Source of the DNA: Sphingomonadales bacterium
GTDB taxonomy: Bacteria; Bacteroidota; Bacteroidia; NS11-12g; UBA955
Length of the DNA stretch: 40,375 nt
Direction of reading: 5' to 3'
NCBI GenBank assembly: GCA_016872175.1
Contig: VHBA01000018.1
Coordinates: 1-40,375, forward strand
This document shows positions 1-40,375 of the stretch, piece after piece (the stretch's first letter is position 1; each line of letters starts with the position of its first letter). A program made the translations under genes and the position numbers. Under the pieces are notes generated by a model. That model worked only from the letters and a program-made list of their open reading frames with translations. It was not told the origin of the DNA and made no database searches.

Positions 1-789
1 ATCTTCCATGATTACAGCATTCTGAAGGCGTTTCGTCTGCAAATCAATACGTCTAACAATTTTCCTCATGGAACCGGGATTGCCAGTAGTGCCTCAGGAT
101 TCGGGGCGCTGGCTTGTTGCCTCGCTGAGTTGGAAGAGATGCATACAGGCAAACCTGTATGTGTTGAACAAATCAGCAAAACCGCCCGATTAGGCAGCGG
201 CAGTGCCTGCCGTAGCATGTATGAAGCACCTGCCATTTGGGGTTCACACCCTTTGGTTCAGGGAAGCAGCGACGAATTTGCCATTCCTTTTCAGGGCAAT
301 ATACATGCGGCTTTTGCCAATATGATGGATGCGGTGCTGATTGTGGATGCAGGTGAAAAATCGGTGAGTAGCACGGTAGGACATGGATTGCTGAAAGGAA
401 ATCCTTATGCCCCGGCCAGATATGGAGAAGCTACTTTGCACCTTGCCGAGTTATGCACATCCCTTGAAACTGGGAACATGACGGATTTCATCCGCATTTT
501 AGAGCAGGAAGCACTGCAGTTGCATGCCATGATGATGCTGAGTAACCCCTATTTTATTCTCATGCGGCCGGCAACATTGTCTGTAATCGAAGCTGTGTGG
601 GCTTTCCGTAAGGAAAGAGATGTTCCTGTTATGTTTACCCTGGATGCCGGCGCCAACGTGCATCTTTTATTTCCCGAGGCTCATTATCAACAGGTTAAAA
701 ATTTTATAGATAACCGGTTGTTATCATTTTGTCAGAACAAGCAGTACTTTTGCAGTGCAATTGGTTCGGCACCCATACGAATTCAATAA
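1..789 (+). CDS. mvaD: Diphosphomevalonate decarboxylase (5' truncated by window edge)
   Basis: Converts mevalonate diphosphate to isopentenyl diphosphate using ATP in the cytosolic mevalonate pathway. The frame is open from base 1, so the gene starts outside the window; about 262 C-terminal residues are present. The first residues contain the family's phosphate-binding loop NNFPHGTGIASSASGFGALA. The stretch LGSGSACRSMYE around residue 65 matches the second family signature (GSGSACRS). A GHMP-kinase fold follows. The stop lies 5 bp before the mevalonate kinase start, so the two genes form an operon. Having both mevalonate enzymes side by side makes the assignment secure. No internal damage is seen. 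Confidence 0.93.
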   Translation: MFHDYSILKAFRLQINTSNNFPHGTGIASSASGFGALACCLAELEEMHTGKPVCVEQISKTARLGSGSACRSMYEAPAIWGSHPLVQGSSDEFAIPFQGNIHAAFANMMDAVLIVDAGEKSVSSTVGHGLLKGNPYAPARYGEATLHLAELCTSLETGNMTDFIRILEQEALQLHAMMMLSNPYFILMRPATLSVIEAVWAFRKERDVPVMFTLDAGANVHLLFPEAHYQQVKNFIDNRLLSFCQNKQYFCSAIGSAPIRIQ

Positions 790-794
790 TTAAA

Positions 795-1733
795 ATGCTG
801 AAAGAAACCCTGTATTACTCAAAGATTCTCTTATTCGGAGAGTATGGCATCATTGAAAATGCCATGGGTTTAAGCATCCCGTATCATTTCTACAAGGGTA
901 AACTGCTTATGGCCGGAGCGGACATGACGGATGCACAAAAAGACAGCAACCTCGGTCTTCACAATTACTTGGAATATCTATCCAATCCGGAAAATAATCT
1001 GAGTGCTACGCTCAATCTGGATAAACTTAGCAGTGATATTGCCTGCGGATTGTATTTTGACAGCAGCATTCCTCAGGGATTTGGTGTTGGAAGTAGTGGT
1101 GCGTTGGTGGCAGCTATTTATGATACTTACACAATCAATCCAATCAATGCAGAGGCAGTTTCTGAGAATGATGAATTATTGCGCCTGAAGCAGATTTTAT
1201 CCAACATGGAAAGCTATTTCCACGGAAAAAGCTCTGGCTTGGATCCCCTGATTTGCTACCTGAATTTACCTATCCTTGTGAAAGGTAAATCGGAACTGGG
1301 TGCGGTAGCCATTCCCGATGAAAATGCTAAGGGCAGAGGCGCGATTTTCCTAATGGATAGCGGCACACCCGGAAAAACACAGGGTATGGTTTCTTTGTTT
1401 CTACAAAAACTGAAAGACGATGGTTTCAGAAACCTGGTAAGAACCCGCCTGAAAAAATACAACGACGAATGTGTTAAAGCCTTCCTGAAAGGTGATACAC
1501 GTCCGCTGTTTGACAACCTAAAAGAACTGTCTTCCCTTTTCCTTGAAAATTTCAGACCTATGATTCCCGACAGGTTTGAATCGCTTTGGAGAAAAGGTAT
1601 TGAAACCAATGCCTATTACCTGAAACTATGTGGAAGCGGTGGCGGAGGTTTTGTACTCGGTTTTACAGAAGACCTTGAAAAAGCACAAAGTTTGCTAAAA
1701 GGGCATAAATTGCAGGTCATTCACCAATTTTGA
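795..1733 (+). CDS. mvk: Mevalonate kinase, GHMP kinase family
   Basis: Phosphorylates mevalonate, the entry step of the lower mevalonate pathway. The protein has 312 residues from ATG 795. A TTG-initiated extension to 729 would overlap the upstream gene and adds residues unlike the family, so I reject it. The start MLKETLYYSKILLFGEYGII fits the N-terminal K-x-(I/L)-LFGEY motif of mevalonate kinases. GFGVGSSGAL near residue 95 is the ATP loop, HGKSSGLDPL carries the expected catalytic Asp, and CGSGGGGFVLGF is the C-terminal GHMP motif. The gene overlaps or abuts the UbiA gene downstream. Phosphomevalonate kinase is not in the window. Confidence 0.88.
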   Translation: MLKETLYYSKILLFGEYGIIENAMGLSIPYHFYKGKLLMAGADMTDAQKDSNLGLHNYLEYLSNPENNLSATLNLDKLSSDIACGLYFDSSIPQGFGVGSSGALVAAIYDTYTINPINAEAVSENDELLRLKQILSNMESYFHGKSSGLDPLICYLNLPILVKGKSELGAVAIPDENAKGRGAIFLMDSGTPGKTQGMVSLFLQKLKDDGFRNLVRTRLKKYNDECVKAFLKGDTRPLFDNLKELSSLFLENFRPMIPDRFESLWRKGIETNAYYLKLCGSGGGGFVLGFTEDLEKAQSLLKGHKLQVIHQF

Positions 1734-1738
1734 ACAGT

Positions 1739-2626
1739 ATGACCGGCCTAAGCCGGAAAAAATGGATTAAGCTAACACTACTGCTGGGCGCAGTGCGTTG
1801 GTATAATGTTTTGTTGCTTACAGTGGCACAATACATTATGGCATTTTTTATCTTTGGTGAAAACCGCGATTTTGAGCGGGTTTTATGGGATAGAAAACTG
1901 CATCTGATTGTTCTGGCTAATGCCTTTACAGCGGCGGGCGCATTTCTTATCAATGTGTTTTACGATGCCGACAAGGATCTGGTGAATCGATCTAAGTTTG
2001 CAACGTTATACCGGCTTATTGGCCAGGAATATTTGTTGAATGCCTATGTGGCCTTCAATGTTATCGCGGTATTGCTGGCACTGATGGCTTCCTTGAAAGT
2101 TTTTTTGTTTATGGCTTCATTTGTTTTTACGGCATGGTTCTACAGCCATAAATTGCAGAAAATACCTTTGATACGTGAAGTTTCAGCATCCTTCCTTGCA
2201 ATTGCAACGCTGCTGTCGGTTTGGTTGCACTTTGGAGAAATGCACATTGGATTGCTGCTGTATCTCGGTAGTTTATTCATGCTGGCGTTTACCCGTGAGG
2301 TTATCAAAGATTTACAAGGCAATAAAGGGAACATTATTTTTGGATACACCACCATGGTGGTGGTTACCGGAGCCGGTTTTGCCAAGAAATGGCTGCTCGT
2401 AGTAAACGTCTTGTCACTTACGCTATGGTTTCTGGGCAATGCCAATTTTAACCACAGCATGGGATTTTTTAGCATTGTCAGCCTGATTTCTACAGGCCTT
2501 TCTTTTTTGGTGAGCGCCATGGTGGGCAGTACTTCAGGCAGCCAGGTATTGCCTTCGGCCGATGCCATGCTGAAGGCGGGTATTGTAATTCACCTGCTCT
2601 CGCCTGTGGTGGTTTTGTGGATGTAA
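1739..2626 (+). CDS. UbiA-family prenyltransferase, geranylgeranylglycerol-phosphate geranylgeranyltransferase-like
   Basis: Integral-membrane prenyltransferase of about 295 residues with some eight hydrophobic segments. It probably moves a polyprenyl group onto an acceptor in the membrane. The first aspartate motif is visible as NVFYDADKDLVNR (residues 72-84), followed by the WFYSHKLQKIPL loop typical of the Bacteroidota group annotated as geranylgeranylglycerol-phosphate geranylgeranyltransferase. The second motif reads KDLQGNKGN where UbiA proteins normally end in GD, so its last acidic residue is Asn here. ATG 1739 is preferred; TTG 1730 overlaps the mvk stop and is possible. Its place behind two mevalonate enzymes supports an isoprenoid substrate. 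The exact acceptor (glycerol-phosphate ether lipid, quinone or other) cannot be read from sequence. Confidence 0.75.
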   Translation: MTGLSRKKWIKLTLLLGAVRWYNVLLLTVAQYIMAFFIFGENRDFERVLWDRKLHLIVLANAFTAAGAFLINVFYDADKDLVNRSKFATLYRLIGQEYLLNAYVAFNVIAVLLALMASLKVFLFMASFVFTAWFYSHKLQKIPLIREVSASFLAIATLLSVWLHFGEMHIGLLLYLGSLFMLAFTREVIKDLQGNKGNIIFGYTTMVVVTGAGFAKKWLLVVNVLSLTLWFLGNANFNHSMGFFSIVSLISTGLSFLVSAMVGSTSGSQVLPSADAMLKAGIVIHLLSPVVVLWM

Positions 2627-2654
2627 TTGTTTTTTAAACAGCCTTGCTGCGGTT

Positions 2655-2662
2655 TATCTTCG
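2655..2662 (+). promoter_or_regulatory. Putative -7 box of priA
   Basis: TATCTTCG is one base off the Bacteroidota -7 consensus TAnnTTTG. It ends only 4 nt before the GTG start of priA, so transcription would begin at or next to the start codon. No good -33 TTTG is seen at the usual distance. Confidence 0.4.
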
Positions 2663-2666
2663 CACT

Positions 2667-5123
2667 GTGTCGGAACGGATTACCCTTTTTGCAGAAGTAT
2701 TGTTGCCTTTGCCGGTGCCAAAGGCATATACCTACAGGGTTCCGCATGAATGGAATGAACTGCTGCAGGCAGGACAGCGCGTGGTGGTGCAGTTTGGCGC
2801 CCGTAAGGTTTATTCCGGTATAATTCTGAGTTTTACGGAAGAACCACCGGCCCTGTATAATGCCAGCTATCTGCTTGAAATTATGGAGGAAGAGCCGATT
2901 GTGCTGCCATTGCAGTTGCAATTCTGGCAGTGGGTTGCATCCTACTATATGTGCCATCCGGGCGAGGTTATGGCGGCTGCATTACCTGCAGGTTTTCGTC
3001 TGCAAAGCGAGAGTTTACTGGTGTTGCATCCCGAGTTTGATTCTGAACATATTCCTGAGCTGGATGAGAAGGAAACCCAGATACTCAATGCACTATTGAA
3101 GAAAAAAGAACTCAAAACCGATGCGGTGGCTGAAATGCTCGGTCAAAAAAGCGGGATGAAGCAAATCAAAAGCCTGTATATAAAAGGAATTGCGGTGCTT
3201 AAAGAGGAAATTGCAGAGCGCTACAAGCCCAAATGGGAAGATATTATTTCTCTGCCTCCACAATGGAGCGATGCAACATTTGCCTCAGAAACCCTCAATC
3301 AGCTTGAAAAGCGCGCACCCAAACAGGCTGATGCCGTTATGGCTTTGCTGGGTTTGGGTAAAGGTTCTTTCCCCAAAAAGGAACTTACCGAAAAGCACGG
3401 CATTGATAATGCTCATATCAGAACCCTGGTACAAAAGGGTCTGTTGACAATGGAAAGGAGGCAGGTAGACAGGCTGAAACGCCTTGTCACGGAACCCGAT
3501 GAACTGGAACTTACCGATGAACAGAAACAGGCTAATATTCTTGTCAATACTGCGTTTGAGGCCGGGAAGAATGTGCTTTTGTATGGTGTAACCGGTAGCG
3601 GTAAAACGTATATTTATATTCAGCAGATAAAAAAGGCGCTGGCAGCTAGCAAACAGGCACTATTGCTTATTCCTGAGGTGGCGCTGACCGAACAGCTTGT
3701 GTCGCGGCTGGAACATTACTTTGGCAATGAAATGGGCGTTTGGCACAATTATTACAGTGGTCACGAGCGCACCGAGTTGTATGAAAAAGTACTGAAAGGT
3801 GAAGTGCGTTTTATTGTGGGTGCCCGTTCAGCTTTGTTTGCTCCGTTCTCAGATTTAGGTGTGGTAGTTATCGATGAAGAGCATGAAAATAGTTTCAAGC
3901 AATTTGATAAAAGACCACACTATCACGGGCGCGATGCCGCCATACAACTGGCGTACATGCACGGTTGCAGGGTTCTTGCAGGCAGCGCAACACCCTCTTA
4001 TGAATTGTGGAATCTTTGTCTGGAAGGCAGATGGGAAAAGGTTTCCCTAAGCAAAAGATATATCCAAACGCCTGTACCTCAGATATTGCTGGTGAATACA
4101 GCTGAAGGAGGCAAAAAAAATAAACCCAAAGGGCCATTTCAAAGCCACATGATTGAAGCAATCAGGGAGTGTCTTGATGCTAAAAGTCAGGTGATTGTTT
4201 ACCAAAACAGAAAGGGATTTGTGCCTTTTATTCATTGCGATATGTGTGGTTATACGCCACACTGCGTGAATTGTGATATAACACTCACCTATTACAAAAG
4301 TACCGGTCAGCAGCGCTGTGGTTACTGTGCCCACACGCAGCCTCCTATGCAGCTTTGCCCTGCTTGCGGCAGCACGGCAGTATCCATGAAAGGATTTGGA
4401 ACCGAAAGAATTGCTGAGGAATTATCTTTGGTTTTTCCGGCTGCAAAAATTGCCCGACTGGACCAGGAAAGCATGCGCAAACGCAGTGACTTTCAGCGGG
4501 TGTTAAACGGATTTGCCAACGGAGAAATTGACATTCTGGTGGGCACACAACTGCTTAGCAAGGGCCTTGACTTTCAGCATGTAGGCCTGGTGGCCGTCCC
4601 GGATGCGGATATTTTACTGAATATTCCTGATTTTAGAACCCATGAACGTGCCTTTCAGCAATTATTTCAGGTAGCAGGCAGGGCAGGCAGAGGCAGTAAA
4701 CAGGGGCAGGTGATGATACAGTCGCGGCAAACGGCACATCCTGTTCTGCAAGCCGTTTTGGGTGATGATTATCTGGGGCTGGCCGGGCGGGAGATTCAGG
4801 TGCGCAAGCAATTCCTTTATCCACCTTTTTCACGCATTATAAAAATTACCGTTAAACACAAGGATGCACACAAATCGGAGGAGGCATCGCAGTATTATTC
4901 CCAAATGCTGCGTTCTGTACTCAAGGAACGCTTAATGGGGCCTCAGGCACCATTAATAGGCCGTGTGCGCAATTATTACCTGCAACAACTCATGGTGAAA
5001 ATGGACAAGAAAAAAGATGATCCTGCCAAGGTGAAAGAATTGCTGTGGAATGCCTCCCTGAAACTGATTACCATGGCTGATTTCAAAGGGGTATGGATAG
5101 ATTTTGATGTCGATCCGGCCTGA
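2667..5123 (+). CDS. priA: Primosomal protein N' (replication restart helicase PriA)
   Basis: 3'-to-5' superfamily 2 DNA helicase that reloads the replisome at stalled forks. The 818 residues match the family. The order is an N-terminal DNA-binding domain, then Walker A GVTGSGKT near residue 307, then Walker B DEEH near 403. A cysteine-rich zinc domain between about 524 and 580 has four CxxC pairs (CDMC, CVNC, CGYC, CPAC). The helicase C lobe follows, with GTQLLSKGLDF and QVAGRAGRG. The start is GTG 2667; no ATG lies close. Bacteria commonly carry this gene as a single housekeeping copy. It stands alone between the isoprenoid operon and hppD, with 40 bp upstream. Confidence 0.97.
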   Translation: MSERITLFAEVLLPLPVPKAYTYRVPHEWNELLQAGQRVVVQFGARKVYSGIILSFTEEPPALYNASYLLEIMEEEPIVLPLQLQFWQWVASYYMCHPGEVMAAALPAGFRLQSESLLVLHPEFDSEHIPELDEKETQILNALLKKKELKTDAVAEMLGQKSGMKQIKSLYIKGIAVLKEEIAERYKPKWEDIISLPPQWSDATFASETLNQLEKRAPKQADAVMALLGLGKGSFPKKELTEKHGIDNAHIRTLVQKGLLTMERRQVDRLKRLVTEPDELELTDEQKQANILVNTAFEAGKNVLLYGVTGSGKTYIYIQQIKKALAASKQALLLIPEVALTEQLVSRLEHYFGNEMGVWHNYYSGHERTELYEKVLKGEVRFIVGARSALFAPFSDLGVVVIDEEHENSFKQFDKRPHYHGRDAAIQLAYMHGCRVLAGSATPSYELWNLCLEGRWEKVSLSKRYIQTPVPQILLVNTAEGGKKNKPKGPFQSHMIEAIRECLDAKSQVIVYQNRKGFVPFIHCDMCGYTPHCVNCDITLTYYKSTGQQRCGYCAHTQPPMQLCPACGSTAVSMKGFGTERIAEELSLVFPAAKIARLDQESMRKRSDFQRVLNGFANGEIDILVGTQLLSKGLDFQHVGLVAVPDADILLNIPDFRTHERAFQQLFQVAGRAGRGSKQGQVMIQSRQTAHPVLQAVLGDDYLGLAGREIQVRKQFLYPPFSRIIKITVKHKDAHKSEEASQYYSQMLRSVLKERLMGPQAPLIGRVRNYYLQQLMVKMDKKKDDPAKVKELLWNASLKLITMADFKGVWIDFDVDPA

Positions 5124-5172
5124 GCTTGAAAATTAGGAAAGAATGAAGATTTTGTTGTTATTTTGAACACAG

Positions 5173-6297
5173 ATGGAAACACTGGAAAAAACCGAGACAA
5201 TTACTTCTCAAGACTTTCTTCCTTTAAACGGAACCGACCATATTGAATTCTACGTTGGCAACGCCAAACAAAGCGCTTATTACTATCAAACAGCCTGGGG
5301 ATATAAACTCGTGGCTTATGCCGGCCCTGAAACCGGTGTGAGAGACCGCGCCAGCTATGTGCTTCAGCAAAATAAAGTTCGCCTGGTGCTTACCACATCC
5401 CTGCAACCGGATTCTGAAATTACGCGTCATCAAGCCAAACACGGTGATGGGGTTAAGTTTCTGAGTATTTGGGTTGATGATGCCACCAAAAGTTTTGAAG
5501 AAACCGTAACGCGTGGTGCAAAGCCCTGCATGGAGCCCACCCGGTTTGAAGATGAGCATGGCTGGGTAGTAATCAGTGCTATTCATACTTATGGCGATAC
5601 TATTCACAAATTTGTGGAACGCAATAATTATTCAGGTGCGTTTTTACCCGGATTTAAACCTGTGCCCAATGCCATTGATGTTGTACCGGTAGGTCTCAAA
5701 TATGTAGATCACTGCGTTGGAAACGTAGAACTGGGTGCCATGAACCAATGGGTGAAATATTATGAAGACGTGATGGGCTTTAAACTGCTGATTACTTTTG
5801 ATGATGAGGATATCAGTACGGAATATAGCGCACTCATGAGCAAGGTGGTTAGCAACGGAAATGGATACATTAAGTTTCCCATTAACGAGCCCGCGGAGGG
5901 CCGAAAGAAATCCCAGATTGAAGAATACCTGGATTTTTACCATGGTGCCGGTGTTCAGCATATAGCCATTGAAACAGACGATATCATTGCCACCGTCGGA
6001 GAATTAAGACGCAGAGGGATAGAGTTTTTGTATGTTCCAGAAACATATTACGATGACATTCCAGATCGAGTGGGTCAAATTGATGAAAATCTCGAAGAAC
6101 TCAAAAAGCTGAACATCCTTATTGACAGAGATGAAGATGGTTATTTGCTTCAGATATTTACCAAACCGGTAGAAGACAGGCCCACCCTGTTTTATGAAAT
6201 TATTCAGCGCCGGGGTGCCAAAAGTTTCGGCAAGGGCAATTTCAAGGCTTTGTTTGAAAGCATTGAGCGCGAACAGGAACTAAGGGGCAATCTCTAA
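5173..6297 (+). CDS. hppD: 4-Hydroxyphenylpyruvate dioxygenase
   Basis: Non-haem Fe(II) dioxygenase that turns 4-hydroxyphenylpyruvate into homogentisate in tyrosine breakdown. The 374 residues hold two vicinal-oxygen-chelate domains. The three iron ligands are where expected: H180 in KYVDHCVG, H263 in GVQHIAIE and E342 in LFYEIIQR. The C-terminal GAKSFGKGNFKALFESIE segment is the conserved gating helix region. Homogentisate dioxygenase and fumarylacetoacetase, which act next, are not adjacent, so the gene stands alone here. The stop overlaps the convergent OsmC gene by 4 bp, leaving no space for a terminator. A weak -7-like TTATTTTG (5158-5165) lies 7 nt before the ATG. Confidence 0.95.
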   Translation: METLEKTETITSQDFLPLNGTDHIEFYVGNAKQSAYYYQTAWGYKLVAYAGPETGVRDRASYVLQQNKVRLVLTTSLQPDSEITRHQAKHGDGVKFLSIWVDDATKSFEETVTRGAKPCMEPTRFEDEHGWVVISAIHTYGDTIHKFVERNNYSGAFLPGFKPVPNAIDVVPVGLKYVDHCVGNVELGAMNQWVKYYEDVMGFKLLITFDDEDISTEYSALMSKVVSNGNGYIKFPINEPAEGRKKSQIEEYLDFYHGAGVQHIAIETDDIIATVGELRRRGIEFLYVPETYYDDIPDRVGQIDENLEELKKLNILIDRDEDGYLLQIFTKPVEDRPTLFYEIIQRRGAKSFGKGNFKALFESIEREQELRGNL

Positions 6298-6704
6298 ATA
6301 AACTCAACGGTCACATCCTGGATGATATCAGGGTGAAGGCTTCGGGCTACCGGACAGGTTTTAACGATGCGCAACAAACCTTCTTTGGCATGCTCACCTG
6401 ATTTTTCAAGTAAGTGAATTTGAATGTGTATTTCGATACGCGCAATTCTGCGCGGATCATTTTCCATGTGTTTTACCGTATGTGCTTTGGTACCTTCAAT
6501 ATGATAACTTTGGTTTTTGGCGTAAATGCCCATGGTGGTAATGATGCAGTTTGCGAGGCTAAGCGCGCATAAATCTGTAGGGGAGAAGGCCTCGCCCTTA
6601 CCCTGATTATCGGTGGGGGCATCGGTAATAATGCTGTTGCCGCTTTGTAAGTGCACGTTTTGGGTACGCAAATCACCCAGGTAAATGGTTTCGAATCCGC
6701 TCAT
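6294..6704 (-). CDS. OsmC/Ohr family protein
   Basis: Small cytosolic protein of 136 residues in the OsmC/Ohr fold, whose members reduce organic peroxides with a pair of cysteines. Both are visible: C53 in SLANCIITTMGI, and C117 in KTCPVARSL. The N-terminal PTDLCALSLANC and C-terminal CPVARSLHPDI patterns place it in the YhfA/OsmC-like subgroup rather than classic Ohr, so the physiological substrate is open. It is transcribed toward hppD and overlaps its stop by 4 bp. No partner gene is evident; the next gene on the same strand upstream starts after a short gap. Confidence 0.88.
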   Translation of the reverse strand: MSGFETIYLGDLRTQNVHLQSGNSIITDAPTDNQGKGEAFSPTDLCALSLANCIITTMGIYAKNQSYHIEGTKAHTVKHMENDPRRIARIEIHIQIHLLEKSGEHAKEGLLRIVKTCPVARSLHPDIIQDVTVEFI

Positions 6705-6728
6705 GGGTGCGAATTACGCAAAAAACCA

Positions 6729-7760
6729 TTAACGCAGCAATGTAATATTTCCCGTATATATCCTGCGGATTTTGTCCGTGCCCATCAATTCAATTCTGCA
6801 GGCATAAACACCGGTGATGGCAGGTTTGCCCATGTAATTGCCATCCCATCCGGATTTCATGTCGGTTGATTTGTATACAATCTGTCCCCAGCGGTTAAGA
6901 ATGAGCATGGAAAATTGGGTAAATCCTTCCAGATAAGGTTGGAAAACATCATTAGGCGCCGCATCGTTGGGGGTGAATGCATTAGGAATGAAAAAAACAG
7001 GCGGGCAGCTGTCTATCAAAGAAACTGCGTCAGTTTTAATGCAACCATCGGGACTTGACACCGTTACACTATAATCGCCGGCAATATTGGCAACAATGGT
7101 TTGGGTGGTTTCATTTCCCGGACTCCACAAATAGGTAAATCCGTTGCCAAATCCTGCATCCAGCAGCACGTTGGCATTCCTGCAAACAAAGCGGTCATTG
7201 CCCAAATCTACCTGCGGCTGCACTCCCTGCCGTACCGTGATGCTTTTGCTGGTGCTTCCGCATTTGGAATATACTTTTACTGCATAGGTGCCTGGTTGCG
7301 TGATGGTCAGGGTTCTGTTGTTGGTGTCTTTTCCTGAAAGGTTTACATCAGTACTGGTCCAGTGGTATTGGGCGCCACGAAAATTATTGCCTGCATTTAG
7401 GTTCATTGTGATGCCGCTGCCACAAAATACCGTATCGCGCATGGGGATGGGCTCAAATACGCTTTCAATAACCAGTACCCAGATGGTTTGGGTCTGTTTG
7501 CTGGAATCAGAAAAGGTGCTCTGGCAGGTTGTTAGAAACAGTCCTGTATCGGGATAACTGACAGTGGGCTCCCGAAGTGCAGAAGTGCCGGGTACGCCCC
7601 CCTGAAATGTCCATTTCCAGCTCACGGATGGCAAGCTGTTTCCCGTGTTGAATTCCTTGTAGTTAATGCCTGAACCTTTGCAGATAATCAGGGAGGGCGT
7701 TTGCCCACAAAGGGCAGATACAAGCCAGAAAGTCAGTCCCAGAAATATCAGTTTGCGCAT
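6729..7760 (-). CDS. Secreted PKD/Ig-like protein with type IX (gliding-motility type B) C-terminal domain
   Basis: Predicted cell-surface or secreted protein of 343 residues. A Sec signal peptide (MRKLIFLGLTFWLVSALCGQ) is followed by a PKD-like segment (VSWKWTFQGGVPGTS...YPDTG) and two Ig-like repeats, each with the pattern C...W...T..I...G.Y.V. The last 85 or so residues are the gliding-motility-associated sorting domain: PNAFTPNDAAPNDVFQP, LNRWGQIVYKS, GWDGNYMGKP and a final YTGNITLLR. This domain is known to send cargo through the T9SS. The function of the mature part is unknown. A good -7 box lies 10 nt upstream of the ATG. Confidence 0.87.
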   Translation of the reverse strand: MRKLIFLGLTFWLVSALCGQTPSLIICKGSGINYKEFNTGNSLPSVSWKWTFQGGVPGTSALREPTVSYPDTGLFLTTCQSTFSDSSKQTQTIWVLVIESVFEPIPMRDTVFCGSGITMNLNAGNNFRGAQYHWTSTDVNLSGKDTNNRTLTITQPGTYAVKVYSKCGSTSKSITVRQGVQPQVDLGNDRFVCRNANVLLDAGFGNGFTYLWSPGNETTQTIVANIAGDYSVTVSSPDGCIKTDAVSLIDSCPPVFFIPNAFTPNDAAPNDVFQPYLEGFTQFSMLILNRWGQIVYKSTDMKSGWDGNYMGKPAITGVYACRIELMGTDKIRRIYTGNITLLR

Positions 7761-7770
7761 TTCTTATTTA

Positions 7771-7778
7771 CAAAGTTA
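7771..7778 (-). promoter_or_regulatory. -7 box for the T9SS protein gene at 6729-7760
   Basis: On the minus strand this reads TAACTTTG, a perfect match to TAnnTTTG, 10 nt before the ATG. I do not see a clear -33 TTTG about 20 nt further upstream. Confidence 0.5.
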
Positions 7779-7799
7779 TTATTTTACGTGTTATGATGA

Positions 7800-8684
7800 T
7801 TAATCATGCTGTAATGGCCTTTGCTTGATGATGCCGCCCTTGGTTTCCTTTACGCTGTTCATAACCACAAACGCATCAGCGTCAATCAGGTCAATTGCTC
7901 TTTTTATTTTGTTAATCTCCAGTCGGGTAATAACGGTATATATAATATCAATTTCTGTATTTTCGCCCCTCTTCCCATAACCTTTTTTCCCTGAATACAC
8001 TGTAACACCCCTCCCTAGTTTCTCACTAATCATTCGCTGCATAGATTCGCAATGTGTAGAAACAATGGTTACACCAACATATTCCTCAATTCCTTCAACG
8101 ACAAAATCAAGGGTTTTGGATGCTGATAAATAAGTAATCATGGAGTACATGGCAATGTCTAATCCCAATAACCATGCGGCACATGAGAATATGATGATGT
8201 TTATTATTAAGACAATATCTCCAATGGTCGCCCCAATTTTTCTTCCCAGATAAATGGCTAGCACTTCGGTTCCGTCAATGACACTGCCACCCCGCACCGC
8301 CAGTCCAATTCCCATGCCCAGAAAAAAACCACCAAATATGGCAGTCAGCAATTTATCGTTGGTTACTGTTGGGAACTGCACCAGTGCCAATACAACAGCC
8401 AGCCCTAAAATAGCCAAAATGGTCTTTTGGGCAAAGGTTTTTCCCAGGGTTTTCCATCCCATGGCAATAAAGGGTGCATTGATGATAATGATTAGGATAT
8501 ATAACGGGATGCCTGTTACGGCAGAACTCAGCAGCGAAATACCTGTTGCGCCACCATCTGTAAATTCATTGGGCAATAAAAAACCTTTAAAACCAAAAGC
8601 CGCTGAGAATATACCGGCAAGGATGAATGCTGCATCCATGGCATGATGTTTTATGCTCGTTTTTCTGTTTGGCTCAAGCAACAT
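7800..8684 (-). CDS. YitT family membrane protein (DUF161 + DUF2179)
   Basis: Integral-membrane protein of about 294 residues from ATG 8684; a TTG at 8705 overlapping the dinB stop would add 7 residues. Five or six hydrophobic segments make up the N-terminal two thirds, with the family signature GGSVIDGTEVLAIYL. A soluble C-terminal DUF2179 domain (VTIVSTHCESMQRMISEKL and GVTVYSGKKGYGKRG) follows and is thought to bind a small ligand. Transport substrate and role are not established for the family. It lies directly downstream of dinB and probably shares its transcript; this pairing has no obvious functional logic. Confidence 0.88.
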   Translation of the reverse strand: MLLEPNRKTSIKHHAMDAAFILAGIFSAAFGFKGFLLPNEFTDGGATGISLLSSAVTGIPLYILIIIINAPFIAMGWKTLGKTFAQKTILAILGLAVVLALVQFPTVTNDKLLTAIFGGFFLGMGIGLAVRGGSVIDGTEVLAIYLGRKIGATIGDIVLIINIIIFSCAAWLLGLDIAMYSMITYLSASKTLDFVVEGIEEYVGVTIVSTHCESMQRMISEKLGRGVTVYSGKKGYGKRGENTEIDIIYTVITRLEINKIKRAIDLIDADAFVVMNSVKETKGGIIKQRPLQHD

Positions 8685-8701
8685 TTTGCATGTTTGTTTG
8701 C

Positions 8702-9880
8702 TCAAATATCGGTATTTTTTCTCTTTTCTGTTGTGTCATGCATACCCGTCACGGCTCTTTTTACTGCGTTGTCTCCATATCGGTTTCTGATGCGGTCCAT
8801 GGCCTGGTACAGGTTAATCATTTCTTCGGTGTGTTCAAACAGGTTGATTTGCAGGGATCCGGTGACCAGTTCGCTGAACCTCACCCCAATCAGCCGCACC
8901 AGCATGCGTTTTTCGTATAGCTTTTCAAACAATTCACCGCTGCAGGCAATCAGGGTGTGGTCTGCACTGGTGTAGGGAATGCGTATCTGTTTGGTGTAGG
9001 TTTTGAAATCACTGTAGCGTATTTTTACGGTAACACATCCGGTTACTTTCTGCTGTTTTCGCAACTGGTAAGCCAGGTTTTCGGCCATGCTTACCATGAT
9101 GTTTTTAAGTTTGGGCACATCGATGGTGTCTTGCTCAAAGGTCTGCTCAGCACTGATGCTTTTTTGTTCCCGGTAAGGTTCCACGGGTGCATGGTCTATG
9201 CCCTGGCTCTTTTTCCAGATGTCGGTACCCGTTTTGCCCAGGGTTTTTTCCATCAGCTCGGCGGGCATGACTTGTATGGTTTCTATGCGCTGTATGCCCA
9301 ATCCCCTGAGTGTTTTGTAGGTTTCCTGCCCCACGCCCGGTATTTTTCGAATACTGAGCGGTGCCAGAAAGGGTTTTTCGGTGCCGTGAAGTATATGCCT
9401 CGCACCCGCCGGCTTGGCTTCGCCGGTAGCAATTTTACTAACGGTTTTGTTGGCACTCAAACCAAAAGAAATGGGCAAACCGGTTTCGCGGTTTATTTTT
9501 TGCCCTAGTTCATTGGCTATTTGCCAGCATCCGAAAAAACGATCCATGCCGCTTAGGTCCAGGTAAAATTCATCGATGCTGCTTTTTTCGTACACCGGAG
9601 CACTTTCCGCCACAATGTCCGTAACCATACGTGAGTATTGGCTGTACAATTCATGGTCGCCTCGTATAAATATGGCATTGGGACACAGCTGCCGGGCCAT
9701 TTTTACCGGCATGGCACTCCTTACCCCAAAGGCTCTTGCCTCATAGCTGCAGCTGGCTACTACACCACGATCATCGGTGCCGCCTATTATCAGCGGTATA
9801 TTCTGAAAAGCCCGGTTGCGCAGTCGTTCCACACTCACAAAAAAGCTGTCCAGGTCCATGTGCGCAATGTGTTTTTCCAT
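8702..9880 (-). CDS. dinB: DNA polymerase IV (Y-family translesion polymerase)
   Basis: Error-prone polymerase that copies past damaged bases. The 392 residues are a usual length. Catalytic acidic residues are seen at D9 in AHMDLDSFF and D103-E104 in SSIDEFYLD. The helix-hairpin-helix IRKIPGVGQETYKTLRGLG and the little-finger domain follow. QINLF at residues 344-348 matches the sliding-clamp-binding motif; a 40-residue tail comes after it, so it is not at the very C-terminus. The gene is first in a short minus-strand unit with the YitT gene. No recognisable SOS box is seen upstream, although LexA sites in this phylum are poorly known to me. Confidence 0.96.
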   Translation of the reverse strand: MEKHIAHMDLDSFFVSVERLRNRAFQNIPLIIGGTDDRGVVASCSYEARAFGVRSAMPVKMARQLCPNAIFIRGDHELYSQYSRMVTDIVAESAPVYEKSSIDEFYLDLSGMDRFFGCWQIANELGQKINRETGLPISFGLSANKTVSKIATGEAKPAGARHILHGTEKPFLAPLSIRKIPGVGQETYKTLRGLGIQRIETIQVMPAELMEKTLGKTGTDIWKKSQGIDHAPVEPYREQKSISAEQTFEQDTIDVPKLKNIMVSMAENLAYQLRKQQKVTGCVTVKIRYSDFKTYTKQIRIPYTSADHTLIACSGELFEKLYEKRMLVRLIGVRFSELVTGSLQINLFEHTEEMINLYQAMDRIRNRYGDNAVKRAVTGMHDTTEKRKNTDI

Positions 9881-10006
9881 GATAAAAAAATTGACAAAAA
9901 CAAGGCAATTAAATTAACAAAAAAAGATTAAGCATCCAAAACGATTGTCATTTTATTTTGTTAATTCATAATATGAAACGTACAGATACCATTGAAATGG
10001 GTAGCA

Positions 10007-10042
10007 TTTTTGGTGGTTCCGAAGGTTTTTACTGTATTTTTG
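10007..10042 (+). promoter_or_regulatory. Putative promoter of the 830-residue T9SS protein gene
   Basis: TTTTTG at 10007-10012 and TATTTTTG at 10035-10042 are separated by 22 nt, which fits the Bacteroidota -33/-7 layout. The -7 box is a perfect TAnnTTTG. The TTG start codon follows 13 nt later. Confidence 0.45.
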
Positions 10043-10055
10043 TATATAATCTTAT

Positions 10056-12548
10056 TTGAACAGATTTAAGTCATATCTCAGGAAACTTCTGTCGGCATTC
10101 CTTTTTTTATGGATGTCTGTTTCCACTGCTACCCACATTGTGGGAGGGGAAATGACCTATACCTACCTGGGAAACAATAGCTATAAAATCCGACTTGATC
10201 TTTACATAGACTGTCTGAATGGGAATTCAGGCGCTATTTCCAGCGATGCCACAGCATGGTTTGGCGTGTGGGATGGCAGTACCCGAAGAATGATTAGCGG
10301 TTATCCTACAGAAGTTTCCCGTACCGGCCCCACAAGAATTCAAAAAACCAATTACAACTGTATTTCCATTGCCCCCAACGCCTGTGTAGATCATTACTGG
10401 TATGAAAAAACCCTCACGCTGGCACCAAGAACCGGCGGATATATTATCTCTTTCCAGCGATGCTGCCGTAACAATACTATTTCCAATCTATTCAGGCCGG
10501 ATTTAACCGGTGCCAACTACTGGACAGCCATACCCGATCCGCGAACTACACCCAACTTGAAAGAAAATAACAGTGCTGTTTTTAAGGAACTTCCGCCCAA
10601 TTTTCTTTGCACCAATACACCCCTGAATTTTGATCACAGTGCCAAAGATCCTGATGGAGATAGCCTTTCGTATGACTTGTTTTGGCCATATACCGGCGGT
10701 ACCAGCACACAGCCAAGGCCTAGTACCAGTACCCAATTGGAAAGTCCGCCGTTTTCACAGATAACCTGGGGTTCTGGCTATTCAGCCAATGTGCCCATCG
10801 ATGGCAATCCCTTGCTGTCTATAGATTCAAAAACCGGTAAGATAACCCTGGTTCCCACTGTCGTAGGACAGTTTGTAATCGGAATAAGGGTAAAGGAATA
10901 CCGAAAAGGCAAGCAGATTTCGGAAACCATGCGGGATTATCAGTTCAATGTACAGTCTTGCGTGATTGATGTTGTGGCGTCGTATTTTGTACCAACCGTG
11001 GTCTGTGGGTATACATATCAGTTTCGCAACCAAAGCAAAGGCGGAACCCGCTATCACTGGGATTTTGGCGTCCCGGGCATAAGTACGGATTCATCCAATT
11101 TGTATCAGCCAACTTACACATTTCCTTATGCAGGCAAATTCAAGGTGAGGCTGATTGCCTGGAAAAATAGTTGCTCGGATACATTCGAAGCAGAACTGGA
11201 TGTGCAAAAACCCGAAATACCCAAGTTGCCTAAAGACACCATCATCTGTGATGGAGCCTCGCTCACCATTTCCTCGGATATTGTGGGAGATGCCTATCGC
11301 TGGAGCAATGGTCAGACCGTAGCTTCCGTTACCATCAATCAGGCGGGACTTTACTGGCTCGAGTTGACCAAAAACACCTGCAAATGGCGCGATAGTATTG
11401 TGCTTTCCGTCGATAAAACCAAGGTGCAGATTACAGGCGATACACTGTATTGCAGCGATGAGCAGTTTACGCGGACTCTACGGGCAACATCCGGATTAAA
11501 ATCCTACAAATGGAGCACAGGGGAAACAACCTCCGCTATCACCGTAAATCAGTCGGGTTCTTACATTGTGACCGGCACTACTGTCAATGGCTGCGTGTCT
11601 GTTGATACTGCATACATCAATCGATTTTCGCCGGTATTTGTTTCCATCAGGGACACCATTGTGTGCCCTGGAAATCCTGTGAGGTTTGACAACCAGAATC
11701 CAACAGCCACAGTCACCCGCTGGAGCAATGGAGAAACGGGAACTTCCACGACCATTGCGGCACCCGGAACCTATATTGTAAAGGTTACACGAGGACTTTG
11801 CAGCACCTGGGATACATTCACGCTAAGCAATTATCCGGCAACCTTGTTTATGGGACCTGATTTGCGTTTCTGCGAACGTATAGATACTTTGCTAAACGCC
11901 CCCCGAAATGATTTTCAAGCTGTAAGCTGGAACAATGAAATTGCAAGCAGTTCATACAGGCTTCAGAATCCGGGTAAGGTAATTATTAAAGTGATCAATA
12001 GGTTTGGCTGTCCCGAAGCCGATTCTATCAATGTAAAGCTATATCCCAACCCCCGCGTAAATCTTGGCAGTGATACCCTCGTTTGTTTGTCGGTTCATCC
12101 TGTTCTTGACGCCGGTGGAGGGATGATATGGTATCGCTGGCAGAACGGAACCACGGATCGCACCTATAAAGCCATAGACCCCGGCACCTACTGGGTGAAG
12201 GTGAAAGATGCCAATGGTTGTTTTGGAACAGACACCGTAACTATCAATAAGCGTGGTGATTTGTATCCGTCTACTTTATTTATGCCCAATGCTTTCACTC
12301 CGGATGGCAATGGTATCAATGATTTTTATCCCATGAATAAATTCCCGAAAGTGGGAACATTATACAATGTGAAGCTCTTTAACCGTTGGGGAGAAAAGTT
12401 AGTGGAAATGGAGTCACCGGATGTTAACTGGGATGGCAATATCAATGGTGTTCCTGCACCGGAAGGAGCCTATGTTTACCTGGCAACCTGGATTGGTTGC
12501 GACAATGAGCGCCGCACCATCAGAGGAAGTTTTCACTTGTTGAGGTAG
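10056..12548 (+). CDS. Large T9SS-secreted surface protein with PKD and five Ig-like repeats
   Basis: Predicted surface protein of 830 residues. A signal peptide (about residues 1-25) is followed by an N-terminal domain starting THIVGGEMTYTYLGNNSYKI, with FQRCCRN and DPDGDSLSYDL motifs. This module recurs in gliding-motility-associated proteins of the phylum. A PKD-like domain (about 300-372) and five tandem Ig-like modules from about residue 382 come next, each with the pattern (D)T..C...W.NG.T...I...G.Y.V. The last 85 residues are the type B T9SS sorting domain (PNAFTPDGNGINDF, NRWGEKLVEM, final IRGSFHLLR). The start is TTG 10056, chosen because it gives a full signal peptide and follows a promoter. 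The 3' end overlaps the convergent Nudix gene by 16 bp. Confidence 0.87.
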   Translation: MNRFKSYLRKLLSAFLFLWMSVSTATHIVGGEMTYTYLGNNSYKIRLDLYIDCLNGNSGAISSDATAWFGVWDGSTRRMISGYPTEVSRTGPTRIQKTNYNCISIAPNACVDHYWYEKTLTLAPRTGGYIISFQRCCRNNTISNLFRPDLTGANYWTAIPDPRTTPNLKENNSAVFKELPPNFLCTNTPLNFDHSAKDPDGDSLSYDLFWPYTGGTSTQPRPSTSTQLESPPFSQITWGSGYSANVPIDGNPLLSIDSKTGKITLVPTVVGQFVIGIRVKEYRKGKQISETMRDYQFNVQSCVIDVVASYFVPTVVCGYTYQFRNQSKGGTRYHWDFGVPGISTDSSNLYQPTYTFPYAGKFKVRLIAWKNSCSDTFEAELDVQKPEIPKLPKDTIICDGASLTISSDIVGDAYRWSNGQTVASVTINQAGLYWLELTKNTCKWRDSIVLSVDKTKVQITGDTLYCSDEQFTRTLRATSGLKSYKWSTGETTSAITVNQSGSYIVTGTTVNGCVSVDTAYINRFSPVFVSIRDTIVCPGNPVRFDNQNPTATVTRWSNGETGTSTTIAAPGTYIVKVTRGLCSTWDTFTLSNYPATLFMGPDLRFCERIDTLLNAPRNDFQAVSWNNEIASSSYRLQNPGKVIIKVINRFGCPEADSINVKLYPNPRVNLGSDTLVCLSVHPVLDAGGGMIWYRWQNGTTDRTYKAIDPGTYWVKVKDANGCFGTDTVTINKRGDLYPSTLFMPNAFTPDGNGINDFYPMNKFPKVGTLYNVKLFNRWGEKLVEMESPDVNWDGNINGVPAPEGAYVYLATWIGCDNERRTIRGSFHLLR

Positions 12549-12979
12549 GCTTCCCGCAGCCTGGAAAATACCAGCCTGTCGATTGGGAAGGTAAAATCCT
12601 CAACCTGCAGTTCATTTAATGGCTCCCATCTAAATTCTACCAGATATTCTTTATTCCATCGTTTCTCAACGGATTTAAATAAAATTTCATCCGAAAGCAA
12701 AGAAACATTGTAGTAGAAAGAAATAATCTGCTGCGCAGGATTGAATGCGCTGGGTTGGTAAAATTCATTTACGTAGAATAGATTTTCAACAGCTATATCA
12801 GCGCCCATTTCCTCTTTCCATTCCCGAATCAGACAATCAGTCAAACCTTCACCATGTTCAAGACCTCCACCCGGAAACTTGGTGAATGCATGGTCTCCGC
12901 CCAGTTCGGTAGAAATGAGCAACTTGTCATTTTTAATGGCTATGCCATATACACGGAGGTTAAATGCACCAACATTCAC
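12533..12979 (-). CDS. Nudix hydrolase
   Basis: Cytosolic hydrolase of nucleoside-diphosphate-linked compounds, 148 residues. The Nudix box is complete at residues 38-60: G, five residues, E44, seven residues, then REWKEEMGA (R52, E53, E56, E57, G59). The substrate cannot be predicted. The start is GTG 12979; a -7-like TAATTTCG lies 4 nt before it (12984-12991), the same arrangement as priA and dapB. The 3' end runs 16 bp into the end of the T9SS protein gene on the other strand. It is the only intact gene near the decayed GxxExxY gene, which lies just upstream on the same strand. Confidence 0.9.
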   Translation of the reverse strand: MNVGAFNLRVYGIAIKNDKLLISTELGGDHAFTKFPGGGLEHGEGLTDCLIREWKEEMGADIAVENLFYVNEFYQPSAFNPAQQIISFYYNVSLLSDEILFKSVEKRWNKEYLVEFRWEPLNELQVEDFTFPIDRLVFSRLREAYLNK

Positions 12980-12983
12980 CCTG

Positions 12984-12991
12984 CGAAATTA
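12984..12991 (-). promoter_or_regulatory. Putative -7 box of the Nudix gene
   Basis: The minus strand reads TAATTTCG, one mismatch from TAnnTTTG, then four bases (CAGG) and the GTG start. The box is close to the 3' end of the pseudogene. Confidence 0.35.
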
Positions 12992-13002
12992 CCCTATCAA
13001 AA

Positions 13003-13433
13003 CTAATATCTGGCATATTCAGGCAGGAAGCAGCTTTCATCAGGCAACAACCTGTGGTTCGCTACCCTTCGAATTCCAGTTTTTAGTAAAGGTGAATTGA
13101 AATTGATGACGGGTCCTAAGCGGTAATTGCCCAATTTCATGTTGCGAAGCATTTTATATACGTGGTAGTCTGTAATTTGATCGCAGGTTTTCAGTTCTAT
13201 GGTCAATTTGTCATCCAGCACAAGGTCTATGCTGCATCCATCATCAATGTGCAGATTTTTATAAGTTACCTACAAAGGCTTCATGGATGTGGCTGAAATA
13301 CCGTTTTACCCTAATTCATATAAAAGGCATTCGCGGTAAGCACTCTCTTTCAGGCCGGGCACAGGGCTTTGTGGATTTCAATGGCAAGTCCAATGACTGT
13401 ATGCGCAAGGTGGTTTTCTGGTATGTCAATCAT
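13003..13433 (-). pseudogene. Decayed GxxExxY (PD-(D/E)XK_3-like) protein gene
   Basis: Reading the minus strand from ATG 13433 gives MIDIPENHLAHTVIGLAIEI then HKALCPA and a stop. After a one-base shift near 13350 the family motif continues as GLKESAYRECLLYELG, i.e. the GxxExxY signature. It is followed by an in-frame TAA at 13306-13308, then NGISATSMKPL, a TAG at 13270-13272, then VTYKNLHIDDGCSIDLVLDD. The remaining intact part (13003-13221) contains LTIELKTCDQI, LGPVINFNSPLLKTGIRRVAN and ends at TAG 13003. One frameshift plus two stops make this a relic rather than a sequencing slip. The family has a nuclease-like fold (Asp and ELK still visible) of unknown role. This relic fills most of the only gap above 300 bp in the window (12980-13581). 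Confidence 0.8.
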
Positions 13434-13483
13434 ATTGGTAGGGTTTGATGTTACGAAGCTATTGCCACATTAAAGGCGAAAAA

Positions 13484-13497
13484 ATGACAATTGTCAT
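13484..13497. promoter_or_regulatory. Perfect 14-bp palindrome upstream of pyrC
   Basis: ATGACAATTGTCAT is its own reverse complement. It lies between the pseudogene start and pyrC, 98 bp before the pyrC ATG, and could be an operator. No regulator is known for it. Confidence 0.3.
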
Positions 13498-13560
13498 GTG
13501 TGATGAAGGGCATAGTCATGCCTATTGAAAACAATAATAGCCACCGCCCTGATTAGCCCT

Positions 13561-13568
13561 TATTTTTG
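13561..13568 (+). promoter_or_regulatory. -7 box of pyrC
   Basis: TATTTTTG matches TAnnTTTG exactly and ends 13 nt before the pyrC ATG. A convincing -33 element at the usual distance is not seen. Confidence 0.5.
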
Positions 13569-13581
13569 TAAATGAAAGCCA

Positions 13582-14916
13582 ATGAACAAATCACTGATTC
13601 GCAATGCCCGTGTTATAAATGAGGGCGAAATATACCATGCCGATGTGCAAATTGAGGCGCAGTTCATTACCCGTGTGGAAAGAAACGGCATTTCATCAGG
13701 GCAAGGAAAAGAGATTGATGCTGCAGGTAGTTTTCTGATACCCGGTGTGATTGACGATCAGGTTCATTTTCGCGAACCCGGACTAACCCACAAGGCAGAA
13801 ATTTATACGGAGAGCCGCGCTGCGCTTGCCGGTGGCGTAACATCATTTATGGAAATGCCCAATGTGATTCCCAAAACCACCACCATTGAAAGGCTGGAGG
13901 AGAAAATGGAAATAGGCGCTGCCCGCAGTGCTGTTAACTATTCATTTTTCATGGGTACTACCAATGATAATCTTGAAGAACTGAAAAAGGTGAATCCCCT
14001 CAATACCTGTGGTGTTAAGATTTTTATGGGTAGCAGCACCGGTGATATGTTGGTGGATGATGAAGCTGTGCTGGATAAAATATTTTCCCAAATTCCGATT
14101 CTGATAGCTACACACTGTGAAAATGAAACCCGGGTAAAAGAAAGATTGGCTGAGTGGGTTCAAAAGTATGGTGAGGATATTCCAGCAGCAGAGCATGCCC
14201 GTATCCGCGACGAGGAGGCTTGTTTACTAAGTTCTTCTTTTGCAAGGGATATGGCGATGAAACATAATACCCGCCTGCACATTCTTCACATTACCACTGA
14301 AGAAGAACTGAAGCTTTTCCGCAACGATATTCCCCTGGCCCAGAAGCGAATAACCTCCGAAGTATGTGCACACCACCTGCATTTTACAGCAGATGACTAT
14401 GCTACGCTGGGAAATTTTATCAAATGCAACCCGGCTATTAAGGATGCAAGGCACAAACAGGCACTTTGGCAGGCTTTGCTTGATGATAGGCTGGATATTA
14501 TTGCCACAGACCATGCTCCCCACACGTTGCAGGAGAAACAATCGCCTTATACCCAAAGTCCTTCAGGGCTTCCGCTGGTTCAACATAGCCTTCAGCTAAT
14601 GCTGAACTATGTTTCACAAGGTAAAATATCCTATGAAAAGGTGATTGATAAGATGTGCCATAAGCCTGCCGAGTGTTTTCAAATAGATCGCCGTGGCTAC
14701 ATAAGAGAAGGTTACTATGCTGATTTGGTGTTGGTGAAACCCAATACACATTGCAAGGTAAGTGACCAGAACATCCTGTATAAATGCGGTTGGAGCCCTC
14801 TAAACGGAATGGAATTTAACCACAGCATTGAAAAAGTTTGGGTGAATGGCACTTTGGGATGGGATGGAAGGCTGACAGAGCATTACAATCCCATGCGACT
14901 GGCTTTCAACCGCTAA
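13582..14916 (+). CDS. pyrC: Dihydroorotase (amidohydrolase family)
   Basis: Cyclises carbamoyl aspartate to dihydroorotate in pyrimidine synthesis; 444 residues. The metal-site residues of the long amidohydrolase-type enzyme can be traced: H62 in VIDDQVHFREPG, K146 in CGVKIFMGSS (the lysine that is carbamylated in this family), H178 in ATHCE, H233 and/or H236 in RLHILHITT, and D310 in IIATDHAPH. The first histidine of the usual HxH pair is Gln (Q60). I recall the same DDQVH form in other Bacteroidota enzymes, so it need not mean loss of activity. The 3' end overlaps the convergent DUF58 gene by 4 bp. No other pyr gene is nearby. Confidence 0.92.
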   Translation: MNKSLIRNARVINEGEIYHADVQIEAQFITRVERNGISSGQGKEIDAAGSFLIPGVIDDQVHFREPGLTHKAEIYTESRAALAGGVTSFMEMPNVIPKTTTIERLEEKMEIGAARSAVNYSFFMGTTNDNLEELKKVNPLNTCGVKIFMGSSTGDMLVDDEAVLDKIFSQIPILIATHCENETRVKERLAEWVQKYGEDIPAAEHARIRDEEACLLSSSFARDMAMKHNTRLHILHITTEEELKLFRNDIPLAQKRITSEVCAHHLHFTADDYATLGNFIKCNPAIKDARHKQALWQALLDDRLDIIATDHAPHTLQEKQSPYTQSPSGLPLVQHSLQLMLNYVSQGKISYEKVIDKMCHKPAECFQIDRRGYIREGYYADLVLVKPNTHCKVSDQNILYKCGWSPLNGMEFNHSIEKVWVNGTLGWDGRLTEHYNPMRLAFNR

Positions 14917-15821
14917 GCCATTTTCATTCTTTTCAGGTAAAAAGGCATCAGTACCTGCCCGAAATCCTTTGAGGCATCAATGGGGTAAAAATCAATGTTG
15001 TACTGAAGACAACGGTCTTTAATTTTCTTGTCTAGGGCTGAGATTTGCTGTAAATATGCAGTCTTAATTTCAGCAGGGTTCAGCAAAACTTGTTCCCCTG
15101 ATTCAGTATCGATAAATCGGGTGGGTCTGTTGTCAAAATCAAACTGCAATTCCTGAGGCGCATGCTGAACATGAAAAATGATAATTTCGTTTTTTGCATA
15201 TTTTAAATGCTGAATGGCCTGCCAGATGGCCGTGTCATCCAAATCGTTTTCAAACATGTCGCTGAAAATCACAATAAGGCTGCGTCTGTGTTGTGTCAGT
15301 GCAATTTGTTCCAGGCTATTTGCAATCTGAGTGTTTTCGACCTGTGCAGGTGCTTTTTTAAGATCCCAAAGCGGTTGCAGGTTGCTGATGATTTCATGAA
15401 GATGTGCCCGACTGCTGCGCGTGGGTGTTTGTTGTTTTACGCTATCGCTAAAAGTGGTTATTCCAAAAGCGTCTCGCTGTTTTTGAAGCAAATGACAAAT
15501 GGAAGCGGCAGCTAAAATGGAAAATTTAACTTTTGCCAGATTATCGGCAGGGAAAAACATGCTGCCCGACAAATCAAGCACAATGCGGCATCGCAGGTTG
15601 GTTTCCTCTTCAAAGCGCTTGGTGTAAATGCGGTCCGTGCGGGCATAGAGCTTCCAGTCTATATTGCGGGTGCTTTCTCCGGGATTGTAGGGGCGGTGTT
15701 CTGCAAACTCTACCGAAAAACCATGAAAAGGACTCCGGTGCATACCGGTAATAAAGCCTTCTACCACTTGTTTGGCAAGCAATTCAAGGTTTTGGTACTG
15801 CTGAACGTCCTCGAGAAGCAT
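14913..15821 (-). CDS. DUF58 domain protein with von Willebrand A-like fold
   Basis: Soluble protein of 302 residues. The DUF58 signature EFAEHRPYNPGESTRNIDWK (about residues 38-57) leads into a vWA-like metal site, DLSGSM at 83-88. DUF58 proteins usually travel with a MoxR AAA+ ATPase and BatA/BatB membrane proteins, and are thought to help assemble or mature complexes. Neither partner is next to it here; upstream is thioredoxin behind a terminator. It therefore seems to have its own transcript. Role unknown. Confidence 0.87.
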   Translation of the reverse strand: MLLEDVQQYQNLELLAKQVVEGFITGMHRSPFHGFSVEFAEHRPYNPGESTRNIDWKLYARTDRIYTKRFEEETNLRCRIVLDLSGSMFFPADNLAKVKFSILAAASICHLLQKQRDAFGITTFSDSVKQQTPTRSSRAHLHEIISNLQPLWDLKKAPAQVENTQIANSLEQIALTQHRRSLIVIFSDMFENDLDDTAIWQAIQHLKYAKNEIIIFHVQHAPQELQFDFDNRPTRFIDTESGEQVLLNPAEIKTAYLQQISALDKKIKDRCLQYNIDFYPIDASKDFGQVLMPFYLKRMKMA

Positions 15822-15838
15822 ATACTATCAAATATACG

Positions 15839-15867
15839 AAAAAAGGCCGGTATTACCGACCTTTTTT
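15839..15867 (-). terminator. Intrinsic terminator of trxA
   Basis: On the minus strand a GGTCGGTA/TACCGGCC hairpin (one G-U pair) is flanked by A- and T-runs, ending in TTTTTT. It lies 17 nt after the trxA stop and before the DUF58 start. The A/T flanks could extend the stem and make it partly bidirectional. Confidence 0.8.
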
Positions 15868-15883
15868 TGAAAAAGCAATTCGT

Positions 15884-16201
15884 TTAGAGTGCTGCGTCAA
15901 TTTTTTGGGTAATGGAAGGTTTGGGAACTGCGCCAACGATTTTGTCTACGAGTTGTCCGCCCTTGAAAACCAGCAGGGTAGGGATGCTGCGGATGCCGTA
16001 GTTTCCGGCGATATCGCCATTTTCATCCACGTTGAGTTTGCCTACAACAGCTTTGCCGTCGTATTCTTTGGCAATTTCTTCAACGATAGGACCTATCATG
16101 CGGCATGGGCCACACCATTCTGCCCAAAAGTCTACGAGTACGGGTTTGTCGGATTGCAGCACCTTTTCATTCCAGTTGCCGCTTGTGAAAGTTTCAGCCA
16201 T
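15884..16201 (-). CDS. trxA: Thioredoxin
   Basis: Small cytosolic disulfide reductase, 105 residues. The active site WAEWCGPCRM has C30 and C33, and the cis-proline loop SIPTLLVFK is present. Length and motif are those of a standard thioredoxin rather than a secreted TlpA-type protein, and there is no signal peptide. The gene has its own promoter (-7 box at 16242-16249) and its own terminator, so it is a single-gene unit between DUF58 and TIGR02757 genes. Confidence 0.96.
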   Translation of the reverse strand: MAETFTSGNWNEKVLQSDKPVLVDFWAEWCGPCRMIGPIVEEIAKEYDGKAVVGKLNVDENGDIAGNYGIRSIPTLLVFKGGQLVDKIVGAVPKPSITQKIDAAL

Positions 16202-16241
16202 GTTATATAAATTAGTAATTGTTATTTTTCAAATTGCGTAC

Positions 16242-16249
16242 CAAAGATA
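16242..16249 (-). promoter_or_regulatory. -7 box of trxA
   Basis: The minus strand reads TATCTTTG, a perfect TAnnTTTG, 40 nt before the ATG. The leader between them is A/T-rich with no Shine-Dalgarno sequence. Confidence 0.5.
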
Positions 16250-16274
16250 ATATCACAATGCGTGTGACGTTTCG

Positions 16275-17060
16275 TCATTTTATCAACTTTTTACCACCTT
16301 GTTCCATCCCCAGTCCAAACAGGGCGAAATCATATTTTACAGGGTCTGCCGGATCAAGCTTGCGCAAAGACTCGGTAAGTTCTAAGGCTGTTTGCCAGTC
16401 TGCCTGTCTGCGGCTAATCAGTTTGAGGCTCGTGGCTGTTCTGTGCACATGCACATCCAATGGGCAGATCAATTGTGCAGGCAAAATGCTTTCCCATAAT
16501 CCGAAATCAACTCCTTTCTCATCAGATCTTACCATCCAGCGCAGGTAAAGGCTTATACGCTTGCAGGCGCTTTTGCGCAAAGGCGTTTGCAGATGTTTTT
16601 CTGTACGCGGTAAATGTGGCAGTGAGAAGAAATACCTGTGAAAATGAACCAATCCGTTTTCTATGGTAGTGTCCATTTTGCCTATTCCTGACGAAAAGGC
16701 AGTTTCCAGACTTTCGTTGCTTTTGTAGTGATATTGAAGGAACTCCAGAAAGTAAAGCAGATCCGGAAACTGAAATGTACGGTGAACCCACTTTTCAAAT
16801 CGCTTCCGATCGTCGTCGCTGTGATTGAGGATAAAATCGTGTGGGCTTTCTTCCATTAGCTTCATCAGTCGGTTGGTGCTGTTGATGATGGTGGTGCGGT
16901 TTCCCCAGGCAAGCAAAGCGGCAAACAGACCTGCAATTTCAATATCCTGTTTCTTGCTAAATCGGTGAGGAACTGAAATGGGGTCAGATGCAATAAAAGA
17001 CGCATGGTTGAACTGATGGTATTTCTCATCCAGCAGTTGTTTTAACATTTTTTGATTCAT
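16275..17060 (-). CDS. TIGR02757 / DUF2400 family protein
   Basis: Conserved protein of 261 residues found widely in Bacteroidota and a few other groups. Recognisable blocks are AGLFAALLAWGNRTTIINS near the N-terminus, and VRSDEKGVDFGLWESILPAQ, CPLDVHVHRTATSLKL and DPADPVKYDFALFGLG in the second half. The mostly helical layout recalls helix-hairpin-helix DNA glycosylases, but no function has been shown as far as I know. The protein has no signal peptide or membrane segment. Two hairpins lie upstream, in the gap behind metB. Confidence 0.88.
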   Translation of the reverse strand: MNQKMLKQLLDEKYHQFNHASFIASDPISVPHRFSKKQDIEIAGLFAALLAWGNRTTIINSTNRLMKLMEESPHDFILNHSDDDRKRFEKWVHRTFQFPDLLYFLEFLQYHYKSNESLETAFSSGIGKMDTTIENGLVHFHRYFFSLPHLPRTEKHLQTPLRKSACKRISLYLRWMVRSDEKGVDFGLWESILPAQLICPLDVHVHRTATSLKLISRRQADWQTALELTESLRKLDPADPVKYDFALFGLGMEQGGKKLIK

Positions 17061-17115
17061 TGCCTCAGGCTCCGATCCATTCCGGGTAATTTATTTCTTT
17101 TCTAAAAAACATTAA

Positions 17116-17185
17116 AAGAGTCAATCAAATGACTTAAATAATGTAAAAACAGTCAATAGACTGACAGAATTTACATTATTGTAAA
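17116..17185 (-). terminator. Tandem AT-rich hairpins behind metB
   Basis: Read on the minus strand, just after the metB stop, an 11-bp perfect stem (AATAATGTAAA with TTTACATTATT; 17137-17147 and 17170-17180) encloses an inner 5-bp hairpin CAGTC-AATA-GACTG. A second small hairpin follows (AGTCA/TGACT; 17119-17134), then a T-rich stretch. This is likely a transcription end or an RNA-stabilising structure; low GC makes a classical terminator uncertain. Confidence 0.5.
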
Positions 17186-17186
17186 C

Positions 17187-18332
17187 CTAAACAGCCTGCA
17201 GCGCATTGTTGAGATCTTCGATCAAATCGTCGATGTGTTCAATGCCCACACTTAGGCGAATAAGAGAATCTTTTAATCCTGCAGCTTCTCTTTGTTCTTT
17301 GGGAATGCTGGCATGGGTCATGGTGGCAGGATGACCAACCAGGCTTTCCACGCCGCCAAGGCTTTCAGCCAAAGAGAAAAGATGGGTGCTCTTTAGGAAT
17401 TTCATGGCTGATTCCACAGAGTCATCTTTTAAGGTGAAGGAAATCATGCCGCCAAAGCCGCGCATTTGTTTTTTGGCAAAAGCATGACCGGGATGTTCTT
17501 CAAAACCTGGCCAGTATACAGCCCCTACTTTAGGGTGAGATTTGAGCCAGTGGGCAATGGCGGTGCCGTTTTCGCAGTGCCTTTGCATCCGCACATGAAG
17601 TGTTTTTATGCCACGCAATACCAAAAAACAATCCTGTGGACCGGGTGTGGCGCCGCAGCTGTTTTGTATAAATGCAAGCCGGTCTCTAAGTGCAGTATCG
17701 TTCACACAAAGTGCGCCAAGCACAACATCGCTATGGCCGTTGATATATTTGGTGGCACTGTGCATCACAATATCAGCACCGTACTGTGCAGGATTTTGCA
17801 GATAAGGACTGGCAAAGGTATTATCTACCACCACAAGTGCGCCGGCTTCTTTGCCAATGCTGCAAACGGCTTTTATGTCAATAATTCTCAGCAGGGGATT
17901 GGTGGGCGTTTCTGCCCATATCATCCGTGTATTCGGCGTAATGGCCTGTTTTACGTTTTCAGGATGGGTCATATCCACAAAGTGAAAACGAATGCCGTAG
18001 GGTTCAAACACCTTGGTAAAAAGGCGAAAAGTTCCGCCATAAAGGTCATTTGTGCTAATAACTTCATCACCGGGCTTCAGCAATTTTACGCACGCATCCA
18101 CGGCGCCCATGCCGGTACTAAAGCAAAGTCCATAATTCATCCCTTCCAGGGCAGCCAGGTTTTTTTGCAACACATCGCGGGTGGGGTTTTGGGTTCTGGC
18201 GTATTCATAGCCTTTATGGTCCCCGGGTGCTGCCTGCACATACGTGCTGGTCTGAAAAATGGGTGTCATGATGGCACCGGTGGTTGGGTCTGGCTCTATG
18301 CCTGCGTGCAATACCTTGGTTTCAATCTGCAT
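17187..18332 (-). CDS. metB: Cystathionine gamma-synthase/lyase, PLP-dependent
   Basis: PLP enzyme of the Cys/Met metabolism family, 381 residues from ATG 18332. A TTG at 18347 would add an unlikely 5 residues. The PLP lysine is K195 in MHSATKYINGHSDV. YEYARTQNPTRDVLQ and AESLGGVESLVGHPATMTHA are standard motifs. Sequence alone cannot decide between gamma-synthase (methionine synthesis) and gamma-lyase (cysteine synthesis), so the symbol is tentative. A dyad TTTACA-N6-TGTAAA sits 16 bp upstream of the ATG and a hairpin follows the stop. No other Met or Cys gene is adjacent. Confidence 0.9.
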   Translation of the reverse strand: MQIETKVLHAGIEPDPTTGAIMTPIFQTSTYVQAAPGDHKGYEYARTQNPTRDVLQKNLAALEGMNYGLCFSTGMGAVDACVKLLKPGDEVISTNDLYGGTFRLFTKVFEPYGIRFHFVDMTHPENVKQAITPNTRMIWAETPTNPLLRIIDIKAVCSIGKEAGALVVVDNTFASPYLQNPAQYGADIVMHSATKYINGHSDVVLGALCVNDTALRDRLAFIQNSCGATPGPQDCFLVLRGIKTLHVRMQRHCENGTAIAHWLKSHPKVGAVYWPGFEEHPGHAFAKKQMRGFGGMISFTLKDDSVESAMKFLKSTHLFSLAESLGGVESLVGHPATMTHASIPKEQREAAGLKDSLIRLSVGIEHIDDLIEDLNNALQAV

Positions 18333-18347
18333 AATGCAAATTAACAA

Positions 18348-18365
18348 TTTACAATCGAATGTAAA
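18348..18365. promoter_or_regulatory. Dyad TTTACA-N6-TGTAAA upstream of metB
   Basis: Perfect 6-bp inverted repeat with 6-nt spacing, 16 bp from the metB ATG and between metB and the L,D-transpeptidase stop. A weak -7-like TTAATTTG (18337-18344, minus) sits between dyad and start, so a bound protein could control the promoter. The regulator is unknown. Confidence 0.3.
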
Positions 18366-18384
18366 TCCACCGTTTATGCACCCA

Positions 18385-18996
18385 CTACTTTTGAATCTTG
18401 ATGCGAGTGGCGTTGGTACCGATAATTCCGTATAATTCGGTTATGTCATTGTTTTTCAGGGATAAGCATCCTTTGGTCCATGGGATGCCCCAACTGACCA
18501 GAAAATCCCGTCCGTCAACCACGCCATGAATCCCTATTTCTCCGCCGATTTCGGCATTTTTAGGAATAAGCCCAGCTGCTTTTGCCTGATTGTGCTTCTT
18601 TTTTGAATCGGCTGTGGGATAATTCAACCACATAAAGTACTTCCAGCTTTTGTGCGGGTATTTGGCTTGTATTAAAAATTCACCTTCGGGAGTAAGGTTG
18701 TCTCCTTGCATTCGTTTATCGGCAAGGCTGGTTGATCCTAAGGCAACAGGATAGGTACTGAGTACCTTGTTACCATGCATCAATTGTAGTTTCTTTTCTG
18801 ATTTGTCTATCAGAACCAGAAGCTCTGCAGATGTAATTCCTTTTTCTTTAAGGTATTTTCTTACATCAATTATTTCAGGCTCTGTTTTAGCGACCTTAAG
18901 ATGAATCATCTTCCTGTCAGCAGGATGATTTGCGCAATTAAAAAATCCCAGTAAAATCGAACAGAAGGATACATAAAAAATTAAATGATATCGCAT
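18385..18996 (-). CDS. L,D-transpeptidase (YkuD) family protein
   Basis: Periplasmic enzyme of 203 residues that would cross-link or modify peptidoglycan stems. The catalytic motif is present: H157 in GIHGVVDGRDF and C177 in WTKGCLSLKNND. The N-terminus is hydrophobic and ends FFNCAN; C21 could be a lipoprotein cysteine, but the lipobox is poor (Asn before Cys). Compact family proteins with this HG...TKGC spacing occur in many Bacteroidota. It follows purN by 31 bp and is probably last in the DUF4837-purN unit. Confidence 0.87.
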   Translation of the reverse strand: MRYHLIFYVSFCSILLGFFNCANHPADRKMIHLKVAKTEPEIIDVRKYLKEKGITSAELLVLIDKSEKKLQLMHGNKVLSTYPVALGSTSLADKRMQGDNLTPEGEFLIQAKYPHKSWKYFMWLNYPTADSKKKHNQAKAAGLIPKNAEIGGEIGIHGVVDGRDFLVSWGIPWTKGCLSLKNNDITELYGIIGTNATRIKIQK

Positions 18997-19027
18997 AATA
19001 TTAATCGTTTATTAAACGGATAACGTA

Positions 19028-19594
19028 TCAAATGCCCAAAATCTTTGAAATGGCCTTCGGATAAATAGCAAATTCAAGTTGATGAATCTTTTCAGCCAAA
19101 GAGTCAAGGGTTTCATTTGGCACTATTGGGAATGACTCCTGCAGTACAATTTCACCCTCGTCATATTTTTCATTCACTTTGTGCACCGTAACACCGTGCG
19201 CTGTTTCTCTATTTTGCAATACCGCACGGTGAACATTTTCTCCATACATGCCTTTGCCACCGTAAGCGGGCAAAAGAGCAGGGTGAATGTTTAATATGCG
19301 TTCGTTATACATCTTCACCAGTCTGTCTGGGAAAAGCCACAGAAAACCTGCTAATACTATAATATCTGGCTTGTAAAGATTAAGTTGTTCATCCAAAAAC
19401 CCCTCTTGAAGACAATTTTCTTTGGTAAAAAAAACAACCGGGACCGCCCATTTTTTTGCCCTTGCAATTACTCCGGCCTCAGGTTTATTGCAGAAAACTG
19501 CGGTTACCCTTGCCTTTGGGCAATCAGAATAATACCTGATAATATTCTCAGCATTTGTTCCGCTGCCCGAGGCAAAAATGACGATGGATTTCAT
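19028..19594 (-). CDS. purN: Phosphoribosylglycinamide formyltransferase
   Basis: Transfers a formyl group from 10-formyl-tetrahydrofolate to GAR in purine synthesis; 188 residues. The substrate loop ASGSGTNAENII is at the N-terminus. Catalytic residues are N102 and H104 in LNIHPALLPAYGGKG and D145 in NEKYDEGEIV. Only 2 nt separate it from the DUF4837 gene upstream, so the two are co-transcribed despite unrelated roles. No other pur gene is in the window. Confidence 0.96.
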   Translation of the reverse strand: MKSIVIFASGSGTNAENIIRYYSDCPKARVTAVFCNKPEAGVIARAKKWAVPVVFFTKENCLQEGFLDEQLNLYKPDIIVLAGFLWLFPDRLVKMYNERILNIHPALLPAYGGKGMYGENVHRAVLQNRETAHGVTVHKVNEKYDEGEIVLQESFPIVPNETLDSLAEKIHQLEFAIYPKAISKILGI

Positions 19595-19596
19595 GA

Positions 19597-20655
19597 TTAA
19601 TGGAACTTGATGCTTGCTGCCATGAGGTCAAATGTTCTGTAAAAGGATAATTTGGGCATATCAGGAGCGTGCATGAATCCATCAAAAGCAATGATGCGTT
19701 TATTGGATTTGTCATGAAAAAAGTAACGTACAAAGGGGCCTCTTCGGAAAGTGCCTTCTTCGGTATACCATCCACGCAATACACCGACTGTATACTTTCC
19801 TATTTTAACCTGATTATCCCAAGTGAGCGGAAATATTTTACTTTCGCTTACTACCACCCGGGTGCCTTCCGTATTCTTTACGTATTTGCCTGTGAAATAA
19901 TTGCGATTTGCTTTGGCTTTTTCCGGATTGTCAATCAATACAGAATCGCTGAAAATATTGATGAATACATGTCTGTAGAAACGTGAAGTTTCCTGCCATA
20001 GCCAGGCCACTTCAGGATTGCTGAATTCTAGTCTGAACTGGGGTGGAAATGCAAATGAAAAACCATATTTCCCTTGAATTAAGAGGCTAATACTATCGCA
20101 ATATTCATTGGGCATAAGGTTGCCCGGAAGTCCTTGCTGCAGCTCGTTTTCAAGGAATTCTTTTTCAAGGGATTCAGCAAGCGATTTAAAATCTTCTGTC
20201 AGTAATTTTGTTTCACAGCGGATAACCGTCTGGTTTTTAGCCCATACGTCTTTATAAATATGCAGTTGAAATCCGCGTCCGTTTATGGTTTTGACAGCAT
20301 CTCTTTTATCCAGAGTGCTGCTGTATTTGCCGACTTTTGTATCATTAACTTCCATCACCAGAATGAGGGGAGATTGCTTTTCAATACCTTCAATACTTTC
20401 GGGGCGGCCATACCAAAACTGCAGGCTGGGTTCAAATTCCTGCTTTTCGGCTTGTTCGGCTTTGATAAGAATGGGAGAAAAACGATTGAAGTTCTTTTCA
20501 AGGTGGGTTTTTACAGTCTCCTGATTTTCTTCATGGGTTACCGCAAAAACCTCTGCAGGTGAGCCTTCTGTAGGCAAAAAATCTGCGGGTTCCTTATAAC
20601 CACAGGCAGATAAATATATTGCAAAGGCCAGCAGTGAGGCGGTATTAAATTTCAT
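19597..20655 (-). CDS. DUF4837 family lipoprotein
   Basis: Bacteroidota-specific protein of 352 residues. ATG 20655 is chosen because it gives a clean lipoprotein signal, MKFNTASLLAFAIYLSAC, with lipobox LSAC; the in-frame extension to 20715 lacks this. Family blocks include LPTEGSPAEVFAV directly after the lipid anchor, YVKNTEGTRVVVSESKIFP and RGPFVRYFFHD in the C-terminal half. It probably sits on the inner face of the outer membrane or in the periplasm. No function is known. It heads the unit with purN and the L,D-transpeptidase. Confidence 0.88.
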   Translation of the reverse strand: MKFNTASLLAFAIYLSACGYKEPADFLPTEGSPAEVFAVTHEENQETVKTHLEKNFNRFSPILIKAEQAEKQEFEPSLQFWYGRPESIEGIEKQSPLILVMEVNDTKVGKYSSTLDKRDAVKTINGRGFQLHIYKDVWAKNQTVIRCETKLLTEDFKSLAESLEKEFLENELQQGLPGNLMPNEYCDSISLLIQGKYGFSFAFPPQFRLEFSNPEVAWLWQETSRFYRHVFINIFSDSVLIDNPEKAKANRNYFTGKYVKNTEGTRVVVSESKIFPLTWDNQVKIGKYTVGVLRGWYTEEGTFRRGPFVRYFFHDKSNKRIIAFDGFMHAPDMPKLSFYRTFDLMAASIKFH

Positions 20656-20716
20656 TGTGGCAAATTTCACATATTGCCGCAAATAAATTGTCACAAAGCG
20701 GGTATAAAAAGGCAAA

Positions 20717-21946
20717 TTAGCCCTGTCGGTTATTTACCCACTGCATTTTGTAAATGATGAGGGTGCGGCCCAGTGGGGCGGTGCTGCTTTTCAATCCGTT
20801 CCAGGCCTTGATTTGTTTCACAGTAACCCCATAGCGTCTTGCAATACTGTAAAGCGTTTGTCCACGGGTAACTTTATGGTAGGAAGGAACCCATTTTTGC
20901 ACGTAGGCAGGCTTGTTTGCATCCTCCACAGCTTTCTCCCTGCGGGCAAAAGCATAAATACTGTCTTTTTCAGCCATGAACTGCATACTCACGTCATACG
21001 GCAGTAGCAAGTAGTGAGTTTGTTTACCGGGTGTGCTTTTCTTGATGAATTCGCGGTTATATCCGATTATATCGTCTTCAGAAATGCTAAGGTATCGGGC
21101 GATAGCTCCCATGCCGATGGCACTATCTACGGGTGTTTTTACCAGTACGGCAGAACGATAATTGTGGTTGTAGGTTGAATACCTTGTAAAACTCAGAACA
21201 TAGGCCGCGGCAATGAACTTCGGCACATAATTTTGGGTTTCTTTGGGTAAAAAGGGCATGATTGACCAGAAATCTTTTTTGCCGCCTGAACGGTTAATAG
21301 CTCTTTGAACATTGCCCGGACCACAATTATAAGAAGCAATTGCCATAAGCCAGTCGCCGAAAATATTATAGCTGTTTTTGAAATATTCACATGCCTTTTC
21401 AGTGCTTTGAACAATTCCTTTTCTCTCGTCGATGGTGTAGTCTATACGCATTCCCATACTGCGTCCTGTATACGGCATAAATTGCCAAAGACCGGTAGCT
21501 CCGCACCAGCTCACTGCATTGGGATTGAGGTGGCTCTCAATGATACTAACATATTTGAGTTCCTGAGGAAGATTGTATCTGTCCAGCACCTGTTCATAAA
21601 TAGGGAAGTAGAGTTGCATGCGCTTGTGCAGCATGTCGTAAAACGCATCATTTTGAGCCATGAGATAACGAATATGAAGCGCCACATGTTGGTTATATGG
21701 AAACGCAATTGTGCTTCCCAGCTGGTTCATTTGTGATTTAAAAACATCCTGATTGAGCAGGTTATGATTAAAAGTGTCGGTAACCGGGATGTGCGAAGGT
21801 ATATTCTCATAAAGCAGCTGAGTCATGCTGTCTATTTTGTCCATATTCGTTTCCATGGCAGGGCCAATTGGCGCCTGAGCGGAAAGATTGAGAATGCTGA
21901 AAAGACTGGTCAGCAGCGTGCAGATATAGCGATTAGACAGTTGCAT
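20717..21946 (-). CDS. Lytic transglycosylase with C-terminal LysM (MltD-like)
   Basis: Cuts the glycan strands of peptidoglycan; 409 residues. A signal peptide ends near NLSAQA (about residue 24). The SLT domain shows E137 in YVSIIESHLNPNAVS, GATGLWQFMPYTG and IASYNCGPGNVQRAI. One LysM repeat of about 45 residues near the C-terminus (KVTRGQTLYSIARRYGVTVK) binds the wall. MltD of Proteobacteria often has two or more LysM units; here one is seen. The gene is 61 bp upstream of DUF4837 and may share its transcript. It is divergent from ald across 179 bp. Confidence 0.92.
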   Translation of the reverse strand: MQLSNRYICTLLTSLFSILNLSAQAPIGPAMETNMDKIDSMTQLLYENIPSHIPVTDTFNHNLLNQDVFKSQMNQLGSTIAFPYNQHVALHIRYLMAQNDAFYDMLHKRMQLYFPIYEQVLDRYNLPQELKYVSIIESHLNPNAVSWCGATGLWQFMPYTGRSMGMRIDYTIDERKGIVQSTEKACEYFKNSYNIFGDWLMAIASYNCGPGNVQRAINRSGGKKDFWSIMPFLPKETQNYVPKFIAAAYVLSFTRYSTYNHNYRSAVLVKTPVDSAIGMGAIARYLSISEDDIIGYNREFIKKSTPGKQTHYLLLPYDVSMQFMAEKDSIYAFARREKAVEDANKPAYVQKWVPSYHKVTRGQTLYSIARRYGVTVKQIKAWNGLKSSTAPLGRTLIIYKMQWVNNRQG

Positions 21947-22037
21947 TTTTCGGGGCTCAACAGTGCAATTTACGATGCGTTATTATGTATAGCAAAAAGC
22001 GTACCATGAATAACGTATGGAAAAGAAAAAATATTGC

Positions 22038-22045
22038 TATCTTTG
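22038..22045 (+). promoter_or_regulatory. -7 box of ald
   Basis: TATCTTTG matches TAnnTTTG and lies 80 nt before the ald ATG. This would give a leader of about 75 nt, long for this window. The -33 region (A-rich) has no clear TTTG. Confidence 0.45.
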
Positions 22046-22125
22046 TATATTATAATCTCGGCAAGCATTCCTAAAAGACTGGCTTTGAAGAGTTTTGTAT
22101 ATAATTAAGGACAGGTTAATAATTC

Positions 22126-23346
22126 ATGGCCAAAAAAATCACTTCCGGTTCAGTTAAATATGCAGGGGAGGCCGAAACCCTTCCGTTGGCTGTAAAGAAA
22201 GATCCCCGTTTTCCATCACTCTCTATCGGTATTCCCAAAGAAATAACATTCCAGGAAAACAGGGTTCCGCTTACACCTTCCGCAGTTCAGTATTTTGTGT
22301 CAAACGGACATAAAATAAGGCTTGAGACAGGCGCCGGAAGAAATGCAAATTTCTCTGATGCTCAATACAGCGAATGTGGTGCTGAAATAACTTACAGTGC
22401 TAAAGAAGTTTATGATTCCGACATAATTTTAAAAGTAGATCCACCAACATCCAAAGAACTCGACTGGATGCATCCCGGGCAGCTGCTTATTTCTGCCCTG
22501 CAAATCAATCAGCTTGAAGAAAGTTTGCTTCGGAAGATGATGGATAAGCGCATCAATGCCATGGCATACGAATTTCTGGAAGATGATTCAGGGGCGCTGC
22601 CCATTATTCGTGCAATGAGTGAAATAGCGGGAACGGCAAGTATTCTCATTGCTGCGGAATACTTGAATAATACCCATATCGGTAAAGGTGAGTTGCTGGG
22701 AGGTTTTGCCGGTGTGCCTCCTACCCAGGTTGTTGTGATTGGTGCTGGTGCCGTGGGTGAATTTGCAACCAAAGCGGCGATGGGACTGGGTGCCAATGTG
22801 AAGGTTTTCGATAATAAAATGTACCGTCTAAGGAGAATTCAGAAAAGTTTTGGATTTCATCTCTACACAAGCACCATACAGCCCCGCGTGCTTTTGAGCG
22901 CTTTGGAAAGTGCCGATGTGGTGATTGGTGCACTTTCAGGTAAGGGTGCACGCAGCCCTGTCGTGGTTACCGAAGAAATGGTCAGTCGAATGCGCCCCAA
23001 TAGCGTAATCATTGATGTTGCGATAGACCGCGGTGGGAATTTTGAAACCAGTGACATTACCAACCACGAAAAACCGGTCTTTAAAAAGCACGATGTAATT
23101 CATTACTGTGTGCCCAATATCGCCAGCAGGGTCAGCAGAACAGCCAGTTACGCGCTTAGCAATGTATTTACACCTATGCTGGATGAAATGGCTTCGTTGG
23201 GTGGTTTTGCAGATTATCTGCGCCTCAAACCGGGAATCAGAAAAGGGTCTTATTTGTATAAAGGAAGCCTCACAAACCGCGATTTGGCCGATAAATTCGG
23301 TATTCGCTGCCATGACATTGATTTGATGGCAGGTATGTTCCTTTGA
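22126..23346 (+). CDS. ald: Alanine dehydrogenase
   Basis: NAD-dependent interconversion of alanine and pyruvate plus ammonia; 406 residues. The first 30 or so residues form an extension before the conserved start SLSIGIPKEITFQENRVPLT. The Rossmann loop is VVIGAGAVGEFATKAAMGLG followed by NVKVFD. IDVAIDRGGNFETS and VPNIASRVSRTASYAL are further AlaDH motifs. Related transhydrogenase alpha subunits share these motifs, but the length and the absence of pntB nearby argue for Ald. Convergent lepB ends 31 bp away. Confidence 0.92.
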   Translation: MAKKITSGSVKYAGEAETLPLAVKKDPRFPSLSIGIPKEITFQENRVPLTPSAVQYFVSNGHKIRLETGAGRNANFSDAQYSECGAEITYSAKEVYDSDIILKVDPPTSKELDWMHPGQLLISALQINQLEESLLRKMMDKRINAMAYEFLEDDSGALPIIRAMSEIAGTASILIAAEYLNNTHIGKGELLGGFAGVPPTQVVVIGAGAVGEFATKAAMGLGANVKVFDNKMYRLRRIQKSFGFHLYTSTIQPRVLLSALESADVVIGALSGKGARSPVVVTEEMVSRMRPNSVIIDVAIDRGGNFETSDITNHEKPVFKKHDVIHYCVPNIASRVSRTASYALSNVFTPMLDEMASLGGFADYLRLKPGIRKGSYLYKGSLTNRDLADKFGIRCHDIDLMAGMFL

Positions 23347-23377
23347 AACAAATTCCTTGCTAATTGGGGTTTAAAGT

Positions 23378-24928
23378 TTACTCAATTCCTCTGAAAATTT
23401 TATCCCAACGAATTCCCTTTGTTTCGTATTCCATATTGCTGTCGTGGATGTAAGGAAGGCCGTTTTCATCAATTTTAATAACCTTTTTAAGGCTAAAGAA
23501 AGTAAATAATGGCTTGCCAACCACATGGTCTTCGGGCACATAACCCCAGTAGCGGCTGTCTGAACTGTTATAACGGTTATCGCCCATCATCCAGTAATAG
23601 CCATACTTAAATGTATATGAAGTTATCTTTTTGTCGCCTTGCACGAAACCATTTCCATCCCAGGTTATACCAGCCTGTTCATAACGATTTACAGCCAGTC
23701 TGTACCAGTCCCAGTTGTCTTTGGTAAGGGTGATGGTTTCGCCTCTTTTCGGCAGATACACAGGGCCGTAATCATTCAATGACCATTTGTGTCGGAAATA
23801 CAAATTGTTGGTAGTGTCCGGATACAAACTAACCGACATACCGTCGTCTGCGATGTCTTCAAAAACACTCCCCACTGCAGGGTCTTTTTTGATTTTCTCT
23901 ATATTTTCTTTCCAAGTAAAAATGGTGTATGGAATCAGTTTTTTTCCTCTTTTTTCAGCAGCCTGAATATACTCAGTGGCCTTTATGGGAATGGTAAAAT
24001 CCCCCAGCTCATTTCTAACCAGAAAATCACTGCTAATCGGCTCATTCATCAGCAGCAGATATCTTTTCTGCTGTTTTCCTACTGATGCAAGGGTGGTCCA
24101 GTTTTCACCTTTTTTTCTAACCATAACGGCACTATTAACTATTTTAAGTGAATCGCCGGGAATGCCCAAACAACGTTTCACATAATTATCTTTTTTATCT
24201 ACTGGAAACTCTTCGCCGTCTGCGGGCCAGTTAAACACCACAATATCGTTGTTTTTAATAGTATACCAGCCGGGAAGCCTCATGTATGGCAATTGCACTG
24301 CATCTGAAAATGCCGAAAATCCCATTAATTCTTTGTGTGCAATAACCGGAACGGTAATAGGCGTCATAGGAATGCGCATGCCCACCTTTATGCGGCTCAC
24401 CACCAGAAAATCGCCCACTTTAAGATTGCCCTCCATACTGGGAGTGGGAATCACAAAGAAATCAAAAAAGAGTGCCCGCATTCCACCAGCAACATAGGCT
24501 GCAAAAAGCAGCGCATCGGCCCATTCACGGGTACCTGAATGCTTGGGGATATTTGTTTTACGCCATTCTGCTTCACCTCCGGGTCCAATAAAAGTAAGAT
24601 CCTTGCGCATAGCCAGCACTGGCAAGTAAATGAAGGTAAACAGGATGCCGGTAAAATGCTGCCAAAATTTAAACTGTCCGAAACTTCTCAGCAAATCCAG
24701 GGTGATATTAAAACTGAAAAGGATATTGATGCATGGAATAACCATGCCAATCATATACCACCAAGGTCTACCAACCAGTTTAATCCAATACCACCAGCTA
24801 ACAATAGGTATAAATGCCGTCCAGGCAGGCTGACCGGCCTTTCTAAACATGACGAAAAGTCCAATGCGGGTAAGCACGAAAGCCAATGCCCACATAAACA
24901 TAAATAAGCCCAGTGAATAAGATTCCAT
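23378..24928 (-). CDS. lepB: Signal peptidase I
   Basis: Membrane protease that removes Sec signal peptides; 516 residues, far longer than in E. coli but usual for Bacteroidota. The first 110 residues form an extra membrane domain of several hydrophobic segments. The catalytic Ser is S164 in VIPTPSMEGNLKVGD, and the general-base Lys is K251 in DNYVKRCLGIPGD. MGDNRYNSSDSRYWGYVPED is the C-terminal box. A long insert of about 120 residues lies between the Lys box and the last box. It is co-transcribed with dapB (15 nt gap), a pairing conserved in the phylum. Confidence 0.95.
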   Translation of the reverse strand: MESYSLGLFMFMWALAFVLTRIGLFVMFRKAGQPAWTAFIPIVSWWYWIKLVGRPWWYMIGMVIPCINILFSFNITLDLLRSFGQFKFWQHFTGILFTFIYLPVLAMRKDLTFIGPGGEAEWRKTNIPKHSGTREWADALLFAAYVAGGMRALFFDFFVIPTPSMEGNLKVGDFLVVSRIKVGMRIPMTPITVPVIAHKELMGFSAFSDAVQLPYMRLPGWYTIKNNDIVVFNWPADGEEFPVDKKDNYVKRCLGIPGDSLKIVNSAVMVRKKGENWTTLASVGKQQKRYLLLMNEPISSDFLVRNELGDFTIPIKATEYIQAAEKRGKKLIPYTIFTWKENIEKIKKDPAVGSVFEDIADDGMSVSLYPDTTNNLYFRHKWSLNDYGPVYLPKRGETITLTKDNWDWYRLAVNRYEQAGITWDGNGFVQGDKKITSYTFKYGYYWMMGDNRYNSSDSRYWGYVPEDHVVGKPLFTFFSLKKVIKIDENGLPYIHDSNMEYETKGIRWDKIFRGIE

Positions 24929-24943
24929 GAATATTGTTTCAGT

Positions 24944-25669
24944 TTAAATCGACTCAAAATTAAGCATATCCTGCATGGTATACACACCTTGTTTTCCAAT
25001 GATCCATTCGGCGGCCATTACAGCGCCTCTGGCAAAGCCTTCCCGGTTGTGTGCTGTGTGTGTCAAGGATATGTTGTCAATTGGGCTGTTCCATGTAACA
25101 GTGTGTGTTCCGGGAACATTGTCTATTCGCAATGCCTGAATGGGCAGTTTTCCACCAAATGCCTGTTCTTCTTCGTCGGAAAGTTCCCATTTTTTAAAGG
25201 ACAAATGCTCCTGAATGATTCCCTCTGCCAGCGTAATGGCCGTTCCACTGGGTGCATCAAGTTTTTGGGTATGGTGAATTTCGGTCATTCCTGCAGCATA
25301 TTCAGGATAGCGATTCATAATGCCGGCCAGTATACGATTCAGGTAAAAGGTGATATTTACACCAATGCTGAAGTTGGTAGCGGTAAATAATGCTCCTTCT
25401 GAGTGAAATGGCTGTTTAACAACATCAAAGTGTTCATACCAGCCCGTAGTTCCTACCACAACAGGGATACCGGCTTCACGACACAGCGCAACATGCGCGG
25501 GAGCCAATTCTGGCCTGGTAAATTCTATGGCAACATCCGCCACTTTTAAAGCCACGGCTGTTGGGGGATGGGAGCTTACAAACTTACCCACAACTTCATG
25601 TCCCGCCGTATGGGCGATTTTTTCAATGGCTTTGCCCATTTTGCCATATCCAATCAGTGCGATTTTCAC
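24944..25669 (-). CDS. dapB: 4-Hydroxy-tetrahydrodipicolinate reductase
   Basis: NAD(P)H-dependent step of the diaminopimelate and lysine pathway, feeding peptidoglycan; 241 residues. IGYGKMGKAIEKIA binds the nucleotide, VVVGTTGWYE and ATNFSIGVN are conserved loops, and EIHHTQKLDAPSGTA carries the catalytic histidine pair and Lys. The start is GTG 25669. A perfect -7 box TATCTTTG ends 4 nt before it, so the mRNA may begin at the start codon. It is divergent from mltG across a 76-bp gap and heads the dapB-lepB unit. Confidence 0.95.
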   Translation of the reverse strand: MKIALIGYGKMGKAIEKIAHTAGHEVVGKFVSSHPPTAVALKVADVAIEFTRPELAPAHVALCREAGIPVVVGTTGWYEHFDVVKQPFHSEGALFTATNFSIGVNITFYLNRILAGIMNRYPEYAAGMTEIHHTQKLDAPSGTAITLAEGIIQEHLSFKKWELSDEEEQAFGGKLPIQALRIDNVPGTHTVTWNSPIDNISLTHTAHNREGFARGAVMAAEWIIGKQGVYTMQDMLNFESI

Positions 25670-25673
25670 AAAG

Positions 25674-25681
25674 CAAAGATA
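25674..25681 (-). promoter_or_regulatory. -7 box of dapB-lepB
   Basis: The minus strand reads TATCTTTG, a perfect TAnnTTTG, then CTTT and the GTG start. Spacing of 4 nt implies a leaderless or nearly leaderless transcript. Confidence 0.5.
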
Positions 25682-25711
25682 ATTTTAAAGCAATCAATTT
25701 TCCGATACGTG

Positions 25712-25740
25712 TTGTATTCAATCATTTTTTGTGATTTTTG
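25712..25740 (+). promoter_or_regulatory. Putative promoter of mltG
   Basis: TTG at 25712-25714, an 18-nt spacer, then GATTTTTG (one mismatch from TAnnTTTG) at 25733-25740, then CAGCA and GTG 25746. This also decides the mltG start: GTG 25731 would overlap the -7 box. Confidence 0.4.
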
Positions 25741-25745
25741 CAGCA

Positions 25746-26762
25746 GTGAAATTCTTAGGTAAAAAGACCTGGCTTTGGGCCATTGCGTCTCTGCTATTGG
25801 TTGTTGTGCTTTTCTTCATTTATTTACTTACGGGTAATGCCCTTTCATCCCAAACGTCTGTAAAACTGCGGATTCGCAAATCATGGACCCTGGAGCAACT
25901 GACAGATTCGCTCGTTGCAAAAGCAGGTTTGAAACATCCAAAGCTTTTTAAGCTTTTTTCAGAAAAGGCAGGTTATTCATCTCCAAAACCTTGCACAATA
26001 TCGATAAATCCGGGCGACAATATTTACAGCCTTATTCAGCAATTGAAGGCTAACCGTAATCAGACGGTAAATATTACCATTCAGGGCAGTATGGATGCTG
26101 AGACCCTGTCAAGTCTTTTTGCTTCCAAACTGGAGGTAAATAAAGACAGTTTTGTTGCAATGCTCAAATCCCCGTCAGCATTGAGAACCTATGAATTTAA
26201 TGATACAACCTGGCCTGCATTGTTTATTCCCAATACCTACAATATGTATGTTGCCACCGAAACACCTGAATTGCTTCAGCGCATGGCAAAAGAATATGAG
26301 AAATTTTGGAACACAAAAAGGATTCAGCGTTCAACAATCCAGCGTCTTACTTGCAAGGAAGTTATAATGCTTGCCAGTATTGTCACCAAAGAAAGTAACA
26401 AAACTGATGAATACGAAAAGATAGCTGGGGTTTATATAAATAGATTCAGAAAAGGCATGTTGTTGCAAGCAGATCCTACGGTGGTTTTTGCCCGTGGCAC
26501 AGCCGGACGTGTATGGGCAAAGGATTTAACAATTCAGAATCCCTACAATACCTACATTCACCTTGGTTTGCCTCCCGGTCCGATTTGCATTCCCAATCTG
26601 CAAAGCATTGAAGCGGTTTTGAACTACAAACAGCATGATTTTTTATATTTCTGCGCTAAAGCAGATTTCAGCGGTTATCATGATTTTGCCACCAACCTGG
26701 CCGATCACAACCGCAATGCTGCTGCATTTCACCGTGCCATGGATGAAAGGGGCATTAAATAA
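25746..26762 (+). CDS. mltG: Endolytic transglycosylase MltG (YceG-like)
   Basis: Inner-membrane enzyme that cuts nascent glycan strands and helps set their length; 338 residues from GTG 25746 (GTG 25731 is an in-frame alternative). One N-terminal membrane segment, WLWAIASLLLVVVLFFIYLL, is followed by a periplasmic LysM-like subdomain (INPGDNIYSLIQQLK). The catalytic block is MLASIVTKESNKTDEY, where the second Glu position of the family's (E)(K/E)E(T/S) stretch is kept. It continues with GVYINRFRKGMLLQADPTV and NPYNTYIHLGLPPGPI. The gene stands divergent from dapB and ends in a strong terminator. Confidence 0.94.
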   Translation: MKFLGKKTWLWAIASLLLVVVLFFIYLLTGNALSSQTSVKLRIRKSWTLEQLTDSLVAKAGLKHPKLFKLFSEKAGYSSPKPCTISINPGDNIYSLIQQLKANRNQTVNITIQGSMDAETLSSLFASKLEVNKDSFVAMLKSPSALRTYEFNDTTWPALFIPNTYNMYVATETPELLQRMAKEYEKFWNTKRIQRSTIQRLTCKEVIMLASIVTKESNKTDEYEKIAGVYINRFRKGMLLQADPTVVFARGTAGRVWAKDLTIQNPYNTYIHLGLPPGPICIPNLQSIEAVLNYKQHDFLYFCAKADFSGYHDFATNLADHNRNAAAFHRAMDERGIK

Positions 26763-26791
26763 AAAAGACAGCCTATTAAGACTGTCTTTTT
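26761..26791. terminator. Bidirectional intrinsic terminator between mltG and the CxxCH protein gene
   Basis: A perfect 10-bp stem, AAAAAGACAG and CTGTCTTTTT, encloses a 10-nt loop. The A-run on one side and T-run on the other let it serve both convergent genes. Confidence 0.9.
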
Positions 26792-26810
26792 GTTGGGTTA
26801 AATATTTTTA

Positions 26811-27590
26811 TCAGATTTTTTGAAACTTAATTGTTCCGGTTTCCGAGCCTTTACTCCATTTTATGTAGTAAAAGCCCTGAGCCAATCCGCGGATATTGAT
26901 TTTCATGCCTGAAAATTCTACAGGATAAGTAGCACCGTTAATGCCTGTTATGTTGATTTGATCAACCGCTTTGCTGAGTTGTAAAACATCGTTGCAGGGA
27001 TTAGGGAAGGCAGACAAAGTTACAATGCTGCTACCTGTTGTTCCTGAACTGGCATCTAAGGTTAATACCGATGTTTTTACAGCACCTTGATCACCATTGT
27101 CAGATCCGTTTCCATTGGCTGCAACACCAGCAGTGTAAACGGTTACATCTCCGGTAGGGTTGGCGGGTGCAGTCCATTCGTAAGACCAAATACCGGTTAG
27201 GCTGGGAGAAGATTGAACCACAATATCGCGTCCGTTTGCACTGATAACTTTTGCGCCTGAAGTTGGATTGGCCGTAGTGCCTGTTTTTTTATTGGTGGCA
27301 TCCAACACTGTGCTTTGAAATCCTTTGGCTGTTGAAGTTCCCAGAACCGCAATGGCAATAGTATATGTCTTACCAGGTTTGTAGGAAGTTACCGGGGTAA
27401 TGGCACCTCCCTTTTCTGTAACGCCAATGTTCACGTTAGTGCCCTGTGCACCCCCGGAGTGGCAAATGCTGCAATTTCCGTTAGAAGAGGGAGCGCCCGT
27501 ACGGTCATCCGGGCGGCCACTGGAACTGCTCATCATAATCAATGCACCTGCAATGCTCATGGCTGAAACAATAAAGTAATTTTTTCTCAT
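26811..27590 (-). CDS. T9SS-secreted CxxCH protein (choice-of-anchor V-like) with type A sorting domain
   Basis: Predicted secreted protein of 259 residues. A signal peptide precedes RPDDRTGAPSSNGNCSICHS, which contains a single CxxCH (a c-type haem motif). A Reeler/choice-of-anchor-V-like beta domain follows (SYKPGKTYTIAIAV, GVAANGNGSDNGDQGAV). The last 70 residues fit the type A T9SS sorting domain: LSAFPNPCNDVLQL, then GLAQGFYYIKW and a final TIKFQKI. Whether haem is attached is unknown. Function is unknown; electron transfer or surface adhesion are guesses. It ends at the shared terminator with mltG and is divergent from nuoA. Confidence 0.83.
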   Translation of the reverse strand: MRKNYFIVSAMSIAGALIMMSSSSGRPDDRTGAPSSNGNCSICHSGGAQGTNVNIGVTEKGGAITPVTSYKPGKTYTIAIAVLGTSTAKGFQSTVLDATNKKTGTTANPTSGAKVISANGRDIVVQSSPSLTGIWSYEWTAPANPTGDVTVYTAGVAANGNGSDNGDQGAVKTSVLTLDASSGTTGSSIVTLSAFPNPCNDVLQLSKAVDQINITGINGATYPVEFSGMKINIRGLAQGFYYIKWSKGSETGTIKFQKI

Positions 27591-27724
27591 GTTTGGATAG
27601 ATTGTAATTGCAAATTAAAGCAATTTTAAACAATAGTAACTCCCACTAAACTGATTTTTGGTAAATGTGAGTAATCCGTGAAAAATGTGGATTGTTTGGC
27701 AAACAATTGGAACATTGAAAGCAT

Positions 27725-27732
27725 TACTTTTG
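27725..27732 (+). promoter_or_regulatory. -7 box of the nuo operon
   Basis: TACTTTTG matches TAnnTTTG exactly, 16 nt before the nuoA ATG. TTG at 27707-27709 and TTTG at 27695-27698 are possible -33 elements, but neither spacing is ideal. Confidence 0.45.
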
Positions 27733-27748
27733 TAATCGCTAAAGGAAT

Positions 27749-28114
27749 ATGAGCAGCCCATCTAGTTATCTGCCCATCGTGATTCAGACAGGAGTGGCCA
27801 TTGGCTTTGTTGCACTGGCGCTAGGTTTGTCTCATTTGCTGGGGCCAAAAAGAAAAACAACCCAGAAAGAAGAAACCTTTGAATGCGGTATTGAAACACA
27901 GGGCAATGCCCGTTTTCCGGTGTCTATTAAATATTTCCTTACAGCCATTCTGTTTGTGTTGTTTGATGTAGAGGTGATTTTCTTTTATCCCTATGCCGTG
28001 AATTTTAAAGAAATGGGCGTGGAAGGGTTTGTGGCTGTGGTTTCATTTGTGGCTTTGTTTCTGGCAGGATTCATTTATGTATGGAAAAAAGGTGCTTTTG
28101 AGTGGGAGAAATAA
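27749..28114 (+). CDS. nuoA: NADH-quinone oxidoreductase subunit A
   Basis: Small membrane subunit of complex I, 121 residues with three membrane helices. ETFECGIETQGNARFPVSIKY, with the conserved Cys in the quinone-site loop, and FVLFDVEVIFFYPYAV are diagnostic. It is first in the nuo operon behind a -7 box; nuoB follows after 28 bp. Confidence 0.95.
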   Translation: MSSPSSYLPIVIQTGVAIGFVALALGLSHLLGPKRKTTQKEETFECGIETQGNARFPVSIKYFLTAILFVLFDVEVIFFYPYAVNFKEMGVEGFVAVVSFVALFLAGFIYVWKKGAFEWEK

Positions 28115-28142
28115 AATACAATTCTAAAAAATCACTAAGGTT

Positions 28143-28685
28143 ATGGTAAAAATGGTCGATGCGCCCGAAGGTATTGAAGGTCAGGGTTTCTTTGCCACAT
28201 CGCTGGACAAAGTAATAGGAATGGCACGTGCCAATTCGCTGTGGCCACTGCCTTTCGCAACATCCTGCTGCGGAATTGAATTCATGGCAACCATGGGTTC
28301 AAACTATGATCTGGCCCGTTTTGGTTCAGAGCGTCTGAGTTTCTCTCCCCGCCAGGCCGATTTGCTAATGGTGATGGGAACCATTGCCAAGAAAATGGGC
28401 CCGGTTCTCAAGCAGGTATACGACCAGATGGCAGAACCCAAATGGGTTATTGCTGTTGGTGCTTGCGCCAGCAGTGGAGGTATATTTGATACCTACAGCG
28501 TATTGCAGGGAATTGATCGCATTATTCCTGTAGATGTTTACGTTCCAGGATGTCCGCCCCGCCCCGAACAAATCATTGAAGGTGTAATGAAAATTCAGGA
28601 CCTGGCACGCAAAGAAAGCCTGCGCCGCCGTAACAGTGATGAATACAAGAAAATGCTGGAAAGCTATAACATCGAAACCCAGTGA
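28143..28685 (+). CDS. nuoB: NADH-quinone oxidoreductase subunit B
   Basis: Peripheral-arm subunit carrying cluster N2, the last iron-sulfur centre before quinone; 180 residues. The adjacent cysteines are in [14 protein letters not shown]. The other two ligands are in [14 protein letters not shown] and [14 protein letters not shown]. The stop overlaps the GTG start of nuoC (GTGA), which points to translational coupling. Confidence 0.97.
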
Positions 28686-29194
28686 GTATGACCGAACTGA
28701 ATAATGAAAATGTATTGCAGGTGCTGAATGAAACATTCGGCGAAGCTATACTGCACCCAGAAACGCAATATGGCATGCTCAGTGTTGAAATACCTGCTGA
28801 CAGGAATACAGAAATCGTTGGCTGTCTGAAAGATCACAAGGATATCAGCATGGGTTTTCTAACGGATGTTTGCGCCGTGCATTATCCCGAACAAAAAGGC
28901 CGTGAATTGGCTGTGGTGTATCATTTGCACAGCTGGACAAAGAATTTTCGCATGCGAATCAAATGTTTCTTACCTGCAGAAAAACCTGAAATAACCACCA
29001 TGACCGGTTTGTATAACAGTGCCAACTGGATGGAGCGCGAAACCTTTGATTTTTATGGGGTGCAGTTTACAGGCCACCCCGATTTGAGACGTATTCTCAA
29101 TATGGACGAAATGGATTATCATCCTTTGCTTAAGCAATATGCCTTGGAGGATGAAACCCGTGATGATAAAGATGATAGTTTCTTTGGAAGATGA
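28682..29194 (+). CDS. nuoC: NADH-quinone oxidoreductase subunit C
   Basis: Peripheral-arm subunit of 170 residues (GTG 28682; ATG 28688 is an alternative two codons on). The family signature is [18 protein letters not shown], then [14 protein letters not shown]. It is separate from nuoD, not a nuoCD fusion as in E. coli. It overlaps nuoB by 4 bp and nuoD by 4 bp (ATGA). Confidence 0.95.
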
Positions 29195-30411
29195 GCCAGC
29201 TAGACACAAATTACAAAGACATTTTTGTCAGCACCGAAACCATAGACGGTGAAATAGCAACCCTGAACCTGGGCCCTACACACCCCGCAACGCATGGTGT
29301 TTTTCAGAATGTGATGAAGGTTGATGGAGAGCGCATCATCAGCAGCGAACCTACCATTGGATATATTCACCGCGCTTTTGAAAAGCTGGCTGAAAGAAGA
29401 CCCTACAACCAGATTACACCCATTACCGACCGTTTGAACTACTGTTCGTCACCTATAAACAACATGGGCTGGCACATGACAGTGGAAAAGTTGGCCGGAA
29501 TTGAAGTTCCCAAAAAAGTGGACTACATGAGGGTTATTATCATGGAATTGGCTCGTATTGCCGATCACCTGGTGTGCAATTCCGTAATAGGGGTGGATAC
29601 CGGTGCCCTTACCGGCTTTACATACATATTCCAAGAGCGCGAAAAAATTTATGAAATGTATGAGGAGGTATGCGGTGCACGCCTCACCACCAATATAGGC
29701 CGTATAGGCGGGCTTGAACGAGAGTTCTCGCCTGTGTTTATGGAAAAACTCAAGAAATTTCTGAAGGAGTTTCCGGCCAAGTTTCAGGAATTTGACAACC
29801 TGCTAACACGCAACCGTATTTTTATGGATCGCGTGATAAAGGCGGGGCCAATATCGGCTGAAAAGGCCATGAGCTATGGTTTTACAGGTCCGAACCTCAG
29901 GGCTGCCGGCGTAGATTACGACGTTCGTGTTATGAATCCCTACAGCAGCTACGAGGATTTTGATTTTATCATTCCCGTAGGCCAAGATGGTGACACGTAT
30001 GACCGCTTTATCGTAAGGCAGGAAGAAATAAGGCAGAGCCTTGGCATTATTCAGCAAGCTATTGATGGTATGCCCGAAGGCAAACATTATGCAGATGTAC
30101 CTTCATTTTATTTGCCCCCCAAAGAAGAAGTTTACCGCAGTATGGAAGCCTTGATTTATCATTTCAAAATTATCATGGGCGAAACGCCAATTCCTGTTGG
30201 GGAAGTGTACCATGCCGTAGAAGGCGCTAATGGAGAATTGGGCTATTACCTCATCAGCGATGGCGGCAGAACTCCATACCGCCTGCATTTCCGCAGACCT
30301 TGCTTCATCTACTATCAGGCATACCCTGAAATGGTGAAGGGAGCCATGCTGAGTGATGCCATATTAACCATGAGCAGTATGAATGTTATTGCCGGAGAAC
30401 TTGACGCTTAA
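29191..30411 (+). CDS. nuoD: NADH-quinone oxidoreductase subunit D
   Basis: 49-kDa-type subunit that forms the quinone pocket with NuoB; 406 residues. LNLGPTHPATHGVFQN, GYIHRAFEKLAERRPYNQ and the C-terminal GELGYYLISDGGRTPYRLHF are standard. The final GELDA is near the usual end (GEXDR in many homologues; Ala replaces Arg here). It is translationally coupled to nuoC. Confidence 0.97.
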   Translation: MSQLDTNYKDIFVSTETIDGEIATLNLGPTHPATHGVFQNVMKVDGERIISSEPTIGYIHRAFEKLAERRPYNQITPITDRLNYCSSPINNMGWHMTVEKLAGIEVPKKVDYMRVIIMELARIADHLVCNSVIGVDTGALTGFTYIFQEREKIYEMYEEVCGARLTTNIGRIGGLEREFSPVFMEKLKKFLKEFPAKFQEFDNLLTRNRIFMDRVIKAGPISAEKAMSYGFTGPNLRAAGVDYDVRVMNPYSSYEDFDFIIPVGQDGDTYDRFIVRQEEIRQSLGIIQQAIDGMPEGKHYADVPSFYLPPKEEVYRSMEALIYHFKIIMGETPIPVGEVYHAVEGANGELGYYLISDGGRTPYRLHFRRPCFIYYQAYPEMVKGAMLSDAILTMSSMNVIAGELDA

Positions 30412-30421
30412 TTGAACAATT

Positions 30422-30946
30422 GTGGAAACATCTGAAAATCAAATAGCATTTAAGGAAGAAACCCTGAAGGAAGTGGGTAGAATTACCGCACAGTTTCCCG
30501 AAGGTATGCAAAAGAGTGCCCTTCTGAGGGTGCTGCACCTTGCGCAGGCCGAGTTTGGCTGGTTGTCTGTTCCGGTAATGGATTACGTAGCCCGTTTACT
30601 TCATGTAAATCCGGTGGAAGTATATGAAGTGGCCACATTCTACAGCATGTATGATACCCAGCCTGTGGGCAAGGTGAAACTTGAAGTTTGCCGCACAGGC
30701 CCCTGCATGATTGAAGGTGCCGAGCACATTGTGAAATATATTGAAGACAAACTGGGAATCAAGGATGGTGAAACCACCGCAGATGGTATATTTACGCTGA
30801 AAACCGTTGAATGCCTTGGTGCATGTGGCTATGCGCCTATGTTGCAGGCGGGCGAAAAGTTTCATGAGCATCTTACTGAAGCCAAGGTGGATGAACTGAT
30901 AGAGAAATACAAGGCAAATCCCGTGGCTAATTATATGGGGATGTAA
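30422..30946 (+). CDS. nuoE: NADH-quinone oxidoreductase subunit E
   Basis: 24-kDa-type subunit of the NADH module with a [2Fe-2S] cluster; 174 residues from GTG 30422. The ligands are seen in VCRTGPCMIEGAE and VECLGACGYAPML (two Cys each). GWLSVPVMDYVARLL and VYEVATFYSMYDT are typical N-terminal motifs. The 10-bp gap from nuoD and 21 bp to nuoF indicate one operon. Confidence 0.96.
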   Translation: METSENQIAFKEETLKEVGRITAQFPEGMQKSALLRVLHLAQAEFGWLSVPVMDYVARLLHVNPVEVYEVATFYSMYDTQPVGKVKLEVCRTGPCMIEGAEHIVKYIEDKLGIKDGETTADGIFTLKTVECLGACGYAPMLQAGEKFHEHLTEAKVDELIEKYKANPVANYMGM

Positions 30947-30967
30947 TCAAAACCAAGGAAAGACAGC

Positions 30968-32320
30968 ATGGCTAGAAAATTGCTTTTGGAAAACGCACAC
31001 ATCGAAGGAATACATACCTATGATGTTTACCGCAAAAATGGTGGATACCGCAGTGTTGAAAAAACACTGAAAACAATGTCTCCGGAGGATGTGGTGGAAG
31101 AAGTGAAAAAATCTGGGTTGAGAGGCAGGGGCGGAGCCGGTTTCCCTACCGGAATGAAATGGAGCTTTATCGCCAAGCCCGACGGTGTTCCCCGGCATTT
31201 GCTTTGTAATGCAGATGAGAGCGAACCCGGAACCTTCAAGGACCGCTATTTAATGGAGAAAATTCCCCATTTGCTGATTGAAGGCATGATTGTGTCTTCG
31301 TTTGCACTGGGTGCCAACCATTCCTATATATACATCAGAGGCGAATACATGTATGTACTTCACATACTGGAAAAAGCCATAGCAGAAGCCTACGCAAACG
31401 GCTGGCTGGGAAAAAATATCATGGGTTCCGGTTTTGATCTTGATCTTTCGGTTTCACCGGGTGCCGGTGCATATATCTGCGGTGAAGAAACAGCATTGAT
31501 TGAGAGCCTGGAAGGTAAACGCGGCAATCCGCGCATGAAGCCGCCGTTCCCTGCAGTGAAAGGTCTTTGGCAACGTCCAACCGTGGTTAACAACGTGGAA
31601 ACCATCGCAGCCGTTGTTCCTATTGTGAATGAGGGTGGTGATGCTTACGCGCAGATTGGTATTGGTCGCAGTACAGGTACCAAACTGATTTCTGCCGGCG
31701 GAAATATCAATAAACCCGGAGTTTATGAAATTGAAATGAATATATCCGTGGAGGAATTCATTTACAGCGATACCTACTGTGGTGGCATCAAAAATGGCAA
31801 GAAACTTAAGGCATGTGTTCCCGGAGGTTCTTCTGTGCCGATCTTGCCGCATTATCTGGTTTGTAAAACCGCTGCAGGTCAAGATCGCTTAATGACCTAC
31901 GAAAGCCTTGCTGACGGAGGCTTTGCCGCCGGCAGTATGCTGGGTTCCGGCGGATTTATTGTATATGACGAAGACCAATGTATTGTGCGCAATACCTGGA
32001 ACTTTACACGTTTTTACCACCATGAAAGCTGTGGACAATGCAGTCCTTGCCGCGAAGGAACCGGCTGGATGGAAAAAGTATTGCACCGCCTGGAATATGG
32101 CCATGGTAAAATGGAAGACATAGACCTGCTTTGGGATATACAGCGCAAAATTGAGGGCAATACCATTTGTCCGCTGGGTGATGCCGCTGCGTGGCCTGTT
32201 GCAGCTGCTATTCGCCATTTCCGCGAGGAGTTTGAATGGCATGTAAAAGAACCCAAGGCCTGTATGGAAAGAAATTATGGTTTGGTTGCCGAAAAAATCT
32301 TTGAACCCGCAACCGCATAA
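30968..32320 (+). CDS. nuoF: NADH-quinone oxidoreductase subunit F
   Basis: 51-kDa-type subunit that binds NADH and FMN; 450 residues. GLRGRGGAGFPTGMKWSFI and CNADESEPGTFKDRYLME form the NADH/FMN site. ESCGQCSPCREGTGWM plus the later Cys in NTICPLGDAAAWP hold the [4Fe-4S] cluster N3. Together with nuoE and nuoG the full NADH-oxidising module is encoded here. Confidence 0.97.
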   Translation: MARKLLLENAHIEGIHTYDVYRKNGGYRSVEKTLKTMSPEDVVEEVKKSGLRGRGGAGFPTGMKWSFIAKPDGVPRHLLCNADESEPGTFKDRYLMEKIPHLLIEGMIVSSFALGANHSYIYIRGEYMYVLHILEKAIAEAYANGWLGKNIMGSGFDLDLSVSPGAGAYICGEETALIESLEGKRGNPRMKPPFPAVKGLWQRPTVVNNVETIAAVVPIVNEGGDAYAQIGIGRSTGTKLISAGGNINKPGVYEIEMNISVEEFIYSDTYCGGIKNGKKLKACVPGGSSVPILPHYLVCKTAAGQDRLMTYESLADGGFAAGSMLGSGGFIVYDEDQCIVRNTWNFTRFYHHESCGQCSPCREGTGWMEKVLHRLEYGHGKMEDIDLLWDIQRKIEGNTICPLGDAAAWPVAAAIRHFREEFEWHVKEPKACMERNYGLVAEKIFEPATA

Positions 32321-32331
32321 AAGATAAAACA

Positions 32332-33300
32332 ATGGCTGAACAGACTGAAAAGATCAATGTAACCATAGACGGAAAAACCATTGCGGTAGATCCCGGAACG
32401 ACTATACTCAATGCCGCCCGTGCAATAGGCGGTGAAGTTGTGCCACCTGCCATGTGCTATTACAGCAGCTTGAAAGGCAGTGGCGGTAAGTGCCGCACAT
32501 GTCTTGTTGAAGTGAACAAAGGAAGTGAAAAAGACCCGCGCCCTATGCCCAAGCTGGTGGCAAGCTGCAGCACACCCGTGATGGATGGAATGGAAGTGAA
32601 AAACAAAACCAGTGAGCGTGTAAACGATGCAAGGCATGGTGTGGTTGAGTTTCTGCTCATCAACCATCCGCTGGATTGCCCCATTTGCGATCAGGCAGGG
32701 GAGTGCCATTTACAGGACCTTGCTTTTGAACACGGTCTGGAGAAAACCCGCTACGAGTTCAAACGCCGCACCTTTGATAAGATTGACATCGGTGAATATA
32801 TCAAGCTGCACATGACCCGTTGTATTCTCTGTTATCGTTGTGTTTATACAGCAGATCAGCTTACCAATCAGCGTGATCATGGTGTGATGAAACGCGGCGA
32901 TGCTGCTGAAATTAGCACCTATATTCAGAATGCACTGGATAACGATTTTATAGGTAATGTAATTGATGTTTGCCCGGTGGGAGCCCTTACGGATAAAACA
33001 TTCCGTTTCCGAAGCCGTGTTTGGTATACCAAACCCATGAATGCGCATCGTGACTGTAAAAAATGCAGTGGCAAGGCTGTGGCCTGGATGATTGGTGATG
33101 AAATTGCCCGCATCACAGCGCGCAAAGACCAGTTTGGCGAGGTGAAGGAATTCATCTGCAATGAATGCCGTTTTGATAAAAAAGAAAAAACCGACTGGAC
33201 CATTGAAGGACCCCGACATATCGATCGTCACTCGGTAATCAGTGCCAATAAATACGAAGAACCCATTCCCGAACATACACCCCTGTTGAACAAAACTTGA
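32332..33300 (+). CDS. nuoG: NADH-quinone oxidoreductase subunit G, short form
   Basis: 75-kDa-type subunit reduced to 322 residues; the large molybdopterin-like domain is absent. I know this short form from other Bacteroidota. The N-terminal ferredoxin domain has Cys in PAMCYY and GGKCRTCLVEV. His-Cys3 is seen in HPLDCPICDQAGEC, and the next cluster in MTRCILCYRC with a distant DVCPVGAL. A remnant of the Fe4S4 lead-in to the lost domain keeps four cysteines: C242, C245, C276 and C279. The stop is 1 bp before the nuoH start. Confidence 0.93.
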   Translation: MAEQTEKINVTIDGKTIAVDPGTTILNAARAIGGEVVPPAMCYYSSLKGSGGKCRTCLVEVNKGSEKDPRPMPKLVASCSTPVMDGMEVKNKTSERVNDARHGVVEFLLINHPLDCPICDQAGECHLQDLAFEHGLEKTRYEFKRRTFDKIDIGEYIKLHMTRCILCYRCVYTADQLTNQRDHGVMKRGDAAEISTYIQNALDNDFIGNVIDVCPVGALTDKTFRFRSRVWYTKPMNAHRDCKKCSGKAVAWMIGDEIARITARKDQFGEVKEFICNECRFDKKEKTDWTIEGPRHIDRHSVISANKYEEPIPEHTPLLNKT

Positions 33301-33301
33301 T

Positions 33302-34336
33302 ATGGATTTTGCATTATTACTGGAAAAGAGCATACTGATTCTCATTCTCACGGCCATCACCCTGGGAATAGCAACCTATCTTACCTATGGTGAGCGCAAA
33401 GTAGCCGCGTTTTTACAAGATCGGATTGGTCCTAACCGGGCTGGTATTTTTGGTATTCTGCAGCCCATTGCCGATGCGGGTAAAATGTTCTTTAAAGAAG
33501 AACTGATTCCCAAAAATGCTGAAAAGTGGCTGTTTATTTTGGGCCCAGGACTTGCCATGATTACCGCCTGCATTACCAGTGCTGTTATTCCCTGGGGAAG
33601 CCATTTAGATTTGTTTGGTCGTACCATACAACTGCAAGTTGCCGATGTAGATATCGGGATTTTATACATTATGGGCATTGTGAGTGTGGGTGTTTACGGC
33701 ATCATGATCGGTGGCTGGGCTTCCAATAATAAATATTCACTTTATGGAGCTATTCGCGCCAGCAGCCAAATGATAAGCTATGAACTGGGCATGGGCCTTG
33801 CCCTGATTGCCGTTATTATGATGAGCGGCAGCTTGAGTCTGCGGGAAATAGTAGAACAACAGAGCGGATGGGGTGGTATGCAGTGGAATATTATTTACCA
33901 ACCGCTGGGATTCATCATATTCTTTACTTGTGCTTTAGCTGAATGCAACCGTGCTCCCTTCGATTTGCCCGAATGTGAGACGGAACTGATTGGTGGCTAC
34001 CACACAGAATACTCATCCATGAAACTGGGCTTTTACCTGTTTGCTGAATATATCAACATGTTTATCAGCAGCGCGGTTATGACCTGTGTGTATTTTGGCG
34101 GTTACAATTTCCCCGGTATGCACCTGATTGATAGTCAGAATTTACTCGCGGTTCTGCAGATTGTAGCGATTTTCCTGAAAATCAGTTTCTTCATCTTTAC
34201 CTTTATGTGGATTCGCTGGACACTGCCCCGTTTTAGGTATGACCAGCTCATGCACCTGGGATGGAAGTCTATTATACCCCTAGCGATAGTGAATATGCTT
34301 CTTACCGGCGGAGGAATGCTGCTATTCGGGAAATAA
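33302..34336 (+). CDS. nuoH: NADH-quinone oxidoreductase subunit H
   Basis: Membrane subunit joining the peripheral and membrane arms; 344 residues with eight or so helices. GERKVAAFLQDRIGPNRAG, QMISYELGMGLALI and ALAECNRAPFDLPECETELI (quinone-channel acidic loop) are diagnostic. It is the last nuo gene: the stop is 2 bp from the stop of a convergent TPR gene. nuoI to nuoN, needed for the proton-pumping arm, are not here. Confidence 0.97.
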   Translation: MDFALLLEKSILILILTAITLGIATYLTYGERKVAAFLQDRIGPNRAGIFGILQPIADAGKMFFKEELIPKNAEKWLFILGPGLAMITACITSAVIPWGSHLDLFGRTIQLQVADVDIGILYIMGIVSVGVYGIMIGGWASNNKYSLYGAIRASSQMISYELGMGLALIAVIMMSGSLSLREIVEQQSGWGGMQWNIIYQPLGFIIFFTCALAECNRAPFDLPECETELIGGYHTEYSSMKLGFYLFAEYINMFISSAVMTCVYFGGYNFPGMHLIDSQNLLAVLQIVAIFLKISFFIFTFMWIRWTLPRFRYDQLMHLGWKSIIPLAIVNMLLTGGGMLLFGK

Positions 34337-34338
34337 GC

Positions 34339-34653
34339 TTAGTCGTATTGCAGTTCCAGTAAGGCGCTTTGAAGTTCGCTGAGGCTGTGTCTTTCTCCCG
34401 ATTTTTTTGCTTTTTCGATTCCTTTTTCGTACATTAGGATTGCTTCTTCTTTTTCGGTTTTGCGTTCCAGCAATTTACCCAGATGGTAATAAGTTGCAAT
34501 ATAATCCGGATGTGATTCCAGCAATGTTCTAAAAATGCCCTCCGCTTTATTATCATCGCCGAGGCCTATATATTCTGTTGCCAGGGCATAATTCAGAAAA
34601 GCGTCTTCCGGGCTTTCCTTGAGGAAGGCTAACAATTGTTCGATTCGATTCAT
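34339..34653 (-). CDS. Small tetratricopeptide-repeat protein
   Basis: Protein of 104 residues made of helical repeats. ALATEYIGLGDDNKAEGIFR and YYHLGKLLERKTEKEEAILM fit two or so TPR units, so it is likely a protein-binding scaffold in the cytosol. Its ATG overlaps the stop of the DUF5683 gene (ATGA), which makes it the last gene of the UPF0173-parA-parB-DUF5683 operon. No specific partner can be named. It meets nuoH end to end. Confidence 0.8.
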   Translation of the reverse strand: MNRIEQLLAFLKESPEDAFLNYALATEYIGLGDDNKAEGIFRTLLESHPDYIATYYHLGKLLERKTEKEEAILMYEKGIEKAKKSGERHSLSELQSALLELQYD

Positions 34654-35177
34654 TTTAGGCTATAGGTAACGGTAAAAAGGCGGGCCGGACTCGGGTGGAT
34701 ACGCGCACTGAGGTTTTGGTCAATATTGAACCTGAAAAAGTGGGCATCTACTGTGGCATCGATGATTTGCAGTGCATAAACGGCTGTCATCGCAAGGATA
34801 CCGAAATCACGCATACGGCGGTGGTTGTCGCGTTCTGCGATTAGGTTGGCATCAAGGGTTGTATCGCTTTTAATGACATATGCATTCTCGAACTGCAAAT
34901 TGAGTTTTCGCATTTTGGCACGTTGGTTAATCATGAGGTAGGTGCTGGCTCCCAAACCGGCATATACCACCGGGAATTTCCAATATTTACGGTTGTATAG
35001 TTGGCCTGCACCCGGAATAACAGCGCCGTAAATACCGGCTTTGGTAGGGGAGTGTGGTGCACCAAAATACAACAGTCTAAGAGGTGGTTTTACGGGTTTG
35101 TCCGAAGAATCTGTTTGCGCATGTGAATAGCTGCAAAGCAGCAACAAGACATGAAATGCAATCAGACGGTATATCAT
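34650..35177 (-). CDS. DUF5683 domain protein
   Basis: Exported or membrane protein of 175 residues. A signal peptide (LLLLCSYSHAQ) is followed by SPTKAGIYGAVIPGAGQLYN and RKYWKFPVVYAGLGASTYLM, the family core with two hydrophobic segments, and later MTAVYALQIIDATVDAHFF. The family is nearly confined to Bacteroidota and often lies next to parB, as here (3-nt gap). Function unknown; a link to the envelope or segregation is only suggested by position. Confidence 0.86.
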   Translation of the reverse strand: MIYRLIAFHVLLLLCSYSHAQTDSSDKPVKPPLRLLYFGAPHSPTKAGIYGAVIPGAGQLYNRKYWKFPVVYAGLGASTYLMINQRAKMRKLNLQFENAYVIKSDTTLDANLIAERDNHRRMRDFGILAMTAVYALQIIDATVDAHFFRFNIDQNLSARIHPSPARLFTVTYSLK

Positions 35178-35180
35178 GTA

Positions 35181-36074
35181 TCAGGAACCTCCCATTACCG
35201 ACAAAATGCGTTCCAAATCACCGCGGTTTTTGTAGGAAATGATGATTTTACCCTTGCCACTGGGATTATTCTTCAGATGCACTGCGGTCTTCAGAAGTTT
35301 ATGGAATTGCTCAGTTATTCTATCCACTTCGGGATCCCAATCTGTGCCGACTGTCCCAAAAACTGCGGTGCGGGTACCATTTTTCTTGTCTTTCACGAGA
35401 GCCTCAACGGTGCGTACGCTCAGGCTTTCGCTAATAATGGCTTGATAAAGTTCCAGTTGTTCGGCAATATCATCCATATTAATCATTGCGCGGGCATGGC
35501 CCATGCTAATTTTACCAGATTTTATTCCGGCCTGAATTTCATCGGGAAGTTTCAGCAGACGCAGGTAATTGTTAACTGTAGTGCGGTCTTTACCAACTCT
35601 GTCACCCAGTTCTTCCTGTTTCAAGCTGCATTCATCCAGCAGGCGCTTGTAACTCATGGCAACGTCAATGGCGTTGAGGTCGCTGCGCTGTATGTTTTCA
35701 ATAAGTGCCATTTCCAGCATGTCCTGGTCGTTTGCAATGCGTATGTACGCTGGAATGCGTTCCAGTCCTGCCAGCATAGAAGCACGGGTTCTTCTTTCAC
35801 CGCTGATAAGCTGGAATTTGTCATAGCCCATTTTTCTTACGGTAATAGGCTGAATTACCCCATGAATCTTAATGGAAGCTGCAAGTTCTTCTAGCTCTTT
35901 AGGGTCGAATTCTGTACGTGGCTGAAAAGGATTTGCTTCGAGCTGATTGAGTTGAATCTGTGAAACCGCACCAATGGGCCTGGTTTCTCTGGATGTGATA
36001 TCGGTTTCGGCGTTTTCCAGCAAGGCACTTAAACCCCTTCCGAGTCCGCCTTTCTTTTTGATAGGGTTGCTCAT
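35181..36074 (-). CDS. parB: Chromosome partitioning protein ParB
   Basis: Binds parS sites and spreads on DNA as a CTP-dependent clamp; 297 residues. QLNQLEANPFQPRTEFDPKE opens the ParB/Srx domain, ISGERRTRASMLAGLERIPA is the CTP-binding box, and SDLNAIDVAMSYKRLLDE plus RVGKDRTTVNNYLRLLKLP hold the helix-turn-helix. A C-terminal dimerisation segment is present. It overlaps parA by 4 bp. I found no parS-like palindrome (consensus TGTTTCACGTGAAACA) in the window. Confidence 0.96.
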   Translation of the reverse strand: MSNPIKKKGGLGRGLSALLENAETDITSRETRPIGAVSQIQLNQLEANPFQPRTEFDPKELEELAASIKIHGVIQPITVRKMGYDKFQLISGERRTRASMLAGLERIPAYIRIANDQDMLEMALIENIQRSDLNAIDVAMSYKRLLDECSLKQEELGDRVGKDRTTVNNYLRLLKLPDEIQAGIKSGKISMGHARAMINMDDIAEQLELYQAIISESLSVRTVEALVKDKKNGTRTAVFGTVGTDWDPEVDRITEQFHKLLKTAVHLKNNPSGKGKIIISYKNRGDLERILSVMGGS

Positions 36075-36907
36075 GAGATAGTGAATTCGGGGTTTATGTC
36101 TTGTTGAACAGGTTTGATAAAGCCATTTTTCTCCAGTATTTCATTGGCCAGGTTAAGGTAATTCATACTGCCACGGCTTTCTGCAGCATGGAAAAGTACC
36201 GGCACTCCAAAACTAGGGGCTTCGCTTAGTTTGGTAGTGCGCTGTATAATGGTTTCAAATACGATATCCTGAAAATGGGTTTTCACATCGTCTACCACCT
36301 GGTTGCAGAGGCGCAAACGACCGTCATACATGGTAAGCAGAATGCCCTCAATTTCTAAATTGCGGTTAAGGTGTCCCTGCACGATTTTGATGGTGTTTAG
36401 CAATTTGCCCAGGCCTTCCAAGGCGAAATATTCGCACTGTACCGGAATGATAATGCTGTCGGAAGCCACCAGTGCATTGGTGGTAATGAGGCCCAGCGAC
36501 GGCGAACAATCAATGATGATGAAATCGTATTCGTTTCTCATGGGACGCAGCACACCTTCCAGCAAGCGCTCGCGGTTTGGCATTTCCAGCAATTCAATTT
36601 CTGCACCCACCAAATCGATGTTACTGGCCATCAGATGCAGATAAGGAATGTCGGTTGTAAGAATTACGTCTTTGGGGTTAATATCCTGCACCAGACATTC
36701 ATATAACCCTAGTTTGATGTTTTTGGGTTCAAATCCAATGCCAGAGCTGGAATTGGCTTGTGGATCGGCATCAATCAGCAAGGTTCTGTACTCCAGTACG
36801 GCAAGGCTGGCCGCCAGGTTGATAGCGGTGGTGGTTTTGCCCACGCCGCCTTTCTGGTTGGCAATTGAGATGATCTTTCCGCCAAGGGGTTTTTTATCAG
36901 TTTTCAT
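36071..36907 (-). CDS. parA: Chromosome partitioning ATPase ParA
   Basis: Deviant Walker ATPase that moves ParB-parS complexes; 278 residues. The Walker A loop is NQKGGVGKTTTAINLAASLA, with the signature first Lys. DADPQANSSSGIGF and IIIDCSPSLGLITTNAL (Walker B) follow. Length and chromosomal context with parB point to the cellular Soj type rather than a plasmid copy. It lies 5 nt behind the UPF0173 gene, in one operon. Confidence 0.96.
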   Translation of the reverse strand: MKTDKKPLGGKIISIANQKGGVGKTTTAINLAASLAVLEYRTLLIDADPQANSSSGIGFEPKNIKLGLYECLVQDINPKDVILTTDIPYLHLMASNIDLVGAEIELLEMPNRERLLEGVLRPMRNEYDFIIIDCSPSLGLITTNALVASDSIIIPVQCEYFALEGLGKLLNTIKIVQGHLNRNLEIEGILLTMYDGRLRLCNQVVDDVKTHFQDIVFETIIQRTTKLSEAPSFGVPVLFHAAESRGSMNYLNLANEILEKNGFIKPVQQDINPEFTIS

Positions 36908-36912
36908 AGAAA

Positions 36913-37593
36913 TTACAAGGTTAAAGTTTCTCCGATTTTCAAAAGATGAAGATTTATTCCTGCCAGCTGAAAGGCACGATGTGTTTCTTCGTGGTTGATG
37001 GTAATGTAGCCAAATGTGTCGTAGTGCATGCCTATTACCGTGTTTGTTCCCAGCATGCGTGCCGCTTCTATGGCATCAATGGCATCCATGGTGAAGTTGC
37101 TGCCAATGGGAAGAAAAGCACATTTTAGTTTGTGCCTTCTGGGGATCAGCTGCATGTCGGAATGTAGGGCTGTGTCTCCGGCATAATAAAAACAATCTTC
37201 CGCATTCTGAATAACAAACCCGGTAGGAGCGCCGCCTGGCATGCCATCGGGCATAGTGCTGCTGTGGACTGCATTGACCATTTTTACGGTGCCGAAATCA
37301 AACTCACGGCTGCCGCCAATATTCATGGGATGAACATTGGACACACCCTTGGATGTTAGCCAGGCTGTAAGTTCCCAGATACTAATACAGGTGCAGTTGG
37401 ATTGCTTTGCAATACTTACAGCATCGGCCACGTGGTCTTCATGCCCATGGCTAATGAGCATGTAATCGGGGTTAATGTTGGAAATATTGACAGAAGATGC
37501 CAATGGATTTGGCGTAATGAACGGATCAAATAGCATAGATTTGCCTCCGCTAATCACTTCAAAACAAGAATGTCCGTAGTAAGTAACCTTCAT
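36913..37593 (-). CDS. UPF0173 family metal-dependent hydrolase
   Basis: Metallo-beta-lactamase fold enzyme of 226 residues. The metal-binding HxHxDH motif is in LISHGHEDHVADA, and the further ligands fit NAVHSS, YAGDTALHSDM and VIGMHYDTFGY. The family is widely conserved but its substrate is unknown. It heads the parAB operon, with a perfect -7 box 20 nt upstream. The first 24 bp of the coding region overlap, on the opposite strand, the proposed start of the binding-lipoprotein gene. Confidence 0.9.
   Translation of the reverse strand: MKVTYYGHSCFEVISGGKSMLFDPFITPNPLASSVNISNINPDYMLISHGHEDHVADAVSIAKQSNCTCISIWELTAWLTSKGVSNVHPMNIGGSREFDFGTVKMVNAVHSSTMPDGMPGGAPTGFVIQNAEDCFYYAGDTALHSDMQLIPRRHKLKCAFLPIGSNFTMDAIDAIEAARMLGTNTVIGMHYDTFGYITINHEETHRAFQLAGINLHLLKIGETLTL
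37508..37543 (+). promoter_or_regulatory. Candidate promoter of the binding-lipoprotein gene, inside the UPF0173 gene
   Basis: TTTG at 37508-37511 and TAGATTTG (perfect TAnnTTTG) at 37536-37543, 24 nt apart; ATG 37570 follows after 26 nt. It is inside another coding region, so chance is possible. Confidence 0.3.
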
Positions 37594-39249
37594 AATCGTC
37601 TTCTTCAGTCTGGCAAAATTATTTCAGCACAGCTAATGTTTGCAGGCCTTGTGATTTCAGTTATCTACATGGTTTTGGGGAATTATGGTTGTAAAAATGT
37701 GGATAATTATTCTGACTCTCTGATTTTCCGCTACAATGAAGACGCGACCGTTGCTACGCTTGACCCTGCATTTATCAAATCACAGTCTGAAATTTGGATA
37801 GCGCAACAAATCTACAATGGGCTTATTGAGCTGGATTCTGCCCTGAAACCCATGCCCTCATTGGCTTACAGGTGGGAGACAAGTGCCGATGGACTTGTGT
37901 ATAAGTTCTTCCTGCACAGGGATGCAGGATTTCTGAATCCGCAGGATTTAGGTTTTGAAAGGATTACTTCAAAGGATGTGGCATTTTCTTTTAAACGCAT
38001 CGCTGATCCGGCCACGGCTTCTCCTTCGGCATGGATATTTTCAGGGAAGGTTGACACCAACTATATCAAGGCATTTCAAACAGAGGGGGACTCTGTGTTT
38101 ATTCTGAATCTGTTGAGCCCTGATCCTACTATTTTGTCATTGCTGGGAACAGTATATTGCAGTATCGTTCCGGAAAAATATGTAAATAGAACAACAGATT
38201 TTGGACATCATCCGGTGGGAACAGGCCCATTTTACCTGAAATACTGGGAAGAAGAGGTAAAATTGGTTTTACGTAAAAATCCACGTTACTTCGAGAAAGT
38301 ACATGGACATTCATTGCCTTATCTGGAGGCGGTAAATGTAGATTTTATCAAAAACAAGCAAACCGCATTCATGCACTTTGTATCCGGAAGATTTGATTTT
38401 TTCAATGGTGTGGAAGGAAGTTTTAAAGATGAACTGCTTACCCGGGAAGGTGAACTAAATTCGAAATACAAAGGTCGTTTCAGCATGCTGAAGAAACCCT
38501 TTCTCAATACAGAATACCTCGGTTTTTGGTTGGGTGATAGCGTAGCCGGAATTCCAAATCCACTGGTGAATATTCATCTGCGCAGGGCACTGGCGCTTGC
38601 CGTTGACCGTAAATCAATGATCCGATATCTTAGAAATGGTTTGGGTACCTCCGGCGATTATGGCTTCGTGCCTCCGGTTTTGCTGAATGCAAATACGGAA
38701 GGTCTGCCTTTTAATCCCGAAAAAGCCCGCCGGGAGCTTGAAATGGCCGGTTATCCCGTTGGGAAAGGCCTGCAGGAGCTATCTCTAACTACCACCGCAG
38801 ATTACCTGGATATGGCCGTGTTTCTTAAAAAATCATGGGCAGATATTGGAGTGAATGTGAAAATTGATGTACAGACAGGCGGCATGCTTCGGCAAAAGCG
38901 CAACAAAGGCGAACTCGCCATATTTAGAGGTTCCTGGATTGCCGATGTGCCCGATGCTGAAAACTATTTGGCCTGTTTTTATTCGGAGAATTTTAGTCCA
39001 AATGGCCCTAACTATACCCATTTCAGTAATCCCGTGTTTGATGCATTGTACAAAAAGTCATTTAATGAAAATGGTTCACAAAGAATACGCAGCATGCAGG
39101 CTGCGGACAGTATACTGGTTCAATCAGCAACGGTTTTGGTTCTTTATTATGATCAAAGCCTGAGGTTATATCATAATAATTTGAAAGGACTTTCAAACGA
39201 TGCTTCGAACAGACTCATTTTAAAACACGTTAAGAAAACTCCCCGATGA
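37570..39249 (+). CDS. ABC transporter substrate-binding lipoprotein, family 5 (peptide/nickel type)
   Basis: Periplasmic solute receptor, 559 residues, of the DppA/OppA group. The N-terminus has positive residues (R10, K16), then a hydrophobic stretch and a Cys in GNYGCKN near residue 41 that may be lipid-modified; the lipobox is imperfect. ATG 37570 is kept because it supplies the charged n-region; ATG 37636 is an alternative. DATVATLDPAFIKSQSEIWI, SLAYRWETSADGLVYKFFL, VGTGPFYLKYW and LRRALALAVDRKSMI are typical family 5 blocks. No permease or ATPase genes of the peptide type are near. A 30-codon ORF overlaps its stop. Confidence 0.88.
   Translation: MSVVSNLHNRLLQSGKIISAQLMFAGLVISVIYMVLGNYGCKNVDNYSDSLIFRYNEDATVATLDPAFIKSQSEIWIAQQIYNGLIELDSALKPMPSLAYRWETSADGLVYKFFLHRDAGFLNPQDLGFERITSKDVAFSFKRIADPATASPSAWIFSGKVDTNYIKAFQTEGDSVFILNLLSPDPTILSLLGTVYCSIVPEKYVNRTTDFGHHPVGTGPFYLKYWEEEVKLVLRKNPRYFEKVHGHSLPYLEAVNVDFIKNKQTAFMHFVSGRFDFFNGVEGSFKDELLTREGELNSKYKGRFSMLKKPFLNTEYLGFWLGDSVAGIPNPLVNIHLRRALALAVDRKSMIRYLRNGLGTSGDYGFVPPVLLNANTEGLPFNPEKARRELEMAGYPVGKGLQELSLTTTADYLDMAVFLKKSWADIGVNVKIDVQTGGMLRQKRNKGELAIFRGSWIADVPDAENYLACFYSENFSPNGPNYTHFSNPVFDALYKKSFNENGSQRIRSMQAADSILVQSATVLVLYYDQSLRLYHNNLKGLSNDASNRLILKHVKKTPR
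37614..37621 (-). promoter_or_regulatory. -7 box of the UPF0173-parAB operon
   Basis: The minus strand reads TAATTTTG, a perfect TAnnTTTG, 20 nt before the UPF0173 ATG. It lies inside the 5' part of the lipoprotein gene on the other strand. No clear -33 element. Confidence 0.45.
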
Positions 39250-39338
39250 ATTACTTACCCTTGATTTTAGGTGCACTCATCATTGCCGCAGTTATTTACG
39301 GCATCGTAAAACTATACAAAAATCTAATGAATAAATAA
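39246..39338 (+). CDS. Small membrane protein, 30 residues
   Basis: ATG 39246 overlaps the stop of the binding-lipoprotein gene (ATGA), the usual sign of translational coupling. The product is 30 residues: MNYLPLILGALIIAAVIYGI, then VKLYKNLMNK. It has one membrane helix and a basic tail, a typical layout for a bacterial membrane micro-protein. The stop at 39336-39338 is 1 bp from the stop of the convergent ABC ATPase gene. No known family is recognised and chance cannot be ruled out at this size. Confidence 0.5.
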   Translation: MNYLPLILGALIIAAVIYGIVKLYKNLMNK

Positions 39339-39339
39339 C

Positions 39340-40074
39340 TTAAAACTGACTGGCCGCGATAAATGCGTCCAGTTCATGGTTGTGGGCACGGGTGCTGTCT
39401 AAATCATTCCTGTGCCCCTGCCACCATACTTTCCCTTTGTATATGAAAGTGATTGACTCGCCTATGTCATACACAGTTTTCATGTCGTGGCTATTGATGA
39501 CCGTGGTTATTTTAAATTCCTGTGTGATGTCGTGCAACAATTCATCAATTCTTCGGCTGGTAATGGGATCCAGGCCGCTGTTGGGCTCGTCGCAAAACAG
39601 ATAGCGGGTTTCCAATGCGATAGCTCGGGCAATCCCAACGCGCTTTTTCATACCACCTGATATTTCAGCGGGAAACTTCTTATTGACATTCTCTAAGCCT
39701 ACCCTGCTCAGGCAAAAATTGATTCTGTCCTTGCGCTCATCAGGTGTCATTTTACCGAACATTTTCAGCGGGAAATCCACGTTTTCCTCAACGGTCAGCG
39801 AATCAAAAAGAGCTGTTCCCTGAAACAACATGCCAATTTCGCGCCTTACTTCACGTACCTGTTCGTAGGGGAGGTGAACAAAATCCCGACCATCGTAATT
39901 GATGCTGCCGCCTTCGGGCTTGAATAAGCCTACCATGCATTTCAGCAATACCGATTTGCCGCCACCGCTGGCTCCTATAATAAGATTTGGTATGCCGGGC
40001 TCAAATTTGGCGTTGATGTCAAACAAAACCTGTTTGTCTGAAAAGCTTTTATTTACATTTACCAGTTCTATCAT
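39340..40074 (-). CDS. mlaF: ABC transporter ATPase, MlaF-like (phospholipid transport)
   Basis: Cytosolic ATPase of 244 residues. Walker A is GASGGGKSVLLK, the Q-loop is GMLFQGTALFDSLTVEEN, the signature is ISGGMKKRVGIARAI, Walker B is LFCDEPNSGLDP, and the H-loop His is in VINSHDM. MKKRV after SGG and ALFDS in the Q-loop are typical of the MlaF/Ttg2A group, which moves lipids between the two membranes. The MlaE-type permease gene lies 2 bp upstream, which supports the call. The MCE-domain protein (MlaD) is not on the downstream side. Confidence 0.91.
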   Translation of the reverse strand: MIELVNVNKSFSDKQVLFDINAKFEPGIPNLIIGASGGGKSVLLKCMVGLFKPEGGSINYDGRDFVHLPYEQVREVRREIGMLFQGTALFDSLTVEENVDFPLKMFGKMTPDERKDRINFCLSRVGLENVNKKFPAEISGGMKKRVGIARAIALETRYLFCDEPNSGLDPITSRRIDELLHDITQEFKITTVINSHDMKTVYDIGESITFIYKGKVWWQGHRNDLDSTRAHNHELDAFIAASQF

Positions 40075-40076
40075 AA

Positions 40077-40375
40077 TTACAGCATCAGTTTGGCTATGAT
40101 AAAATCGGCAAAGAGTATGAGTACGCAGGATCTTGTAACGGCGCGTGTTCCGGCTTCGCCCACCTCAAGTGCGCCACCTTCGGTGAAATATCCTTCGTAG
40201 GTGCTCATGCTTGTAATGATAAAAGCAAAAACCAGGGCTTTGGTCATGGAAACCGTAACGGTAAACATTTTAAAAGTTTCCCTGGCACCCTGAACAAATT
40301 CATTGGGCGACATTAGGTCGGTGAGACGCGCTGCCAGTATGCCACCGCTGATCATTAGAAAGTTGGCAACAATAA
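40077..40375 (-). CDS. mlaE: MlaE-like ABC permease (5' truncated by window edge)
   Basis: C-terminal 98 residues or so of an MlaE/YrbE-family integral-membrane subunit. The frame stays open to the last base, so the start lies beyond the window. GARETFKMFTVTVSMTKAL and AFIITSMSTYEGYFTEGGAL match the conserved loop of the family, followed by GTRAVTRSCVLILFADFIIA. It is directly coupled to the MlaF-like ATPase (2-bp gap). Substrate inferred from the family is phospholipid. Confidence 0.88.
   Translation of the reverse strand, partial: IVANFLMISGGILAARLTDLMSPNEFVQGARETFKMFTVTVSMTKALVFAFIITSMSTYEGYFTEGGALEVGEAGTRAVTRSCVLILFADFIIAKLML

Follow-up and report, generated by a model that had tools for sequence, protein, structure and literature searches.

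At positions 13003 to 13433 the DNA stretch analysed here (the window, 40,375 nucleotides in all) holds a truly broken gene of the GxxExxY family that has undergone ordinary gene decay. We consider it highly probable that this is the remnant of a resident gene that became dispensable, probably recently, and that the intact form of this gene encodes a non-catalytic, nuclease-shaped protein. Neither a broken gene nor an inactive nuclease fold is new in kind, and the relatives are more informative than the relic itself: in them, a resident branch of a widespread family has kept a fixed locus and a strong constraint while the cutting residues went. The literature searched, which covered few of the subscription papers, yielded no description of an inactive, vertically inherited GxxExxY branch.

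The broken gene and its surroundings

A preliminary description of this DNA had reported a GxxExxY pseudogene with one frameshift and two stop codons. Its coordinates, its lesions and its pseudogene status were all seen again in the minus-strand frames and in a DNA alignment of five genomes (Table 1). The ATG at 13433 starts MIDIPENHLAHTVIGLAIEIHKAL in the first minus-strand frame. A second frame, from about 13359, continues with PGLKESAYRECLLYELG, a stop, NGISATSMKPL, a second stop and VTYKNLHIDDG, then further on with INFNSPLLKTGIRR and EYARY, and ends at the stop at 13003-13005. In the alignment, the relic shows one gap of a single base, and of its 143 codons the 43rd and the 55th are stops. 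The upstream leader, which we take to be promoter-like, persists together with the start codon, and the frameshift and the two stops would end translation early.

Table 1. Positions of the relic, its lesions and the adjoining genes in the window.
Feature	Position	Strand	Remarks
PKD/CHU_C type IX secretion (T9SS) protein	10056..12548	plus	neighbour of all 22 resident copies
NUDIX protein	12533..12979	minus	open; downstream neighbour
GxxExxY pseudogene, start codon to final stop	13003..13433	minus	431 bases, 143 codons in two frames
C-terminal remnant, 72-aa GTG ORF	13003..13221	minus	holds L108P and N119T
In-frame TAG, codon 55	13270..13272	minus	Ser in G002, G005, G006 and G004
In-frame TAA, codon 43	13306..13308	minus	Gln in G002, G005 and G004; Arg in G006
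One-base frameshift in the GPG loop	13357..13361	minus	exact base ambiguous in the alignment
N-terminal segment MIDIPENHLAHTVIGLAIEIHKAL	13362..13433	minus	own frame, ahead of the frameshift
Upstream leader with CAATAGCTTCG	13434..13500	minus	common to G002, G005 and G006; one mismatch in G004
Dihydroorotase-like amidohydrolase	13582..14916	plus	divergent neighbour; Pfam Amidohydro_1

The assignment to the GxxExxY family was upheld. The relic matched PF13366 with 81.7 bits at a cut-off of 22 (E 9.2e-23), and a profile of the orthologues matched both of its pieces, 13024-13359 at E 1.4e-43 and 13344-13430 at E 7.8e-8, which is far above chance. Two checks had been proposed earlier, whether related genomes hold an intact copy here and whether the same genome has further copies. 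Relatives do have such an intact copy. When the own assembly (2.26 Mb, 98.7% complete, 91 contigs) was searched with PF13366, no match besides the relic was found.

Further genes of the block near the relic are DUF58, thioredoxin and DUF2400, and in relatives the corresponding position of this block is occupied by an intact GxxExxY gene. The name dihydroorotase for the gene on the divergent side is our assumption. The PKD/CHU_C protein of the window is one of 34 matches in its own genome, itself counted. Upstream of the relic lies a perfect 12-base palindrome, TGACAATTGTCA, at 13485-13496 adjoining a T-run, of which imperfect versions occur in G005 and others.

The intact orthologues, their active site and their fold

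Across the loci, 116 unique matching ORFs were collected. The 22 that scored at least 172 bits with the orthologue profile were taken as the residents; the next score was 159. Six of the 116 ORFs, shorter than 120 amino acids, were dropped before the residues were counted. The residents were compared with 88 other GxxExxY proteins, a non-random sample gathered by similarity, by two C-terminal peptide patterns and from Pfam and profile hits in relatives. The first resident matched TIGR04256 with 115.9 bits at a cut-off of 35, and all 14 resident proteins tested matched this model at E 0.01 or better.

In the numbering of the G005 protein, D70 was present in all 22 residents and in all 88 others. 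E80 was found in 13 residents and the ExK lysine K82 in none, compared to 88/88 of the others in both cases. The glutamate that gives GxxExxY its E, E30, was kept by 4/22 residents and 87/88 others, and also by the relic. Q94 and Y98, which we scored as part of a RecB-like motif on our own assumption, were absent from every resident and present in 86 and 87 of the 88 others, respectively. The six site residues occurred together in 84/88 others, among them 12 of the 13 that belong to the residents' own family-level group, and in 0/22 residents. The resident branch therefore appears, as judged from these residues, to have dismantled its PD-(D/E)XK site, with the cutting residues gone long ago, while the other GxxExxY proteins presumably cut nucleic acid. 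Outside the site, the residues invariant in the residents include E6, A10, H11, G15, H21, Y33, K59, N111, F112, K118, N119, R122, R123 and N126. The residents resemble the other members of the family in the blocks around H21, GPG, Y33, INF and KNGIRR. They differ from them in having no ExK lysine, glutamine or tyrosine, in mostly having no glutamate in the naming motif, and in occupying one fixed genomic site.

The string LTIELK, listed earlier as a surviving family motif, is indeed present in the relic, but its lysine is not a family heritage. It arose by mutation on the branch of the relic, since the three closest intact orthologues, those of G002, G005 and G006, have a glutamate there and none of the 22 residents has a lysine. 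The IELK of the relic serves as a caution: the decay of a pseudogene can produce a motif that looks canonical.

We regard it as unlikely that the intact residents are still nucleases whose catalytic residues have moved. D70 is invariant, a lysine stands at position 30 in 13/22 residents, and K59, K118, R122 and R123 are found in all of them, which is what such an activity could draw on. However, E80 is lost in 9/22 residents, K82, Q94 and Y98 are lost in 22/22, and the former site varies from genus to genus, unlike a catalytic site.

The G005 protein was modelled with AlphaFold2 (pLDDT 86, pTM 0.77). With this model, Foldseek gave no match at E 0.001 or better, the best being 3.4e-3, and VIA-align gave a best Z of 9.2 (4ic1), followed by 8.0; among the matches listed, the rest had a Z below 8, a range that the tool calls middling. 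A sequence search of the solved structures gave no match at E 1. The top structural matches are, on our assumption, PD-(D/E)XK nucleases: Cas4 (4r5q), LHK-Exo, lambda exonuclease and SSO0001 (4ic1). These weak structural matches suggest that the intact orthologues keep a PD-(D/E)XK fold, as predicted by the model, with most of the nuclease site gone. To Cas4, SSO0001 and lambda exonuclease the residents are alike in predicted fold, by matches that are statistically weak, and differ from them in that the catalytic residues are not retained. The nuclease-fold domains of the Wolbachia CidB type (7fiw, 7fiv), presumably inactive, were also among the structural matches. They would share with the residents, at the level of predicted structure, a nuclease fold lacking the cutting residues; the residents differ from them as free-standing proteins of about 140 amino acids.

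The number of PF13366 matches per genome in the family-level group ranged from 0 to 6, residents included. Among the 58 relatives, 11 of the 14 resident carriers had no second PF13366 match, which makes it unlikely that the protein depends on an active member of its own family as an obligate partner. From the residues and the model we infer a stand-alone, non-catalytic binding protein. Rather than cut, it would most likely serve as a small scaffold that binds nucleic acid or protein, and it would act without an active paralogue. Relatives with and without the site, which in one case (G005) occur in the same genome, offer a natural test of GxxExxY roles beyond catalysis.

Selection on the relic and on the intact copies

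Substitutions were counted on each branch after polarisation against two outgroups. The codons of the frameshift were left out, and the numbers are simple counts rather than the result of a likelihood model. The ratio of nonsynonymous to synonymous changes was 13:21 for the relic of the window and 44:22 for the relic of G004, compared to 0:22 and 4:29 for the intact genes of G002 and G005. The window relic differed from G002 with a Fisher p of 7e-4 and from G005 with a p of 0.023. Amino-acid change is thus raised in the relic relative to its intact orthologues. Two of the changes on the relic branch, L108P and N119T, hit positions that are invariant in 22/22 residents.

Taken over its whole branch since the split from G002, the window relic was below neutral (binomial p 1e-6), as expected of a recent loss, and the G004 relic was close to neutral (p 0.054). 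A ratio of 13:21 is not that of a neutral branch, so that constraint either acted over a good share of this time or persists in part of the gene. On the simplest reading, the gene was under constraint along most of the branch leading to the window and its breakage is recent, more so than that in G004; a continued use of part of the relic is less likely. The recency of the loss, probable as it is, was deduced from these substitution counts. Counts with three outgroups (11:5, p 0.38, for the window relic and 36:9 for that of G004) had made both relics look neutral; for the window relic, full neutrality was rejected, as the recount with two outgroups did not uphold it. The three-outgroup count is too low in synonymous change because the synonymous sites are saturated. 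In the three-outgroup scheme without the frameshift codons, the ratio of the window relic, 10:5, was still higher than the 85:140 of six neighbouring genes pooled (p 0.032).

A partial use could take the form of a C-terminal ORF of 72 amino acids that is still translated and useful, or of a gene that is read by recoding. Both are very improbable. The GTG-started ORF is 85% identical to two intact orthologues, and the ratio of 13:21 over the whole branch is not that of a neutral sequence. Yet E82K, L108P, N119T and R135C, all of them changes of the relic, fall within this ORF, two at positions invariant in 22/22 residents, and the frameshift and the two stops are lesions separate from one another.

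Still less probable is an intact gene in which the lesions are errors of sequencing or assembly. In its favour, the window comes from an assembly of 91 contigs, and the sequence is still partly constrained over the whole branch. However, three separate lesions lie within 431 bases, L108P and N119T stand at invariant positions, and amino-acid change is raised. In addition, the seven neighbouring genes of the window that were tested are open, and in each of them synonymous changes outnumber nonsynonymous ones (with synonymous given first, for instance 12:8 in the NUDIX gene, 17:6 in DUF58 and 82:39 in the dihydroorotase-like gene).

Inheritance in place and repeated loss

The T9SS gene was present in the fetched loci of all 22 full-length residents, and a match to the dihydroorotase-like protein in 19 of them, in G007 to the first 92 residues only. 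The three loci with no such match were those of G002, where the gene is absent at the site, and of G028 and G088, whose contigs measure 5.2 and 7.9 kb. The NUDIX gene was found in 8/22 resident loci. The other hits were tested for these neighbours when they scored at least 112 bits (76 hits, leaving out 16 lower ones, and with some loci extending about 1.5 kb to each side); one of them (L159) had any tested neighbour, and this was DUF58 alone.

A GxxExxY tree was built by a quick method on 117 columns from the 22 residents, the relic and 50 of the 88 other proteins, 38 being dropped. With the six active-site columns removed, the residents and the relic were together on one side of a branch with an SH-aLRT of 100. 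The GxxExxY tree was then compared with a tree of four neighbouring genes in 20 genomes, leaving out G007 and G017 for their long branches and G028 for too few columns. The two trees agreed in 4762 of 4845 quartets, and the Mantel r was 0.77, a value that 0 of 5000 permutations matched. Because the T9SS neighbour is found in 22/22 loci and the dihydroorotase-like gene in 19/22, and because the gene tree is like that of the neighbours, we conclude that the intact gene is a vertically inherited resident, inherited in place.

The preliminary description had suspected a former mobile or accessory locus that was inserted and then decayed, and the patchy distribution of PF13366 copies in the family-level group would suit this, but other genera of the group have intact orthologues at this very site, in 22/22 cases and as a single clade whose tree tracks that of the neighbours, so that a mobile origin was rejected as highly improbable.

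The named records with a resident copy are metagenome-assembled genomes titled Flavobacteriales or Bacteroidetes, apart from one titled Sphingobacteriia (L098) and one titled Chitinophaga pinensis (L158). When 108 genomes from across the order were searched, of which 70 belong to the family-level group, no match at E 1e-40 was obtained outside this group.

The gene has been lost repeatedly, as seen from clean gaps, one footprint and the differing lesions of a sister genome. The block was present with no GxxExxY match in 11 of the 15 genomes of genus g6, the count covering the 11 in which the site was visible since it was not seen in the other four, and in all three genomes of genus g10. At these empty sites, 4 to 296 bases separate the end of the T9SS gene from the start of the dihydroorotase-like gene. 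In G019 (genus g14) the NUDIX gene is kept and the GxxExxY gene is absent. In G089 a gap of 170 bases between the dihydroorotase-like and the T9SS gene retains a piece resembling the upstream leader and the first part of the gene. Though weak (E 0.015), the match has the correct place and orientation, and the gap is likely to be the footprint of a deletion. The site of G003 was not seen, since the contig stops at the start of the dihydroorotase-like gene and the T9SS piece is cut on the side of the site.

With the relics scored as absent, the presence and absence of the gene required five changes on the tree of the neighbours. These correspond either to five losses from one ancestor or to one gain after the g10 split and four losses. 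The genome of the window and G004 are sisters (SH-aLRT 97) and the gene is broken in both. In the G004 relic, codon 35 is a stop and three insertions are present. The two relics have T48A in common, and no disabling lesion shared by them was found in the DNA alignment. Either the two losses were independent, or the gene was first silenced by a single unseen event, such as a regulatory change, and then decayed separately in each genome.

The resident gene would thus have become dispensable in the lineage of the window, probably recently, and its loss would be tolerated here as in several other lineages. For the longer history we lean towards the following course, with some reserve. A nuclease of the patchy GxxExxY family may have been captured once, at a fixed site beside the T9SS and dihydroorotase-like genes, in one family-level group of Bacteroidota whose members are mostly titled Flavobacteriales. 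It would have lost its catalytic site and come under strong purifying selection for a new role that involves no cutting, and this role would later have been given up by several lineages, including the present one.

Some loci showed further peculiarities. In G002 (L033, 4879-5071), where the GxxExxY gene is intact beside the missing dihydroorotase-like gene, the best match to the latter elsewhere in the genome is only 49% identical. In G004 (L034, 4542-4676), the NUDIX gene beside the relic also looks cut, as residues 1-45 alone match, and the T9SS neighbour sits on a different contig. In G088, a second, short N-terminal GxxExxY fragment is found at positions 405-503 of contig C128 (E 2.2e-5), and the full copy lies on another contig.
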